Source of the DNA: Halofilum ochraceum
GTDB lineage: Bacteria; Pseudomonadota; Gammaproteobacteria; XJ16; Halofilaceae
DNA length: 64,000 bases
Direction of reading: 5' to 3'
Assembly (NCBI RefSeq): GCF_001614315.2
Contig: NZ_LVEG02000001.1
Span: forward strand, 62,001 to 126,000
The notes beneath the pieces were generated by a model, which saw nothing but the letters and a program-made list of their open reading frames with translations, had not been told where the DNA came from and ran no database searches. This document shows positions 1-64,000 of this stretch, one piece after another; position 1 is the first letter of the stretch; every line of letters starts with the position of its first letter. The position numbers and the translations under genes were made by a program.

Positions 1-577
1 GAACGCCGGCCTCGCGGGCCTGCTGCACCTCGTCCGTGTCGGCGATCAACTCGGGTCGGAAATCGGCCTCGAACGCCGCGGTCGCGGGCGCGTTCCAGCC
101 GGTCTCGACCTCGTTGCCGGCCTCGACCCAGGCCCGGTGCCCGCCGTTGAGGATGGCGACGTCATCATGGCCGAGGACCCTGAATGTCCAGTACACGCGG
201 GCCGCGCTGCCGAAGTCGGTGGAGCCGACACCGGCCGGGACGATGACCACGTCGGACTCGTTATCGATACCGAGCGAACCGATCAGGCGCTCGAGGTCCT
301 CGACCGGCGGCAGTTTGCCCGGCACGTCACCTTCCTTCTGCCGCCATCCGTCGCCGGTATAGCTGCTGTAGACGGCGCCGGGGATGTGGCCCTGTTCGAA
401 GGTGTCGCGATTGCCACCATCGATGGCGTTGCGGATGTCGAGAATGACCAGGTTCTCGCCGCCGCGCTGCTCGGCCAGCCAGTCGGTCGATACCAGCGGT
501 GACAGTTCGCGCGCGTGAGCGCCGAACGGGATGGTCAGGAGCAGCACCAGCGTGCTGGTAAGGATTGCGCGAAACAT
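1..577 (-). CDS. exported sulfurtransferase (rhodanese family), 3' end cut by window
   Basis: The visible part encodes about 192 residues starting MFRAILTSTL, with a typical Sec signal peptide ending GAHA. A rhodanese fold follows: a VILDIRN strand, a GHIPGAVY segment and a LNGGHRAW motif. The loop that would carry the catalytic cysteine reads PAGVGST and has none. This is usual for the inactive N-terminal half of two-domain thiosulfate or mercaptopyruvate sulfurtransferases, so the catalytic half is probably beyond the window edge. It would act in the periplasm. Family is clear; substrate is unknown. Confidence 0.8.
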   Translation of the reverse strand, partial: MFRAILTSTLVLLLTIPFGAHARELSPLVSTDWLAEQRGGENLVILDIRNAIDGGNRDTFEQGHIPGAVYSSYTGDGWRQKEGDVPGKLPPVEDLERLIGSLGIDNESDVVIVPAGVGSTDFGSAARVYWTFRVLGHDDVAILNGGHRAWVEAGNEVETGWNAPATAAFEADFRPELIADTDEVQQAREAGV

Positions 578-846
578 GGGAACTCCGACTGCGTATGCAG
601 GATCAGGGACTGAACCTATGGTAAGGGCGGCGATTGGTTATAAGAACCCTTTGCGCAAGACCGATTTGGCATATCCATATCGCCGGGTGGCCATACGCCG
701 TATGGCCTGCGCATCGCCCGGATGCATGGGGTATCTGCATGGGTTATCCGTTCGACCGCATGCGCCGCGATCGGGTTCCCCGGGAGGGGACTGGCAAGGC
801 GCGGGCGGGAACGGGTATGTTGCCAGCCATCGACACCACGGGAGCC

Positions 847-1452
847 ATGACCGTGTCTGAGAACGAACGTGAGATGGACCGGGCTGCGGGTCGGTTTCGC
901 TCGGTCGTCACGTATCTGGAAATGCGGCCCAACGGAGCAATACCGGAGCCCGTACCACCGCGCCCGGGGGTTACCGCGGCGCGTTGGTTGAACCCCGACG
1001 TCGACGAGTATCTCGCACTGTTTCACCGCGTCGGCGATCAATGGTTATGGTACGGGCGGCTGCATGCGGGACGCGACGAAATCGCCCGCCTGATCGGTGC
1101 GGACGACTACGAAATCTGGCGTCTGATGGTCGATGGCGAGGTCGCCGGTCTGGGTGAGTTCGACCGGTCGAAGCCGGGGGAAGTCAAAATCGAATATTTC
1201 GGCCTGCTGCCGGACCGGATCGGCGGTGGACTGGGCGGTTTCCTGCTGCGCACGCTGCTGCATGAAGCCGCGCGGCCCGGTGTCGATCGCATCTGGCTGC
1301 ATACCTGCACGGAGGACCACCCGCGGGCGGTGGACGTGTACCGGCATTTCGGGTTCCAGCCCTTTGATGAGGAAGTCGAGTGGGTCCATGACCCGCGGCT
1401 GCGCGGGCTATTGCCACGCGATGCGGGGCCGCATGTGACGATACCCGAATAG
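847..1452 (+). CDS. GNAT family N-acetyltransferase
   Basis: A protein of about 201 residues with a GNAT fold. A beta strand VKIEYFGLLP leads into an acetyl-CoA pyrophosphate loop of the type DRIGGGLGGFLL. A later segment, HPRAVDVYRHFGF, matches the C-terminal GNAT motif. The substrate cannot be told from sequence. The frame is open for another 70 codons upstream; ATG at 847 was chosen because the acetyltransferase homology begins shortly after it and the upstream residues look untranslated, but the start is uncertain. A strong hairpin follows the stop codon, and the next gene converges on it. Confidence 0.75.
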   Translation: MTVSENEREMDRAAGRFRSVVTYLEMRPNGAIPEPVPPRPGVTAARWLNPDVDEYLALFHRVGDQWLWYGRLHAGRDEIARLIGADDYEIWRLMVDGEVAGLGEFDRSKPGEVKIEYFGLLPDRIGGGLGGFLLRTLLHEAARPGVDRIWLHTCTEDHPRAVDVYRHFGFQPFDEEVEWVHDPRLRGLLPRDAGPHVTIPE

Positions 1453-1465
1453 CGGTGAACACCAT

Positions 1466-1491
1466 GCCAGAGCCGCGCGGGCGGCTCTGGC
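1466..1491. terminator. hairpin between convergent genes, likely bidirectional terminator
   Basis: A perfect 11-bp stem (GCCAGAGCCGC and its complement) with a 4-base loop lies between the stop codons of the acetyltransferase and the diguanylate cyclase. There is no long T tract, so termination in both directions is inferred from stem strength and position. Confidence 0.6.
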
Positions 1492-1503
1492 ACCCGGTCG
1501 TTG

Positions 1504-3270
1504 TCATCGGTCTGTGCCTGTCGGCTCTGACTGGCCCAACTGTGTGGGATGCCAGGTCACTACTCGGTTGCGGCCGCCACGTTTCGCCTCGTACAAGGCC
1601 TCGTCCGCCCGTCCGTGCAGCGCGTCCATGTCGTCGTCCCCACCCTCGAGTTCGGCAACGCCGAAGCTCATGGTTACGTGCCCGACCGCTGAGAAATCCT
1701 GGTCCTCGACCCGGGCGCGGATCCGTTCCGCGAACGTGGCCGCGTCGGCGCCCGTCGTCTCCGGCGCCACGATCGCGAATTCCTCGCCGCCCCAGCGCGC
1801 GAGCAGATCGGCCGCCCGGGCTTCATGACCGAGCAGTGCGCCCAGTTCGCGCAGAACGGCGTCGCCGGCCTGGTGACCATGGTGATCGTTGACCGCCTTG
1901 AAATGGTCGACATCCATCATGATCAGACTGAGCGGGCGCCCGTAACGGCGGGCCGATTCGATCAGCCCGGCCCCTTTTTCCTCCAGTTGGCGGCGATTGC
2001 CGACCTTCGTAAGGTAATCGACATACAGTGTCTGCAATCCGGTGACGTCGCGAACGACCGCGTAGAAGCCGCGGACGCGGCCGCGGTAATCGCGATCCGG
2101 GGTGTAGTCGCCTTCCACGTACTGCTGGTCGCCGGAACGGAACACGGCCTGGGTCTGGAAGTGGACCGTCTCACCCCTCAGCGCTGCATTCATGTAGGGC
2201 TCGATGGCGGCGAAGCCCTCCTCATCAAGAACGGCACTCAACGCGTGACCGACGAGTCGTTTGCGCGGCAGGCCGAACCAGCGCTCACAGGCCGTGTTGA
2301 CCTCGCGGAAGCAGCCATCCCGGTCGATATACGCGATCATGATCGGCAACGCATCGACCAGTGCCTCGCGCCGGGCACGCTCGGAGCGATAAGTGTGCGC
2401 CGATTCCAGCGCGGCGGCGAGCATGCCGGAGGCGAGCTGCAGCAGATCCCGCTCCGCGCTCGAAAAACGATTGACCGTGCCCGAGTAGACCTTGATGACG
2501 CCGAAACAGCGGTAACCGTGGCAGAGTGGGATCAGGATGCCGGAACGGAATCCCACCGCCCGCGCGGGTTCCGTGGCGACCCGGTCGTCGCGGGCCGTGT
2601 CCTCGCAGATAATGGCCTGAAGTTCCCGGTAACAGACCCCGGAGAGGCTGTGGTCGATCGGAACGCGGGTGCCGAGATGGGCGGCCGCCTGACCGGCAAC
2701 CGCCCGGTAAACCATCTCGCCGCCATCGGGTTCCTCGACGACCGCGCTCTCCGCGCCGCTGATGCTGAGGGCGAGATCAGCCACTTTCTGTCGGACCGTA
2801 TCGATATCCAGACCGCCAGTCGCCAGTTCGCCCTGGACGCGCGCGAGCGCTTCAAGCTCGCCATGTCGCCGCTCCCGCTTGCGGGCACTGGTGACATCGC
2901 GTGTGATCGCAACGAAATGCGTGATCCGCCCGCTGTTTTCCCGGATGGGGCTGATGCGCCACTGCAGCAGGAAAGGCCGGCCGTCACGGCGGTAATTCAC
3001 CACCTCGCCAGCACATTCATCGCCGCTCTCGAGCGCGCGCCGCAGGCGGTCGAGTTGATCGCGATCCGTGTCCGGACCGTGGAGCATACGCGGTGTCTGG
3101 CCGAGCAGTTCGCTGGTGGCGTACCCGGTCATGTCGGCGAAGGCCGGATTGACGTAGACGATCCGGGGGCCGGGCGGGTCCAGACAGGCATCCGTGATCA
3201 CGACCGCGTCGTCGATCTGTTCAAGAATACCCAGTTTGATTCCCGGTAGCGGGTCGGTCATCTCCGGCAT
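1504..3270 (-). CDS. PAS-GAF-PAS diguanylate cyclase with intact GGEEF and I-site
   Basis: A soluble protein of 588 residues. A PAS domain (about 10-130) is followed by a GAF domain (about 140-290), a second PAS domain (about 300-412) and a GGDEF domain (about 415-575). The active site is WGGEEF at 493-498. An RAAD motif five residues upstream (485-488) fits the canonical product-inhibition I-site. It should convert two GTP to c-di-GMP under control of the sensory domains; no membrane segment is visible. It begins 8 bases after the stop of the upstream REC-PAS-GGDEF-EAL gene and is the last gene of a four-gene operon. Catalytic activity is a strong inference from the intact motif. Confidence 0.93.
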   Translation of the reverse strand: MPEMTDPLPGIKLGILEQIDDAVVITDACLDPPGPRIVYVNPAFADMTGYATSELLGQTPRMLHGPDTDRDQLDRLRRALESGDECAGEVVNYRRDGRPFLLQWRISPIRENSGRITHFVAITRDVTSARKRERRHGELEALARVQGELATGGLDIDTVRQKVADLALSISGAESAVVEEPDGGEMVYRAVAGQAAAHLGTRVPIDHSLSGVCYRELQAIICEDTARDDRVATEPARAVGFRSGILIPLCHGYRCFGVIKVYSGTVNRFSSAERDLLQLASGMLAAALESAHTYRSERARREALVDALPIMIAYIDRDGCFREVNTACERWFGLPRKRLVGHALSAVLDEEGFAAIEPYMNAALRGETVHFQTQAVFRSGDQQYVEGDYTPDRDYRGRVRGFYAVVRDVTGLQTLYVDYLTKVGNRRQLEEKGAGLIESARRYGRPLSLIMMDVDHFKAVNDHHGHQAGDAVLRELGALLGHEARAADLLARWGGEEFAIVAPETTGADAATFAERIRARVEDQDFSAVGHVTMSFGVAELEGGDDDMDALHGRADEALYEAKRGGRNRVVTWHPTQLGQSEPTGTDR

Positions 3271-3278
3271 CGTTACGG

Positions 3279-6200
3279 TTACTCGTTCGGAATCTGCAGT
3301 GACGCCTCCCCGCGTCCCGCACGTTCGGTCTGGTATTCCTCGAGAACGGACCCGATCTCCCGCTGCATTCCATCCGCGTCCACCGGTCCGCAGAGCAATC
3401 GATGCACCGCGGCTGCATTGACCGCGCGTTGCACCGCGTCACCCGTGGGGTCAGGAGCGATCAGTACCCGCCGGATCGCCGGGTACAGATCGTGCACTCG
3501 CTGCAGAAGTTCCGTTGCGGCAGGTCCATCCCCGGCGTCCGCCATCACGACCGCCACCGGCGCATTCAGCGCCAAGGCCCGTAATGCGGCCTCCTCGTCG
3601 TGCACGTCTACGATTCGGCAGGGCATGTGCTGCAGTGCGCCCTGAATCGCCGTATGCGTCTCGGGTGTCGCGCTGCAGGCGATGATCATCGGCTGCTCCT
3701 CGGTGTCAGTGGCGGTGACGTCGAATCGCCGGGCGTCCGCGAGCATGCGTGCGACTTCAGGGGCCGTGATGGCGGGTGCGAAATAAAAGCCCTGGACATG
3801 GCGGCATCCCTGCGCCTGGAGGAATCGGACCTGCGCCTCGGTCTCGACCCCCTCCGCGACGGTCTTCATGCCACGGCTTCTGGCCAGTGCCAGTACGGCC
3901 CGCAGGATCGCCGCGTCGCCGGGGTCGCGGGTCACGCCCTCGATAAAGACCCGGTCGATCTTCACCTTGTCGATCGGGAACTTCTTCAGGTAGTTCAGCG
4001 AGGAGTAGCCGGTACCGAAGTCATCGAGTGCAATGGTGACCCCGAGCTCACGCAGCGCATGCAGCGTTCGGGCCGCATCTTCCGGATTGTGCGCCAGTGA
4101 ACTCTCGGTCAATTCCAGTTCGAGGCAACGCGGATCCGCGCCGGTCGCCTGCAGGGCATGGCGGACAACCTCGACGAGGTCTCGCCGTTCGAACTGCACG
4201 AGGGAGAGGTTGACCGCCACGCGGGGAAGGTCGGTGCCGCCGGTGGTGAGTACGGCATCCCACTCGGCGATACGGGCGCAGGCCTCGTGGATCACCCATT
4301 CCCCGACCTCGACGATCAGCCCGGAGCGCTCGAGCTGCGGTATGAACTCGCCGGGCGAAACCGGACCGTGGGACGGGTGTGTCCATCGTAACAGTGCCTC
4401 GAGACCCGATATCCGCCCGGTCGCCAGGTCGATCTGGGGTTGGTATTCGAGATGGAATTCGGTGTGCTCGAGGGCCCGCCGCAGATCCCCTTCGGCCGAC
4501 AGCCACTGGCGTGCCTCTTCGTGCATGGCCGGTGTGTAGAACGCAAGCTGTTCACGGCCGCGTTCCCGTGCCCGGTGCATCGCCATTTCGGCGTGGGCGA
4601 TGAGTTCTTCGCCGGTATGACCGTCCTCGGGGCCGTACGCGACGCCCAGTGTGCCCGTTACCCGCAGTTCGTCATCGTTGAAAGAGAGCGGTTTGCTGAG
4701 CGCCTGCTGGACCCGGGTCGTGGAGGTCTCCGCGCCTTCTTCCGACGGGCCGGTCATCAGGGCGACGACAAAACCGTCGTTTCCGATGCGGGCGACGCTG
4801 GCTGCTGGACCCGCGGCATCGCTCAGTCGGTCCGCGATGGTCTTGAGCACATGGTCGCCGCCCGCATGCCCCCAGGTCTCGTTGACGAACCCGAATCCGT
4901 CGATATCGATGTGCATGACCAGCAGACGCCCGGCAACTGTCGGGGCCTGGGAGAGCATATGGTTGAGCCGATCGATGATCAGTGTCCGGTTCGGCAATTC
5001 CGTGACCGGATCGAAATGCGCGAGCCGCGTGAGTTCGTGCTCCTTCTGCAACTGTTCCGTCACGTCGTACTGCGTGCCGATATAGTGAGAAACCCGCCCT
5101 TCGTCGTCGCGGATCGGGGCGATGCTCATATCGGCGTAATAGAGCTCTCCGGACCGGCGCCGGTTCACGAGCATGCCGTGGAACTCGTGGCCCGCGTCGA
5201 GCGCGTCTTTGAGGCGTTCCCGCACGCCGGGCTCGTTATGGTCCGAGCCCAGCAGTGAGGGCGTCTGTCCGATTACTTCGCTGCCCGTGTAGCCCGTCAT
5301 CCGTTCGAATGCCGGATTGACGTACTCGATGACGCGGTCGGCATCGGTGATGATGATCGCATCGGCGGCCTGTTGTACGGCGCGGGACAGTTTGCGCATC
5401 TCGGCTTCGAACGTGCGGCGCTCGGTTACATCGCGCAGGATTGCATGCAGTTGGTGGTCAGTAGGGCCAAGCAGGACCTCGAGCGTGGCCGGGTCGCCGT
5501 TGCCGCGCAGAATGCTCCATTCGAATTCCTGCGGACCATCGTTCCAGGCCGCCTCGCAGAGCCGCCGCGCCATTTGCGCGGAGTTTTCGCCGTTGGGCTG
5601 GTTTTCCGGTGAAAACGCTTCCAGAGAAAGCCCGACCAGGTCCTCGCGGTGCCGATCGAAAATTCCCGGCGCACGGGGATTGCAGTCGACGATCTCTTCG
5701 CGATCCATGATCAGCACGCCGTTCGGTGCGTCTTCGAACAGGGTCCGGTAGCGCGCTTCGCTTGCCCGCAGCGCCGTCTCGGCGTCCTTGCGCTGCGAGA
5801 TGTCGGCGCTGGCGCCGACCCATTCGGTGATCCTGGACATGTCATCGAGTACTGGAGCCGCCCGGTCGAGGAACCACCCGTAGCCGTTATCATGCCGCCG
5901 CAGGCGATACTCCATGCGGAAAACGTCGCCCGTGTGGATCGCCTCGTGCCATGCCGCCAGGTATGCATCGCGGTCGTCCGGATGGATCGCTTCGAAGGAG
6001 CCCCAGCCGAGCGCCTCCTGTCGTGTATAGCCCGTGTATTCCAGCCAGGCCGGGTCGATCTCGTAGAGGCGGCCGTCCGCGTCGGCCCACCACAGGAAGT
6101 CCGAAGTGGCCGTTACCAGGGAACGATACCGACGCTCGCTCTCCCGCAGCGCCCGTTCGGCCGCGCCGCGCTCCCGCTCTCCGCGCGCTTCCCTGAGTGC

Positions 6201-6566
6201 CCGTTCAACCGATGCACCGAGCCGGTCGATATGGGATTTCGCGACGAAATCTCTGGCGCCGCGGTGCAACAGTTCAACCACGGTCTCTTCGCCGATGGTG
6301 CCCGACACGAGAATGAACGGGATTGCCTGATGACGATCGTGCAGGAGATCGAGCGCGGCGCCTGAATCGAGTCGCGGCATGCCGTGATCGGCCAGGATCA
6401 CGTCCGGTATGTCTCCATCAAGTACGCCGAGCAATTGCTGCTCGTTTTCGGCGCGTCGCCACTCAACCGAGAAGCCGTGGCGTTCCAGCGCGAGCGCGTT
6501 CAGGTGGGCATCGTCCTCGGAGTCTTCGAGGATCAGCACCCGCAGTCTGTTCAGTGATTCCGTCAT
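3279..6566 (-). CDS. REC-PAS-PAS-PAS-GGDEF-EAL protein with extra C-terminal receiver-like domain
   Basis: A protein of 1095 residues. The N-terminal receiver has phosphoacceptor Asp60 (ILADHGMP) and Lys110. Three PAS domains follow (about 140-260, 270-390, 395-510), then GGDEF and EAL. The GGDEF signature is degenerate (GNDGF) and there is no I-site, so cyclase activity is unlikely. The EAL domain keeps GLEALLRW and DDFGTGYSSL, so c-di-GMP hydrolysis is expected. From about residue 965 the chain folds like a second receiver, with an aspartate (VVMADAGDG) but LLCGP where the conserved lysine should be. Its start overlaps the stop of the receiver gene by one base (TGATG), which implies translational coupling. 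It is the probable phosphodiesterase counterpart of the next gene's cyclase. Confidence 0.92.
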   Translation of the reverse strand: MTESLNRLRVLILEDSEDDAHLNALALERHGFSVEWRRAENEQQLLGVLDGDIPDVILADHGMPRLDSGAALDLLHDRHQAIPFILVSGTIGEETVVELLHRGARDFVAKSHIDRLGASVERALREARGERERGAAERALRESERRYRSLVTATSDFLWWADADGRLYEIDPAWLEYTGYTRQEALGWGSFEAIHPDDRDAYLAAWHEAIHTGDVFRMEYRLRRHDNGYGWFLDRAAPVLDDMSRITEWVGASADISQRKDAETALRASEARYRTLFEDAPNGVLIMDREEIVDCNPRAPGIFDRHREDLVGLSLEAFSPENQPNGENSAQMARRLCEAAWNDGPQEFEWSILRGNGDPATLEVLLGPTDHQLHAILRDVTERRTFEAEMRKLSRAVQQAADAIIITDADRVIEYVNPAFERMTGYTGSEVIGQTPSLLGSDHNEPGVRERLKDALDAGHEFHGMLVNRRRSGELYYADMSIAPIRDDEGRVSHYIGTQYDVTEQLQKEHELTRLAHFDPVTELPNRTLIIDRLNHMLSQAPTVAGRLLVMHIDIDGFGFVNETWGHAGGDHVLKTIADRLSDAAGPAASVARIGNDGFVVALMTGPSEEGAETSTTRVQQALSKPLSFNDDELRVTGTLGVAYGPEDGHTGEELIAHAEMAMHRARERGREQLAFYTPAMHEEARQWLSAEGDLRRALEHTEFHLEYQPQIDLATGRISGLEALLRWTHPSHGPVSPGEFIPQLERSGLIVEVGEWVIHEACARIAEWDAVLTTGGTDLPRVAVNLSLVQFERRDLVEVVRHALQATGADPRCLELELTESSLAHNPEDAARTLHALRELGVTIALDDFGTGYSSLNYLKKFPIDKVKIDRVFIEGVTRDPGDAAILRAVLALARSRGMKTVAEGVETEAQVRFLQAQGCRHVQGFYFAPAITAPEVARMLADARRFDVTATDTEEQPMIIACSATPETHTAIQGALQHMPCRIVDVHDEEAALRALALNAPVAVVMADAGDGPAATELLQRVHDLYPAIRRVLIAPDPTGDAVQRAVNAAAVHRLLCGPVDADGMQREIGSVLEEYQTERAGRGEASLQIPNE

Positions 6567-7009
6567 CAGCGCCCGTACGGGACCTCGTTGAGGAGCAGCC
6601 AGTACATACCGAACTGCTTGACCATGTCGTGGAACTGATCGAAGTCTACCGGCTTGCGCATGTAACTGTTCGCGCCCAGCCCGTAACTGTCGACGATGTC
6701 CTCCTCTTCGGAGGAAGAGGTGAGTACCACCACGGGTAATAGACGCGTACGCTCGTCACCACGGATCCGGCGAAGCACTTCCATGCCATCGAGTTTCGGC
6801 AGTTTCAGGTCCAGCAGCACGACCGCCGGGAGCGGGTTCATTGCCCGGTCGCCGTCGCTCGGCTCGAGTCCGAGGCACTCCAGGGCGTCGGCGCCGTCGC
6901 GCGCGATGACCACCTCGTTCGCGATCCGGCTCTCCTCGAGCGCGACGCGCGCGAGCTCTTCGTCATCCGTGTTGTCCTCGACCAGCAGGATCGTCTTCAC
7001 GTTGCTCAT
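6566..7009 (-). CDS. single-domain response regulator (Rcp1/CheY-like)
   Basis: 147 residues consisting of only a receiver domain. It has an acidic pocket (LVEDNTDDEE), phosphoacceptor Asp in LLDLKLPKLDG, a TSSSEEED switch region and the KPVDF lysine. This is the Rcp1-type receiver usually paired with phytochrome-like or PAS/GAF kinases. Its ATG overlaps the kinase stop by four bases (ATGA), and its own stop overlaps the next start. It probably relays phosphate from the upstream kinase to the downstream c-di-GMP enzymes. It has no output domain. Confidence 0.93.
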   Translation of the reverse strand: MSNVKTILLVEDNTDDEELARVALEESRIANEVVIARDGADALECLGLEPSDGDRAMNPLPAVVLLDLKLPKLDGMEVLRRIRGDERTRLLPVVVLTSSSEEEDIVDSYGLGANSYMRKPVDFDQFHDMVKQFGMYWLLLNEVPYGR

Positions 7010-8535
7010 TCGTTACCGTCCTCCACGGCCTTCGCGGGCCGCAGTTCAAGCCAGAATGTCGCCCCGGCGCCCGCTTCACTCTCCGCCCACACGCTGCCGC
7101 CATGGCGGAGCACGATGCGTTTTACCGTAACCAGGCCGATCCCGGTGCCCTCGAACTCCGCCTCCGAATGCAGACGCTGGAAGGCACCAAAGAGTCGGTC
7201 GACGTAACGCGAATCGAATCCGCTGCCATTGTCACGGACATAATAGCGGTTGCGGTGATCGGGATCGCGGCCCAGTTCGATCACGGGGCGATCGGCGTGG
7301 CGTGAGAATTTCCACGCGTTGCCGAGCAGATTCTGCAGGACGATCCGCAGCAGCGGCTCGTCGCCCCACACGTACAGCCGCGGTTGGCAGTGCACGGTGA
7401 CCGCGCGCCCGGGATCAGCGTCGCGCAGCTCCTGGATCACCTCACCGGCGAGGGAGGAGAGATCGACCGGCTTCCACTGCATGGGCTGGCGTGAAATCCG
7501 GGAAAGTCGCAGCAATGCGTCGATGAGATCCGACATCCGCTGGCTGGCGTTACGGATCCGCTGCAGGTAGTCCCGCCCGCGCTCATCGAGTGCGTCGGGG
7601 TACTTCCGTGCGAGGGTTCGGCTGAAACCGTCCAGCGCCCGCAGCGGCGCCCGCAGGTCATGCGATACGCTGTAGCTGAACGATTCGAGTTCGCGCGCAT
7701 AGCGTTCGAGTTCACGCGTACGCTGTTGTCGTGCCGCGGTCTCCTCCACGGCCACCGCCACGGAGCGGATCGTCTCGCGCTCTTCCTGGCTGAATGCCGC
7801 GTCGTGATCGCCCGCGGGAAAATGTTCGTACGCGATAATGATTGCCCCGCGGTCGGTCCCGGCCTGGCGAATCGGCTCGGTGAGCTGGATACCGCTCTCG
7901 GGCCATCGCTCGGGTGCCCAGGCGTGCTCATCGAACCGGATCGCGACGCGCGCCTGTTCCGGCTCCCGCAGCGCATCGGGGATGGCCCGGGCGATCTGCT
8001 CGAGCAGTTCGCCGAACGGCGGCTCGCGCCGGATCGCCTCGGCCACCCGGTGCAGACAGCGCAGTTCCCGCAGGCGCTTGTCGGTCTCGCGCAGCAGGCG
8101 TTCGCGTTCCGCCTCGGACGCGCGCTGCGCGGTGAGGTCACGCGTCACTTTGGCGAATCCGCTCAGTGTCCCGGTGTCGTCATGAATGGCCGTGAGGACG
8201 ACATTGGCCCAGAACCGGGTTCCGTCGCGGCGTATGCGCCAGCCTTCGTACTCGACCTGGCCGTCCGTTTTCGCCTGCTCGAGATGCCTTTCGGGTTCTC
8301 CGTCCGCATGGTCCTCGGCCGAATAGAAGCTCGAGACGTGGCGCCCGATGATCTCGTTGGCGACATATCCCTTGATGCGCTTCGCGCCCTCGTTCCAGCT
8401 TGTTACATGACCGCCGGTATCGAGCATGAAGATGGCGTATTCGCGGACCTGGTCGACGAGCAGACGGAATGGATCCGGATTTTCACCACGCGGATGCACT
8501 GCGACAGGCGGCTCGTGTGGGACATCGTGGCTCAT
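7006..8535 (-). CDS. PAS-GAF sensor histidine kinase
   Basis: 509 residues from the chosen ATG. A PAS domain (about 23-140) and a GAF-like region (about 155-270) precede a HisKA domain, with phospho-His at 292 in SHDLRAPLRALDGF. The HATPase domain has N box LQNLLGNAWKFS, DNGSGFD and GTGIGLVTVKRI. No transmembrane segments are seen, so it senses an internal cue. HDLRAPLRALDGFS is typical of the HWE/phytochrome-like kinase group that works with Rcp1-type receivers. The frame is open for 82 more codons upstream, but the PAS domain starts just after this ATG. First gene of a four-gene operon. Confidence 0.9.
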   Translation of the reverse strand: MSHDVPHEPPVAVHPRGENPDPFRLLVDQVREYAIFMLDTGGHVTSWNEGAKRIKGYVANEIIGRHVSSFYSAEDHADGEPERHLEQAKTDGQVEYEGWRIRRDGTRFWANVVLTAIHDDTGTLSGFAKVTRDLTAQRASEAERERLLRETDKRLRELRCLHRVAEAIRREPPFGELLEQIARAIPDALREPEQARVAIRFDEHAWAPERWPESGIQLTEPIRQAGTDRGAIIIAYEHFPAGDHDAAFSQEERETIRSVAVAVEETAARQQRTRELERYARELESFSYSVSHDLRAPLRALDGFSRTLARKYPDALDERGRDYLQRIRNASQRMSDLIDALLRLSRISRQPMQWKPVDLSSLAGEVIQELRDADPGRAVTVHCQPRLYVWGDEPLLRIVLQNLLGNAWKFSRHADRPVIELGRDPDHRNRYYVRDNGSGFDSRYVDRLFGAFQRLHSEAEFEGTGIGLVTVKRIVLRHGGSVWAESEAGAGATFWLELRPAKAVEDGNE

Positions 8536-8929
8536 GGATGATCCGGTATCGAGGATGTGTCGGCATGCCCGATTGCCCGCTTTGCCCTGAGCGCCAACCG
8601 ACCAGGACGGCTGCGTACAGTCGCGGTGTACGGGATGACGGTATGCCCGACCGGGTCGAGCGGGATTCGTGTGGCTGATCGGTTTCGGTACGGCTCCCGG
8701 TTCGACGTCGCGTGAACGGGGCCATCGACGTACGCCGGCGACCGTTGTCAGCCGGTGAGTCGCGCGGTCGTTCGACGGCATAGAGCGAGACTATGCACAG
8801 TGTCCCGCTCAGCCATGGCGGTGACCATTGGGGGAAACCCTGCATCGGAACGCAGGCGTTCTGAAGGCGCAGCCGCGGTATCCTGCGGCTTGTGAAAGGC
8901 CTGGACCTGCACCTTGCGTGCAGCCGTTG
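8536..8929. other. intergenic region upstream of the kinase operon
   Basis: Nearly 400 bases without a convincing gene, between the truncated receiver gene and the kinase operon. It should hold the operon promoter. The only notable element is one copy of a 16-bp motif (8827-8842) that recurs upstream of the next LuxR-type regulator. I looked on the minus strand for a remnant of the DNA-binding domain missing from the receiver gene and found none in any frame. Confidence 0.6.
8827..8842 (-). repeat. 16-bp repeated motif, copy 1 (possible regulator site)
   Basis: ATTGGGGGAAACCCTG, identical to 10372-10387. Both copies lie upstream of minus-strand signalling genes. The GGG-AAA-CCC core is partly palindromic, as expected of a site for a dimeric regulator. 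Confidence 0.5.
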
Positions 8930-9460
8930 TCAGTCCGGGTCGGCGCGTGTCTCGCTGCCGGCGGTTGTGTGCCTTACCGCACTTCGCGTGAGCGCCTCTG
9001 AAGGCTGGTCGCCCGGCCGTGCCAGTGCATCGAGCACGGTCCGCGTGACCCTCGGGCTCAGGAAGCTGCGCCCGGATGCCGCTTCCCTGAGCGCCAGATA
9101 CAGCACGTCGGCGTCGTCGTTTTTCGTGACATAGCCGTTGGCGCCAATCTGCAATGCCCGATCCAGCTCGCCGACCTCCTGATGCCGTGCGATGACGACG
9201 GTCGCCGGCGCGTCGGGCTGTCCGTGCCACGGCACGGTGTCGAGTCCGTCCAGACCCGGCATATCGAAATCGATCGCGACCACATCCACGGTCGAACGTC
9301 GCGCGTGGTCCGCGATTTCGTCCATGTTCGCCGCCTCGGCGACCACGTGGAACGATCCGCCGGCTTCGATCAGGCAACGCAGGGCATGACGCGTGAGTAC
9401 CGGATAGTCCGCGAGCAGGATCCTCACTGGTCGCGTTGTGGTGTAGGTCTCGGAGGTCAT
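8930..9460 (-). CDS. NarL-type receiver protein lacking its HTH domain
   Basis: 176 residues. The receiver has phosphoacceptor Asp64 (VVAIDFDMPGLDG) and Lys113 (NGYVTKND). The acidic pair near the start is reduced to one Asp (LLADYP). The chain continues through the linker typical of NarL/FixJ proteins (GRSFLSPRVTR). It ends soon after EALTRS, where the LuxR-type helix-turn-helix should begin, so no DNA-binding domain is present. ATG at 9460 is preferred over an upstream in-frame codon because homology starts there. It is either a stand-alone receiver or the remnant of a full regulator truncated by mutation; the flanking paralogues keep their HTH. Confidence 0.7.
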   Translation of the reverse strand: MTSETYTTTRPVRILLADYPVLTRHALRCLIEAGGSFHVVAEAANMDEIADHARRSTVDVVAIDFDMPGLDGLDTVPWHGQPDAPATVVIARHQEVGELDRALQIGANGYVTKNDDADVLYLALREAASGRSFLSPRVTRTVLDALARPGDQPSEALTRSAVRHTTAGSETRADPD

Positions 9461-9555
9461 GAGCTTCCGCGATCTCCAGGCTGCGCGGTGTTCAATGATG
9501 TTTCCGGACTGCGGTCCGGTGATGCCGCAGGGGAGAGGCCCGCGCTCCTTCAGGC

Positions 9556-10233
9556 TCAGGTCGATGGCGGACCGAGCCCCAGTCGTCCCGCCTCGTGCAC
9601 CAGTTCGACCACCCGACTCACGCCAAGTCGCCGCATGATCGCGGCCCGATGGCTTTCCACCGTCTTGATGCTCAGACCAAGGGCGTTGGCGATCTCTTTC
9701 GTACGCCATCCATGGGCCACCATACGGAGGACTTCGCGCTGACGCCGGGTCAGAGATCCGCGTTGCTGGGCACCTTCACTGATCCGTTTCAGGTAGCGAT
9801 CGATAATCGGACGGCCGACGTCCGGGCACAAAAACCCGTCCCCACGGTGCGCCGAGTGAATGGCGATCCGCAGGGCGTCCGCTCCGGCCCCATAGCGGCA
9901 GAATCCATGGCAGCCCATATCGAAGGCACGAACCGCTGCAGCGGGGGTCGTCCTGGTCGCCATCATGATCGCCCGCGGCCGCGATCCGTGCGCCGTGATC
10001 CGACGGCATGTTTCCAGCACATCCCGTCTGGTGCCCGTGAGTCCGATGAGCGCTACGTCGGCAGCGACGGTCTCCAGTACTTCAAGGGCCTCGGCGGCAT
10101 TCGCGGTCTCGGCCGCGACCTGGATGTCAGTGCAGTCGTGCAGCGTCGTGCGCACCTGCTGGCGGGCGGCTCCGTCGTCATCGACGATCAGGACGTCGAC
10201 TGGTTGCCGCCCGCGGCGTACCTTCGTATCCAA
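9556..10233 (-). CDS. LuxR-family regulator with a pseudo-receiver domain
   Basis: 225 residues: a receiver-like domain (about 11-130) and a LuxR HTH (about 157-222, LTRRQREVLRMVAHG and SIKTVESHRAAIMRRLGV). The receiver keeps the acidic pocket (IVDDD). However, the phosphoacceptor position is Gly64 (ALIGLTG) and the conserved lysine is Tyr114 (FCRYGAG). Classical Asp phosphorylation is therefore impossible, and the protein probably responds to a ligand or partner, or is constitutive. It lies between two paralogues with functional phosphorylation sites. One copy of the 16-bp motif lies about 140 bases upstream of its start. Confidence 0.88.
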   Translation of the reverse strand: MDTKVRRGRQPVDVLIVDDDGAARQQVRTTLHDCTDIQVAAETANAAEALEVLETVAADVALIGLTGTRRDVLETCRRITAHGSRPRAIMMATRTTPAAAVRAFDMGCHGFCRYGAGADALRIAIHSAHRGDGFLCPDVGRPIIDRYLKRISEGAQQRGSLTRRQREVLRMVAHGWRTKEIANALGLSIKTVESHRAAIMRRLGVSRVVELVHEAGRLGLGPPST

Positions 10234-10371
10234 ACGCGCACGTTTCCCCTACCGGTGTGCCGCAGGCTTCCGCTCTCTGCGGTACCGGACAGACTCAGTT
10301 GAATATCGCGGGCGATTTTCCGCGCGTCCCGCCTATCACCGCCAACATACCGGCCGGGACGCAAGCGTAAA

Positions 10372-10387
10372 ATTGGGGGAAACCCTG
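10372..10387 (-). repeat. 16-bp repeated motif, copy 2 (possible regulator site)
   Basis: ATTGGGGGAAACCCTG, identical to 8827-8842. It lies in the 196-base gap upstream of the pseudo-receiver LuxR gene, where promoter or operator function is plausible. Confidence 0.5.
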
Positions 10388-10429
10388 GTGTCGGCTGTCT
10401 GGCGTGGTGCTCCGTGATCCAGGCGTCAC

Positions 10430-11101
10430 CTACAGCGTGAGCAGACCCATCCGGACGGCCTGCTGCACGAGACCGGCGATATTCCGTACATCAAGGCGAC
10501 GCATGAGTTCGCCCCGGTGCGCTTCGACGGTCTTGACGCTGATTTTGAGGCGTTGCGCGATCCGCTTGGTCGTGTGGCCCTTGGCGACGAGTTCAAGCAC
10601 CTGGCGCTGCCTGTCCGTCAGTCGCCGTGTTCCGTCGTCCCGGGTATCGACATGCTCGAGGTAGGCACCGATCACCTTGCGCGCGATGGAAGGGCAGAGG
10701 AAATTCTCGCCCCGCGCAGCGGCGCGGACGGCCAGTTCCATTTCGGTGGCGCCCGCGCTTTTCAGCACGAACCCGGCGGCGCCGTTCTGCAATGCGCCGA
10801 GGATGGAAGCGTCCGCGCCCTGCACCGAAAGGATGACCACTCGTAGCGTTCCGCGCCCGGATTCCACGAGCCGCCGGGTTGCCTCGAGCCCGTCCACGCC
10901 GGGCAGTGCAATGTCGACCAGGGCGACGTCCGGCCGGGTGGAGCCGGCGAGTGCCAACAGCTCGTCGCCATCCGCCGCTTCGGCCACTACCGCAATGTCG
11001 ACGCAGGGATCGAGTGCATCCCGGATGCCCGAACGAACTGCGTCGTGGTCGTCCGCCAGAATCACGCGGACTGCATCACGGCTCGCAATCTGCGTTGTCA
11101 T
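10430..11101 (-). CDS. NarL/FixJ-family response regulator
   Basis: 223 residues. An intact receiver (ILADDHD acidic pocket, Asp63 in LVDIALPGVDG, Lys114 in FVLKSAG) is followed by a LuxR HTH (LTDRQRQVLELVAKG and SVKTVEAHRGELMRRLDV). It is a phosphorylation-dependent transcription factor. No kinase is adjacent, but the histidine kinase ending at 7006 is on the same strand. ATG at 11101 was chosen; a GTG three codons upstream is also possible. It is the first of three paralogous regulators read in the same direction, which suggests tandem duplication followed by decay. Confidence 0.92.
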   Translation of the reverse strand: MTTQIASRDAVRVILADDHDAVRSGIRDALDPCVDIAVVAEAADGDELLALAGSTRPDVALVDIALPGVDGLEATRRLVESGRGTLRVVILSVQGADASILGALQNGAAGFVLKSAGATEMELAVRAAARGENFLCPSIARKVIGAYLEHVDTRDDGTRRLTDRQRQVLELVAKGHTTKRIAQRLKISVKTVEAHRGELMRRLDVRNIAGLVQQAVRMGLLTL

Positions 11102-11404
11102 GACCACCACATCGCCGTCGCGATGCTGCGTAACCTCTTACCCCCAGTGTAGAAGTATTGTCATTGCATTGCATTGCACTGCCTTGCATTGCAACACGGC
11201 ACCCACATCGTGCCCAGTGCGGGGGTCATTTCACGCTGATCCGCGCGCGCGCGAGGCGGCCTGTACGGCCCGGCCGGCCAGCGGCCTCCACGACGCGATT
11301 CCGCGGCACGCGGCAGGCATTCCCCGGTCGCGATCGCCGAAATACGGAGCAATAAGCCGCGTATGGGTCCATACTGGGCCGGAAACTGACGCCGGGAGGC
11401 GAAG
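11102..11404. other. divergent intergenic region with a simple repeat
   Basis: About 300 bases between a minus-strand regulator and a plus-strand gene of unknown function. It contains the ATTGC repeat at 11163-11192 and a C-rich stretch (TTACCCCCAGT near 11139) that weakly resembles the reverse complement of the 16-bp motif. Promoters for both genes are expected here. No gene is seen. Confidence 0.5.
11163..11192. repeat. pentanucleotide repeat (ATTGC, six units)
   Basis: Six consecutive five-base units: three perfect ATTGC, then ACTGC, CTTGC and ATTGC. It is intergenic between divergent genes, so length change could alter promoter spacing but would not shift a coding frame. Confidence 0.8.
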
Positions 11405-11875
11405 ATGGATGAGCAATGCGACGCGCGGGTGCAGCGGCTCGCGACCCCGAGAGAGTGTCGGATCTTCGAGCGCAACGCGAGTGACCGCAGTCGCGAAGAC
11501 CTGGCCCTGCAGGCACGCCAGCGCTGGGTGCAGCTGAGCGCCGACGATCACATCACGGAAGCGGACGACGATGACGCGCTCGCCCGGGAACTGTGGGAAT
11601 CGCTGTCCGCGTATGAGTACGTGCTCGGTCGCTCCGCGACGGGACTCCGACAGACGATCCGCCGCCGCGGTCTGACAAGGGCCGCCGAGCACTTCGTCGC
11701 GAAAGGGGAAATGCCGGTCGACCTGACGGGTCTGGCCGATGCAGGCCTGATCGACTACGCATGGGAGCAGGCCGTGCTCCGCCATCCGGATGTATTCTCC
11801 GAAGCGGTGGTCGAACGCTCACGCGAGCGGCTCGCCGCGTTTGAGCAGGAGTTGGCGCCGACCGCGGCGGATTGA
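11405..11875 (+). CDS. conserved-looking protein of unknown function
   Basis: 156 residues, soluble and mostly helical, rich in Asp, Glu and Arg. There is no signal peptide and no motif I recognise. A good ribosome site (GGGAGGCGAAG) sits just before the ATG. Codon use matches the neighbours, so it is very likely a real gene. It converges on the membrane phosphodiesterase gene, with only six bases between the stop codons. Function unknown. Confidence 0.7.
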   Translation: MDEQCDARVQRLATPRECRIFERNASDRSREDLALQARQRWVQLSADDHITEADDDDALARELWESLSAYEYVLGRSATGLRQTIRRRGLTRAAEHFVAKGEMPVDLTGLADAGLIDYAWEQAVLRHPDVFSEAVVERSRERLAAFEQELAPTAAD

Positions 11876-11881
11876 CGGGGT

Positions 11882-13558
11882 CTATCGAGGGTGGGCGGCC
11901 TCGCGGGCCGTCGCCCGGTCCCGGGCCTGCCGCCAGTCCAGATATTCCTGCCCCGGCATCGGGCGGGCAAAATAGAAGCCCTGCAGCAGATCGCAGCCCA
12001 GTTCCCGGAGAATCTCCCGCTGCCCGGCCTTCTCGACCCCTTCCGCGACCACTTCCAGATCGAGGGCGTGGCCGACATCGATCATGCAGGCCATCAGGCG
12101 CTGTGCCCTGTCATCGTCTTCGAGATCGCGCACGAAGGCCCGGTCGATCTTGAGTCCGGTGAGCGGCAGTGTCCGCAGATACTCGAACGATGAGTACCCG
12201 GTTCCGAAATCGTCCAGACTGACGTGGAAGCCGCAGCGCCGGAGCTGCTCGATGGCTTCTCCGGCGGCGACCGGGTCGCGTACGATCGCGCCCTCGGTGA
12301 TTTCGATCTCGATACGCCCTGCCGGGAGGCCCCCGTAGGCCGCCATGCGCCCGATCGAGGCGATCAGGTTCTGGTCAATCAGATCACGCGCGGTGATGTT
12401 GATGCTGATCCGCTGTCTGCAATGCTTTACGAAGCCGAATGCCGACTGTGCGACGAACCGGGTCATGGGGCCGATCAATGCCGAGCATTCGACCCGCGGC
12501 ATGAACTGATCCGGTGGGATGATTCCGCCATCGGCCGGGCTGCGCCAGCGCACCAGCGCCTCACAGCCCGCGGGTTCTCCGGTCTCTGCCCGGACTTTGG
12601 GCTGATAGTGCAGTTCGAACTCGCCGTTCTCTATGCCGCGGCGCACGCCGGCGAGGAGGCGGATCGTCTCACCGGTGCGGCGCTCCTGCTCGGGGGCATA
12701 CCGGCACACGGTCTGCTGCCGCTCGATCGCCGAGAACAGCGCAACGCGGGCCTGCCGGATCAGTTCGCGCGCCGACGTGCCCGGTTCCACGGTGCCAGCA
12801 CGGCCAACGACGAGTTCAACATGGACGGGGATCCCGTATACCTCGACGGAGTCTTCCGTGATCTGCAGCAGATCCTCCGCATTCAGCCCGTCCGTTGCCG
12901 TGTCCTCTTGCCGCAGGACGACGATCTCCGAGGCGCTGAAGCGGTAGACCTCCAGATCCGGATCGATCCCGCGACGGATTCGTCTGGCGAGGATCGTCAC
13001 GAGCTGGTCGGCGGCACTGACGCCGGCGGCCTCCATGATCTCGCCCAGATCGACGATCCGGATCAGCGCGACAAACGGCGCGTCGGCGCGATCGACGTCA
13101 TCGGTCTCGAGCGCCTCGAGCAGGGCCGTCTTGTTCGGCAGTCCGCTGTCAGCGTCCACGCGGGCGTCCCGTTCACGAGCCCGGCCCTGGCGGCGAATGA
13201 ACTGGAACAGCATCCCGGTAAATGCACCCAGACCGGTATAGAAACCGATCCGGATCAGCCAGTTGGTGGTGTCCTGCGCGACGCCCGTCGCGGTATCGAG
13301 CGGCATCACCGGCCCAAGCAGAAGCCCGCCGACCAGACCGCCGATGATCCCGCCGACGACACGGAAACGCGCCGCCGCGAGCAGTACCGGGATGAGCATC
13401 AGATACGGCCAGGCGCGCTGTGTACCACCCGTGGCATAGACGAGCAGCCAGGCGCCGGCGAACAGCAGGGCCGTCAGGGCCAGGATGAGGATGGCGTTGA
13501 GGCGAGGTTGGTGTCGTAAACGTCCTGTCGCCGCGCGCAAAGCGTTCCATTGCATCAA
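11882..13558 (-). CDS. membrane GGDEF-EAL protein, probable c-di-GMP phosphodiesterase
   Basis: 558 residues. The N-terminus holds about four hydrophobic helices (about 20-125: ILILALTALLF, AWPYLMLIPVLLA, GGIIGGLVGGLLLG, YTGLGAFTGMLF). A GGDEF-like domain (about 135-290) has a destroyed signature (FSASEI in place of GGDEF). The EAL domain (about 300-545) keeps CEALVRW, the DDFGTGYSSFEYL loop and EGVEKAGQ. It should therefore hydrolyse c-di-GMP only. A second Met one codon downstream is an equally possible start. Confidence 0.9.
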   Translation of the reverse strand: MMQWNALRAATGRLRHQPRLNAILILALTALLFAGAWLLVYATGGTQRAWPYLMLIPVLLAAARFRVVGGIIGGLVGGLLLGPVMPLDTATGVAQDTTNWLIRIGFYTGLGAFTGMLFQFIRRQGRARERDARVDADSGLPNKTALLEALETDDVDRADAPFVALIRIVDLGEIMEAAGVSAADQLVTILARRIRRGIDPDLEVYRFSASEIVVLRQEDTATDGLNAEDLLQITEDSVEVYGIPVHVELVVGRAGTVEPGTSARELIRQARVALFSAIERQQTVCRYAPEQERRTGETIRLLAGVRRGIENGEFELHYQPKVRAETGEPAGCEALVRWRSPADGGIIPPDQFMPRVECSALIGPMTRFVAQSAFGFVKHCRQRISINITARDLIDQNLIASIGRMAAYGGLPAGRIEIEITEGAIVRDPVAAGEAIEQLRRCGFHVSLDDFGTGYSSFEYLRTLPLTGLKIDRAFVRDLEDDDRAQRLMACMIDVGHALDLEVVAEGVEKAGQREILRELGCDLLQGFYFARPMPGQEYLDWRQARDRATAREAAHPR

Positions 13559-13803
13559 AGCGTGCGTCCCTTACATTTCCCAGCCATCAGTCCGCTTCGT
13601 ATGGGACATATCCCGGGATTCAGGGTTAACAAGGATATCGCTGCAGATGCAACCGCGCGGTCCGCGCGCGTTTTCCGGGCATTCTCACATCGTCGGATCC
13701 ATTTTGGCTCCATTCGGGCCATTTCGTGCAGTTCCGGTATGTTCCGCCCCGAGCGACGCCGGTGCGGGATATCCCGGTGCGAGCAGTGATCAGGATCCGG
13801 GCT

Positions 13804-15420
13804 TCAGCGACTCCGGCTTGCCCGGATCATGGTCGCCCCCCGTTCGGCGATCATGATCGTGGGGGTGCAGGTATTGCCGGAGGTGATCGTCGGCATGATC
13901 GAGGCGTCCACCACGCGCACGCCGTCGAGACCACGGACCCGCAGCTGGCTGTCGGTGACGGCGTTGGCGTCTTCATCGGCCCCCATGCGGCAGGTACCTA
14001 CGGGGTGAAAGATCGTGGTGCCGATATCGCCCGCGGCGTGGGCCAATTCCTCATCGGTCTGGCACTCGGGGCCGGGTAGGTACTCCTCGGGTTTGTATGG
14101 GGCCAGTGACGGTTGCCCGATGATGCGCCGGGTGAGGCGGATCGCCCGGGCCGCTTTGCGACGGTCGCCCTCGGTACGGAGATAACCCGGGGCGATGCGG
14201 GGTGCACTGGCCGGTTCCCGATCGGAGATCACGACGCTGCCGCGCGATTCCGGGCGAATATCCGCCACACTCGCGGTGAACGCGGGGAACGGGTGCAGCG
14301 GGTCGCCGAATTTGTCGAGCGACAGCGGCTGGACGTGGTATTCGAGGTCCGGGGTCTCGACGTCGTCGGCGGAACGGGCGAACAGGCCGAGCTGGCTGGG
14401 CGCCATGCTCAGCGGGCCGCGGCGGAACAGGGCGTAGTCCAGTGCCATCTTCGCCTTGGCTGGCAGACTCCGCATCTGCTGATTCAGCGTGGTGACGCCC
14501 TGCACCCGATAGATGCAGCGCAGCTGCAGGTGGTCCTGCAGGTTGGCGCCGACATCCGGTGCGTGTCGCACCACCGGGATGCCACGATCACGCAGCAATG
14601 CCTCGTCGCCGACGCCGGATCGCTGCAGGATGGCCGGCGAGCCGATCGCGCCCGCCGCGAGCACCGTCTCGATCCGGCTGCGGACAATACAGCGCTCGCC
14701 ATCGGCACGGAATTCGACGCCCGTGACGCTGCGCCCCTCGAAACGCAGCCGGTCGGTGAGTGCGCCCGTGATGACCGTGAGATTCGATCGGTGACGGATC
14801 GGGTCCAGGAATCCGCGCATGGAGCTCCAGCGGGTGCCGCGTTTCTGGTTGACCTCGAAGCGGCTGACGCCGGTGTTGTCACCGGTGTTGAAATCGGCGG
14901 TTGCCGGGATGCCGGCCTCGGTCGCGGCCTCGGCAAAGCGGTCGAGGATGGTCCAGCTCAGACGCTGGCGTTCAACCCGCCACTCGCCACCGGCGCCGTG
15001 CATTTCTGATGGCCCGTTCCAGTAATCCTCGGCGCCGCGGAAGACCGGCAGGACGTTGTCCCAGCGCCAGCCCGGGTCGCCGGTCAGCCGGGCCCACTCG
15101 TCGTAATCGCGGGCCTGACCGCGCAGGCAGAGCATCGCGTTGATCAGTGTGCTGCCGCCCAGCCCCTTGCCGCGCGCGTACACGATCGAGCGCCCGTTGA
15201 GGCCGGGTTCCGGCTCGGTCCGGTAGCACCAGTCGGTGCGCGGGTTGTTGATGCAGTAGAGATAGCCGACGGGGATCCGGGTCCAGATCCAGCGCTCGTC
15301 GTTGCCGGCCTCGAGCAGCAGCACCGACACGTCCGGATCCGCGGAGAGCCGGTTCGCCAGAACGCAGCCAGCGGCGCCGCCGCCCACGATGACGTAGTCG
15401 TATTCGCCCCGATTGTGCAT
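13804..15420 (-). CDS. GMC family oxidoreductase, choline/alcohol dehydrogenase-like
   Basis: 538 residues, full length for the family. It has an N-terminal FAD Rossmann motif (VIVGGGAAGCVLANRL), GMC signature 1 (RGKGLGGSTLINAM), signature 2 (AAGAIGSPAILQRSGVG), and C-terminal catalytic His and Asn in HPVGTCRMG and TSGNTCTPT. Members oxidise choline or other alcohols with FAD. Proximity to a BCCT carrier makes choline or a related osmolyte a reasonable substrate, but no betaine aldehyde dehydrogenase or BetI gene is adjacent, so BetA identity is not established. It is a separate unit from the carrier, because a strong terminator lies between them. Confidence 0.85.
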   Translation of the reverse strand: MHNRGEYDYVIVGGGAAGCVLANRLSADPDVSVLLLEAGNDERWIWTRIPVGYLYCINNPRTDWCYRTEPEPGLNGRSIVYARGKGLGGSTLINAMLCLRGQARDYDEWARLTGDPGWRWDNVLPVFRGAEDYWNGPSEMHGAGGEWRVERQRLSWTILDRFAEAATEAGIPATADFNTGDNTGVSRFEVNQKRGTRWSSMRGFLDPIRHRSNLTVITGALTDRLRFEGRSVTGVEFRADGERCIVRSRIETVLAAGAIGSPAILQRSGVGDEALLRDRGIPVVRHAPDVGANLQDHLQLRCIYRVQGVTTLNQQMRSLPAKAKMALDYALFRRGPLSMAPSQLGLFARSADDVETPDLEYHVQPLSLDKFGDPLHPFPAFTASVADIRPESRGSVVISDREPASAPRIAPGYLRTEGDRRKAARAIRLTRRIIGQPSLAPYKPEEYLPGPECQTDEELAHAAGDIGTTIFHPVGTCRMGADEDANAVTDSQLRVRGLDGVRVVDASIMPTITSGNTCTPTIMIAERGATMIRASRSR

Positions 15421-15588
15421 GGTTTCTTCCCGGTTGCCCGGCTCGGACGCGCGTTGACGGGTTGGTATGTATGACCCTGGGATCGTGGTGTATCACACCC
15501 TTGGGGCCAGGTCAGTACCGGATGCCCAATCGGGCGTCGGGTCATCGGGGTACTGTCGTTGCATTCGAGCGGACAGGGGTCGGAAAGC

Positions 15589-15671
15589 GATCGCGAGCAA
15601 GCTCGCTCCTACCGCCTTCTGCATGTCGAGACGGATGGTCGGGGCTGGTAGGAGCGAGCTTGCTCGCGATC
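15589..15671. repeat. REP-type inverted repeat pair (REPIN-like)
   Basis: Two perfect 24-bp inverted copies (15589-15612 and 15648-15671) share the core GCGAGCAAGCTCGCTCCTAC, separated by 35 bases. This core strongly resembles REP palindromes of Pseudomonas genomes. Two more pairs lie at 31756-31835 and 33950-34170, all intergenic. No RAYT transposase gene is in the window. Confidence 0.85.
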
Positions 15672-15740
15672 GACGTTTGCTGATGTTCTGCATCCGTCGA
15701 TTGCCATCGTGCCCGCTGCTTCCCCGCGCTTGCGAATAAC

Positions 15741-15772
15741 CAAAAAAAAGGCGGCCCCGAAGGGCCGCCTTT
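15741..15772 (-). terminator. Rho-independent terminator of the BCCT gene
   Basis: An 11-bp stem (GGCGGCCC core, CGAA loop) is flanked on the plus strand by a run of eight As, which is a T tract in the minus-strand transcript. It lies about 20 bases beyond the BCCT stop codon. This is the clearest intrinsic terminator in the window. Confidence 0.92.
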
Positions 15773-15793
15773 GTTGTCACGAACCCTGGGGCG

Positions 15794-17461
15794 TCAGTCC
15801 CTGGGCTCGTCCATCAGACCTTTGACGATGCCATAACACGCGATCAACAGAATGATCGTGAACGGCAATCCGGTCGAGATGGCCATCGCCTGCAAGGCCA
15901 CCAGACCACCGCCAAGGAGCAGGGCGATCGCAAGCGCGCCCTCGATCAGCACCCAGAAAATGCGCTGGGAGGTCGGGGCATCGACCTTGCCGCCGGAGGT
16001 GATCGAGTCGATCACCAGCGAGCCCGAGTCGGAGGAGGTGATGAAGAACACGATCACCAGCACGATGCCCACGAAGGAAGTGATCATCGTCAGCGGCAGT
16101 TGCGAGAGCATCTCGAACAGCTGCAGCTCGAGGGCCGCGTCCTGGACGCTGGTGATGCCCTTGTTCACCACCTGATCGATGGCGGTCCCGCCAAGCGCGG
16201 TCATCCAGAGCACCGAGATCACCGTCGGCACCAGCAGTACCGCGATCAGGAACTCGCGCACCGTACGGCCGCGACTGACACGGGCGATGAACATGCCGAC
16301 GAACGGGGACCAGGAAATCCACCAGGCCCAGTAGAACGCGGTCCAGCCGCCCATGAAGTTGGTGTCTTCACGGCCGAAGGGGTTCATGAACTCCGGCAGC
16401 TCGGCGGCATAGCTCCACAGGTTCTGGAAGAAGCCGGTGAAGATCAGCATCGTCGGTCCGACGATAATGACGAACAACAGCAACAGCCCCGCGAGCCCCA
16501 TATTGAGCTGGGACAGGCGCTGGACACCTTTGTCGACGCCGAGCAGGACGGACGCGAGCGCTACGAGCGTGATGCCGATGATCAACAGCACCATCGTGAC
16601 GTCGGTCGATGGAATCCCGAACAGGAACTCGAGCCCCGCGCTCGCCTGGTTGGCACCGATGCCCAGCGAAGTGACCAGCCCGAACAGGGTGGCGAATACC
16701 GCCAGGATATCGATCACATCGCCCGGCCAGCGCCACACGTTCTCCCCGAGGATCGGGTAGAAGATCGACCGCATCGTCAGCGGCAGGCCCTTGTTGAACG
16801 AGAACAGCGCGAGGGCCAGCGCGACCACCGCATAGATCGCCCAGGGGTGCAGACCCCAGTGGTAGATCGTGGCGGCGAAGCCGAGTTGCCGGGCCGCCTG
16901 CTGGTCACCCTCAGCGGCTCCCAGCGGCGCCCAGTCGGTGCGTACGCCGTCCTCCATCGAGGTGCCGCCCATTGCGGTGCTGTAATGGGTCAGCGGCTCC
17001 GATACGCCGTAGAACATCAGACCGATGCCCATGCCGGCCGCGAACAGCATGGCGAACCAGCCGGTCGTGCTGAAGTCCGGTGTCGCGTGCTGTCCACCGA
17101 GCCGGACCCGCGCCAGCGGCGTGAAGATCAGGACCAGGGCCAGGATGACGAAGACGTTCGCGGAGAGCAGGAAGAACCACGCGAACTTATCGGTCAGGTA
17201 GCTCCGGATGCCGTTGAACATCGGCTCGACCGTTTCCGGAAGGGCGAGCGTGATCAGTACGAAGAGCACGATGACGAGTGAGGAGATGCCGAAAACCTTG
17301 CCGTGCAGATCAACGTCGATCCCGTACTTGCGGGTGGCGATGTTGTCCTGCCCGATCACGTAATCGGTGTCGATCAGGTTCGCGGGCCCTTCGGGAGCGG
17401 GTACGCCGACCTTCTCCTCGCTCGCCCCCGGATTATTTCCATTATTGGATTGCTCAGTCAT
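15794..17461 (-). CDS. BCCT family betaine/choline/carnitine-type transporter
   Basis: 555 residues with about twelve transmembrane helices. It has the family signatures GMGIGLMFYGVSEPL, YHWGLHPWAIY and SWSPFVGMFIARVSRGRT, and the long hydrophilic N-terminus usual for the family. It imports quaternary ammonium compounds or ectoines, normally with Na+ or H+, as compatible solutes or nutrients. The exact substrate cannot be read from sequence. The UspA gene begins 55 bases upstream on the same strand and probably shares the transcript; a strong terminator follows. Confidence 0.93.
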   Translation of the reverse strand: MTEQSNNGNNPGASEEKVGVPAPEGPANLIDTDYVIGQDNIATRKYGIDVDLHGKVFGISSLVIVLFVLITLALPETVEPMFNGIRSYLTDKFAWFFLLSANVFVILALVLIFTPLARVRLGGQHATPDFSTTGWFAMLFAAGMGIGLMFYGVSEPLTHYSTAMGGTSMEDGVRTDWAPLGAAEGDQQAARQLGFAATIYHWGLHPWAIYAVVALALALFSFNKGLPLTMRSIFYPILGENVWRWPGDVIDILAVFATLFGLVTSLGIGANQASAGLEFLFGIPSTDVTMVLLIIGITLVALASVLLGVDKGVQRLSQLNMGLAGLLLLFVIIVGPTMLIFTGFFQNLWSYAAELPEFMNPFGREDTNFMGGWTAFYWAWWISWSPFVGMFIARVSRGRTVREFLIAVLLVPTVISVLWMTALGGTAIDQVVNKGITSVQDAALELQLFEMLSQLPLTMITSFVGIVLVIVFFITSSDSGSLVIDSITSGGKVDAPTSQRIFWVLIEGALAIALLLGGGLVALQAMAISTGLPFTIILLIACYGIVKGLMDEPRD

Positions 17462-17516
17462 GGTTTATGTCCCATTGGCTGCACTGCATTTGCGTTTTCT
17501 TCTGGATCGGTCGCCC

Positions 17517-17951
17517 TCAGCGCTTGCCTGCTGGCGGACGGACGAGGAATACCGATACGTCGGTGTGGGTCGCGACCTCGCCGCCATGTGCCGGCAGGAC
17601 CGCGTCAAGATGGCGGGGCAGGTGGGTGGCCATCACGACCAGGTCCGAGCCCGTGTCCTTGATCGCCTGCACCAGCACATCATTGAGATCCACTACCGGG
17701 TCCGGTGAGGTGATCGCACGAGCGGAAACCTTCTGCCCATGGTGCTGTTGGCTCTGTTCCTGGGCGAATGCGTCGAGTTTCTGCTGATACTCCTCCGGTG
17801 TCCGGGCCACGGAGCCTGGCGTGGTTGCGGTGACACCGATGTAGCAGACTTCTGCACCGTAATGACTGGCGAGATCGGACGCTGCTGTCAACGCCGGTTC
17901 GATCGCGTCCCGGTGCGCGAGATCGACCGGAACCATGATTTTTTTGAACAT
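17517..17951 (-). CDS. universal stress protein (UspA family)
   Basis: 144 residues with a UspA fold: N-terminal MFKKIMVPVDL and C-terminal GSDLVVMATHLPRH...DVSVFLVRPP. The ATP-binding pattern G-2x-G-9x-G-S/T is not well preserved. ATG at 17951 was chosen because AAGGGG lies at proper spacing; an ATG two codons earlier would sit directly on that ribosome site. It lies just upstream of the BCCT gene. A UspA protein (TeaD) regulates an ectoine transporter in Halomonas elongata, so a regulatory role for this carrier is a reasonable inference. Confidence 0.85.
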   Translation of the reverse strand: MFKKIMVPVDLAHRDAIEPALTAASDLASHYGAEVCYIGVTATTPGSVARTPEEYQQKLDAFAQEQSQQHHGQKVSARAITSPDPVVDLNDVLVQAIKDTGSDLVVMATHLPRHLDAVLPAHGGEVATHTDVSVFLVRPPAGKR

Positions 17952-18132
17952 ATTCATCCCCTTGTCGATTACTGCGGGCATTATCCAGTCCCGCGCCCTG
18001 GTTATGGGCCGCCCGTAGCATGGAGGTTCCGACCGGACCTGTCCACTCCGCGGTTTGCCCGAAAATCGCCGCTGTTCGCAACGTAATCGTGCAGGCCCTG
18101 CGCCCGGCATTGGCCGACCCGCCTGCGGGCAG

Positions 18133-18855
18133 TCATGTGCAGAAGGTGCGCACTGGTGTATCCGGCCGGAAATGCGTCGCGATCTGGGCCTGCAGGAGTT
18201 CGGCCGTTGCGAGCGCGTCCACGAGCGCGTGATGGGCCTGATAGTACGGCAGATGGTAGCGGACGCGGCTGTCGTGGAGGCGAATGGAGACGGGCGAACG
18301 ACCAAGGCGTCCGCGCCAGCGCGCCCAGAGGCTCGAGCGGTACCGTTGCGCTTCGATCGCCATGGTGTCGATCGTCGGGAACGCGAACGGCTCCCCCAGG
18401 GCGTCCGTCACGGCGCGATCCAGGAACGAGCGTTCGATCGCCCGGTAATGAACGACCGGCAGATAGCCGGACATCGCATCGAGCAGTTCCGGAAGGATCG
18501 CACTGAAATGCGGCGCCTGTTCGATGTCGGCGTGGGTGATGTGATGCAGTGTCACCGAGCGGCTGTTGAGCGCGCACTCGGGGTGGATGATCCAGTAGCG
18601 GCGTCTGGCCAGATGGATACGCCGACTCGTGAACGGGACGAGACCGATACTGACGATCGCGTCTCGCTGCGGGTTGAGGCCCGTCGTCTCGATATCGAGC
18701 GACATCAGCGGCACCTCGGCGATGGCGGTGTCGGGGGCCGGCAGGGCCGTGTCGTAGAATCGTTTCAGCGCCGGTGAGCGGGTGGTCCGGGCGCGCTCGG
18801 CGACGTAGCGCTGCCACTCTTCGTAATCTTCCGTCCGGCGGGACCGAAGGCGCAT
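18133..18855 (-). CDS. DnaQ-like 3'-5' exonuclease
   Basis: 240 residues of the DEDDh exonuclease fold. Asp54 and Glu56 are in SLDIETTGLNP, a middle block has HHITHADIE, and a final motif is HHALVDALATAEL. About 50 N-terminal residues precede the domain. Proteins of this type act on DNA or RNA ends, and this family is often encoded next to CAP/CBS/DUF294 proteins, as here. The start lies three bases after the stop of the upstream DUF294 gene, so the two are co-transcribed. Substrate unknown; it is not the replicative epsilon subunit by context. Confidence 0.87.
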   Translation of the reverse strand: MRLRSRRTEDYEEWQRYVAERARTTRSPALKRFYDTALPAPDTAIAEVPLMSLDIETTGLNPQRDAIVSIGLVPFTSRRIHLARRRYWIIHPECALNSRSVTLHHITHADIEQAPHFSAILPELLDAMSGYLPVVHYRAIERSFLDRAVTDALGEPFAFPTIDTMAIEAQRYRSSLWARWRGRLGRSPVSIRLHDSRVRYHLPYYQAHHALVDALATAELLQAQIATHFRPDTPVRTFCT

Positions 18856-18858
18856 GCC

Positions 18859-20763
18859 TTATGCCGTCCGTTCCGGGAGCGGATACCGGAACTTGAGGAA
18901 TTTCTGTGCGTTACTGAGGACCTGGAAGGCATCTTTGAGGTTGTGACGTTCCGCATCGGGGACGTTGTCGGGTTCCACCCGGTTATCGGGTTCCCGTCCC
19001 TGTTCGAGATCCAGTACCTGATGGCGGCAACGGGAGATGGCCAGGAACTCCATCGCGGCCCGTAGTTTGGCCTCCACTCCGGGGCCGAGCAGCTGGCTCT
19101 GTCCGATATCGTCCAGGCGGGCGAAGGAATTCTGCGCGCGTGACCCGCAGGCCAGCGCGTGGATGCGGATCAGATCGGTCATCGGCGCGAGACCGCGGCG
19201 CTTGAGGTTGATCGTGTTGTTCTGCTGGCCGTCCTTCTCCATCACGAAGCCGCGGAAGAATCCCAGCGGCGGCGTTCGGCCGAGCGCGTTCCGCGCCATT
19301 GCGGCCAGGAACAGTTCGTTCTTCGGCGCCTTCTCCGCGATCAGATCCTGCAGCGCCTCGACGAGGCGGTTGTCGCCATAGACGCTGTCGAGGTCGAAGA
19401 AAACGGAGCTGTGCAGCAATGCTTCCGGTGTCGGGCGGTCGATCCAGCTCCGGAAATAGCCCTTCCACACCGCCAGCGGCTGCCGCCAGCGTTGGTTGGT
19501 GGCCATGATGTCGCCCTTGCAATACGTGTAGCCGCAGGCGGCGAGGCCGTCACTCACGTACTGGGCCAGCGCCAGGAAGTACGCATCATGCTCCGTTCGA
19601 TTGAAGTCATCGCTGAGTACCAGGGCGTTGTCCTGATCGCTGACGAGGCTCTGTTCATCGCGGGCCATCGAGCCCATGACCATGAAACAGTACGGCACCG
19701 GAGGTGGACCGAGTTCCTGCTCGGCCAATTCGAGGAGCCGTCGCGTGATGCTTCGCCCGATGGTCGAGAGCGCACTGCCGATCATGCGCGAGTCGGCATC
19801 GTCCTCGATCATACGCACAACCGTGCTCTTCACTTCGGGCATCAGCGCCGCCAGACCGGCAACGTCGGTCCGCGAGTAGATGCTGTCGACCAGATAGACG
19901 CTGCTCTTGGTCTCATAGCGGATGATGCTGGAGAGGTGCACGATCCCGAGCGGTTGGCGGCGATGCATGACGGGGAGGTGGTGCACGCCGTTGCGGAGCA
20001 TGCAAAGAATCGCTTCCTGAACCGATTCGTCCGACTGAATGGATACGAACCGATCCCCCGTGACCTCGCCGACCGGCGTGTCCGGCGAGAGCCCTTTGGC
20101 GACGACCCGCACCCGGAAATCGCTGTCGGTAATGATCCCCAGTACCCGCCAGGGATCGCCGTCGGGGTCGATGTAGGTAAAGCGCGAATCGAAGGAGCTG
20201 CGATCCACGATCAGGGCCGCGCTGGCGTGGGCCTCCGTGATGCGGCGGGCGGCCTCCTGAACCGACGCGGTACTCTCGATGCGCAGCGGCGGATGCGTCA
20301 CCAGTTTGCGGATCCGGGTGACCATCATCTCGTTGTTCTTGCGCTGCGCCTCGACCGCCGCTTCGAGCCGGGGGCGGCCAAGCTCGACGAAATCGGCGAA
20401 GTGGCTGTCCGCTTCGCAGAGCGCTTTGAACTGTGCCCTGGGGATGAAGTAGATCAGGCTGTCTTCGATCGCCCGCGCCGAGAATCGGACCCGTTTCCCG
20501 CGGGCGAGACTGAAATGCCCGAAAATACCGCCTTCCCCGAGACGGTCGTACAGGTTGCCGCTGCGACTGTAGAGTTCGACTGCACCACTGCGGACGTATC
20601 CCAGATGGTCAATCGGCTGATCCAGCTCGAAGATGTCGCTGCCGGCGCGGAAGTAGGACACCTCGACCTGCTCGACGACCGCGTCGAGCAGGTCATCCGG
20701 GATCCGGTCGAATGGCGTGAAACGCCCCATATGCTGGCGAATCTCGAGCAGTTCGGCTTCCAT
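18859..20763 (-). CDS. CAP-ED / CBS pair / DUF294 putative nucleotidyltransferase
   Basis: 634 residues. A cyclic-nucleotide-binding-like domain (about 15-130, LGYVRSGAVELYSRSG) is followed by two CBS motifs (about 150-285). A DUF294 nucleotidyltransferase-like domain has a GSMARDEQ...SDQDNALVL metal site, and a DUF294_C domain completes the chain. This architecture is widespread beside acetate/SSS transporters and DnaQ-like exonucleases. The reaction is not well established; by analogy with GlnD-like enzymes it may modify a protein or small molecule in response to nucleotides. The start was placed at MEAELLEI, where homology begins; no strong ribosome site is visible. Confidence 0.88.
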   Translation of the reverse strand: MEAELLEIRQHMGRFTPFDRIPDDLLDAVVEQVEVSYFRAGSDIFELDQPIDHLGYVRSGAVELYSRSGNLYDRLGEGGIFGHFSLARGKRVRFSARAIEDSLIYFIPRAQFKALCEADSHFADFVELGRPRLEAAVEAQRKNNEMMVTRIRKLVTHPPLRIESTASVQEAARRITEAHASAALIVDRSSFDSRFTYIDPDGDPWRVLGIITDSDFRVRVVAKGLSPDTPVGEVTGDRFVSIQSDESVQEAILCMLRNGVHHLPVMHRRQPLGIVHLSSIIRYETKSSVYLVDSIYSRTDVAGLAALMPEVKSTVVRMIEDDADSRMIGSALSTIGRSITRRLLELAEQELGPPPVPYCFMVMGSMARDEQSLVSDQDNALVLSDDFNRTEHDAYFLALAQYVSDGLAACGYTYCKGDIMATNQRWRQPLAVWKGYFRSWIDRPTPEALLHSSVFFDLDSVYGDNRLVEALQDLIAEKAPKNELFLAAMARNALGRTPPLGFFRGFVMEKDGQQNNTINLKRRGLAPMTDLIRIHALACGSRAQNSFARLDDIGQSQLLGPGVEAKLRAAMEFLAISRCRHQVLDLEQGREPDNRVEPDNVPDAERHNLKDAFQVLSNAQKFLKFRYPLPERTA

Positions 20764-20980
20764 TGGCGAATCCCGGGGGTTGGGGTCGTGGCGATCTGCC
20801 GCTTGCCCGCCGATCTTCACGGCCAGGAGGGAGGGGTCCCACGGATCGTTTCGGTCCGGAGGCGGCTACGCCTACAGCATGGCATTGGACGCGCTGACAG
20901 AGAAGGGCCTCCCGCCGCGACGGGGACGGGTGCCCAGGTGGATGGCGTGCCCGCGGCCGGGGAGCCGCGGAAACCGGCGG

Positions 20981-21826
20981 TCAGGGTCTGCGGAGGCGTC
21001 GCCGCAAGGCGGTGGCCATCAGCAGGACACCCAGGAGTGACAGAAGGGCAAGGTCGGAACTGCCCTTCAGATTGTTCTCCTCGGGCGGATCGTCAGCAAC
21101 CGGATCTTTCTCGGCATCGCCGCTGTCCGGTTGACCGGGTTCAGCGGGAGCTGGTTCGGGTTCAGGCACGGGATCGGGCACGGGTTCGGGGTCCGGCTCG
21201 GGTTCGGGGTCCGGCTCGGGTTCGGGTTCTGGCTCGGGCTCGGGCTCGGGCTCCGGCTCGAGAGTGGGGCATTGACCTTCCCGATTGCCTTCGACGGTGT
21301 TGTTGTCGACCGTGGGCGCGGGGTTGTTCCCGCTGCATTGGAGATTGCCATCAATGCGATTGCTGACGATATCGATACCACCGGTATTGTTGAACGCCTG
21401 GACATCGCCGTTGACGTCATTGCCCTCGATCCGAAGGCGCGCGCGATTGCTGTCCACCTGGATGTTGCCGCCGACACGGCTGTTCCGGATGGTGATATCG
21501 TCCCCGATAAGCCGGTCAAGCTGGATATTTTCGTCGATCCGGCTGGCACCAATATCGACCTCAAACGGCGAATCCGCAGACGACTGGATGTTGCCTTCGA
21601 TCTCTGCCTCGCGAAGTGTCACGGAACCGCCGGAGAACATCACGATGTTGCCCTCGACCTCGGTTCCATCGAGCCGACAGTCGCCTGTCACGAGGACATT
21701 GCCCTCGACCTCGATCGGACCTGGATCGGGTGGGCAGACGATATCGTCGGCCACCGCGTTGTTGCCACCGAGCACAAACAGACCGGCCATGGCCAGGGCA
21801 CGGGTATAACGGCTGGACACGCTCAT
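20981..21826 (-). CDS. exported beta-solenoid repeat protein with Glu-Pro stalk and C-terminal anchor
   Basis: 281 residues. A signal peptide ends NNAVA-DD. Residues 35-185 carry seven or so repeats of about 20 residues built on E-G-N-(I/V) followed by alternating hydrophobics, the pattern of a right-handed beta-solenoid. Residues 190-230 are an almost pure Glu-Pro/Asp-Pro stalk. The C-terminus is GSSDLALLSLLGVLLMA then ATALRRRLRRP, i.e. a short turn, one helix and an Arg cluster like CTERM-type sorting signals. It is probably surface-exposed or periplasmic and anchored or processed at the C-terminus. I cannot assign a function; no sortase-like protease is in the window. Confidence 0.8.
   Translation of the reverse strand: MSVSSRYTRALAMAGLFVLGGNNAVADDIVCPPDPGPIEVEGNVLVTGDCRLDGTEVEGNIVMFSGGSVTLREAEIEGNIQSSADSPFEVDIGASRIDENIQLDRLIGDDITIRNSRVGGNIQVDSNRARLRIEGNDVNGDVQAFNNTGGIDIVSNRIDGNLQCSGNNPAPTVDNNTVEGNREGQCPTLEPEPEPEPEPEPEPEPDPEPEPDPEPVPDPVPEPEPAPAEPGQPDSGDAEKDPVADDPPEENNLKGSSDLALLSLLGVLLMATALRRRLRRP
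21137..21259 (-). repeat. in-frame Glu-Pro/Asp-Pro coding repeat
   Basis: About 120 bases of GGTTCG/GGCTCG-type hexamers (plus strand) encode the Glu-Pro stalk, residues 190-230, of the beta-solenoid protein. The near-identical hexamers make it prone to in-frame length change, so stalk length may vary between strains. Confidence 0.85.
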
Positions 21827-22079
21827 CCCGTGTTCTCCGGAAAGCCGGGTCGCCTTCCTTACAGGATGTAGCGTAGTCCGGTTTCGGGGGATGCGCTGTG
21901 TGGCGACTCCATTTTCGGTTGATGGACCGCACTTCGTTACGGAATTGCCTCAGGGCAACGGGATTCCATCGGAAATGACCCGATTGCGGGCCAAGTCGCG
22001 GCCAGGCCCACCGGCGATGCTGACTGTCCACCACCGGTGGTGACGGGAAGTGCGGATGGAGGGCCCGCAGGCGGGCCGG

Positions 22080-23306
22080 TCAGTGCGGACGGTCCAGTCC
22101 GAGTACGCGCGATTCCGTATGTCGCCGGGCGCGAAGATCCAGACAGGCCGCGGCAGCCAACAGGACGAAACCGCTGAGTTCGACGAGCATATGGTAATCG
22201 ACGAACAGGGCGTAACCGACCACACTGGCTCCGGCAACCGCGAGGACCGGCGGTGCGGGTCCGCGGTGTCGGCGGCTGCCGATAAGGATGGCCACGGCCG
22301 CGAGCAGCGTAAACGTCATGATGGTGCCGGCCCATGCCGTCGGGTCGAGGGCGAATCCGAGGCCGAACAGGGGCAGTACGGTCACGGCCATCAGTCCGCC
22401 GTAACAGGCCGCGACCGCAAGCAGGAGGCTGGCAATACCGGCGAATCCCCTGCGCGATACGGTCGCCACCAGTCGCCTCGGGTCCAGCCGGCGCAACGAT
22501 TGCCGCCAGCGTCCGGGTGCCGCCGCGCTGCGACGCGCGGCCAGTTCGAGCGAATAGGCGCTGAACCCGGCCGCCACTTCGCGCGTCTGCCTACTGGGAC
22601 TGTGCGCGAAGTAGTCGTTACTGCGCACGATCTCGATATCCTCGAATCCGGCATCGCGCAGCAGCGCTATCAGTTCTTCGTCGACGGTCGCCCCGACGAC
22701 ACATTCCACCCAAAGGCGCGGGTCCTCGCTGCAGTCGACCGTTACCGGCCGTTTGATCACCACGTCCGCGAGCTGCAGACGCCCTCCGGGTCGAAGCACC
22801 CGGAACATCTCGGCGACGGCGCGCCGTTTGGCGGGGATCAGGTTGAGCGCACCGTTGCTGGTAATGCAGTCCACCGTACCGCTATCCAGTGGCAGATTTT
22901 CCGCTGATGCCTGCACAACGCTGACGTTCGGTATTCCATTCTGTTCCACGATACGTTCGAGTTTGCGTGTCATCGCGGCGGTCAGATCAAGCGCGATCGC
23001 GTGGCCCTCCGGACCGACCATTCGGCCGGCGATCAACGTGTCGGCCCCCGTTCCCGCGCCGATGTCGAGTACGGTGTCGCCGTGCCGTATTACGCTCGCC
23101 CGGAAGGGACAGCCCACGCCGGCGAACGATTCCACGATCGACTCGGGGAGGGCGCGGAGTTGTGCGCTCGGATAGCCGAGCAGTCGACAGGCGTTCTCGC
23201 CGGTCGGGAAATGGAAATGCGCCTGCGGTGTCTCGGCGACCGCGGTATACATTTCCCGCACGGCTGCGATGATCTGTTCTCGTGAGTAACCCAGGATGGC
23301 AACCAT
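22080..23306 (-). CDS. SAM methyltransferase fused to a four-helix MerC-like membrane domain
   Basis: 408 residues. Residues about 60-235 form a class I methyltransferase (VLDIGAGTGADT SAM loop, LRPGGRLQLADVV), resembling the ArsM/UbiE-like group and preceded by GYPSAQLRALPESIVESFAG. Five cysteines (40, 66, 147, 192, 202) are present, but an ArsM Cys set is not certain. Residues about 287-395 form four transmembrane helices with a CYG near the first helix and VDYHMLVELSGF at the end, like MerC-type proteins. The same domain occurs alone at 28685-29167. It is the third gene of a sigma/anti-sigma operon, 26 bases after the anti-sigma gene. Modification of a metalloid or lipid at the membrane is only an inference. 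Confidence 0.85.
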   Translation of the reverse strand: MVAILGYSREQIIAAVREMYTAVAETPQAHFHFPTGENACRLLGYPSAQLRALPESIVESFAGVGCPFRASVIRHGDTVLDIGAGTGADTLIAGRMVGPEGHAIALDLTAAMTRKLERIVEQNGIPNVSVVQASAENLPLDSGTVDCITSNGALNLIPAKRRAVAEMFRVLRPGGRLQLADVVIKRPVTVDCSEDPRLWVECVVGATVDEELIALLRDAGFEDIEIVRSNDYFAHSPSRQTREVAAGFSAYSLELAARRSAAAPGRWRQSLRRLDPRRLVATVSRRGFAGIASLLLAVAACYGGLMAVTVLPLFGLGFALDPTAWAGTIMTFTLLAAVAILIGSRRHRGPAPPVLAVAGASVVGYALFVDYHMLVELSGFVLLAAAACLDLRARRHTESRVLGLDRPH

Positions 23307-23332
23307 GGTTCCCCCCGGTACATCAGGGCGCG

Positions 23333-23569
23333 TCAGAATCGATCGAGCAAATCCCGGATACGGCGCTGGAGGTGGTCCGGTGCCCGTTGCGACCCGGCGG
23401 CGCGGATCCTGCGCCGCAGCCGCTCCTCGAATTCGGCCCGACTGAAGCAGTCGCGGCATGTTTCCAGATGCCGTTCGATCTGGTCCCGCGTGGTCGGGTC
23501 GAGTTCCCTGTCGAGATAGTCAAAGATGCGCTCGATGACTTCTTCGCAGGTCAGCGCTTCTTCGGTCAT
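23333..23569 (-). CDS. zinc-finger anti-sigma factor
   Basis: 78 residues with the ZAS signature H-x3-C-x2-C (HLETCRDC) and an upstream conserved Cys (LTCEEVIERIF). These proteins hold a cognate ECF sigma factor inactive; many respond to oxidants or metals through the zinc site. The start overlaps the sigma factor stop by four bases (ATGA), the normal arrangement for a cognate pair. It is soluble, with no membrane helix. The methyltransferase fusion follows in the operon. Confidence 0.9.
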   Translation of the reverse strand: MTEEALTCEEVIERIFDYLDRELDPTTRDQIERHLETCRDCFSRAEFEERLRRRIRAAGSQRAPDHLQRRIRDLLDRF

Positions 23570-24222
23570 CGCCGTTCTCCGCTGGAGTGCGTTTGATCCC
23601 GTGGCTTCGGGGCATGCAGTCCGGCATCCTGCGCCTGGCGCCACAACGCCTTCTGCAACAGGCCACGCCCCCGGTTCAGGCGTGACCGCACCGTGCCGAC
23701 CGCGACGTCCAGTTGGGTCGCGGTCTCCTCGTACGTGCAGCCCTGGATGTCCACGAGTACGACGACCACCCGGAATGGGTCGGGCAGCGAATCGAGAGCA
23801 CGCTGGATGTCCTCGCGCAGAAGGCCATTGAGGAAGTCCTCCTCCGGGGTTCCCCACCACAACAGGAACGGCTGGTGCAATTGTCTGAACAGTGAGAAGT
23901 CCGTCGTCTCGGGGGCTGTTTCACCGCCATCGTCGTCCATGGAAACCTCCCTGTCCTGGCGGCAGCGCCGCCTGCGGCAGGTACTGATGAAGGTGTTGTT
24001 CAGGATCCGGAACAGCCAGCTCTCGAACTGGTCCATATCACGGAGATCGTCGAGACGGCTCCACGCCTTGCCGATCGCCTCGGCGACCACGTCCTCGGCA
24101 TCGTTGGGGTCGCGCGTGAGGCGGAGTGCCGTCCCGTAGAGTCGATCCATGAGCGGTTCGAGCCGTGTTTCGAACAGTTCACGGCGCCGTGCGCGTCCAC
24201 CATGGATATCCGCGTGTGTCAT
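23566..24222 (-). CDS. ECF RNA polymerase sigma factor
   Basis: 218 residues. Region 2 (about 22-95: LYGTALRLTRDPNDAEDVVAEA and WLFRILNNTFI) and region 4 (about 135-190: LPDPFRVVVVLVDIQG, YEETATQLDVAVGTVRSRLNRG) are both intact. The acidic linker of about 40 residues between them is normal for the class. It should direct transcription of a small stress regulon, probably including its own operon. The four-base overlap with the zinc anti-sigma gene identifies that protein as its regulator. Confidence 0.93.
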   Translation of the reverse strand: MTHADIHGGRARRRELFETRLEPLMDRLYGTALRLTRDPNDAEDVVAEAIGKAWSRLDDLRDMDQFESWLFRILNNTFISTCRRRRCRQDREVSMDDDGGETAPETTDFSLFRQLHQPFLLWWGTPEEDFLNGLLREDIQRALDSLPDPFRVVVVLVDIQGCTYEETATQLDVAVGTVRSRLNRGRGLLQKALWRQAQDAGLHAPKPRDQTHSSGERR

Positions 24223-24426
24223 GGCGGCCTCCGGCCGACCAGTACGGTTCCCGCAAACGATGACTGGCGGAGTGGAGTATGGGCGATCTTCGGAAATCGC
24301 TCCACGGCCGTGGCCATCGCGCGGGTACGCTCCACAGGGACGCCGCGGCGGCCTCGATGGTTCCCGGTGGCCGTCGATCGGCCACCGGGAATGTGGTGCG
24401 CGCAGGGGATGAAGCCGCGATTTCGG

Positions 24427-25314
24427 TCAGTGTGCGGGCCTGCGCGCGGTGAAAGTCCATGAACTCGACGGCATGACAATGCCTTCTTCCTGTTCGTACG
24501 GTGCCAGCGCCTCGCCCAGCGCCTGCTCGATCTCGGGTCGCTGGCGTTCGGCCTCGTCGCCCGCCTCGCGGAAGACCTCGCCGGCCGGACCCAGCGCAAG
24601 CTGGAAATCCACGGCATTGCGGACCGAATCGCCGATCGTCACCGGCCCGTCGATGCGCTCGACGGTGATCGCCTCGAAGCCGGCGATCTCAAGCTGTCGG
24701 GTCACGACGTCGGGATTGGACATCGAAAACGGACCCGGTCCGCAGGTCCGGGCATCTTCCCCGGGGGCCGGGAGGAAACCGAGTACGACTTCTTTTGCCA
24801 TGCCGAGCCAAGGGTTATCGGCGATATCGCGCCAGACGATGAATTTCAGCTCGCCGCCCGGCTTGACTGCCGAGCGGATGTTACGCATCGCGTTGACCGG
24901 GTTCTCGAAGAACATCATGCCAAAACGCGAGAAGCACAGGTCGAAGTCGGCTTCGAATGGATATCGCTCGACGTCCGCCGCCACGAACTCGATGTTGGCA
25001 AGTCCCTCGCTGGCGGCGTCGCGCCGTCCCTTCTGCAGGAACTGCTCGACGCAGTCGATACCGAGTACATGGCCTTCCGGGCCGACCCGAACGGCCAGTT
25101 TGATCGCGGTATCCCCCCAGCCACAGCCGACATCGACGATCCGGGAACCCGGTTCGACATGCATTCGCTCCAGCGGTATCCGGCTGTGGTAACTCAGGCC
25201 GTTCATCAGGATCTCGCGGAAACGCTCGAACTTTTCCGCGAGCGTGTCATTCCAGAATTCGACGTATTCCGTCGCCGGCCGTGCCGTCTCGGCGTGTTCG
25301 ATGGGCTGGTTCAT
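24427..25314 (-). CDS. class I SAM-dependent methyltransferase
   Basis: 295 residues. The SAM loop is IVDVGCGWGDTAIKLA, followed by LGIDCVEQFL and a VKPGGELKFIVW post-motif. The family includes UbiE/arsenite- and coclaurine-like enzymes; the substrate is not evident. ATG at 25314 was chosen because homology starts there, although the frame stays open upstream. It is a separate unit from the sigma-factor operon, about 200 bases away and on the same strand. It is not closely similar to the methyltransferase fusion downstream. Confidence 0.85.
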   Translation of the reverse strand: MNQPIEHAETARPATEYVEFWNDTLAEKFERFREILMNGLSYHSRIPLERMHVEPGSRIVDVGCGWGDTAIKLAVRVGPEGHVLGIDCVEQFLQKGRRDAASEGLANIEFVAADVERYPFEADFDLCFSRFGMMFFENPVNAMRNIRSAVKPGGELKFIVWRDIADNPWLGMAKEVVLGFLPAPGEDARTCGPGPFSMSNPDVVTRQLEIAGFEAITVERIDGPVTIGDSVRNAVDFQLALGPAGEVFREAGDEAERQRPEIEQALGEALAPYEQEEGIVMPSSSWTFTARRPAH

Positions 25315-25447
25315 GGTTCGCGTCCTCTTATGCGCGCGGTGCCGTAGGGTTGTCATCGACCGGGGCACCGGCGGTACCGCCGGTCGGGGCACGACAAGGA
25401 CGCACGGGAAGACTGATTGGTTCCCGCCGCCAGGCGTGGAGCGGGCA

Positions 25448-25933
25448 TCAATACTGCAAGCTGATGGTCAGGAACAGCTCGCTGCCGTCGAAGGCGAAAC
25501 TTGCGCGCCGGAATGACGGCGCCCCCAGGCTCGCGCTCGCGTTTTCGGAGAAACCGTAGCCCTCGGTCGGGATTCCCAGCCAGTTGCGGTCCAGCTGGCC
25601 GTTGCGGTTTTCGTCGTGCATGGCGGCGATCGCGTAGGTCCCCGGCGGGACATCGCGGAACATGCAGACCGCACCATGATTCCGGATCGTTGCGGTGACG
25701 ATCACGGCGGGTGACGGCGGCGACGCGACCGGGAACCCGTCTCCGGACCGGAAGAACGCGCAGGCGATGCGACCGGCGTCGTCCCGGATGCCCTCGATGG
25801 CCACATGGATGGTGGGCGCGGGTGGCTCTTCGGCGGCGGCGACCGGGCCGATCACTGAGACGGCCAGCACGTTCGTCGCCAGAAACAGCCTCCGTAAACG
25901 GGCGCGCGTGTCGGGCGTTTCGCTGGGGCGCAT
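25448..25933 (-). CDS. exported DUF2141 family protein
   Basis: 161 residues. A signal peptide with an Arg-rich start and a hydrophobic core ends GPVAAAEE. The rest matches the DUF2141 pattern: GRIACAFFRSGDGFP, a VPPGTYAIAAMHDENRNGQLD segment resembling a calcium-loop-like motif, and GYGFSENAS. It is probably a small periplasmic or outer-membrane-associated beta-sandwich protein of unknown role. It is divergent from the BamA-like gene. Confidence 0.85.
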   Translation of the reverse strand: MRPSETPDTRARLRRLFLATNVLAVSVIGPVAAAEEPPAPTIHVAIEGIRDDAGRIACAFFRSGDGFPVASPPSPAVIVTATIRNHGAVCMFRDVPPGTYAIAAMHDENRNGQLDRNWLGIPTEGYGFSENASASLGAPSFRRASFAFDGSELFLTISLQY

Positions 25934-26116
25934 GGCATTCGTTCCGCTGCGGTGGCGCGGGATGGGCAAGATCCCCTGTCGGCACCTGATGCAGGTGCTA
26001 TAGCATACCTCGGGCGATATCGCCGTCTGTCAGGGGCAATCGGGAACCGTGCCCATCCGGCCGTCTATTCCGTAGAATCGCGTGCAACCCATTCGCCGGT
26101 TTCTCGGGAGCGATCG

Positions 26117-27823
26117 CTGAAGCCTCAACGCAATACAGCCCGCACGGTCCGTTTCCTGACAACACTCGCGCTGGCGGGCGTGTGTTCGGGGCTTGCGTTC
26201 GCGTCCCGCGCGCAGGGAGCGGAACCGGATGCCACTGGCGCCTGCCCGGTCCCGGACGAGGCGCGCGCAGAGGACTGGCCCGGTCAGCGCCAGTGGGAAC
26301 GCCTGGAGGCGGAGGGGTACCGCCTCGGGGAACTGCGTGTCGAGGTCCAGGAGGTGTACGTCGGATCGGACCTTGCCTGGTACCAGCAATTGGCCAATAC
26401 CCTGCATGCGAAAACCGACCGGCATGCTGTCCGGGATCTGCTGACGGTCAGCCCCGGCGAGCCGGTAACGGCTGCGCGGATCTACGAGGCCGAGCGGATC
26501 CTGCGCAGCCAGCCGTTCTTCACCCAGGCCCGTATTCTTCCGGCGCACTGTGATGGTGATCAGGTCACGGCCGATGTACGCGTTCGGGATGCGTGGACGC
26601 TGCAGCTGGACGTGGGCTTCGGCTCCGCGGGCGGCGAGTCGGAGAGTTCCGTCGGGTTCCAGGACGAAAACTTTTTCGGGACCGGCAAGAGCGTACTGCT
26701 CGACTGGAGCGATGACAGCGAACGAACGACACTCCAGTTCGGTTATGAAGACCCGTCCCTGCTGGGTACGCCGTGGACCCTCGGGCTCAGTCACAGCGAG
26801 CTCTCCGATGGTCGCGCCGACGCCGTGTCCGTCGGCTATCCATTCCGGCGCGTCGATCAGTTGTGGGGTTTCAGGGCGGAGTTCGACGACGCCGAGAGTG
26901 AGATCGGTTTCGAGGTGGCGGAGCGGACCGCTTTCGAGACCGAAACGGATCGCCAGCAGGCCGATATCGAGCTCCGCAGGCTCGTTTCACTGGGGTCCAG
27001 CGGCGGCTGGCGGGTCGGTCTCGGCTGGCAGCGGGATTATGCGGAATATGGCCCGTTGCAGGAGGAGAATCCGGAACTTCGACCGCCGCCGGATCTCGTC
27101 GACCGGCGGCTGCAGGGGCCGTACCTCTCGCTCGAGCGTTTCAGCACGCGTTACAGGACCTTCCGCAATCTGCGCGCCATCGGCAAAAACGAGGACTACG
27201 CACTGGGGTCGCGCAGCCGGGTGGTCGGCGGCCGGTACGTCGACGGCGCGAGCAGCGACAATCCGTGGTTTTTCGAGATCGACATCGATCACGGCTTGCC
27301 CGTCGGGTCACGCAACCTGCTTCTGACCCGGTTGAACCTCTCCGCGCGCTACCGTGACGACAGTGGCGAGGAGGCGTGGTATCGCTCGATCGCCGCCGAC
27401 TATTACCATCGCACCAGCCCGCACAACACGATCGTCGTCCACGGTGAATATGACTGGCGGGATAATCAGGATCCCGAGGATGAGCTGTACCTGGGCGGGT
27501 TCGAAGGCATGCTTGCGTATCCGGATCGCTTCCGCGTCGGCGACCGCCGCTGGCTGCTGCATCTGGAAGACCGCTACGTGAGCGACACTATCCTGTTCGA
27601 TACCATCCAGGTGGGGTACACCGCGTATCTCGAGGCCGGCAACATCCGCGAACTCGATGGCCGCTGGGGCAAGCCGCTGGCGGACGTCGGGTTCGGCCTG
27701 CGGCTGGGCAGCCTGCGCAGTTCGTTCGGGTCGGTCAGCTACCTGACAGTGGCCTTCCCGCTCGTTGACGACGGTCAGGAAGACGACTATTCGATCGTGG
27801 CGGGGACAACGGTCAATTTCTGA
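26117..27823 (+). CDS. BamA/TamA-like outer membrane protein with POTRA domain; apparent CTG start
   Basis: 568 residues. A signal peptide (KPQRNTARTVRFL...AQGA-EP) is followed by one or two POTRA-like repeats (about 55-150) and a long C-terminal D15-type beta-barrel with alternating aromatic strands, ending VAGTTVNF. Members insert or secrete proteins at the outer membrane. There is no ATG, GTG or TTG between the upstream GTG at 25952 and the signal peptide. The CTG at 26117, with GGGAG six bases before it, gives a normal signal peptide. The upstream GTG would add 55 residues ahead of that signal. A CTG start, or a base error in the sequence, is therefore likely. Confidence 0.82.
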   Translation: MKPQRNTARTVRFLTTLALAGVCSGLAFASRAQGAEPDATGACPVPDEARAEDWPGQRQWERLEAEGYRLGELRVEVQEVYVGSDLAWYQQLANTLHAKTDRHAVRDLLTVSPGEPVTAARIYEAERILRSQPFFTQARILPAHCDGDQVTADVRVRDAWTLQLDVGFGSAGGESESSVGFQDENFFGTGKSVLLDWSDDSERTTLQFGYEDPSLLGTPWTLGLSHSELSDGRADAVSVGYPFRRVDQLWGFRAEFDDAESEIGFEVAERTAFETETDRQQADIELRRLVSLGSSGGWRVGLGWQRDYAEYGPLQEENPELRPPPDLVDRRLQGPYLSLERFSTRYRTFRNLRAIGKNEDYALGSRSRVVGGRYVDGASSDNPWFFEIDIDHGLPVGSRNLLLTRLNLSARYRDDSGEEAWYRSIAADYYHRTSPHNTIVVHGEYDWRDNQDPEDELYLGGFEGMLAYPDRFRVGDRRWLLHLEDRYVSDTILFDTIQVGYTAYLEAGNIRELDGRWGKPLADVGFGLRLGSLRSSFGSVSYLTVAFPLVDDGQEDDYSIVAGTTVNF

Positions 27824-27912
27824 GCCGGCGCCGACGCCGCCCACCCCCACCGGATGGAACGAACCATGGATGCCCCGAAAACGCCCGGCAAAATGAATAC
27901 CGGCACAGTTCG

Positions 27913-28569
27913 ATGAGTAGCGTACGAGCGTCTTCGGTGCGTGCTCAGACCCTGGGCGAAGAAATCGCCAACAGCATCAGTCATGGACTTGGGTTGGTGG
28001 GCGCGATCGTCGGAACGCCGTTTCTGATCATCGAATCAGCCCGCTACGGCGATGCGGGCGCCATCGTGGGCGCGAGCATTTTCTGCGCCGCCATGATCCT
28101 GCTGTATTCAGCTTCCAGCGTGTATCACGCATTGCCGGCCGGTCGCGTGAAGCGCGTGTTTTTCACCTTCGACCATTCCGCCATCTTTCTGCTGATCGCC
28201 GGGACGTACACGCCGTTTACGCTCGGGGTACTGCGCGATTCCGTCGGGGCTGCCCTGTTCGCGGTGGTGTGGGCGATCGCGATCGTCGGCATCGGTCTGA
28301 AGGCCTTCGGCAAAGCCGGTCATCCACTGGTTTCGACTGCCCTGTATATGGGGATGGGCTGGCTGATCGTCTTTGCCATCGGGCCGTTGATCGCTGCAGT
28401 GCCGCCCGCGGGTCTGGCGTGGCTCGTCGCCGGTGGTCTCTCGTATACGCTGGGCGTCGTGTTCTTCGTCACCGATTCCCGTGTGCCGTACGGCCATGTC
28501 GTCTGGCACGCGTTCGTCGTCGGTGGTACCGCCTGCCACTACTTCGCCGTCCTCTGGTATGCCGTCTGA
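27913..28569 (+). CDS. hemolysin III family membrane protein
   Basis: 218 residues with seven transmembrane helices of the HlyIII/PAQR superfamily. It starts TLGEEIANSISHG and carries SSVYHALP, a FDHSAIFLLIAGTYTPF block and a C-terminal HVVWHAFVVGGTACHYFAV. The conserved His and Asp residues of the superfamily's zinc site are present. Bacterial members are inner-membrane proteins and few have proven haemolytic activity; the function is uncertain. It lies downstream of the BamA-like gene on the same strand, about 90 bases away. Confidence 0.92.
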   Translation: MSSVRASSVRAQTLGEEIANSISHGLGLVGAIVGTPFLIIESARYGDAGAIVGASIFCAAMILLYSASSVYHALPAGRVKRVFFTFDHSAIFLLIAGTYTPFTLGVLRDSVGAALFAVVWAIAIVGIGLKAFGKAGHPLVSTALYMGMGWLIVFAIGPLIAAVPPAGLAWLVAGGLSYTLGVVFFVTDSRVPYGHVVWHAFVVGGTACHYFAVLWYAV

Positions 28570-28684
28570 TTGCATGTACCGTTCGCCGCCCCCTGTCCTG
28601 GCGGGAACCGGATCACCACCCATTGCGTCTCTGCCCGTGAGCGACACCTGTATACGGTGAGCCGAGAGCACGGGAGGCATCGCA

Positions 28685-29167
28685 ATGCGACGGTCAACCG
28701 GTGGTTTGATACGTGGCGCAGCCAGGCTCTGGACACAAGGCCTCGTTGGCGTCATAGCGGCGGGAATGGCCGTCTTCTCGTGCTATGGCCTGTTGGCACT
28801 TACGGCGTTGCTGCCACTGGTGGGGGGCCGGCTGATCCTGGATGAAGCCGTATGGGTGACCGCAATCGTCGTGTTCACGCTGGTGACTCTGTCCGCGGTC
28901 ATTCCCGGTTTCCGTTGCCATCGTTCGGTGCTCCCTTCCGGGGCGGCCATCGCGGCCGTCGGCCTCATCCTGTATGCCCTGCTCGTGGACTACCGGGCAA
29001 CCATTGAACTCTCGGGTTTCGTCGCGTTGATTGCCGCCGTGAGTGCCGATGTGTATCTGCGGCATCGAGCAATCGCCTCCGCGCGTCGGGGAACCGGGGA
29101 GAAAAGTCGCGGTCCCTATGGACAGGGCGGTGGCGCGCCACGACCTGATGAGAGGCAGATATCATGA
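28685..29167 (+). CDS. four-helix MerC-like membrane protein
   Basis: 160 residues with four predicted transmembrane helices (about 20-125). CYG lies near the first helix, LLPL after the second, and VDYRATIELSGFVALIAA in the last. It is clearly homologous to the C-terminal domain of the methyltransferase fusion at 22080-23306 (shared CYG, LPL, VDY and ELSGF landmarks at equal spacing). It resembles MerC-type transporters but lacks a convincing pair of metal-binding Cys. It overlaps the downstream YHS gene by four bases, so the two are translationally coupled. Confidence 0.75.
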   Translation: MRRSTGGLIRGAARLWTQGLVGVIAAGMAVFSCYGLLALTALLPLVGGRLILDEAVWVTAIVVFTLVTLSAVIPGFRCHRSVLPSGAAIAAVGLILYALLVDYRATIELSGFVALIAAVSADVYLRHRAIASARRGTGEKSRGPYGQGGGAPRPDERQIS

Positions 29168-29610
29168 AACGAATCACGTATCCGATTGCGCTCCTGCTTT
29201 CCCTTTTGCTGGCCGGAGCCGCGCATGCTTCGGGGCCGGTCTATACCGGCTGGTTCGGCAACCTGGCGGCCGATGGGCACGATGTCGTCGCGTACTTCAC
29301 GCGGGGTGAGCCGGTCGAGGGGTCCGCCGAGCACAGCGTTGAATGGAACGGGGCCGAATGGCGTTTCGCCAGCGCGGAGCACCTGGAACGGTTCCGGGCC
29401 GATCCCGAACGCTACGCGCCGGCATACGGGGGCCACTGCGCGTACGCGGTGGCGGAAGGGTATACGGCGGCGGGCGACCCGGAACATTGGACCATCCATG
29501 GCGGTCGCCTGTATCTCAATTACAACGCGGAGGTCCAGACCCGTTGGGAGGCGGATCGCGACGACTATATCGCCGCCGCGAACGACAACTGGCCGGAGGT
29601 CGCCGAGTGA
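29164..29610 (+). CDS. exported YHS domain protein
   Basis: 148 residues. A signal peptide ends AAHASG and a YHS-type domain fills most of the rest (GHDVVAYFTRGEPVEG, WRFASAEHLERFRADPERYAPAYGGHCAYAVAEG). YHS domains occur in metal-handling proteins, often copper or mercury, but many exported members are uncharacterised. The ATG overlaps the stop of the MerC-like gene (ATGA), so the two likely work together, possibly in periplasmic metal handling. The function is inferred from fold and neighbour only. Confidence 0.88.
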   Translation: MKRITYPIALLLSLLLAGAAHASGPVYTGWFGNLAADGHDVVAYFTRGEPVEGSAEHSVEWNGAEWRFASAEHLERFRADPERYAPAYGGHCAYAVAEGYTAAGDPEHWTIHGGRLYLNYNAEVQTRWEADRDDYIAAANDNWPEVAE

Positions 29611-29714
29611 GCGACATGGTGCGCGCCGATGACGGCGCAGCCGTTGGCCGATTGGTGTGAGCGTCGTACCCGGGCCGGTTACGGTCTCTCCGGGTGGTTC
29701 TGTCTGCATCCGCG

Positions 29715-30476
29715 TCAGTCTGGCGTGTAGTGGCCCAGCAGGGCCTCCACGAGTGCGGGCAGGACCTCCGCGGCACGTGCCCGGATGCCGAAGTCGACAC
29801 TCGCGCTCAGCGCGGTCTCTTCCGGATTGATCTCGCCAACCCGCGCACCGTGGCCACGTGCGAGGTCCGCCAGGCCGGCGGCCGGCTGCACGACCGCGGA
29901 CGTCCCGACGGCGACGAACAGGTCGGACTGACGGGCGGCCGTCGTCGCGGCCGCGATCGCTTCTTCCGGGATCGCCTCGCCGAACCAGACCACGTTGGGT
30001 CGCACGGGGCCGTCGCAGTGCGGGCAGGGCGGCGGCAAGTCGGTCGCGTCGTCGACCTGAACGATGCGGCGCTCCCGGTGGCAGCGATTGCTCAGAAGGT
30101 TGCCGTGGAATTCGATCACGTCGCGGTGCCCGGCGCGCTGGTGGAGTCCATCGACGTTCTGCGTGACGAGGCGCAGATCGGGCAGCTGGTCCTGCAATGC
30201 GGCCAGTGCCCAGTGGCCGGCATTCGGCTCGACGCCGGCGATCTGCTGCCGGCGCGCGCGATACCACTGCCAGACCGTGTCGGGATCGCGCTCGAACGCC
30301 TCCGGGCTGGCCAGATCTTCCGCCCGGTAGCGTGCCCAGAGCCCTTCCTGCGCATCACGGAATGTCGGTACGCCGCTGTCCGCGGAGAGCCCGGATCCGG
30401 TCAGCACGGTCACGGTGCGGGCCGCGCGCATGGCATTGGCAAGGGCGTCGATCATCGGCTTGCGTTGGCTTGGCAT
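29715..30476 (-). CDS. cobB: Sir2 family NAD-dependent protein deacylase with incomplete zinc site
   Basis: 253 residues with the sirtuin signature set: TGSGLSADSGVPTFR, TQNVDGLHQRAG, catalytic His124 (FHGN) and VVWFGEAIP. The zinc site should be two CxxC pairs. The second is CPHC (151-154), but the first reads CHRE (132-135), so one ligand is absent. It should remove acyl groups from lysines using NAD+ if folding is not compromised. A Met eight codons in is a possible alternative start. It converges on the YHS gene and is divergent from the TRAP binding-protein gene. Confidence 0.88.
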   Translation of the reverse strand: MPSQRKPMIDALANAMRAARTVTVLTGSGLSADSGVPTFRDAQEGLWARYRAEDLASPEAFERDPDTVWQWYRARRQQIAGVEPNAGHWALAALQDQLPDLRLVTQNVDGLHQRAGHRDVIEFHGNLLSNRCHRERRIVQVDDATDLPPPCPHCDGPVRPNVVWFGEAIPEEAIAAATTAARQSDLFVAVGTSAVVQPAAGLADLARGHGARVGEINPEETALSASVDFGIRARAAEVLPALVEALLGHYTPD

Positions 30477-30650
30477 GCGAGGCGTGATTCGTGTCGGGTC
30501 CGGTCAGTCTCGGTGCAGGACGGCTACCTTGCAACAGCAGCCCGCACCAGGCCATCCGGCGCCGCCGCTTGCCGCACGCCAGCGGTCGCCGTAGCCTTGC
30601 GGGTTCCGGGTGCGTCGCCCGCGACCGCAAACGTACGAAAAGGAGCCGCC

Positions 30651-31733
30651 ATGCAGCGCCGCAAATTCATCAAGGGGGTCGGGTTCGGGGGCGCCGCTGC
30701 CGCCAGCACCGTTTTCTCGCCGAACGTCATCGCGAGTAATCGCAAATTTCGCCTCGAGATGGTCACGTCCTGGCCCTCGGCGCTGGATAACCTCTATGGC
30801 ACCGCCGAGTATTTCGCGCGCCGCATCGAGGAGATGACCGATGGCGACGTGCGCGTGCGGACCTATCCCGGCGGTGCCCAGATCGGCCCGTTCGAGGTCT
30901 ACGACGCGGTCTCCAGCGGCGCCTTCAGTTGCTGCCATACCGCGCCGTATTACTTCATCGGGAAAACACCCGCTCACGGCTTCTTCACCGCCTTGCCGTT
31001 CGGCCTGACGCTGGACGAGCAGAACGCCTGGATGACCGCGGGCGGCGGCCAGGAACTCTGGAACGAGCTCAGCGAACGCGACAATCTGGTCCCGTTCCCC
31101 GGTGGCAATACCTCGGCCCAGACCGGCGGCTGGTTCAACAAGGAGATCAACTCGCCCGACGATCTGCGCGGTCTGCGCATGCGTTTCCCCGGTCACGGCG
31201 GCCGCGTGATGGCGAAAGCCGGCGTCAATATCCAGCAGCTTCCGGGGGGTGAGGTCTTCACCGCCATGGACCGCGGCACGCTGGACGCCGCCGAGTGGGT
31301 GGGGCCGTACGATGACCAGACCCTCGGCATGCAGGACGTGGCGAAGTATTACTACCTGCCCAGCTGGGCGGAACCGAGCGCCATGGTGGCCTTCTACTTC
31401 AACAGCGGGATCTTCAACGACTTCCCGACGGATATACAGCATCAGATCCGCGCCTGCTGTCACGAGGCCAATACCTGGATGGCGGGGCGCTACCTCGCGC
31501 GCAATCCGGTGGCGCTCGACGAACTGCGGAACAGCGGCGTGGAGGTGCGTACCTTCTCCGAGGAGACCCTCTCCGTCCTGCAGGAGGGCGCGCAGGCGGT
31601 GCACGAGGAGGACATGGAGAACGAGGACTACGCGCGCATCCACAAAGAGTGGGACGCCTTCCGCCGTCGCGTGCAGGGCTGGAACAGTCAGAACACGTAT
31701 CTGTACCGCCGCTTCCTCGAAGGCGACGCCTGA
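30651..31733 (+). CDS. dctP: TRAP transporter substrate-binding protein (DctP family)
   Basis: 360 residues with a twin-arginine type signal (RRKFIKGVGF then AAAAS). The DctP core has MTDGDVRVRTYPGGAQIG, a GWFNKEINSPDDLRGLRMR block and a conserved Arg in the ligand pocket. The ribosome site AAAAGGAG is excellent. The protein captures organic acids in the periplasm for a TRAP permease. The DctQ and DctM genes lie just downstream but on the opposite strand, so the transporter would be made from two converging transcripts. Confidence 0.92.
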   Translation: MQRRKFIKGVGFGGAAAASTVFSPNVIASNRKFRLEMVTSWPSALDNLYGTAEYFARRIEEMTDGDVRVRTYPGGAQIGPFEVYDAVSSGAFSCCHTAPYYFIGKTPAHGFFTALPFGLTLDEQNAWMTAGGGQELWNELSERDNLVPFPGGNTSAQTGGWFNKEINSPDDLRGLRMRFPGHGGRVMAKAGVNIQQLPGGEVFTAMDRGTLDAAEWVGPYDDQTLGMQDVAKYYYLPSWAEPSAMVAFYFNSGIFNDFPTDIQHQIRACCHEANTWMAGRYLARNPVALDELRNSGVEVRTFSEETLSVLQEGAQAVHEEDMENEDYARIHKEWDAFRRRVQGWNSQNTYLYRRFLEGDA

Positions 31734-31755
31734 ACCGTACGCATGAACCCGCGCT

Positions 31756-31835
31756 GATCGCGAGCGAGCTCGCTCCTACAGGTCAATCCGTACCGTGTCG
31801 GCAGGATTCATCTAGGAGCGAGCTTGCTAGCGATG
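31756..31835. repeat. REP-type inverted repeat pair, second locus
   Basis: Two inverted copies, at 31756-31779 and 31812-31835, lie between the convergent dctP and dctM genes. The left copy carries GAGCGAGCTCGCTCCTAC; the right copy is slightly degenerate (GCTAGCGATG end). They match the REP core seen at 15589-15671. As a hairpin between convergent genes it may also stop transcription. Confidence 0.8.
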
Positions 31836-31933
31836 GGTTCTCGTTCCGCTACCCGCCCGAATGCGAAAAACCATCATGAGCCCGGCTGGCGAAACGCCCT
31901 GTAGACGTCCCGGGACACCGCTCACCGCCGCAA

Positions 31934-33298
31934 TCAGTTCGCCGCCACCGAAGGCAGCCACGTCACCAGCCCCGGAAACAGCGCCACGATCAGCAGCGCG
32001 AAAAGCTGAATCCCGATAAACGGGATCACGCCACGATAGATGTCGGCCGTTCGCACCGTATCCGGCGCCGCACCCCGCAGATAGAACAGGGCGAAACCGA
32101 ATGGCGGTGTCAGGAACGACGCCTGCAGATTCATCGCGATCAGGATGCCCAGCCACAGCGGATCGAAGCCCATCGAGATCGCCACCGGCGTGATCAACGG
32201 CACCACGATGAACGTGATCTCGATGAAGTCGAGGAAGAAACCGAGGAGGAAGACCGCCAGCATCACGAACACCAGGAAACCGACCGCACCGCCCGGCAGC
32301 CCGGTGAGCAGATCCTCGATCAGCCACGTCCCGCCCAGGGCGCTGAACACCGTGGCGAACGCTGTTGCGCCGATGAGAATGGTGAACACCATCGCCGTCA
32401 TGCGTACGGAGGTATCGGCCGACTCGCGCAGGGTCGACAGGTTCAGCCGGCGCCGCAGCAGTGCCAGCAGGATCGCGCCGAAGGCCCCCATCGCACCGGC
32501 CTCCGTCGGCGTCGCGATCCCGAAGAAGATCGTCCCGAGCACGGCGGCCACCAGCGCGAGCGGTGGCAGCAGGCCAAGGGTGACGGCCCTGCCGAGGCGC
32601 TCGATATTGAACTCGGGGTCGTCGAGGGGCAGGGCGGGGGCCGCGGAGGGCCGCAGCCACGCGACGACCGTGATCCAGAGCACGTACAGCCCGCTCAGCA
32701 GCAGCCCCGGGATCAGGGCGCCCAGGAAGAGGTCGCCGACATTCACCCCCATCTGGTCGCCCAGGATGATCAGTACGATGCTGGGCGGGATGATCTGTCC
32801 GAGCGTGCCGGAGGCGGTCACGGTCCCCGCGGCGAGCGGCGCGCTGTAGCCATACTTCAGCATGACCGGCAACGCCAGGACGGCCATGGCGACGACCGAC
32901 GCGCCGATCACCCCCGTCGCGGCGGCGAGCAGCGTACCCACTGCGACGACCGAGATCGCGAGCCCGCCGCGCAGGCGACCGAACAGGCGTCCCATCGTGC
33001 GCAGCAGTTCCTCGGCGAGGCCGGCGCGTTCGAGCATCGCGCCCATGAAGATGAAGAACGGCACGGCCACCAGCGTGTAGTTCTCCATGATCGAGCCGTA
33101 GATGCGCTGCGGCAGGATGTTCAGACGCGCCGAGCGGAACAGCGGCTCCCACGGCAGCGCGATCCCGGCCATCGGTAACAGGTCGCTGAAGAGCACGGCG
33201 AACGCGAGCGCCGTTCCGGCCAGCGCGAACGCGACCGGATAGCCCGTGAGCAGCAGCAGGAGAAGCACCGGGAACATGAGCAGGGCAATGGCGTCCAT
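31934..33298 (-). CDS. dctM: TRAP transporter large permease (DctM)
   Basis: 454 residues with about twelve transmembrane helices. It has the family motifs LLTGYPVAFALAG near the start, GAMGAFGAI, a RESADTSVRMTAMVFTILIGATAF block and PPFGFALFYLRG near the end. It is the solute channel of the TRAP transporter, driven by a Na+ or H+ gradient. Its start overlaps the DctQ stop by one base (TGATG). The binding protein dctP is convergent downstream. Confidence 0.95.
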   Translation of the reverse strand: MDAIALLMFPVLLLLLLTGYPVAFALAGTALAFAVLFSDLLPMAGIALPWEPLFRSARLNILPQRIYGSIMENYTLVAVPFFIFMGAMLERAGLAEELLRTMGRLFGRLRGGLAISVVAVGTLLAAATGVIGASVVAMAVLALPVMLKYGYSAPLAAGTVTASGTLGQIIPPSIVLIILGDQMGVNVGDLFLGALIPGLLLSGLYVLWITVVAWLRPSAAPALPLDDPEFNIERLGRAVTLGLLPPLALVAAVLGTIFFGIATPTEAGAMGAFGAILLALLRRRLNLSTLRESADTSVRMTAMVFTILIGATAFATVFSALGGTWLIEDLLTGLPGGAVGFLVFVMLAVFLLGFFLDFIEITFIVVPLITPVAISMGFDPLWLGILIAMNLQASFLTPPFGFALFYLRGAAPDTVRTADIYRGVIPFIGIQLFALLIVALFPGLVTWLPSVAAN

Positions 33299-33849
33299 CA
33301 GTCCCCGCCCGTGGCCGATGCATGATCGGTAGCGTGACCGGCGACGATCGCGCAGCGCTTGATCAGTTCACTGATGCCCTGGAGCAGCAGCAGCCCGAAG
33401 GCGAGCGGGATCACGGTCTTGATCGGATACAGCGGCAGCCCACCCGGATTCGGGCTCACCTCCAGACGCGACCACGCGTCGCCCACGTAGCCCAGACTCA
33501 GCCAGATCAGCAGTGTGCAGAACGGGATCAGCACCACGACCGTGCCGACGATATCGATCCACGCCTGCGCGCGCGGCGACAGCCGCCCGTGGATGATATC
33601 GATGCGGATGTGGCCGTCGCGCCGCAGCAGGTAACACGCGCCCAGCAGGAACATCAGGTCGAAGGCCTGGGTCTGGGCCTCCAGCAGGGCATTGCTGCTC
33701 AACTGCATTCCGAGCTGTGCGCCGAGGTAGCGTCCGACCACATTGATCACGCCCAGCGCGACCAGCGCCAGTGCGACCCACGACAGGGCGCGCCCGATCC
33801 AGCTGGAGAGCCGGTCGATCGCACGGCTCAGTTTCAGGAGTCGTTGCAT
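33298..33849 (-). CDS. dctQ: TRAP transporter small permease (DctQ)
   Basis: 183 residues with four transmembrane helices. It has the DctQ core (ALLEAQTQAFDLMFLLGACYLLRRDGHIRIDI) and a late LPLYPIKTVIPLAFGLLLLQG helix. It assists DctM. ATG at 33849 was chosen because homology starts there; the open frame extends a further 64 codons into repeat-containing sequence. The gene is translationally coupled to dctM. Confidence 0.92.
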   Translation of the reverse strand: MQRLLKLSRAIDRLSSWIGRALSWVALALVALGVINVVGRYLGAQLGMQLSSNALLEAQTQAFDLMFLLGACYLLRRDGHIRIDIIHGRLSPRAQAWIDIVGTVVVLIPFCTLLIWLSLGYVGDAWSRLEVSPNPGGLPLYPIKTVIPLAFGLLLLQGISELIKRCAIVAGHATDHASATGGD

Positions 33850-33949
33850 GCGGGCCTCGATCCCGGGGCGGCGTGCGCAAAGGGCGGCATTGTAGCCGAT
33901 CGTGGCCACGCATCGCGCGGAGAGCCGGTTCCCCGGGACAACAGGCGTT

Positions 33950-34170
33950 GATCGCGAGCAAGCTCGCTCCTGCAGACTCCGAGATGCCGCAACGGCTTGG
34001 GTGGCGTGGTAGGCCGTAGGCCGGCTTTTGCCGACAGGCAACAGCCGGCATGCTCCTGGTACAGCGGCTCACAACCTCGGGCAGCCGGCTGGCTTCCTTC
34101 GGTCGCAAGCCGGCCTACGCGCGGCCGCGACGGCTTGTCTGGCATGGTAGGAGCGAGCTTGCTCGCGATC
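33950..34170. repeat. nested inverted repeats (REP pair with a second repeat type inside)
   Basis: Outer arms at 33950-33974 and 34147-34170 match the REP core (GCGAGCAAGCTCGCTCC). Inside lies a different inverted pair, GTAGGCCGGCTT (34016-34027) with AAGCCGGCCTAC (34107-34118). The block fills the 367-base gap between dctQ and the DSF sensor kinase. No gene or other signal is seen in that gap. Confidence 0.75.
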
Positions 34171-34216
34171 GCCCTGCGAATGCCGGGCACCCACGCCCAT
34201 TTGATGCGTTGCCGGC

Positions 34217-36742
34217 TTACCGACGCAGTTGCCCGCTGGCGTGCACCAGCAGAGCGGGCCGCGTGCGGCCGAGGAGTTCGCGCAGGGTGCCGAGTTCGTA
34301 GCGCACGGTGCCTGTCTGCAGATCGGTCTGGTCGGCATGGCGCAGCGCCGCCGCCGCCTCCGCCATCGCCCGTACGCCAAGGTTGCCAGCGCTGCCATGC
34401 AGGGCGTGCGAATGGTAATGGATCCCTTCGAGATCACCCGCGGCCTCCGCCGTCTCGAGATTCTCGATCAGTTTCTCCGCGTCCTGGAGGAAGTTCTCGA
34501 TCAGATCGGACAGGAACGACGGGTCGCGTGCCATGCCGGCAAGCTGCTGCAGCGTCCGGTCGGATACGAGTTCCGCGGCATCCCCGGGGGCGGTCTCCGG
34601 GGCAGTCGACCGGGATTCGGGCGCAGATTCGGACCGGGCGGGGTGGTGCGTCTCGCCGTCGAGCAGCCGCTGCAGCAGCTGCGTAAGATCCCGTGCGCCC
34701 ACCGGTTTGGTCAGACAGGCGACTGCACCCGCGCTCTCGGCTTCCTGCCGGGCTTCGTTCGAGGTGTCGGCGGTCAGCAATACCATCGGTGTCACGGGAC
34801 CCGAGGTCGTCATGAAGCGCCAGGTCTTGATGACATCGATCCCGCTGCGGTGTGGCATGTGCATGTCGATCAGCGCCAGGTCGTACGTCGCCTCCTCGAG
34901 TGCGTCCAGGGCTTCCTCCCCATCGCTCACGATCCGTGCCTCGTGGCCGGCGCTCTCGAGAATCAGGCGGATGACTTCCTGGTTCGTGGCGTTATCGTCG
35001 GCGACCAGGATATGCGCGCGGGCCTGGCGTTGATCGGGCGCGCGGCGATGGCGGGCGAGTTCGATCACCCGGTCATCCGCGGGCAGCTCGGACTGCACCG
35101 CGTATAGCGCATTGAAGACCAGCGGCTTCTCGGTCGGCAGATCGAGTTGGGCGGAGAAACGAGTGTGGAGGTCGTCATTCCGCTCGTCGGCGGCGGTACG
35201 TCGCAGCAGGACCAGCCCGGCTCCATCACTGTGGGTGCGGGCCCGGGTTACGAAGCGATCGGCGTCACCGAGCTGCGCCTCATCGACAAACACCGCGCGC
35301 ACGTCGCCGCTGCCGGCCGCCAGCCGCCGCAGGCATTCCTCCATATCGTCGAGCGCACTGCATTCCAGACCCCAGGTATGGAACCAGTCGCCGAGGGTCT
35401 GCGCGAGGAGGCGGTCCCGGGTGAGTACGAAGACCCGGCCACCGCGCGCAAGCTGTTCGGACTGCGTGCCGGCATCGGCGATCTCGAAGGGCAGAGTGAC
35501 ACGGAAGGTCGTGCCGACGCCCGGGTCACTCTCGAGTTCGATTTCACCGCCCAGCAGTTCCGTGAGCTGTTTGGCGATCGTCGTGCCCAGTCCGGTCCCG
35601 CCGTATTCGCGCGTGATGGAGCCGTCCGCCTGCGTGAACAGCTCGAAAATCCGCGCACGGGCCTCCGCGGACATGCCGATACCGGTATCGGCGACCTCCA
35701 GCTGGACCCTCGCGGTCTTCGTGCTGCCGGCATCCACGCGCGCGACCCGGATATCGATGCGCCCGTTCTCGGTGAACTTCACGGCGTTGCTACCGAGATT
35801 GACGAGAATCTGGCGTACCCGCATCTCGTCTCCACGGACAAGGAACGGCATACGCGGATCGATATGGATGTCGAGTTCGAGCCCTTTGCGCTCGACCTCG
35901 TGGCGGAGCATATCGGCCGTATCCTTGACCAGCGCGTAGAGGTCGAAGTCCACCGGCTCGGGCTGGACCTTGCCGGCCTCGATCCGGGAGAGATCAAGCA
36001 CGTGCGACAGCAGATCCGTCAGGCCCCGCGCTGAACGCTGGAGCGTGTCCGTGAACCGCCGCTGCATGGGCGTGAGCGGTGTATCGGCGAGGAGGTCCGC
36101 CATGCCGATCACGCCGTTCATCGGTGTACGGATTTCATGGCTCATGTTCGCGAGAAACTGGCTCTTGGCGCGGTTCGCGGCCTCGGCTTCCGCGCGCGCC
36201 CGTGTGACGCGTGACAGCAGGCTGGAGAAGTAGGCGGGCAGCACGACCAGACCGACCATGAGTCCCCATCCGAGGATCTGGTTCGTCTGCCAGTAGGGGT
36301 TGCCGAGCACCACGACGGCGAAGCCGACGATCGACAGCGCCATCGACGTGTACAGATAGGGCTGGCCGAAGCGCAGGCCATTACCGATCGTCACCCAGAG
36401 GTAGACGATGTACAGCGGGCCCATGTGCTCGCCGAACAGCAGCATGACGAGCGAGGTCGCGCCGATGTCACCGACGTTGGCCAGCACCCTGCGGGCCACT
36501 GAGTGGCCTGGGCGCAGCATGATATCCGTAAGAAAGGCGAGCGATACCCCCAGAAACCCGAGGACGATCAGGATGGGCCCCGCGAGGGGCGTAAAACCGC
36601 CGTAATTCCAAAGCGAATAGACGACGAGGTAGGCGAGGATCACGGCCACGACGCCAAGGCGCACGACCGCCTGTTCCCGTTCCGTGTCTTCCGGGGCGTG
36701 ACGGCGTTTGAGCAGTCGCGATGGTTGTCCGAATGTGTCCAT
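34217..36742 (-). CDS. rpfC: RpfC-like hybrid sensor histidine kinase (DSF receptor)
   Basis: 841 residues. Five or six N-terminal membrane helices (about 27-175) include [13 protein letters not shown] and [17 protein letters not shown], both characteristic of RpfC sensors. A HisKA domain (phospho-His202 in [13 protein letters not shown]) and HATPase ([18 protein letters not shown]) are followed by a degenerate receiver-like stretch (about 430-555). A true receiver (Asp626, Lys679) and a C-terminal HPt domain (His779 in [12 protein letters not shown]) complete the chain. In Xanthomonas, RpfC senses DSF and signals to RpfG. Here the adjacent RpfF and an RpfG-like receiver protein are upstream on the same strand; the gap to the latter is 109 bases. 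Confidence 0.93.
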
Positions 36743-36851
36743 GCCGGGAACCGGAGGTCCTTATGACGGGGTTATCGAATCCGCAGCAAGACTCGTGCCG
36801 CGGAATATGCAAACGGGTCCGTCCGCAGCTCGATTGTACCGGGCGAGTGCC

Positions 36852-39176
36852 TCATTGTGTCCGCGGGCCGTCGCCGTGCCCGTGTGCGTGTGGGTGGCTT
36901 GCCCCGCCTGCGCCCCCGAGAAGCTCCCGCAGAAGCTCGGCGGGGAGTGGTTTGCTGAAGTGGAATCCCTGCCCGTAGCGGCAGCCCATCGCCTGCAGTA
37001 CATGATGCTGTTCCGCGGTCTCGATGCCCTCGGCGACCGCCCGCACGCGGAGATTCTCCGCCAGTTGGACGATACTGCGCACGATAGTGTGTTCCGACGG
37101 GTCGCTGGAGAGGCCAAGCACGAAGTCCTTGTCGATCTTCAGCGTCGTGATCGGGAGATGCTTGAGCCGGCTCAACGATGAATAACCGATTCCGAAATCG
37201 TCGAGCGCGATCCCCATGCCCCGGTCGTGCAACTCCCGGATGATGTGCTCGGTACGCGCCGGATCGGTCATCATCACGCTCTCGGTTACTTCCAGTTCGA
37301 AGCGCTCCGGTGTCGCGCCACAGGCTGCCATGATGTCCGCGAATTCGTTCGGCAGACGGGCGAGCAGCAACTGGTGGACGGAGAGATTGACGGACATATA
37401 CGGCGTCAGCCCCTCGTCCTCCCACGCCCGCGCCTGTCGGCACGCGGCCTCGAACACGAGGCGACCGAGGCGTTCCATCAGCCCGGTCTCTTCCGCGAGC
37501 GGGATGAACGCGTCGGGCGCGAGCAGGGAGCCGTCCTCCTGAGGCCAGCGGACCAGTGCTTCCACACCGACCGGCCTGGCCGATCCGAGTTCGACAATGG
37601 GCTGGTAATGGAGGACGAATCCGTCCTGATCGATGGCGCGGCGCAGGCGGGATTCCAGCGACAGTCGCCGGGTGTGGCGTTCGGTCAGCCCGCCCTGGTA
37701 GAACGCATGGGTACTGCCGCCGGCCTCCTTGGCCTGGCGCATGGCCGTGTCGGCCTGGCGGAGCGTGGCGGAAAGATCTTCGGCGGCGCCCACATCCATC
37801 CGGCTGATGCCGACGCTGGCGCCGAGATAGTATTCGTATCCGGCCAGCTCAATGGGGCGGCGCATCGTCTCGATAATACGCTGCGCGGTACGAGTCGCGC
37901 GCGCCTCGAGGGCATCGGTGCCGTCCTGTTCTCCGTCACCGCCGAGTTCCTGGATCAGGAGAATGAATTCGTCCCCGGCCTGGCGGGCGAGCAGGTCGCT
38001 TGACCGCACCACGGTCTGCAGCCGTTGCACGGCCTGGCGCAGGAGCTGGTCCCCGGCCTCGTGTCCGGTCGTGTTGTTGACGACCTTGAACCGGTCCAGG
38101 TTGATGACCATCACGGCCACGGCGGGCGTCGCGGTCTCGCACTCGTTGAGTTCCCGCATCCGCTGGAGCAGCCGGTTGCGGTTCGGCAGACCGGTGAGCC
38201 GATCAAAATGCGTCAGGTAACGGCACTCGCGTTCCGCCCGGTCACGGGCGCGCTGCGTGCGTCGCGCGGCCAGGCCGTAGCCCAGATTGTTGGCCGTGCG
38301 CTGAAGCAGTTCCGTTTCGTCCTGATCGAACGCATCGGGATCGCGTGCCGCCACGGCCAGGACGCCGTCGACGAGTCCCTCGATATGGATCGGCAGCAGG
38401 CTGGCGGAGCCGAAGCCGGCTGCGTGCAGATGGTGTGCCCACCGAGCCGCGTCGCCCTCCGCGCTCGCCGGCTCGTTCAACACTTGCGCAAGGCCGCCTG
38501 CGCGCACGCCCGCAGCGAGTGGCGCGAACTCGGGGCCGGACAGGGCGATGGGATCGCCGTGGGTTCCGACTGGCACGCAGGCCGCCTCGTGGAGGTGTTC
38601 ACTGTCATCCCAGAGGCCGACCCGGACCAACGGGTACCCCGCGTGTTCGGCAATGATCCGGCACATGCCCTGGAGCAGCTCGGGCTCCGACTGCGTGCCC
38701 ACGAGCAATTCATTGCCGGCACTCAACATCCGTAACGCGCGGCCGGTACGACGGCGGGCCTCGGCAAGATTCTCCGCGTGCCGGGCAATCGTGAGCTGTT
38801 GCCGTCTCAGCGTGAGGAGGTTACGGCATCGTGCCTGACATTCCTGGAGATCGAGGGGTTTTGTCAGGAAATCGGTGGCGCCGGCCTCGAGGGCGCGGTA
38901 TCGCAGATCGGCGTCATCGACGATCGTGATCACGATGATCGGGATGCCCGTGCAGGCGGGTATTCCTTTCAGCGCATCGAGAAAGGCGAGACCGTCGATA
39001 TCGGGCATGCGGTAATCGACGAGGATCAGGTCGGGCTGGTTGTCCCGCAGCCACGTGAGTGCCTCCTGCGCATGACAGAAGGCGTGCACCGCGAGGTCGT
39101 CCGCGAGATTGCGGATCATCCGGTCAAGTATATGGCGGTCCGTCGCCTGATCGTCGATGATTACGACGTTCGGCAT
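36852..39176 (-). CDS. RpfG-like receiver fused to GAF-GGDEF-EAL (DSF output, non-HD-GYP)
   Basis: 774 residues. A receiver domain (about 1-125; Asp54 in LILVDYRMPDIDG, Lys106 in DFLTKPLD) begins PNVVIIDDQ and resembles the RpfG receiver, but the output is not HD-GYP. A GAF domain (about 150-300) is followed by GGDEF (about 310-490) with AGDEF at 400-404 and an I-site RSSD five residues before it. The EAL domain (about 500-750) keeps VEALVRW, DDFGIGYSSL and EGIETAEQ. The tail is His-rich (HPHAHGHGDG). Both activities are possible. Its place between rpfF and rpfC suggests it is the response regulator that converts the DSF signal into a c-di-GMP change. Confidence 0.92.
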   Translation of the reverse strand: MPNVVIIDDQATDRHILDRMIRNLADDLAVHAFCHAQEALTWLRDNQPDLILVDYRMPDIDGLAFLDALKGIPACTGIPIIVITIVDDADLRYRALEAGATDFLTKPLDLQECQARCRNLLTLRRQQLTIARHAENLAEARRRTGRALRMLSAGNELLVGTQSEPELLQGMCRIIAEHAGYPLVRVGLWDDSEHLHEAACVPVGTHGDPIALSGPEFAPLAAGVRAGGLAQVLNEPASAEGDAARWAHHLHAAGFGSASLLPIHIEGLVDGVLAVAARDPDAFDQDETELLQRTANNLGYGLAARRTQRARDRAERECRYLTHFDRLTGLPNRNRLLQRMRELNECETATPAVAVMVINLDRFKVVNNTTGHEAGDQLLRQAVQRLQTVVRSSDLLARQAGDEFILLIQELGGDGEQDGTDALEARATRTAQRIIETMRRPIELAGYEYYLGASVGISRMDVGAAEDLSATLRQADTAMRQAKEAGGSTHAFYQGGLTERHTRRLSLESRLRRAIDQDGFVLHYQPIVELGSARPVGVEALVRWPQEDGSLLAPDAFIPLAEETGLMERLGRLVFEAACRQARAWEDEGLTPYMSVNLSVHQLLLARLPNEFADIMAACGATPERFELEVTESVMMTDPARTEHIIRELHDRGMGIALDDFGIGYSSLSRLKHLPITTLKIDKDFVLGLSSDPSEHTIVRSIVQLAENLRVRAVAEGIETAEQHHVLQAMGCRYGQGFHFSKPLPAELLRELLGGAGGASHPHAHGHGDGPRTQ

Positions 39177-39310
39177 GCGACATGCACCCGTACGCGCCGG
39201 CAACAATGCGGGTGCCGGGAACCCGATGATGCGCGCGCAGCCGCCGCATCAGTGAAAGCCTACTCCTTCCACCAGGGCGACGACAAAGTGTGTTGGGGCC
39301 AGTCCTTCGG

Positions 39311-39352
39311 CGGGACCGGCCGGCCCATCACCGATCGGCACGGCCGGTCCCG
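39311..39352 (-). terminator. inverted repeat after rpfF, likely terminator or attenuator
   Basis: A perfect 12-bp inverted repeat (CGGGACCGGCCG / CGGCCGGTCCCG) with an 18-base loop lies eight bases after the rpfF stop. There is no T tract. It suggests that synthase expression is at least partly separated from the response regulator and kinase genes downstream. Confidence 0.55.
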
Positions 39353-39359
39353 CGACCGG

Positions 39360-40247
39360 TCAATTGGCCTGCCGTACTCCCTCGCCGATCCGGCGATCCT
39401 GAGCGCGCACGAGTCGCTCCATGGTTCGGATGTTGCGCTCATCGAGGCGCAGCGCCGAGTCGACCCACAGTTCCGTGATGTCCCGGAGTTCCTCGAACGG
39501 CACGCGCGTGTGCGTTTCGCGGATCCGGTTCATCAGTCCGTGGACGTGATGATGCTTGTCCGCGTCCCGCATGTACGCGCGGAGCGTCTCCTGGCCCTGA
39601 CCGGACTCCGCCAGCACATCCACCACGCCCATTTCGTACAGATCCTCCGCTTCATAAAGCGTGCCGCTGAGAATCAGGCGCTCCGCGAGCGATGGCGCGA
39701 TCTTTCGCGAGAGGAAACTGTAGGCACCCATCCCCGGGAACAGATTGAACAGCACCTCGGGGAAGCCCATCTGCGTACCGCGTTCCGCGATCAGCACGTT
39801 CGCGGCCAGTGCGGCCTCGAAACCACCGCCCTGGGCGCGCCCCTGCACCAGGGCGATCGAGGTCACGGGGGCACCAAAGCCGCAGGAGAATGAATGCGTG
39901 GCATGAATACATGCAAGTGCGTATTCCATGAGGCCATCTCTGTCACCGGCCCGAATCAGTTCGACGAAGCGATTCAGGTCCCCGCCGAAGTTGAAGATGT
40001 CCGGCATGGCGGACGTCAGCACGGCGTAGCGAATCGCGGATTGATCGGTCTCCGGAACCTCTCGATTGCCGAGTTCAGCGACGGATGCACGCCACTGATC
40101 GATATCCGCCAGCAGCCCGGGTGTGAAGCTGGGCCGTGGGGTGGGATGCATCGCGAGAATCGATGCCCCGGTTTCGGGGTCCACATGGATCGTGGCCTGA
40201 TCGGTGGACGGATGCTCGGTGGTCGGGAAGTTGACGAGATTATCCAT
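39360..40247 (-). CDS. rpfF: RpfF-like DSF synthase (enoyl-CoA hydratase/thioesterase fold)
   Basis: 295 residues of the crotonase fold. The two catalytic glutamates expected for RpfF are present at the correct 20-residue spacing: Glu144 in GGFEAAL and Glu164 in MGFPEVLFNLFPGMGAYS. RpfF converts 3-hydroxyacyl-ACP to the cis-2-unsaturated fatty acid DSF and releases it. Its length matches the family (about 290). ATG at 40247 has GGGAG seven bases upstream. The downstream RpfG-like and RpfC genes support the DSF assignment over a degradative crotonase. Confidence 0.94.
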   Translation of the reverse strand: MDNLVNFPTTEHPSTDQATIHVDPETGASILAMHPTPRPSFTPGLLADIDQWRASVAELGNREVPETDQSAIRYAVLTSAMPDIFNFGGDLNRFVELIRAGDRDGLMEYALACIHATHSFSCGFGAPVTSIALVQGRAQGGGFEAALAANVLIAERGTQMGFPEVLFNLFPGMGAYSFLSRKIAPSLAERLILSGTLYEAEDLYEMGVVDVLAESGQGQETLRAYMRDADKHHHVHGLMNRIRETHTRVPFEELRDITELWVDSALRLDERNIRTMERLVRAQDRRIGEGVRQAN

Positions 40248-40700
40248 GGTGAAGCTCCCATACGGGTTGTTGTTGGATGGACGGGCGAACGGCAGCCAGG
40301 TGCCGCGCCGTCCCGAGTGACGGACGGTGGACCGGAAAGGTCGAGGTAGTGGGTGAGATACGGTCACCATCGGCCCGGCACCGGAGGAGATGCCGGGTTC
40401 GGCACAGCAATGCCCAGCGTGTGGGCTGAAGCGGGTCATCAATGCCGGGTCCGGTCGGGGCAATCATCAGCCCCCCTTTGTTCGCGCGGTGCCGCAGGGC
40501 GTCGGCCGACTCGACCGACCGGCTCAGGCCGGACGGCGAGTCATAACGCTCACCGCCAAGCATAACCCAGGCGCCGCTGATGGCCTAAACCCGAATCCGC
40601 GTCATGACGCGCGGCTGTCGGTGCGCGCCAACACGACCACTGGACCCGGGAAGTGAACGGGGTTTTATACTATCGGCCGGTATCCACGATCGGAGGTGTC
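40248..40700. other. 453-base divergent intergenic region upstream of rpfF
   Basis: No plausible gene on either strand: short open frames here lack ribosome sites and family features. It must carry promoters for rpfF (minus) and the reductase-like gene (plus). I see no clear repeat, terminator or riboswitch-like fold. Confidence 0.5.
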
Positions 40701-41372
40701 ATGCGGCGATGCAGTCGTAAACGATTGAGGATCGAGGTATTCGCGTTCGTCCTCATGCTGGGCCTGGCGGGCTCGAACGCGCCCGTCTCCGCCGACGCGG
40801 ACGAAGGCAGCGAGGCGAAGACCATCGCCATGATCGGCGCCGGCGACATGGGGCAAGCGCTCGGGAATCTCTGGGCGGCGGCCGGCTATCACATGATCTT
40901 CGCGACCCGGAATCCGGATGAACTCGGTGACGTGATTGAAGCAGCGGGGCATGGCGCTGAAGCCGCATCGGTCGGTGAAGCCGTCGAGCGTGCCGATATC
41001 ATCACTCTGGCTGTCCCCTATAAGGCGGAACCGTCGATCGCTGAAAAATACGGCGATGCCATGAAAGGCAAGGTGCTCGTAAACGTCGACAACGCCCTCG
41101 AGTACCGTGATGGGGATATCGCGGAAAAGGCCGAGGCCGTCGGCGAGGCCATCTATTCCGCGCGTCTCTTTGAAGGCACGCGCTTTATACGGGCATTCAA
41201 TCTCAAGGCCGCTTGCAGCTTCCCCGAGCCCGATGAGGTGGAGTCCGCGGATTTTGAAATGCCATGGACGACCAACGACGCGTCCGTGCGGCCGATTGCC
41301 GAGGAGTTGATCCGTGCCACGGGTGGAACCCCGGTATACGAGGGTGGCCTCGAGAATGCGCGCGAGTATTGA
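40701..41372 (+). CDS. exported NADP-dependent oxidoreductase (F420:NADP reductase-like fold)
   Basis: 223 residues. A Sec-type signal peptide (Arg/Lys-rich start, then FAFVLMLGLAGS, cut near PVSADADE) precedes a Rossmann domain (IAMIGAGDMGQALG; ATRNPDE). The motif suits an NADP-binding F420-dependent reductase-like protein (NPDELGDVIEAA, LAVPYKAEP, LVNVDNALEY). GGAGG lies at good spacing before the ATG. Export of such a fold is unusual, because NADP(H) is not normally free outside the cytoplasm. The partner and substrate are unknown. Confidence 0.75.
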   Translation: MRRCSRKRLRIEVFAFVLMLGLAGSNAPVSADADEGSEAKTIAMIGAGDMGQALGNLWAAAGYHMIFATRNPDELGDVIEAAGHGAEAASVGEAVERADIITLAVPYKAEPSIAEKYGDAMKGKVLVNVDNALEYRDGDIAEKAEAVGEAIYSARLFEGTRFIRAFNLKAACSFPEPDEVESADFEMPWTTNDASVRPIAEELIRATGGTPVYEGGLENAREY

Positions 41373-41518
41373 AGCATTGCGCAAAGGCGATCGATCCGGA
41401 TCGCTTCGGTGATGCGTCTCTGAACCGTCGGGGCTGTTGCAGAGCACCGCACGGGCCGATCGCGGATTCGGCATATCGTATCGCTTATGTAATAGTGTGA
41501 CTCCATCGATCAGCAGAG

Positions 41519-42178
41519 ATGGGAGCGATAGTCGTGAATCCGGACGATACATCGAATCACTCGGGGCTCCGCGATCTTCCGCGGGATAGTGAGGTTGTCG
41601 CCGAGTACTACGACAACTGGGCGGAGGACTACGATCGGACGCTCGGCCAATGGCAGTATGAGGCGCCGGAACAGGTGGCCGCTCGTCTTCGTCGTGAACT
41701 GGCGCCGGAGGCGGTGATTCTCGACGCGGGCTGTGGTACGGGCCTGAGCGGAAAGGCGCTGGCAGCGGCTGGGTTTGCCACGATCGATGGCATGGATGTG
41801 TCGGCACGTTCGCTTGAGCTTGCGCGCGAACATGGCGTGTACCGAGATCTGGCGCATGTCGACATGCAGCGGCTGCCGTTGCCTTATGCCGACGATGTCT
41901 ATGACGGGCTCGTGTGCGTCGGCGTTATGACCTATTTACCGGACAGCGCCGACGTTCTGCGCGAGTTCGCGCGGGTGTTGAAGCCAGGCGGCTGTATCGT
42001 ACTGACTCAGCGCGACCATTTATTCGAAGAGCGGCGGTTCGGAGAGACGCTTGCCGCTCTGGAGAAGGAGGGTGTGCTGAGCGGATCGACAATATCGGAC
42101 CCCATGCCCTACCTCCCGGAGAACGAAGAGTTCGGTGATGAGGTCCAGATCCACTATGTCACGTGCTGGAGTGCATAG
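41519..42178 (+). CDS. SAM-dependent methyltransferase (Williams-Beuren-like)
   Basis: 219 residues. An N-terminal VAEYYDNWAEDYDRTL, SAM loop ILDAGCGTGLSGKAL and VLKPGGCIVLTQRD mark a class I methyltransferase of the WBSCR27-like type. A GTG five codons in (41534) has a better ribosome site (GGGAG) than the ATG and may be the true start. The substrate is unknown. It is followed on the same strand by VOC, SDR and amino-acid enzyme genes. Confidence 0.8.
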   Translation: MGAIVVNPDDTSNHSGLRDLPRDSEVVAEYYDNWAEDYDRTLGQWQYEAPEQVAARLRRELAPEAVILDAGCGTGLSGKALAAAGFATIDGMDVSARSLELAREHGVYRDLAHVDMQRLPLPYADDVYDGLVCVGVMTYLPDSADVLREFARVLKPGGCIVLTQRDHLFEERRFGETLAALEKEGVLSGSTISDPMPYLPENEEFGDEVQIHYVTCWSA

Positions 42179-42269
42179 AAGCTCGAACACCGAGGAAATC
42201 GCCGTTACCGCACGGGGCTGGCAATCTGTCAACGTGGACCGCGTTTCCGCCTGAACCGGAGCGGGACGG

Positions 42270-42626
42270 ATGAGCGGCATCGAGATCGAAGGCATCAGTG
42301 CCGTTACGCTGTTCACGAGGGACATGGACCGGGCCGTGCATTTCTACCGCACGCTCGGCTTCGTGCTGCGTTACGGCGGCGAAACCTCGGACTTCACGAG
42401 TTTCCACGCCGGATCGGGGTATCTGAATCTGGCACCGGGCGATCCGCCAGCCGGATTGTGGGGGCGTGTAATCGTGTACGTCTCTGATGTGGATGCCATG
42501 TATCGGCGTGTCCAGACGGCCGGTATAACCCCCGAGACCGAGCCCGCCGACGCCCCCTGGGGCGAACGCTATTTCCATGTACGCGATCCCGACGGTCACG
42601 AGTTGAGTTTTGCGCAGCCACTGTAA
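42270..42626 (+). CDS. VOC superfamily (glyoxalase/dioxygenase-like) protein
   Basis: 118 residues, a single VOC module: AVTLFTRDMDRAVHFYRTLGF at the start and a C-terminal YFHVRDPDGHELSFA with the typical metal-ligand block. The metal ligand set is incomplete to the eye, so lactoylglutathione lyase or another role is undecided. A short hairpin follows the stop. Confidence 0.85.
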   Translation: MSGIEIEGISAVTLFTRDMDRAVHFYRTLGFVLRYGGETSDFTSFHAGSGYLNLAPGDPPAGLWGRVIVYVSDVDAMYRRVQTAGITPETEPADAPWGERYFHVRDPDGHELSFAQPL

Positions 42627-42633
42627 TTACGGG

Positions 42634-42652
42634 AGCGGCCGGACGGGCCGCT
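42634..42652 (+). terminator. hairpin after VOC gene
   Basis: A 7-bp stem (AGCGGCC and its complement) with a five-base loop lies eight bases after the VOC stop. There is no T tract, so this is a modest terminator candidate. Confidence 0.4.
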
Positions 42653-42782
42653 GATCCCCCGGGATGCCGGGACGAGGCGATCTCGATCCGGTTATGCATG
42701 GCCCGGAAACGCCACAACTTCCCCATGTCATAAACGATCCGTTAGAGTGAATGAAACGTGGCGAATCGCGTGGAGTTCCGTA

Positions 42783-43430
42783 ATGCACATCCTCGTCGCC
42801 GGCGCCCACGGGCAGATCGCGATGCACCTGCACCCGATACTCATGGAGCGCGGACATAACGTAACGGGGTTGATCCGCAACCCTGACCATGCCGAGGGCC
42901 TGCGCGCAATCGGCGTCGAGCCTTTGATCTGCGATCTCGAATCCGAGCATGAGATCGCGGGCATGGTCGGAAGCCCTGATGCCATCGTGTTCACGGCCGG
43001 CGCGGGCCCCGGTAGTGGCGCCGAGCGCAAACGCACGCTTGATCGCGACGGCGCGATGAAGATCATCGAGGCAGCGCGTGCCAACGGCATTCACCGCTAC
43101 ATCATGGTCAGTGCGATGAAAGCCGAACAACCGCGCGGTAACGAAGTGTTCCAGTATTACCTGCAGATGAAGGCCGAAGCCGATGCGGCACTGCGGGCAA
43201 GCCCGCTTGAATGGACCATCGTGCGCCCGGGCCGACTCACCGATGACCCCGGTACCGGAATGGTCCTCGCGGCCCACGACCTGAATCGCGCCGACATCCC
43301 GCGCGCGGATGTGGCGGGCGTGCTGGCGGCACTGATCGAGATGCCGGAAACGAGCGGATTGCAGTTCGATGTCGTTGCGGGAGGCGATCCGATCCAGGAG
43401 GCACTCGCGGCTGCGGTCCGCGAGGCCTGA
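42783..43430 (+). CDS. NAD(P)-binding atypical SDR (NmrA/YwnB-like)
   Basis: 215 residues. Nucleotide loop HILVAGAHGQIAMHL, a FTAGAGPGSG block, and YIMVSAMKA with a YYLQMKAEAD helix mark an atypical short-chain dehydrogenase of the NAD(P)H-binding group. ATG at 42783 has GGAG eight bases upstream. The catalytic Tyr-x3-Lys is replaced by the YxxxMK-type pattern of this group. Substrate unknown. Confidence 0.85.
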   Translation: MHILVAGAHGQIAMHLHPILMERGHNVTGLIRNPDHAEGLRAIGVEPLICDLESEHEIAGMVGSPDAIVFTAGAGPGSGAERKRTLDRDGAMKIIEAARANGIHRYIMVSAMKAEQPRGNEVFQYYLQMKAEADAALRASPLEWTIVRPGRLTDDPGTGMVLAAHDLNRADIPRADVAGVLAALIEMPETSGLQFDVVAGGDPIQEALAAAVREA

Positions 43431-43486
43431 ATTCGATCGACTCCCTGCTATATTCAGGGGAGTCTCGGGCCACTCGGGAGCAAGCG

Positions 43487-44473
43487 ATGACGGACGAGAT
43501 ACCGCCACGGCGCCAACTGGCATTCCTGCCGACCCCCATCGTAGAGCTGCCAAGGCTTTCGGCGCGCGTGGGCGGGCCCCGGATCTGGATGAAGCGTGAC
43601 GATCAGACGGGGCTGGCGACCGGCGGCAACAAGACCCGGAAACTGGAATACCTGCTCGGCGATGCATTGGCCCAGGGCGCGGACACCCTGATTACCGCGG
43701 GGGCGGTGCAGTCCAACCACTGCCGTCAGACTGCCGCGGCGGCCGCCGCATGTGGACTCGATTGTCATCTCGTGCTCGGCGGCACGCAGCCGGACGAACC
43801 CAACGGTAACCTATTGCTCGATCGCTTATTGGGTGCGCACATCCATTGGGCCGGCCCCTACCGCAAGGGTGAGGACATACCGCGTCTTGCCGCGGAACTG
43901 CGGGCCAACGGATGCACGCCGTACGAGGTTCCGTACGGCGGTTCGAATGCGGTGGGTGCAATGGGGTTTGTCGAGGCCGCGCGGGAACTGCGCGTACAGA
44001 TGAGTGAACGTGATTTTGACTTCACGCATGTGGTATTCGCGTCCAGTTCCGGCGGCACCCACGCGGGGCTGCTTGCCGGGATGCGGTACCACGGACTGCC
44101 GCTGGCGCCACTGGGTATCCAGATCGATAAGGAAGAGAACGGCGAGCCATTCGCGCAGATCGTCGAGCGGCTCGCATCGACCGTCGCCGCATCGTTTGGC
44201 CTGGAAGAGCCATTCGCGGATGGTGAACTGGGTCTCGTGGAGGATTACGCCGGAACGTATGGCGTGGTCGGTACCGGCGAGCGCGAGGCTATCGAGATGA
44301 CCGCGCATACCGAGGGTATTCTGCTGGACCCGGTCTATACCGGTCGAGCCATGGCGGCGCTCATCGATATGATCCGACGCGTGCATTTTAGCGACGATGA
44401 CCGGATAGTGTTCTGGCATACCGGCGGCAGTGCCGCGTTGTTTGCATATGCCGACGAGCTTCTCAGTCGATGA
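43487..44473 (+). CDS. D-cysteine desulfhydrase / ACC deaminase family PLP enzyme
   Basis: 328 residues of fold-type II PLP enzyme. The PLP lysine is in GGNKTRKLEYL, and AGAVQSNHCRQTAAAAA and the Gly-rich SSSGGTHAGLLAG phosphate loop are present. Family members degrade D-cysteine or 1-aminocyclopropane-1-carboxylate; the QSNHCRQTAA block fits D-cysteine desulfhydrase best, but this is not decisive. GGGAG lies at good spacing. The proline-racemase-like gene follows about 130 bases later. Confidence 0.88.
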   Translation: MTDEIPPRRQLAFLPTPIVELPRLSARVGGPRIWMKRDDQTGLATGGNKTRKLEYLLGDALAQGADTLITAGAVQSNHCRQTAAAAAACGLDCHLVLGGTQPDEPNGNLLLDRLLGAHIHWAGPYRKGEDIPRLAAELRANGCTPYEVPYGGSNAVGAMGFVEAARELRVQMSERDFDFTHVVFASSSGGTHAGLLAGMRYHGLPLAPLGIQIDKEENGEPFAQIVERLASTVAASFGLEEPFADGELGLVEDYAGTYGVVGTGEREAIEMTAHTEGILLDPVYTGRAMAALIDMIRRVHFSDDDRIVFWHTGGSAALFAYADELLSR

Positions 44474-44604
44474 ACGTCGAAGGCTTGTCGGTTAGCGATA
44501 CAATCCTCTGATCCACGCGATCAAGGGGATTATCCTGATCCCAATGACTTACGTGCGCCATCCTTCTCTCAATCCCGAATGCCCATAAAACAGGGAGGCA
44601 TTGC

Positions 44605-45636
44605 ATGCGCTCCAGCAAGGTTGTTCATGTCGTCAGCTGTCACGCTGAAGGGGAGGTCGGCGATGTGATTGTCGGTGGCGTGGCGCCGCCACCGGGCCAG
44701 ACGCTGTGGGAGCAGTCGCGGCACATCGCGCACGATGGCGAACTGCGCGATTTCGTGCTCAACGAACCACGCGGCGGGGTGTTCCGCCATGTGAATCTGC
44801 TGGTGCCGCCAAAAGATCCGCGGGCGGATATGGGATGGATCATTATGGAACCGGAGGACACGCCACCCATGTCCGGTTCCAACAGTATGTGCGTGGCGAC
44901 GGTGGTGCTGGAAACGGGTGTGGTGCCCATGCGCGAGCCCGAGACGCACCTCGTCCTGGAAGCGCCCGGAGGGATCGTGGAGGTGGCAGCCGAATGCCGG
45001 GCAGGGCGGGTCGAACGCGTCAGGGTCCGCAACGTCGGATCGTTCGCCGACCGCCTCGATGCGGCGCTCGAGGTGGAGGGAGTCGGGACCCTGCGTGTCG
45101 ATACCGCCTATGGCGGTGACAGCTTCGTGCTCGTCGATGCCGCGAGCGTCGGCCTGGAACTCCATCCGGACAACGCTCGCGAACTGGCACTGACCGGCGC
45201 CCGCATCACGAATGCGGCGAACGAACAGCTTGGATTCTCGCACCCGGAGAATCCCGAGTGGGATCATATTTCGTTCTGTCAGTTTACCGATCCACTGCGA
45301 CGCGAAGGTAACGCGCTGGTCGGGCGCAATAGCGTCAGCATCAAGCCTGCGAAGCTTGATCGTTCGCCGACCGGTACGGGATGTTCCGCGCGCATGGCAG
45401 TGCTGTATGCACGCGGTGAACTGGCGGAGAAGGAAGCCTTTGTTGGCGAGTCGATTATCGGATCACGCTTCGCGTGCCATATCGAATCCGAAGTGGACGT
45501 GGGCGGCCGAGCCGCTATTGTTCCTTTGATCTCCGGTCGTGCGTGGGTTACCGGTACGCATCAGCACATGCTGGATCCGGATGATCCCTGGCCCGATGGT
45601 TACCGTGTAAGCGATACATGGCCGCGTGTGTCATGA
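44605..45636 (+). CDS. proline racemase superfamily enzyme, Ser/Cys type
   Basis: 343 residues. The first catalytic position is Ser90 (MSGSNSMC) and the second Cys260 (SPTGTGCSA). Classical proline racemases and 4-hydroxyproline epimerases have Cys/Cys, and 3-hydroxyproline dehydratases have Cys/Thr. Ser/Cys members are a recognised minor type linked to hydroxyproline metabolism. The [10 protein letters not shown] and DRSPTGTG blocks confirm the family. The preceding GGGAGG ribosome site is strong. It may act on hydroxyproline or a related imino acid; the neighbouring genes do not settle which. Confidence 0.85.
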
Positions 45637-45664
45637 ATGACAGATGACGTCGTGAATAAGAGCG

Positions 45665-45696
45665 CTATAGTGTGCAACCCCTATAGTGCGCAACCC
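45665..45696. repeat. 16-bp tandem direct repeat upstream of the amine oxidase gene
   Basis: Two head-to-tail copies, CTATAGTGTGCAACCC and CTATAGTGCGCAACCC, differ by one base. They lie about 85-115 bases before the amine oxidase start and just after the previous gene's stop, a suitable place for regulator binding. Confidence 0.75.
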
Positions 45697-45778
45697 GGGG
45701 AAACATTGGGCGCGGGTTTTTACTTCATGTCGTATTCTATATTCTGCCTGTCTCATATCGATGTAGTGGAGGCAGTCG

Positions 45779-47137
45779 ATGGCGTCACGGAAGAGTTGCA
45801 CTCGCATCACTGAATGGAGCCGTAGAGACTTCCTCCGGACTTTTGGCGTAGGTAGCGCCGCGCTCATGGTACCGGCTCCGCTGATTGCATCCGCCGAGCC
45901 GGATGTCGTCATTGTGGGTGCAGGCGCCGCCGGTGTGGCGGCGGCGAGAGCGCTTATGGATCAAGGCTATACGGTCCGGATTGTCGAGGCGGCGGATCGG
46001 GTGGGCGGGCGCGCGTTCACCGAGCAGGAGACATTCGACTTCCCGTTCGACCACGGTGCCTCCTGGCTTTCGAGCGCCAATGCCAATCCGCACAGGCGGT
46101 TTGCACAGCGCTATGGTTTCGATCTCAATGATTTCACCGATGCGACGGATACGCTTTTCGTCGGTGACCGTGAGGCCGAGGATGGTGAGTACCAGCAGTA
46201 TTGGCAGGCTTACAACCTGATCAATGATCACATTAGATTCGCCTACGAGGCCGGAAATGATGTGCCTGCTTCCACGGTGGTACCGGAAGTCCCGTTTGGG
46301 GGGACGGCGCAGACCTGGATTGGGCCGATGGATCTGGGCGTGGATTTCAGGGATATGTCCACCATCGACTACTGGAGTGGAGCCGATGCGGCACCAACGT
46401 ATCATGTAGCGCAGGGATATGGGGCGCTCGTCGCGCGTCTTGCCAGGGATCTGCCGGTTGAGCTCGAAACGCCGGTTTCAGGGATTGAATGGGGCGGAAA
46501 GGGTGTCCGGGTTCGGTCCTCCAGAGGCACACTCAAAGCGCGCGCCTGTATCGTGACGGCATCCACCGGTGTGCTCGATGCGGAGCGTATCCGTTTCGAT
46601 CCGGCGCTGCCGGACTGGAAGCTGGATGCGATTCACGATCTGCCGATGGGCCTGCTGGCCAAGGTCGCGCTGGAGTTTACCGATACGCGATTCGGTCTGC
46701 CCGAGAATTCCTGGCTTACGTACAAAGTGCCCGAAGAAGTGCCCACCGAAGCGTGTTTCTTCAGCTGCTGGCCATCCGGGAGCGACCTGATGGTGGGCTT
46801 CGTGGGCGGGGAGTTCGGCTGGGAACTGTCTCGCGCCGGTCGCGAGGATGCGATCGACTTCGCCCTGGGCGAGCTGCGCAAGCGATTCGGTAGTGACGTA
46901 GACCGACATTTCGTCAAGGGCACGTTCACGGAATGGGCCGAAAATCCGCTCACGATGGGGGCATATTCCGCGGCTCGACCCGGCCGTGCCTCCGCCCGTG
47001 AAGACATTGTTACGCCTATCGCCGATCGGGTCTTTTTCGCCGGCGAAGCCTGCGCCGGCGCCTATGTGGCGACCTGCGGCGGCGCCCACATGAGTGGTCA
47101 GGTGGCCGCGGAGCAGGTTGCCGACGCACTGGGTTGA
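45779..47137 (+). CDS. Tat-exported flavin amine oxidase
   Basis: 452 residues. A twin-arginine signal (SRRDFLRTFG then a hydrophobic core) is followed by the FAD Rossmann motif VVIVGAGAAGVAAARAL, VGGRAFT, and a C-terminal FFAGEACAGAYVATCGGAHMSG block. This is the monoamine oxidase/polyamine oxidase family; it would oxidise an amine in the periplasm. The ribosome site GTGGAGG is good. Substrate unknown. The 16-bp tandem repeat lies upstream, and the DUF421 gene is downstream. Confidence 0.9.
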   Translation: MASRKSCTRITEWSRRDFLRTFGVGSAALMVPAPLIASAEPDVVIVGAGAAGVAAARALMDQGYTVRIVEAADRVGGRAFTEQETFDFPFDHGASWLSSANANPHRRFAQRYGFDLNDFTDATDTLFVGDREAEDGEYQQYWQAYNLINDHIRFAYEAGNDVPASTVVPEVPFGGTAQTWIGPMDLGVDFRDMSTIDYWSGADAAPTYHVAQGYGALVARLARDLPVELETPVSGIEWGGKGVRVRSSRGTLKARACIVTASTGVLDAERIRFDPALPDWKLDAIHDLPMGLLAKVALEFTDTRFGLPENSWLTYKVPEEVPTEACFFSCWPSGSDLMVGFVGGEFGWELSRAGREDAIDFALGELRKRFGSDVDRHFVKGTFTEWAENPLTMGAYSAARPGRASAREDIVTPIADRVFFAGEACAGAYVATCGGAHMSGQVAAEQVADALG

Positions 47138-47319
47138 TTGATCGCGTACGCCTTTGCCTTGTGGGGCAGATGCGTCGGCGGTTATCAGTGCACGCGGGGG
47201 CTGAACTGACGACCGATCGGCGGGTTCAGAGTCGCGATGATGTTCTCCAGGGCTACGCTTTCGATGTGGCCGACTTCCCTGTGCTCGGCCCAACGCCCAC
47301 CGATCGAATGGAGGGGTCG

Positions 47320-47874
47320 ATGGCAACTGAATGGTTTGTTGGTTCACCTGCATCGCTGCCGTTCGTCGCGTTGAGCACCGCAGGCATGTACCTCACCGTG
47401 CTCGGGCTGGCGCGTTGGTCCGGCGTGCGCAGTTTTGCCGAGATGTCGACCTTCGATATCGCGGTCACAATCGCAATAGGGTCGTTGCTGGCGTCCTCGA
47501 TTCTCAGCAGGGAACCGCCGCTGCTCCAGGGCATAGTAGCCGCTGCTTCCCTGTATGGGCTGCAACTGTGCGTTTCGCGTCTGCGTTGCGCATCGGAGCG
47601 ATGGCGGCGCACCGTCGACAATGGCCCGATCCTGTTGATGGGGCCGGGTGGCGAAGTGCTTTGGGAGAACATGCGTATCGCTCGTATTACGGAAGATGAT
47701 CTCCGGTGTCAGCTCCGCAAGGCCAATGTAATAGACCCCGCCCGCATCGAGGCCGTGGTTATGGAGGGCACCGGCAACGTCCATGTTCTGCACGGGCATG
47801 ATGCGGCACCGGGACCAGGCGCATGGATTCTTCAGAACGTGCGGGATTACTCGGCACCTGGCCGATCGGGTTGA
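47320..47874 (+). CDS. DUF421 (YetF-type) membrane protein
   Basis: 184 residues. Three hydrophobic N-terminal helices (including GLARWSGVRSFAEMSTFD and TIAIGSLLASSIL) precede a cytoplasmic domain with GPILLMGPGGEVL and the ITEDDL block typical of DUF421. ATG at 47320 has a GAGGGG site and starts at the homology. The function of DUF421 is not well established. It is downstream of the amine oxidase. Confidence 0.88.
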   Translation: MATEWFVGSPASLPFVALSTAGMYLTVLGLARWSGVRSFAEMSTFDIAVTIAIGSLLASSILSREPPLLQGIVAAASLYGLQLCVSRLRCASERWRRTVDNGPILLMGPGGEVLWENMRIARITEDDLRCQLRKANVIDPARIEAVVMEGTGNVHVLHGHDAAPGPGAWILQNVRDYSAPGRSG

Positions 47875-47984
47875 CCAACGCCGATCCGTGAAATGCCAAC
47901 TGCCGAATGCCGGTCACTGATCCGCGCCGGGTGGTCGATCGTTCCGATGCGGCAAACCGGAGGAGCAAACCGGGGGCGGTATGA

Positions 47985-48407
47985 TCATTCCACCCAGTAA
48001 AGGTCCAGTGGCGGCAGGTCCAGGCGGACCTCGTACGGCCCCCGGTCGTTGCGGCCTCGATCCCAGCCCCCGGTGATCAGGGCGGTGCACTCCATGATCA
48101 CCCGCTCGGGATATCGCTGGTTCCGGAGCCATTCACGATATTTGCGCGCATCCCCGCGGGCCAGATAACCGACGGTCGTCTTGTCAATATCGACCCGCAC
48201 GGCGTTGCTGTCATTACGGTTCCGTTCTTCAAGCACGACCTCGGCCCGCCTTTCGAATTCGTGCCCGTCCGGGGTTCTGCCGCCGGCGATTCGGTCGAGC
48301 TCACGCTGATAATACCTCTCGCCGCTGACCGGTTGACCGAATTCTCCCAGGCGTTCGAGCTTGCGCCGGGGAACTTCCTGTGTTGACTTGAACAGACGGA
48401 ATTTCAT
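47985..48407 (-). CDS. stand-alone HIRAN domain protein
   Basis: 140 residues. The HIRAN domain occupies residues about 30-95 (EVVLEERNRNDSNAVRVDIDKTTVGYLARGDARKY). HIRAN domains bind DNA ends, for example in HLTF/Rad5 helicases, but bacterial stand-alone proteins are uncharacterised. There is no helicase or nuclease domain here or next door. It faces divergently away from the ICMT-like gene. Confidence 0.8.
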   Translation of the reverse strand: MKFRLFKSTQEVPRRKLERLGEFGQPVSGERYYQRELDRIAGGRTPDGHEFERRAEVVLEERNRNDSNAVRVDIDKTTVGYLARGDARKYREWLRNQRYPERVIMECTALITGGWDRGRNDRGPYEVRLDLPPLDLYWVE

Positions 48408-48769
48408 GAGTCCAATCCCCGTTGCCGGGTATGGCTGCTGTGCGTAGCTTGCAGCCAGGTGACCGGTACGCGGATACTGCACTGATACACCGACGCCGAT
48501 CAAACATTGCTGACGTCGAGGTGGACACGCTTTAGCGATCAAGCGCCTCAAAACATAGTATCTTGTAAATAATATTCGGCGTATACATCGGTGTGTCCGG
48601 TACGGACGACTCCCCTGCAGTTCGACCGCCCGGTGAAGCCAGTCATGATGATAACCTGCAGGGAACGGCGTCGAAGGGATCGATCGTTCGAACCCTGCCC
48701 GGGGCGCCACGTGGTTGCGGCCAACGGGATTCCATGCGTCGCAGATCGAGCCTGCTGGAGCGTACCGCA
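48408..48769. other. divergent intergenic region with an AT-rich block
   Basis: About 360 bases between the HIRAN gene and the ICMT-like gene. Bases 48551-48591 are strikingly AT-rich for this window (for example TAAATAATATTCG and GTATACAT), as expected of promoter elements for one or both genes. No gene is seen. Confidence 0.5.
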
Positions 48770-49234
48770 GTGACGGAACCGGATCGTCCCCGAATTATCG
48801 CGCCCGCGCCGCTTTTCTATCTGCCGGCGTTCGTGCTCGTGACGGGAATGCACTGGTTCTGGCCGTTACCGATCGTGGATCACCCGGCGACACCATGGGT
48901 TGGGCGGGCGATTCTCTTTCCGGGTCTTGCCCTGCACCTGTGGGGCGTCTGGTCGATGAAGCGGCACCGGACGCCGATCAACCCCTGGCATCCCCCGAAG
49001 ACGGTCGTATCCTCCGGCCCGTTCCGGATCTCGCGCAACCCGTTGTATGTCGGCCTCGATCTCGTCCTGCTTGGTCTTGTGCTGATCCTGAACAGCATCG
49101 CCGGTCTCGTCGTCATCCTGACGCTGTTCGCGATCGTGCATTTCGGCGTCATACTGCCCGAAGAGCGTTACCTTGAACGGAAATTCGGCGACACCTACAG
49201 CCGCTACCAGCGAATGGTGCGCCGCTATCTGTAA
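48770..49234 (+). CDS. isoprenylcysteine carboxyl methyltransferase-like membrane protein
   Basis: 154 residues with about four transmembrane helices. It has the ICMT/PEMT-family motifs SSGPFRISRNPLYVGLDLVL and PEERYLERKFGDTYSRYQ near the C-terminus, which bind SAM and the lipid head region. Bacteria lack prenylated CaaX proteins, so the substrate is unknown. A GTG at 48770 with GGAG nine bases upstream was chosen; an ATG 12 codons earlier (48734) is possible. Confidence 0.85.
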   Translation: MTEPDRPRIIAPAPLFYLPAFVLVTGMHWFWPLPIVDHPATPWVGRAILFPGLALHLWGVWSMKRHRTPINPWHPPKTVVSSGPFRISRNPLYVGLDLVLLGLVLILNSIAGLVVILTLFAIVHFGVILPEERYLERKFGDTYSRYQRMVRRYL

Positions 49235-49292
49235 TCCGGAGGCCTCGCGCCACTTACCATCAATCGATCGCCGTAGTGACGGAGTCTGACCG

Positions 49293-50126
49293 ATGTCACC
49301 GTTATCGTCTGGCCCATCCGTGAGTGATGCGCACTACAACCGCAATGGCGCACTCAAAAAAAAGATCTACGCGCGCGAACTGATCCGGCTGCAGATCGAG
49401 CTCGGAAAGCTCCAGCGCCATATCGCGGAACAGGGTCTAAGGGTCGTGGTACTGTTCGAAGGCAGGGATGCCGCCGGTAAAGGTGGGGTCATCAAACGGA
49501 TTACCGAAAGGGCGAATCCGCGGGTAATCCGAACCGTCGCCCTGGGGGTACCATCGGATCGCGAGCGCACGCAGTGGTATTTCCAGCGTTATGTCGCCGA
49601 ACTGCCGGCTGCCGGGGAAATGGTCGTTTTCGATCGCTCCTGGTACAACCGTGCCGGTGTCGAGCGTGTCATGGGATTCGCCAGCGAGGCTGAGGTCGCG
49701 ACCTTCATGGCGAGTTGCCCGGCATTCGAGCGAATGCTGGTCGACGAGGGCATCGTCCTCCTCAAGTACTGGTTTTCCGTGAGCGAGGCCGAACAGGAAC
49801 GGCGTATCCGTGCGCGGATGGCCGATCCGACCCGACGCTGGAAGGTCTCGACCATGGACCTTGAGGCCAGGGCCCGCTGGGATGCGTATTCAAAAGCGAA
49901 GGACGAAATGCTGCGCCAGACCCATACTTCATACGCGCCGTGGCGCCTGGTCGACGCGGATATCAAGCGCCACGCACGCCTGAACTGTATCGCCGATCTG
50001 CTGCAACAGTTCGACTATCCGAGTGACCCGGTGCCGGCGCCCGAATTGCCGCCACGGCCGTATTCCGATGACAGCTACGAACGCGACCCCGGGTATCTGG
50101 ACGCATACATCGATCGCCGCTACTGA
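49293..50126 (+). CDS. ppk2: polyphosphate kinase 2
   Basis: 277 residues. Walker A is EGRDAAGKGGVI (about 56-67), and Walker B and lid residues appear in VVFDRSWYNRAGVE (111-124). The ARERTQWYFQRYV-type segment is also present. PPK2 enzymes transfer phosphate between polyphosphate and nucleoside mono- or diphosphates. Class (I, II or III) is not certain from sequence alone. It begins 58 bases after the ICMT-like gene on the same strand. Confidence 0.93.
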   Translation: MSPLSSGPSVSDAHYNRNGALKKKIYARELIRLQIELGKLQRHIAEQGLRVVVLFEGRDAAGKGGVIKRITERANPRVIRTVALGVPSDRERTQWYFQRYVAELPAAGEMVVFDRSWYNRAGVERVMGFASEAEVATFMASCPAFERMLVDEGIVLLKYWFSVSEAEQERRIRARMADPTRRWKVSTMDLEARARWDAYSKAKDEMLRQTHTSYAPWRLVDADIKRHARLNCIADLLQQFDYPSDPVPAPELPPRPYSDDSYERDPGYLDAYIDRRY

Positions 50127-50189
50127 AGCCGATCCCGTGCCGTCACGGGTTTTCGATCAAGGCGATGCCGTCTTGACTCAGGGACCGCG

Positions 50190-51065
50190 TCAGTTCGAGG
50201 TTTCGAGCTTATCCGCGGTCCGATGGGTGAAATCGCCGGGATCATGGCGCTCGTGCAGTTGCTTCTCGGGCGCCCCCCAGGTGCGGTTGACCATAAGGCC
50301 GCGCTTGACGGCCGGGCGTGTATTGATCTCGTCCGCCCAGCGCTGCACATGCCGATATTCCTGCACCTGCAGGAACTCCCCGGCGTCATAAAGGCGTCCC
50401 TTGGCCAATGCCCCATACCATGGCCATGTGGCGATATCGGCGATCGTGTAGGTATCGCCGGCCAGGAACCGCGTCTCGGCCAGACGCCGATCGAGCACGT
50501 CGAGCTGGCGTTTGACTTCCATGGTGTAGCGGTCGATCGGGTACTTCATCGGTTCCGGCGCATAGGCATAAAAATGGCCGAAGCCACCGCCGAGGAAAGC
50601 CGCGCTGCCCATCTGCCAGAAGAGCCAGTTGAGCGCCTCGGTGCGTTCAGGGCCCGGCTCGGGCAGGAACGCACCGAACTTCTCCGCGAGGTGCAGCAGG
50701 ATGGCGCCGGACTCGAATACGCGCACCGGCTTGGGGCCGCTGTAATCCACGAGCGCCGGGATTTTCGAGTTCGGGTTGATCGCGACGAAGCCGCTGGAGA
50801 ATTGCTCGCCTTCACCGATCCGGATCGGCCACGCGTCGTACTCGGCATCCGTGTGGCCGAGGTCCAGCAATTCCTCGAACAGGACCGTTACCTTCACGCC
50901 GTTGGGCGTGGCGAGCGAATAGAGCTGGAACGGGTGTTTCCCGACCGGGAGCTCCCGCTCATGGGTCGCGCCGGCTACCGGGCGGTTGGTTTTGGCGAAT
51001 TTCCCGCCGCTCTCTTCGTCCCACGTCCATATCCGCGGTGGGGTGTAGCCGGTCTCGTCGGTCAT
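50190..51065 (-). CDS. yghU: glutathione-dependent disulfide-bond oxidoreductase (YghU-like)
   Basis: 291 residues, a GST-family protein with the long N-terminal extension of YghU (PPRIWTWDEESGGKFAKTNRPVAG). The thioredoxin-like domain has LYSLATPNGVKVTV, and the helical domain has FWQMGSAAFLGGGFGHFYAYAPE. Homologues reduce disulfides with two glutathiones and lack a classical catalytic Cys. ATG at 51065 is the homology start; the frame is open upstream. It converges on ppk2. Confidence 0.92.
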   Translation of the reverse strand: MTDETGYTPPRIWTWDEESGGKFAKTNRPVAGATHERELPVGKHPFQLYSLATPNGVKVTVLFEELLDLGHTDAEYDAWPIRIGEGEQFSSGFVAINPNSKIPALVDYSGPKPVRVFESGAILLHLAEKFGAFLPEPGPERTEALNWLFWQMGSAAFLGGGFGHFYAYAPEPMKYPIDRYTMEVKRQLDVLDRRLAETRFLAGDTYTIADIATWPWYGALAKGRLYDAGEFLQVQEYRHVQRWADEINTRPAVKRGLMVNRTWGAPEKQLHERHDPGDFTHRTADKLETSN

Positions 51066-51239
51066 GTGACTCGCTCCAGAATTTCGGTGGGCCCGTAGGG
51101 CGGAAAAGGCCAACGTTTTCGGATCGGTTCCCGGGGGGCGGTAGTGGAGGAGGCGCCGGTCGGCCTCACCGTCCCCCTGTAATGCGACCCCGGGGCGAGT
51201 GACTGCGCCCCGGGTTTGCATGGCTCGGATCTTCAGGGA

Positions 51240-52019
51240 TCAGAAGCGTACGGTTGCGGCCGCATACGGTCCCTCGAATTTGACATCGGCGCGCAGGTCA
51301 TCGACCTCGTCGGTTTCGAACTCCATGCGCTGGTACCCGATTTCCACACCGAAATTCGAGGTCGTCTGCCAGCCGAGCGTGACCCGCACGTCCTCCATGC
51401 GCTCGTCGTTGACGCTGATCGCGTTGAGCTCGCCCCCGGCGTAGACGCCCGTCAGCGGCAGATCGAAACGGGCACCGAGGTGGCCCATCGGCAGCCAGAT
51501 CGAGCCCCCGGCCCGATCCCGCTGACCGGAGGATTGATTTTCGAGTTCCACCTGCAGGTCGACATGCCGGGCGGTCAGACCGATATCGATCGACACCCAG
51601 TTGTTGAGCGGGCTGTAGTAGAACGTCGCGTCGGTCATCTCCATGTCGTAGGAGGAGCGGACCTGCTGGTTTCTCATGAACCGTACGGGACCGAAGTCGC
51701 GTGTACTCGAGATCGTCCCGGTGGCCGAGTCATCGAGTGCCCGATGGCGCAGCCGGATATTCGGCAGGATCGGCACGGGGTGTTCGAGTTCGCCCATGAC
51801 GAAGCCGCTGCCGTTGCGATCCAGATTCAGATCGTCCTGCACCCGGAAATCGTCATCGCCTGAAGCGACCGTCCCCGAAGGTTCCGCGCCCCAGTACCCG
51901 ACCTGTGCACGGAAATCGATGCCGGGTACGCCAACGGCGTGGCTCGCAGTGGAGACGAGCAGCAACATTGTGCCGGCCGGGATAGTGCGCTTCATGGCGC
52001 GCGATGTCATTCGGGGCAT
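51240..52019 (-). CDS. TIGR04219-like outer membrane beta-barrel protein
   Basis: 259 residues. A signal peptide (MKRTIPAGTMLLLVSTASHAVG) leads into a small barrel with alternating hydrophobic strands and a terminal aromatic residue (AAATVRF). Features such as IDFRAQVGYWGAEPSGTV suggest the TIGR04219-type family. The ribosome site GGGAGGAG lies at correct spacing. It is separated from yghU by 174 bases. Function unknown. Confidence 0.8.
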   Translation of the reverse strand: MPRMTSRAMKRTIPAGTMLLLVSTASHAVGVPGIDFRAQVGYWGAEPSGTVASGDDDFRVQDDLNLDRNGSGFVMGELEHPVPILPNIRLRHRALDDSATGTISSTRDFGPVRFMRNQQVRSSYDMEMTDATFYYSPLNNWVSIDIGLTARHVDLQVELENQSSGQRDRAGGSIWLPMGHLGARFDLPLTGVYAGGELNAISVNDERMEDVRVTLGWQTTSNFGVEIGYQRMEFETDEVDDLRADVKFEGPYAAATVRF

Positions 52020-52300
52020 TACTCCTCCCTGTCTGTGTCGGAAAGGGGCGTTCATCGGGGTCCGGTAGTGGCGCGGGATTGTCTCATGGAGGCGGTCGAT
52101 CGCCATAGCCATGCTGGAGGCGCGCCTGCGAGTGCCGCGGTTCCGCCGCACGCTTTCGAATCGCGTCAGGGCGCATCTCCGGATCCTGCCGAAGTTGGCT
52201 TATACCCCGCGGTGAATCCGTGTTGGCGCAATATCCGGGTGCGGGCCACGGAATAGGCGTACATTGATATCAGGCATTCGCCCATTGACGAGTTACGCTC

Positions 52301-53305
52301 ATGATCACGACTGTTGCCGTTGTCCAGATCCCGCCGGTGCTTCTGGACCGTGGGAAGACGCTGGAACGCGTTGTCGATGCCATTGAAACCGCCGCCGAAC
52401 GCGGGGCTTCACTGGTCGTATTCCCCGAGGCGTATGTCGCCGGCTACCCGACATGGATATGGCGACTGCGCCCCGGCGGTGACGGGGCGCTCTCGGGAGA
52501 GATCCACGCCCGTTTCCGCCAGAGTGCCGTGGACCTGAACGCCGATGGCCTGCTGCCGATCCGCGAGGCGGCCGCCCGACACGGTGTGACCGTGGTGCTG
52601 GGGATCAACGAACTCGACAGCCGCTTCAGCGGCACCACCGTGTTCAATACGGTCGTCGTGATCGGTCCGGAGGGCGATATCCTCAATCGACACCGGAAAA
52701 TGATGCCGACGAACCCGGAACGCATGGTCTGGGGCATGGGAGACGCCACCGGCCTGCGGGTAGTCGACACGCCGGCGGGGCGCGTGGGCGCACTGATCTG
52801 CTGGGAAAACTATATGCCGCTGGCCCGCTACGCCCTGTATGCCCAGGGGATCGATATCCACATAGCGCCGACCTGGGATGCGGGCGATAGCTGGCTTGCG
52901 ACCATGCGCCATATCGCGAGGGAAGGCGGATGCTGGGTGATCGGCACCGCAACCGCGCTCCAGGGCAGCGATATGCCGGCCGACTTCCCCGAACTCAGCG
53001 CACTGTACGACCCCGCCGAATGGGTCAACGACGGCGATGCCGTGGTCGTCGCACCGACGGGCGGCGTTGCGGCGGGACCGCTGAGACGGGAAAAGGGCAT
53101 CCTGTACGCGGAAATCGATACCGAGGCCGCACACCGCGCAAGGCGATCGCTGGATGTTGCGGGGCATTACTCGCGCCCCGACATCTTCTCGCTGGAAGTG
53201 CATCGCAGTGCGCTCCAGCCGGTGGCATTCACCGACCAGGAACCCGCGCCGAGTCATTCACCGGTGGCCACTCCCGGACCGGACGCATACCGCCAGGCCA
53301 GTTGA
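52301..53305 (+). CDS. nitrilase family carbon-nitrogen hydrolase
   Basis: 334 residues with the Glu-Lys-Cys triad: Glu43 (VVFPEAYVAGYP), Lys133 (NRHRKMMPT) and Cys167 (ALICWENYMP). The ICWENYMP signature fits true nitrilases rather than amidases. It would hydrolyse a nitrile to a carboxylic acid and ammonia. The C-terminal 30 residues are Pro-rich and disordered. It converges on a LysR gene. Confidence 0.92.
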   Translation: MITTVAVVQIPPVLLDRGKTLERVVDAIETAAERGASLVVFPEAYVAGYPTWIWRLRPGGDGALSGEIHARFRQSAVDLNADGLLPIREAAARHGVTVVLGINELDSRFSGTTVFNTVVVIGPEGDILNRHRKMMPTNPERMVWGMGDATGLRVVDTPAGRVGALICWENYMPLARYALYAQGIDIHIAPTWDAGDSWLATMRHIAREGGCWVIGTATALQGSDMPADFPELSALYDPAEWVNDGDAVVVAPTGGVAAGPLRREKGILYAEIDTEAAHRARRSLDVAGHYSRPDIFSLEVHRSALQPVAFTDQEPAPSHSPVATPGPDAYRQAS

Positions 53306-53326
53306 CGCGCAGTCCTCGCCAGCCAC

Positions 53327-53350
53327 CCGGGCGCGTTACTCCGCGCCCGG
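53327..53350. terminator. hairpin at the convergent nitrilase/LysR junction
   Basis: A 9-bp stem (CCGGGCGCG / CGCGCCCGG, six-base loop) overlaps the last codons of the LysR gene and lies 20 bases after the nitrilase stop. It may terminate nitrilase transcription; there is no T tract. Confidence 0.4.
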
Positions 53351-54253
53351 CGTTGTCCCCATCTCCGCGAACAGCCAATCCCGAAACTGCATGAATCGGC
53401 GCGTCTGTGCAGTCGCGTGCGGGCAGACGAGGTAGTAGGCGTTCGGCTCCATCAGGGCGTGCCGGAATGGGCGCACCAGTCGGCGTGCAGCGAGATCGTC
53501 GGCGACCAGGATCGCGCTGCCCAGCGCCACGCCGTGCCCCGCCACCGCGGCCTGGATCGCCATGCTCTGCTGATTGAAGTGGGGGCCGCCGCCGGAGTCC
53601 ACGCCCGGCGCACCGGCGGTCTCCAGCCAGCTGGCCCAGTCGGGGGCGGTCAGGCCGGCGCGCGCCCAGTCGACGTGTATGAGCGTATGGCCGGCCAGGT
53701 CCGCCGGTCGGTTCAGTTCCGGGCCATGTTCCAGCAGCCACGGGCTGCAGACCGGGAAGACCGCCTGTGCGGCGAGACGCTCGACGTGCACACCGCTGTA
53801 GTGGCCGGGGCCGTAGCGGATCGCGATATCGACGTCGTCCGCCGCGAAATCCGACAGGCGTTCGCTCGTATCGAGCCGGATCTCCATCCCGTTCGCGTGC
53901 TGCCGGAAGTCCTCGAGTCGCGGCACCAGCCACTTGCCGGCGAATGACGGTGCGACGCTCACGGTCAGGGGGCGTTCCGCCTCATCCTCGCGCAGCCCGG
54001 CGAGGGCGCGCGCGAAGGCGTCCAGGCCGTCCGCGACATCGGGCAACGCGCCGGCACCGGCCTCGGTCAGGGCCAGCCCGCGGGTCTGGCGCCGGAACAG
54101 GCGGACGCCCACGTATTCCTCGAGCCCCTTGACCTGGTGGCTGACGGCCGCCGGCGTGACGCTCAGCTCCCGGGCGGCACCGGTGAAGCTGCGGTGGCGC
54201 GCGGCGGCCTCGAAGGCGCGCATCGCGTTCAGGGGCGGAAGATCCCGTTTCAT
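53336..54253 (-). CDS. LysR family transcriptional regulator (GcvA-like)
   Basis: 305 residues. The N-terminal winged HTH is LNAMRAFEAAARHRSFT...LSVTPAAVSHQVKGLE (about 8-50), followed by an effector domain (TVSVAPSFAGKWLVPRL). The SVTPAAVSHQVK recognition helix matches the GcvA branch. It probably controls the divergent small gene or the nitrilase. It has no visible partner site beyond an AT-rich stretch at 54265-54300. Confidence 0.92.
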   Translation of the reverse strand: MKRDLPPLNAMRAFEAAARHRSFTGAARELSVTPAAVSHQVKGLEEYVGVRLFRRQTRGLALTEAGAGALPDVADGLDAFARALAGLREDEAERPLTVSVAPSFAGKWLVPRLEDFRQHANGMEIRLDTSERLSDFAADDVDIAIRYGPGHYSGVHVERLAAQAVFPVCSPWLLEHGPELNRPADLAGHTLIHVDWARAGLTAPDWASWLETAGAPGVDSGGGPHFNQQSMAIQAAVAGHGVALGSAILVADDLAARRLVRPFRHALMEPNAYYLVCPHATAQTRRFMQFRDWLFAEMGTTPGAE

Positions 54254-54382
54254 TCCATTTTCGCTTCAAGAAAAACTAAAAGGTATTGTACGGATCATCT
54301 GTTGTGAGTTCTATTCCCGGGCCCGATCATACCCACGTGACAGGCGAACAGGGTCGTTTTCGACGATCCGGGAGAGTACACG

Positions 54383-54676
54383 ATGATGAAACAGGATTTG
54401 AAACGGACGCAGGCCGCGCTGGCGCAAGCCGGCTATATTTTCACGGGCTATGACTGGACCGGGGCGGCACGGACGGCCAGACCGGCAACGCGGTCGGAAT
54501 TTGCGCTCGACCCCGCGACCGATGCACGCGAGGCTCGGCGGACATGGAGACAGCGGGCGGTCGAGGCACGGCGTGCAGCGGCCCGCCGGCGGACAACCGA
54601 CGCGCTCCACGAGCGCGTGGCGGCGTGGGCCCATGCCCGCGTGCCGGGCGATCCCTGCATCCATGCCGGTTGCTGA
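54383..54676 (+). CDS. small protein of unknown function
   Basis: 97 residues starting MMKQDLKRTQAALAQAGYIFTGYDW, then an Arg/Ala-rich helical segment and two C-terminal Cys (GDPCIHAGC). The ribosome site GGGAGAG is good, and the gene is divergent from the LysR gene with 129 bases between, a typical LysR target position. No family is recognised. Confidence 0.55.
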   Translation: MMKQDLKRTQAALAQAGYIFTGYDWTGAARTARPATRSEFALDPATDAREARRTWRQRAVEARRAAARRRTTDALHERVAAWAHARVPGDPCIHAGC

Positions 54677-54760
54677 GGGAACGGCGATGGGGGTCGTGCG
54701 TGTCGGGCATCCCCCATCGCCGGTATGCCCGACCACCGATCCCCCGCCAGCCAGACTTCC

Positions 54761-55570
54761 TTATCGCTCGCGGTAGTACATCCGCATCGCGATCGGCGCG
54801 AAGATGGCCGTGATGACGGCCGAGGCCGCCAGCACCCTGCCGACATCCGCCAGTGCAACGCCGCCGTGCATGAGTCCACGCGACGCATCGGCAAGGTGGG
54901 TGACGGGGTTGGCGGTGACGATCGTCTGCAGCCACCCCGGCATGGTCGCCGGATCCACAAAGATGTTGCTGATGAACGTCAACGGAAACAGGAACATGAA
55001 ACTCGTGGTCATGACCGATTCCGGTGAGCGCACCAGCATGCCGATGATGATCCAGATCCAGGAAACCGCGAACGAAAACACCAGCATCAGCGCCACTGCG
55101 AGTACCACGCCTATCGGTCCGGCCTCGGGGCGGAACCCCAGCGCCAGCCCGACGACAATCACCACCAGTGCCGCCAGCGAGTAGCGCAGCACGTCACCCA
55201 GCAGGGCGCCGACGATGGGCGCCGGCTGCCAGATCGGCAGCGAACGAAAGCGATCAAATAGCCCCTTGTTGATATCCGTGTTCAGGCCCATGCCGGTGTA
55301 GACGGTCACGAATACGACGGTCTGTACGGTGATGCCGGGCAGCAAAAACTGCACATAGGTTTCCGGGGAACCGGCGAGCGCACCACCGAACAGGTAGGTG
55401 AACATCAGCGTCATCATGATCGGGAACACGGTTACGTCGAAAAGCTGGAACGGCACATGCCTGATCTTCAGGAGTGCGCGCCAGCCGAGCGTAACGGCGG
55501 CGGACAGCGCGCCTGGCGGCGACGGCCGCAGGTCCCGGGACAGCACGCGATGCAGGTCGCCGTTACTCAT
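54761..55570 (-). CDS. ABC-2 type transporter permease (DrrB-like)
   Basis: 269 residues with six transmembrane helices. It has the ABC-2 permease pattern (FPIMMTLMFTYLFGG, FRSLPIWQPAPIVGALLGDVLRY, LTFISNIFVDPATMPGWLQTI). It forms the channel of an exporter with the ATPase encoded upstream, whose last codons overlap its first codons by eight bases. DrrAB-like pairs export antibiotics, lipids or daunorubicin-like drugs; the cargo here is unknown. Confidence 0.92.
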   Translation of the reverse strand: MSNGDLHRVLSRDLRPSPPGALSAAVTLGWRALLKIRHVPFQLFDVTVFPIMMTLMFTYLFGGALAGSPETYVQFLLPGITVQTVVFVTVYTGMGLNTDINKGLFDRFRSLPIWQPAPIVGALLGDVLRYSLAALVVIVVGLALGFRPEAGPIGVVLAVALMLVFSFAVSWIWIIIGMLVRSPESVMTTSFMFLFPLTFISNIFVDPATMPGWLQTIVTANPVTHLADASRGLMHGGVALADVGRVLAASAVITAIFAPIAMRMYYRER

Positions 55571-56525
55571 GGGAGGCGTCCTCCGCGCCTTCGGCGGCGT
55601 GCCCGGTCAACGCGAAGAAGACGTCGTCCAGCGTCGGCTGCGCCAGTGAAAACTCGAGCACGGACACGCCCCCACGTGACAGTGCGGCCAGCGCGGCGGG
55701 CAACTGCTCATCCACGTTGACCCGCGCCATCAGTGTCAGCGTATCGGCGCCGTCCTGCACTTCTTCGTCCATCACGTCACGCAACAGATACCGGGCGCGT
55801 TCGAGGTGCTCGGGCTCACCCACGCGCAGGTGCAGCGTGCCGCCGCCCACCGACCGCTTCAGTTCCCGGCTCGTGCCCTCCGCGATCACCCGCCCGGAAT
55901 CGATCACGGCCAGACGGTCGGCGAGGCGGTCGGCTTCCTCGAGATACTGGGTCGTGAGCAGCACGGTGGTGCCCTCGGCCGCGATCGCCCGCACGATGTC
56001 CCACACCTGATTGCGGCTGCGGGGGTCCAGGCCGGTGGTGGGTTCGTCGAGGAACAGCAGTTCGGGCGTCACGATCAGGCTGGCGGCGATATCCAGGCGG
56101 CGGTGCATGCCGCCTGAGTAATGGCGCACCTGGCGCCCGGCCGCGTCGGTCAGGCCAAAAGCCCCGAGCAGATCGCGGGCCCGCCGTCGAGCCTGTCCCC
56201 ACGAAAGGCCGAAAAGGCGTGCAACCAGCACCAGATTCTCGAACCCGGTCAGGTCCTCGTCCACCGAGGCGAATTGACCGGTCAGCGTCACCTTCGCGCG
56301 GACGGCGGCGGCCTCCCGGGCGAGATCGTGGCCGAGCACATGTGCCGACCCGCTATCCGGCTTGAGCAGCGTGGCGAGCAGGCGAATGGCCGTCGTCTTG
56401 CCTGCACCGTTCGGGCCCAGGAGTCCATGAATGGCCCCGCGCGCAACGGACAGATTCAGCCCGTCGAGCGCGCGCGTCGTACCGAAGGACTTCACCAGCG
56501 CGCTGGCTTCTATGGCGTGGGGCAT
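55563..56525 (-). CDS. ABC transporter ATP-binding protein (DrrA-like)
   Basis: 320 residues. Walker A is GPNGAGKTT, the ABC signature region HYSGGMHRRLDIA, Walker B LLFLDEPTTGLD, and the C-terminal DrrA-specific extension ends QPTLDDVFFALTGH. It powers the ABC-2 permease encoded next. The start at 56525 is the homology start. A TetR-type gene diverges about 210 bases away and may regulate this pair. Confidence 0.94.
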   Translation of the reverse strand: MPHAIEASALVKSFGTTRALDGLNLSVARGAIHGLLGPNGAGKTTAIRLLATLLKPDSGSAHVLGHDLAREAAAVRAKVTLTGQFASVDEDLTGFENLVLVARLFGLSWGQARRRARDLLGAFGLTDAAGRQVRHYSGGMHRRLDIAASLIVTPELLFLDEPTTGLDPRSRNQVWDIVRAIAAEGTTVLLTTQYLEEADRLADRLAVIDSGRVIAEGTSRELKRSVGGGTLHLRVGEPEHLERARYLLRDVMDEEVQDGADTLTLMARVNVDEQLPAALAALSRGGVSVLEFSLAQPTLDDVFFALTGHAAEGAEDASHE

Positions 56526-56642
56526 GGTGGCGTGACGATTCCAGAGGCCGAGGAAGATTACGCGCGGCGTGGTCTGCCTGTCCATCGCGGCCGCCGGCGG
56601 GGCTCACATGCATGCTCGATGTCGCGCAGTCGGTACGGTCCG

Positions 56643-56667
56643 ATGTACATAAAATGGACACCGGTGT
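56643..56667. promoter_or_regulatory. TGTAC-type palindromes upstream of tetR and ABC genes
   Basis: ATGTACAT (56643-56650) and ACACCGGTGT (56658-56667) are two short palindromes in the divergent region, and the TGTACA core recurs before the DgcA-like gene. They are candidate TetR operators. Confidence 0.45.
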
Positions 56668-56734
56668 ACGCTGCTTTGCTACGCCCAGTGCAATCCGCGC
56701 TGCACCATGTTTCCCGGTCACAGAGATCCTCTGG

Positions 56735-57400
56735 ATGCAACCTTCAGAGAACCGCGATACCAAATGGAAAGGCTCTCGCGACGCCTGGCTCGACGCGGCC
56801 TTCGAGCTGCTGCTCGAGTCCGGCGTGGACAGCGTGCGGATCCTGCCGCTGGCCAGGCGACTGAACGTCTCGCGGACCAGCTTCTACTGGTTTTTCAGGG
56901 ACCGCGAGGCGTTGCTGTACGCCCTGATCGAACGCTGGCGGGAGAAGAACACGCAGGGCCTCGTCCGGCAGACCGACGCGTACGCCGAGGACATTGTCGA
57001 GGCGGTCCTCAACGTCTTCGACTGCTGGCTGGACTCCGGGCTGTTCGACGCACAACTGGAATTCGCGATGCGCAGCTGGGGGTTGCAATCGGAAGAAGTC
57101 TCCCGGGAGATCGATACCGCCGACGAAGCGCGCATCGAGGCGCTGGCACGGATGTTCGAGCGCCATGGATACGAGTCGCTCGAGGCCAGCGTGCGGGCCC
57201 GCACCATCTACCTCACCCAGATCGGCTATATCTCGATGAACACCCGCGAAACGCTCGAGGTCCGCATGCGGCGCATTCCCTACTACGCCGAGATATTCAC
57301 GGGGCAGGCACCGCAAACGCGCCAACTGCGACGCTTCCATGCCCGACATGGTTATGAGCCGGACGCCGACGGTCGGGAGGGGAAGTCGTTGCGGGGATGA
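56735..57400 (+). CDS. TetR family transcriptional regulator
   Basis: 221 residues. The N-terminal HTH (about 14-60) has LDAAFELLLESGVDSVRILPLARRLNVSRTSFYWFF; the rest is the helical ligand domain. The YWFFRDREAL recognition segment is standard. It lies between the ABC exporter genes (divergent) and the flavin demethylase-like gene (same strand), with palindromes before both. TetR proteins usually repress, so either or both may be its target. The start at 56735 is at the homology; the ribosome site is weak. Confidence 0.9.
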   Translation: MQPSENRDTKWKGSRDAWLDAAFELLLESGVDSVRILPLARRLNVSRTSFYWFFRDREALLYALIERWREKNTQGLVRQTDAYAEDIVEAVLNVFDCWLDSGLFDAQLEFAMRSWGLQSEEVSREIDTADEARIEALARMFERHGYESLEASVRARTIYLTQIGYISMNTRETLEVRMRRIPYYAEIFTGQAPQTRQLRRFHARHGYEPDADGREGKSLRG

Positions 57401-57430
57401 TGGCCTGCGGATCCGGGTAGCGATAAGTAC

Positions 57431-57452
57431 ACCTATGTACACAGGTTTGACA
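57431..57452 (+). promoter_or_regulatory. palindromic operator candidate overlapping a -35 element
   Basis: ACCTATGTACACAGGT (57431-57446) is a near-perfect palindrome (ACCT-TGTACA-AGGT). TTGACA follows directly (57447-57452), as a -35 box for the DgcA-like gene. A repressor bound here would block the promoter. The TGTACA core is shared with sites near the tetR gene. Confidence 0.55.
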
Positions 57453-57507
57453 GCCCTGTACATCCGTCGCAGACTTTTCCGGGTGCGCCACACGTTGGAG
57501 ACTGGTC

Positions 57508-59544
57508 ATGTCGAACGACCCGCTGCTGCAGCCCTATAAGCTCAAGAATCTGACCCTGAAAAACCGGATCATGATGACCTCGCACGAGCCGGCATACCCG
57601 GAGGACGGGATGCCCAAGGAGCTCTACCGCGAGTATCACGTTGAGCGGGCGCGGGCCGGACTGGGGCTGACCATGACGGCGGGTTCGGCATCAGTGGCCC
57701 GGGACAGCGCACCGGTGTTCAACAACATCCTGGCCTACAAGGACGAGGTGGTGCCCTGGATGCGCGAGCTGACCGACGCCTGTCACGAACACGGCACCGC
57801 CGTGATGATCCAGCTGACGCATCTGGGCCGGCGCACGCGCTGGGACAAGGGGGATTGGCTGCCCGTATTGTCGCCATCGCACAATCGTGAGGCCTCGCAT
57901 CGCGCTTTTCCCAAGCAGATCGAGGACTGGGATATCGAGCGCGTGATCGGCGACTATGCCGATGCCGCCGAACGCATGTACGCCGCCGGCCTCGATGGCA
58001 TCGAGCTGCAGGCCTATGGCCACCTGATGGATCAGTTCTGGTCCCCGCTGACCAATACCCTCGAGGAGCCGTATGGCGGGAACCTCGATAACCGACTGCG
58101 GTTTACCTTTGAGGTGCTGAGCGCAATTCGCAAGCGCGTTGGCGATGAATTCATCGTCGGCGTGCGTTACACCGCCGATGAGATGCTGGCGGGCGGGCTT
58201 ACCGCCGATGACGGGATGGAGATCTCACGGCGTCTGAAGGACAGCGGTCAGGTCGATTTCCTCAACGTGGTCCGCGGTCATATCGACACCGACCCGGGAC
58301 TCACCGACGTGATTCCCATTCAGGGCATGCCCAGTGCCCCCCATCTGGACTTCGTGGGGGAGATCCGGCGCGAGGTCGACTTCCCGACTTTCCATGCCGC
58401 CCGGATCCAGGACGTCGCCACGGCGCGCCATGCCATTGCCGAGGGCAAGGTCGACATGGTCGGCATGACCCGTCCCCACATGGCCGACCCGCACATCGTG
58501 AGCAAGATCCAGCAGGGGCGAGAGGAGGAGATCCGTCCCTGCGTCGGCGCCAACTATTGCCTCGATCGCATCTACCAGGGCGGGGAGGCCTACTGCATCC
58601 ATAACGCGGCCACGGGGCGCGAGACCACCATGCCCCACACGATCTCCGAGGCGTCCGAAAAGCGCCGGATCGTGATCATCGGTGCCGGTCCGGCGGGCCT
58701 GGAGGCCGCCCGGGTCGCCGGCGAGCGCGGGCATGAGGTCGTGGTTCTCGAGGCCGGGACCGATGCCGGTGGCCAGGTGCGCCTCACGGCGCAGAGCAAG
58801 CGCCGGCGCGACATGATGGGGATCATCGACTGGCGGCTGCAGCGCTGCGAGCAGCTCGGTGTAGAGATCCGCTACAACGTCATGGCCGAGGCCGAAGAAG
58901 TCATACAGGAGAAGCCGGATGTAGTGATCGTGGCGACCGGCGGCTACCCCCGCGACGATCAGCCCGAGGTCGGTCACGACCTGGTGGTCAACACCTGGGA
59001 TCTCCTCGACGGCCACGTGGCGCCGGGCAGCAACGTGCTGGTGTTCGATGATGCCGGTGATCATCCCGCCCTGCAGGCTGCGGAGATCATTGCCGAAACG
59101 GGTGCGCAGCTCGAGATCATGACCCCCGACCGCAACTTCTCGGCGGAGATCATGGCCATGAATCTCACGCCATATATGCGCTCCCTGCAGCGACCCAACG
59201 TGACCTTCACGCCCACGTACCGGCTGAAATCCGTGGAGCGGGATGGCGATGGACTGGTCGCGAAGATCACCAGTGATTATATGGATCTGGATCATGAACG
59301 GCGTGTCGACCAGGTCGTGGTCGATTACGGCATCACGCCGATGGCCGACGTCTATTACGAACTGAAGCCGCGTTCCAGCAACGGTGGTGAGGTGAACTAC
59401 GACGAGCTGATTGCGGGCAAACCCCAGACCGTCACCCGCAACCCGGAAGGCGAGTTCCAGCTGTTCCGCATCGGCGACGCCGTCGAAGCCAGGAACACCC
59501 ATGCAGCCGTCTACGATGCCCTGCGGCTGGTGAAGGACCTGTAA
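57508..59544 (+). CDS. DgcA/StcD-like FMN/Fe-S/FAD demethylase (OYE family)
   Basis: 678 residues. The N-terminal TIM barrel (about 1-340) is of the old-yellow/2,4-dienoyl-CoA reductase type. An Fe-S motif follows: Cys345, Cys351 and Cys363, where the usual second Cys is Ala348 (CVGANYC). A C-terminal FAD/NAD domain begins IVIIGAGPAGLEAA. The CVGANYCLDRIYQGGEA block resembles dimethylglycine and N-methylproline demethylases (DgcA, StcD). It therefore probably removes a methyl group from a methylated amine, linking to betaine catabolism. DgcB is not adjacent. TetR control is likely. Confidence 0.83.
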   Translation: MSNDPLLQPYKLKNLTLKNRIMMTSHEPAYPEDGMPKELYREYHVERARAGLGLTMTAGSASVARDSAPVFNNILAYKDEVVPWMRELTDACHEHGTAVMIQLTHLGRRTRWDKGDWLPVLSPSHNREASHRAFPKQIEDWDIERVIGDYADAAERMYAAGLDGIELQAYGHLMDQFWSPLTNTLEEPYGGNLDNRLRFTFEVLSAIRKRVGDEFIVGVRYTADEMLAGGLTADDGMEISRRLKDSGQVDFLNVVRGHIDTDPGLTDVIPIQGMPSAPHLDFVGEIRREVDFPTFHAARIQDVATARHAIAEGKVDMVGMTRPHMADPHIVSKIQQGREEEIRPCVGANYCLDRIYQGGEAYCIHNAATGRETTMPHTISEASEKRRIVIIGAGPAGLEAARVAGERGHEVVVLEAGTDAGGQVRLTAQSKRRRDMMGIIDWRLQRCEQLGVEIRYNVMAEAEEVIQEKPDVVIVATGGYPRDDQPEVGHDLVVNTWDLLDGHVAPGSNVLVFDDAGDHPALQAAEIIAETGAQLEIMTPDRNFSAEIMAMNLTPYMRSLQRPNVTFTPTYRLKSVERDGDGLVAKITSDYMDLDHERRVDQVVVDYGITPMADVYYELKPRSSNGGEVNYDELIAGKPQTVTRNPEGEFQLFRIGDAVEARNTHAAVYDALRLVKDL

Positions 59545-59560
59545 GGGGGATTCCGGGCCC

Positions 59561-59593
59561 AGGAGGCTGTCCGGGTTTCCCGGACAGGCTCCT
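59561..59593 (+). terminator. strong hairpin after the DgcA-like gene
   Basis: A 15-bp stem with a single mismatch (AGGAGGCTGTCCGGG / CCCGGACAGGCTCCT) and a three-base loop lies 16 bases after the stop. There is no T tract. It probably ends the transcript. Confidence 0.7.
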
Positions 59594-59678
59594 GGGGCTA
59601 TCGAGACCAGACGCCATCCGCAGCGCCGGTTCCGCCGAATGCTTTCGCGCTGGCACCTGGATCCATAACGGAGTCTCG

Positions 59679-60152
59679 ATGAACCCGCCGAATGAATGCG
59701 TATGGGATTACCCGCGGCCGCCTCGAATCGAGCCGAACACTCGGCATCTGCTGGTCACGCACGAGGGCCGCACGCTCGCGGAGAGCCATGCCGGCTGGCG
59801 TGTGCTCGAGACCAGCCATCCGCCATGTTTCTACCTGCCGGCGGACGCGGTCGACTGGACGCGGTTGGTCGAGTCGCCGACCGTGACCTTCTGCGAATTC
59901 AAGGGCCGTGCCCGGTATTGGTCGCTGCGGATCGATGACGGGGTGATACCGGATGTCTGCTGGTCCTATCCGCGACCGGTGGATTCGCAGCGCGAGATCG
60001 GCGGTTGCGTCTCCTTCTACGCGGGCCGCGTCGACGCCTGTTATGTCGATGGTGAGCGCGTGCAGGCCCAGGCCGGCAGTTACTACGGCGGCTGGATCAC
60101 CAGCGGCATCGAAGGACCGTTCAAGGGTGGGCCGGGCACCGCCGGCTGGTGA
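59679..60152 (+). CDS. DUF427 family protein
   Basis: 157 residues with the DUF427 pattern: VTHEGRTLAESHAGWRVLETSHPPCFYLPADAVDW, then CEFKGRARYW, and VSFYAGRVDACYVDGERVQ near the end. The family is a small, globular, uncharacterised protein. The start is supported by homology. A related start-region sequence occurs at 60653-60693, which suggests a past duplication. Confidence 0.9.
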   Translation: MNPPNECVWDYPRPPRIEPNTRHLLVTHEGRTLAESHAGWRVLETSHPPCFYLPADAVDWTRLVESPTVTFCEFKGRARYWSLRIDDGVIPDVCWSYPRPVDSQREIGGCVSFYAGRVDACYVDGERVQAQAGSYYGGWITSGIEGPFKGGPGTAGW

Positions 60153-60177
60153 CCTTCGACGCCCAACCCCGCCCGGG

Positions 60178-60495
60178 CTACTGCTCGCGCCAGGCCCGGC
60201 TGAGTTTCTCGAACATGCGCTCCGTCGCGGCGATCTGTTCGTCGTCGAGTGTCGCGAAAGATTCGTTCACCAGGCGGTCTATACGGGAACGTGCGGAGTC
60301 GGACGCGCTGATGTGCTCCGCCGGCGTCGTGTGCAACCAGCGGCCACAGACCACGGCCGCCATGTCATCGGCCGAGTCGGGCCAGCGCCGACTGAACTCC
60401 GAGGTGGCACAGGTCCTGATCGTCTCGGCAACAAGCCGCAGGTCCAGCGGCATGCTGGCCATGATCTCTTCCATGCGCGACTGACCGTTGCCCAT
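60178..60495 (-). CDS. small protein of unknown function
   Basis: 105 residues, soluble and helical, with a middle section SEFSRRWPDSADDMAAVVCGRWLH and a charged C-terminus (LDDEQIAATERMFEKLSRAWREQ). No family is recognised. Codon use resembles the neighbours, and the stop is 25 bases from the DUF427 stop (convergent). Its real status is moderately likely. Confidence 0.5.
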   Translation of the reverse strand: MGNGQSRMEEIMASMPLDLRLVAETIRTCATSEFSRRWPDSADDMAAVVCGRWLHTTPAEHISASDSARSRIDRLVNESFATLDDEQIAATERMFEKLSRAWREQ

Positions 60496-60652
60496 TGGCG
60501 GCTATTCTCGACCACTGGATATAATCATATCCTGGTCCACGGCGCCTCGCTGACGCAATCCTGTGCAAGGGCCTGAACGATGCGACCTGCTGCGATCCGG
60601 GAGTCCCTGGCCGGTGTCCGGATCTCGCTGCTGTCGCGGATTTTTCGTATCC

Positions 60653-60693
60653 GGAGCCACAACGGGGTCTCGATGAATCCGGTCAATGAATAC
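60653..60693 (+). repeat. partial copy of the DUF427 start region
   Basis: 41 bases match 59659-59699 (ribosome region and first codons of the DUF427 gene) at 33 positions, including GTCTCGATGAA and AATGAAT. The reading frame then ends in non-homologous sequence. Probably a relic of a duplicated gene. Confidence 0.65.
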
Positions 60694-60713
60694 ACAGGCC
60701 CCGGAATTCAGGG

Positions 60714-60740
60714 CCCGGCTGCCGGTAACCGGCAGCCGGG
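60714..60740 (-). terminator. perfect palindrome after the isochorismatase-like gene
   Basis: CCCGGCTGCCGGT and its exact complement meet around one base, so an effective stem of about 11 bp with a GTAAC loop. It lies 13 bases after the isochorismatase stop on the minus strand. There is no T tract. Confidence 0.6.
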
Positions 60741-60752
60741 ACGGGGACGCCC

Positions 60753-61379
60753 TCATCCGCTCTTTGCCATGTAGCTGGTCATCAGGTTGCGGTAATTCGG
60801 GATGTGGTTGGAGAACAACGCACCGATGCCCTCGATGTCGTTGCGCCAGTCGCGGTGCAGTTCGCAGGCGACGGCGAACCACGTCATCAACTGGACACCG
60901 GCCTGCTGCATGCGCTGCCACGACGAGTGACGCGTCACTTCGTTGAAGGTGCCCGAGGCGTCGGTCACGACGTACACGTCGTAGCCTTCCTCTATGGCGG
61001 CGAGCGCGGGGAACGCGACACAGACCTCCGTCACCACACCGGCGATGATCAGCTGCTTTTTGCCGGTGGCGCGCACTGCTTCAAGAAAGTCTTCGTTGTC
61101 CCATGCATTGATGTTCCCGGGACGCGCGATGTAGGGCGCGTTCGGGAACGTCTCCTTGAGTTCGGGCACGAGCGGTCCGTTCGGACCGTCCTCGAAGCTC
61201 GTCGTCAGGATCGTGGGCAGTTCGAAGTACGCGCCGGTTGCCGCGAGGGCCAGCACGTTATTCTTGAACTCGCCCGGTGAGAAGTCCTGCACGAGCGATA
61301 TCAGCCCGGATTGGTGATCGACGAGCAGCAGCGCCGCGTCGTTCTTGTCGAGCGGTTTGTACTGGTATTGCGTGGTCAT
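60753..61379 (-). CDS. isochorismatase-family cysteine hydrolase (YcaC-like)
   Basis: 208 residues with the catalytic triad of the family: Asp21 (LLLVDHQSG), Lys107/108 and Cys120 (AGVVTEVCVAF). The cis-peptide VVTEV precedes the Cys. The long block NINAWDNEDFLEAVRATG suits YcaC-type members of unknown substrate rather than isochorismate hydrolases. It follows the pirin gene, 64 bases downstream, and is probably in the same operon, controlled by the LysR gene. Confidence 0.9.
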   Translation of the reverse strand: MTTQYQYKPLDKNDAALLLVDHQSGLISLVQDFSPGEFKNNVLALAATGAYFELPTILTTSFEDGPNGPLVPELKETFPNAPYIARPGNINAWDNEDFLEAVRATGKKQLIIAGVVTEVCVAFPALAAIEEGYDVYVVTDASGTFNEVTRHSSWQRMQQAGVQLMTWFAVACELHRDWRNDIEGIGALFSNHIPNYRNLMTSYMAKSG

Positions 61380-61443
61380 GGTTACCTCCCGTGCTATGGC
61401 TCGGCGCCAGGCAGGCGCCGGTGGTTATGCCCGGTTTTGCGTT

Positions 61444-62310
61444 TTAGCCGGCCAATCGACCGAAACGCCCCGAGCGAAAGTCCTCCAGGGTGGAGCGGAT
61501 CTCTTCCTGCGTGTTCATCACGAACGGGCCGTATGCGGCGACCGGTTCATCGATCGGTTCGCCCTCGAGCAACAGCAGCGTGGCGTCGGCGTTGGCCTCG
61601 ATGACGATGTCGTCACCGCTGCGCTCGAAGCGGATGCCCTGTGCGTCGCGGAGGATCCGGTCGTCGTTGATCAGAACCGGGCCGTGCAGGGTTACCAGCA
61701 TGGCGGTCCAGCCATCGGTCAATGACAGATGAGTCCGCTCGCCGGCGGCGAGGCGGATGTCCAGCACGTTCATCGGTGTGCGTGTCCGCGCGGGCCCGGT
61801 GCTGCCGGCGAATTCTCCGGCGATCACGCGAACCCGGCCGTCCGCATCGGGCAATGCAACGGCGGGGATGCTGGCGTCGGTGAGCGTCTGGTAGCCCGGT
61901 TCGGCTTTCTTCTCCTCGGCCGGGAGATTCACCCACAGCTGCACCATCTCGAAGGGGCCGCCCGTGCGCGTGAACTCGTGCGAGTGGAACTCCTGATGCA
62001 GGATCCCGTTGCCCGCCGTCATCCACTGCACGTCTCCGGGCCCGATGCGGCCGCCGGCACCGGTCGAGTCGAGATGCTCGACCTCGCCCTGGTAGACGAT
62101 CGTCACGGTCTCGAAACCGCGATGCGGGTGCTCGCCCACGCCCCGCGGCTGTGCCGCCGGTTCGAACGCGTGTGGCCCGGCGTAGTCGAGCAGCAGGAAC
62201 GGGCTCAGCCGCTCCACATCCCCGCTGTACGAGAACAGGGAACGGACGGGGAAACCGTCACCGACCCAGTGGCCGGCGGGGGTCTGCAGTACTTCGGCGA
62301 TCTTTCTCAT
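61444..62310 (-). CDS. pirin family bicupin protein
   Basis: 288 residues, two cupin domains. The first holds the metal site, HPHRGFETVTIVYQGEVEH with a later HQEFHS; the C-terminal cupin lacks ligands. Bacterial pirins are often quercetinase-like or redox-linked regulators. The start at 62310 is the homology start. It is divergent from the LysR gene with a 128-base gap, a normal LysR-target layout. Confidence 0.92.
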   Translation of the reverse strand: MRKIAEVLQTPAGHWVGDGFPVRSLFSYSGDVERLSPFLLLDYAGPHAFEPAAQPRGVGEHPHRGFETVTIVYQGEVEHLDSTGAGGRIGPGDVQWMTAGNGILHQEFHSHEFTRTGGPFEMVQLWVNLPAEEKKAEPGYQTLTDASIPAVALPDADGRVRVIAGEFAGSTGPARTRTPMNVLDIRLAAGERTHLSLTDGWTAMLVTLHGPVLINDDRILRDAQGIRFERSGDDIVIEANADATLLLLEGEPIDEPVAAYGPFVMNTQEEIRSTLEDFRSGRFGRLAG

Positions 62311-62438
62311 GACGACTGCTCCATGCGAGTGACTGTAGGCCGGTTCGACCTGTTGAGTGAAGTCTGGTAGTGCGGCGCGCTGCCGACTAGATGGTAGAGT
62401 GGCAACGCAGCGTTCCACTGCTGGAACGGGGACGGGCC

Positions 62439-63344
62439 GTGCCGGATCTCAACGACCTCTACTACTTCGCCAAGGTGGTGGATCATCGCGGTTTTGCACC
62501 GGCGAGCCGCGCGCTGGGCGAGCCGAAATCGAAGCTGAGCCGCCGGGTTGCGGCGCTCGAGGAGCGGCTGGGTGCCCGCCTGATCCAGCGCTCCACGCGC
62601 TCGTTGGCGCTGACCGAAATCGGAGAGGCCTACTACCGCCACTGCAAGGCCATGCTGGTCGAGGCCGAGAGCGCCGAGGAAGTCGTCGAGCAGAGCCGGG
62701 AAGAACCCTGCGGAACCGTGCGCATGGCCTGTCCGGTCGCCCTGCTGGAGACGCGCGTAGGCGACATGCTGGCGAGTTTCATGGCGGCGCATCCGCGCGT
62801 CGCCGTCCACCTCGAGGCGACCGATCGACCGGTCGAACCGATCGCCGAGGGGATCGACCTTGCCATACGGGTGCGTCCGCCGCCGCTGGCCGACAGCGAG
62901 CTGGTGATGCGCCCGCTATCGGACCGCGGCCAGTCCCTCGTCGCCGGTCCCGCGTTGCTGGAGCGTTTCCCGAAGCCGGAGGGGCCGGGCGATCTCGAGT
63001 CCCTGCCGAGCCTCGCGCTGGGACGCCCGCAGCACAAGTACCACTGGCACCTGGTGGGACCGGAAGGCCAGTCTGTCGATATCGAGCACCACCCCCGCTA
63101 CGTCACCCACAACATGACCGCCCTGCGGGCGGCGGCGGTGGGTGGTATCGGCGTCGTCCAGTTCCCGAACATGATGGTCGACACGGACCTGCGTGACGGG
63201 CGTCTGATTCGCGTCCTGCCAGAGTGGGCGCCACCGCGCGAGATCATCCATGTCGTGTTCCCGTCCCGGCGCGGTCTTCTGCCGTCCGTAAGGGCGTTGG
63301 TGGACTTTCTGGTGGATCGCTTCCAGGCGCTGCAGGAGGACTGA
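62439..63344 (+). CDS. LysR family transcriptional regulator
   Basis: 301 residues. HTH (about 2-60): DLNDLYYFAKVVDHRGFAPASRALGEPKSKLSRRVAALE. The effector domain follows (VRMACPVALLETRVG). GTG at 62439 was chosen because the family begins PDLNDLYYFAKVV; an ATG 16 codons upstream would add residues the family lacks. It diverges from the pirin and isochorismatase genes, which it likely regulates; this arrangement is common in proteobacteria. Confidence 0.93.
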   Translation: MPDLNDLYYFAKVVDHRGFAPASRALGEPKSKLSRRVAALEERLGARLIQRSTRSLALTEIGEAYYRHCKAMLVEAESAEEVVEQSREEPCGTVRMACPVALLETRVGDMLASFMAAHPRVAVHLEATDRPVEPIAEGIDLAIRVRPPPLADSELVMRPLSDRGQSLVAGPALLERFPKPEGPGDLESLPSLALGRPQHKYHWHLVGPEGQSVDIEHHPRYVTHNMTALRAAAVGGIGVVQFPNMMVDTDLRDGRLIRVLPEWAPPREIIHVVFPSRRGLLPSVRALVDFLVDRFQALQED

Positions 63345-63413
63345 GCGTGGGTTGCGGGCAAGGGCCCGCGACGTTTCACCCGGGACGCGTTACGCCGATC
63401 CCGGTGCCGTCTT

Positions 63414-64000
63414 TCATTCCGGGCGGGCGCCCGCGGTCGTCGGGCTATCGGTCGCCTGGCTATCGGTCGCGGGGCGACCGGGTTCGTCAGCCGGAGTCGC
63501 CGCCTCGTCGTGTTCCCCGTTCGTGGTCTCGGCGTGGGCCTCTTCGCCGTAATCGAAGTGCCGCGGATACAGCGGTGACAGTGTTGCGACGAACAGCCCG
63601 ATCGTCGAGAACAGGGCGAACGCGTGCGCATAACCGAGATGCGCGATGGCGAAACCGATCGCCGGGGCCCCCGCGGCCTGTCCGATCGCAATGGCGATGA
63701 AAGGCAGCACCGGGCCCATCGAGGGCCGACCGGGCGAGAGGTGGATGCCGGTGAGCAGGTAGAGCCCGCTGAGGCTCATATAGGCGACACCGAACACCAC
63801 GGCCGAGACGATGGCCAGGAACAATTGGCCAGGGCTGGCCGCCAGCAGCGCGAGGCTCGCCGATATCGTCACCAGCGCCAGGGCGTGTGTAATGGCTGGA
63901 CCATTGCGGTCGCTGAGGTCGCTGATGATCGCACCCGAGAGGCCGGCGATACCGACGGCCAACCACAGCCACGCCGTCTGGTCCGGGGGCATGTCGCTGA
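63414..64000 (-). CDS. MFS permease, N-terminal part outside the window (YbfB/YjiJ-like)
   Basis: The visible 195 C-terminal residues carry about six transmembrane helices of an MFS transporter (WLAVGIAGLSGAIISDLSDRNG, LYLLTGIHLSPGRPSMGPVL, AIGQAAGAPAIGFAIAHLGYAHAF). The G-x3-D-R-x-G type loop is SDLSDRNG. A hydrophilic tail rich in Thr, Glu and Ala follows. The family resembles YbfB/YjiJ permeases of unknown substrate. It converges on the LysR gene. Confidence 0.8.
   Translation of the reverse strand, partial: SDMPPDQTAWLWLAVGIAGLSGAIISDLSDRNGPAITHALALVTISASLALLAASPGQLFLAIVSAVVFGVAYMSLSGLYLLTGIHLSPGRPSMGPVLPFIAIAIGQAAGAPAIGFAIAHLGYAHAFALFSTIGLFVATLSPLYPRHFDYGEEAHAETTNGEHDEAATPADEPGRPATDSQATDSPTTAGARPE

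Follow-up and report, generated by a model that had tools for sequence, protein, structure and literature searches.

Results

A REC-GAF-GGDEF-EAL response regulator between rpfF and rpfC

The gene studied here lies on the minus strand at 36852..39176 of the window, the 64,000-nucleotide stretch of DNA that was analysed, and encodes a response regulator of 774 aa from an ATG; an alternative TTG start would add 10 aa. Four domains were called with Pfam, all with matches exceeding the gathering cut-offs, and follow each other in the order REC-GAF-GGDEF-EAL: an RpfG-type receiver (Response_reg, aa 4-116, 38829..39167), a GAF domain (GAF_2, aa 162-299, 38280..38693), a GGDEF domain that is probably catalytically dead (aa 323-487, 37716..38210) and an EAL domain (aa 510-743, 36948..37649). 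The original prediction had placed a receiver and a GAF domain ahead of GGDEF-EAL, which agrees with this order. It had also correctly read an AGDEF motif (aa 400-404, 37965..37979), an RSSD sequence of the RxxD I-site type five residues before it (aa 391-394, 37995..38006, with LLARQ as spacer), the EAL signature (EAL at 539-541, DDFGIGYSSL from 659) and Asp54 as acceptor residue of the receiver. What it overlooked is the Asn at codon 359 (38100..38102, minus strand), the position of a metal-binding Asp in the cyclase, and the identity of the two neighbouring genes. The His-rich tail to which it drew attention does exist (HPHAHGHGDG, aa 761-770) but is not conserved, being absent from the sole orthologue (KHPHSVRDGQRSR), and appears incidental.

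The regulator gene stands in the slot of rpfG within an rpf-type (DSF) cluster, an assignment that follows from the RpfF match of the upstream product and from the domains and sensor region of the downstream product. The upstream neighbour (P0003, 39360..40247, minus strand) encodes an RpfF-type DSF synthase with a crotonase fold, which matches the solved RpfF structure 3m6m with E = 7e-69 and both catalytic Glu residues aligned; it scores 266 bits against the NCBIfam RpfF model, below the equivalog cut-off of 550. The downstream neighbour (P0002, 34217..36742, minus strand) encodes an RpfC-type hybrid histidine kinase with a hydrophobic RpfC-like sensor region, HisKA, HATPase, REC and Hpt, and its N-terminal region can be aligned with 47 other RpfC-like sensor regions. 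In Xanthomonas RpfC, residues R15, D17, S18, E19 and Q22 are essential for DSF sensing, and S18T is tolerated (PMC5391125). The corresponding residues of P0002 are P, D, T, E and Q, so that four of the five positions carry D, T (for S), E and Q while Arg15 is replaced by Pro.

All three genes are co-directional, unlike the usual convergent rpfF/rpfGC layout. The gaps around the regulator gene measure 183 and 109 bp, which does not prove an operon. The rpfF-regulator gap (39177-39362) contains a GC-rich stem-loop directly past the rpfF stop, partly conserved and without a T run (z = -1.97), and a block of about 40 bp just ahead of the regulator start codon is strongly conserved in a second species. 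A scan for sigma-70 promoters gave no match.

Conservation and paralogue

The arrangement is known from two species of the genus, with one genome sampled per species. The orthologue in the second species shares 87% identity with the regulator and the gene order rpfF, regulator, rpfC is identical; in a third genome of the genus no RpfF was found at the threshold used. A search of the genome contigs with the whole protein retrieved this orthologue and otherwise only distant GGDEF-EAL or receiver proteins. From comparison with the orthologue, every domain of the regulator is under purifying selection, with dN/dS values of 0.056 for EAL, 0.085 for REC, 0.105 for GGDEF and 0.190 for GAF.

According to the GGDEF-EAL trees, the nearest relative of the regulator in this part is a paralogue of its own genus (G000:C17, P0004; L096:4577-7024), which joins it with a support of 100/98. 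The two proteins are 41% identical from residue 94 onwards, a stretch that spans a receiver-like end, GAF, GGDEF and EAL. The paralogue has no receiver match in Pfam; its N-terminal part is receiver-like and degenerate, possibly a pseudo-receiver. Since it carries a receiver-like end of its own, an origin of the regulator by simple fusion of a receiver to a paralogue output is weakened. No RpfF or RpfC was found in its surroundings.

The receiver is of RpfG type

The receiver of the regulator is 45-60% identical to those of REC-HD-GYP RpfGs. With its first 125 residues alone as query, 274 genomes of the class yielded the orthologue at 244 bits and then matches of at most 157 bits (60% identity). 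Outside the genus, 28 of the matching loci were examined, and every one encodes a REC-HD-GYP protein, in many cases with an adjoining RpfC homologue. In a tree of 82 receivers, where columns are few and inner forks mostly unresolved, the regulator and its orthologue grouped with 52 HD-GYP receivers and five from REC-PAS-GGDEF-EAL proteins, and this RpfG-side branch was split from 23 other receivers with a support of 93/92. Residues D8, D9, D54, T84 and K106 are intact. The description of the receiver as RpfG-like thus holds in a strict sense, since it groups with true RpfG receivers and its gene sits in an rpfF-rpfC cluster.

Searches for HD-GYP domains and receivers detected no REC-HD-GYP RpfG in this genome. 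It encodes five HD-GYP domains, and the proteins examined show no receiver (one, scanned with Pfam, is DUF3391-HD); apart from the regulator itself, the receiver query found only one 65-bit receiver. With an RpfG-type receiver in the rpf cluster of a genome in which no REC-HD-GYP RpfG was found, we infer that GAF-GGDEF-EAL has taken the place of the HD-GYP output in this regulator of DSF quorum sensing.

One could suppose instead that an unrelated two-component c-di-GMP regulator merely happens to be located in the rpf cluster, its true kinase being encoded elsewhere. The gene order, unlike that of standard clusters, would fit such an accident, as would the existence of rpfF-rpfC regions devoid of a nearby RpfG. 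We nevertheless consider it very unlikely, as an unrelated regulator is not expected to have a receiver of RpfG type and the second species has the three genes in the same order.

The regions just mentioned come from a survey of the class, in which about 22 of the regions inspected had a REC-HD-GYP gene in the vicinity of rpfF and rpfC; several other rpfF-rpfC regions had no RpfG within about 9 kb. RpfC therefore need not always pair with a neighbour. The survey was done by BLAST with queries derived from the window, so that distant neighbours may have been missed; clusters near contig ends are incomplete in it. The closest RpfFs outside the genus (65-68% identity, L077 and L078 in genomes G123 and G237) have an adjoining rpfC, and in these two genomes no RpfG-type receiver was found, the best receiver match being 57 bits. 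In another genome, G084, rpfG and rpfC are separated by an additional gene (L084:5292-6437), which encodes a 381-aa protein with an RpfC-like sensor region and a GGDEF domain, possibly a DSF-sensing cyclase.

An intact EAL domain and a GGDEF domain lacking a metal ligand

The EAL domain has retained E539, N597, E629, E632, D659, D660, K680, E716, E719 and Q736, which we take to be the metal-binding and catalytic residues as in EAL structures. Since the full catalytic signature is kept, the domain should be active.

The GGDEF domain presents a different picture. In the ungapped alignment from which the correspondence was read, N359 of the regulator occupies the position of PleD D327, a metal ligand reported to be essential (PMC7288161); the regulator reads INLDRFK where MorA and MucR have DLDRFK. 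Both the Asn and the AGDEF recur in the orthologue, whereas the C17 paralogue has the canonical IDLDRFK and GGDEF. Among the 46 GGDEF matches in the genome, 39 others could be aligned with the regulator and all 39, those with degenerate motifs included, keep the metal Asp; none has Asn. The regulator therefore departs from the residue set of active cyclases at two points, N359 for D327 and AGDEF for GGDEF. In addition, the equivalent of R446 is Gly. LapD, too, is altered at the D327 position, one of the changes listed as inactivating it (PMC3032553). To judge from these residues the GGDEF domain is probably catalytically dead, though some weak cyclase activity could persist with Asn as the metal-site residue. 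Its dN/dS of 0.105 indicates continued purifying selection, so it probably retains a structural or regulatory use.

These observations bear directly on the proposal with which the locus was first described, a bifunctional enzyme whose AGDEF cyclase and EAL phosphodiesterase would both be active, with phosphorylation choosing between synthesis and hydrolysis. Its premise that AGDEF variants can be active has a precedent in Vibrio cholerae VCA0965, as far as the citing statements in PMC7642852 and PMC12900916 go; the regulator has in addition lost the essential D327 equivalent. Dual-activity REC-GGDEF-EAL regulators exist, Lpl0329 being one according to the citing statement in PMC11841396, and the guanine-binding residues N367 and D376 as well as D402/E403 are intact here in a domain under selection. 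Against this, both species have lost the metal ligand, which the paralogue and every other aligned GGDEF domain of the genome have retained, and a switch of this kind is therefore improbable. The accompanying contrast with a phosphodiesterase-only RpfG was probably the wrong way round: with an Asn at the D327 position and an intact EAL domain, the regulator is more likely to be phosphodiesterase-only, as RpfG is, and to follow the same logic by means of another enzyme.

A dead GGDEF domain may still gate its EAL partner, through GTP bound in the pocket or c-di-GMP bound at the I-site, so that the regulator would integrate DSF, the GAF ligand and GTP or c-di-GMP. Caulobacter CC3396/PdeA is reportedly an EAL phosphodiesterase tuned by its GGDEF domain in this manner. 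N367, D376 and the RSSD I-site have been kept, and dN/dS is low (0.105), in spite of the incomplete catalytic set. On the other hand, the RxxD motif is ordinary for this genome, occurring in 33 of the 39 other aligned GGDEF domains, GTP binding, too, may be prevented once the metal ligand is lost, and the constraint may be structural alone. We regard gating as a tentative proposal; it is mostly compatible with an EAL-phosphodiesterase explanation, of which it would be a refinement.

A similar receiver-output combination in another class

A phylum-wide receiver search of 398 genomes revealed five RpfG-type receivers in frames of >700 aa, all of them in REC-PAS_4-GGDEF-EAL proteins whose hosts, outside the class, are presumably Alphaproteobacteria. 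In three genomes (G357, G522 and G639) the gene is found with rpfF and rpfC in the convergent layout, in G452 it lies beside rpfC, and in G604 the fifth such gene has neither rpfF nor rpfC as neighbour. The four genes beside rpfC (L179:7393-9549, L180:7774-9921, L181:8684-10885 and L182:8892-11054) resemble the regulator gene in that an RpfG-type receiver is fused to GGDEF-EAL next to rpfC. They differ from it by a PAS instead of a GAF domain and by retaining DLD and GGDEF. The conserved Lys of the receiver is replaced by Ser or Ala in the REC-PAS-GGDEF-EAL proteins, by Ser in the four beside rpfC, where it may alter phosphorylation. The REC-PAS-GGDEF-EAL gene at L183:8894-11044, which has no rpfF or rpfC within about 9 kb, encodes a degenerate receiver together with NLDRFR and GADEF and thus, like the regulator, has Asn for Asp at the metal site of the GGDEF domain.

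In the GGDEF-EAL trees the regulator stands with the C17 paralogue, apart from the REC-PAS-GGDEF-EAL proteins. This, together with PAS versus GAF, favours separate origins of the two versions. Forcing the regulator and the REC-PAS-GGDEF-EAL proteins into one clade gave p-AU = 0.30 for the receivers, and for GGDEF-EAL 0.46 with a quick tree and 0.088 with a careful tree of fewer rows. Since values of 0.30 and 0.088 permit a common origin, separate output exchanges are likely but not proven.

Discussion

We propose that the regulator is an EAL-type c-di-GMP phosphodiesterase of a DSF cluster, phosphorylated by RpfC and carrying a GGDEF domain that does not synthesize c-di-GMP; we would give this reading a probability of roughly two in three. 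Its foundation, as read from the sequence, is the domain order, the ancestry of the receiver, the cluster, the intact receiver and EAL sites and the lost cyclase metal Asp. RpfF would make a cis-2-unsaturated fatty acid, which RpfC would sense, passing phosphate via its own REC and Hpt to Asp54 of the regulator. Phosphorylation, modulated by a ligand of the GAF domain, would presumably activate the EAL domain, which would then hydrolyse c-di-GMP to pGpG, while the GGDEF domain, making no c-di-GMP, would have been retained for a structural or regulatory role. The regulator would in this way take over the job of RpfG, EAL replacing HD-GYP.

A 2015 review distinguishes two core DSF systems, RpfF-RpfC-RpfG with an HD-GYP output and RpfR-RpfF (PMC4504480). 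With Xanthomonas RpfG of the RpfC/RpfG system, the regulator shares the RpfG-type receiver, the adjacent rpfC and rpfF and, as expected from its residues, a c-di-GMP phosphodiesterase output. It differs in having EAL for HD-GYP, an extra GAF and a degenerate GGDEF domain, and co-directional genes; because Pfam found no HD or HD-GYP domain in it, it is not an RpfG. RpfR of Burkholderia and Cronobacter (FI-PAS-GGDEF-EAL) is likewise a GGDEF-EAL enzyme in an RpfF DSF system and lowers c-di-GMP on sensing the signal. RpfR binds the signal directly through its PAS domain, with neither a receiver nor RpfC, whereas the regulator would rely on an RpfC-type kinase. Nor is the regulator an RpfR, since Pfam detected no N-terminal FI domain or DSF-binding PAS in it and REC and GAF stand in their place. 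Legionella Lpl0329 likewise combines GGDEF and EAL domains in a response regulator and is not known from a DSF cluster. It is described as bifunctional and controlled by Lpl0330 in the statement of PMC11841396 that cites the work.

In the open-access papers searched, among which most subscription journals are not represented, we found no earlier description of an EAL-type replacement of RpfG. The cluster described here pairs an RpfC relay with an EAL enzyme, and proteins of another class show a comparable change. DSF signalling thus appears to conserve its effect, a lowering of c-di-GMP in the presence of the signal, while the enzyme responsible can be replaced. A natural experiment is also at hand, since one family of receivers, driven by one family of kinases, is found with either an HD-GYP or an EAL output. 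A more speculative extension, which we hold to be doubtful as a whole, is a third DSF layout in which the RpfC phosphorelay ends in an EAL phosphodiesterase, the dead GGDEF and the GAF domain serve as extra inputs that make quorum control of c-di-GMP conditional on GTP, c-di-GMP or the GAF ligand, and the output domain was exchanged separately from the PAS version.

The window contains further c-di-GMP genes. Two neighbouring genes at 1504-6566 encode a PAS-GAF-PAS-GGDEF protein (588 aa) and a REC-PAS-GGDEF-EAL protein (1095 aa). At 11882-13558, a 558-aa protein matches EAL with 217 bits and GGDEF very weakly (39 bits), and is probably a degenerate GGDEF domain with EAL.
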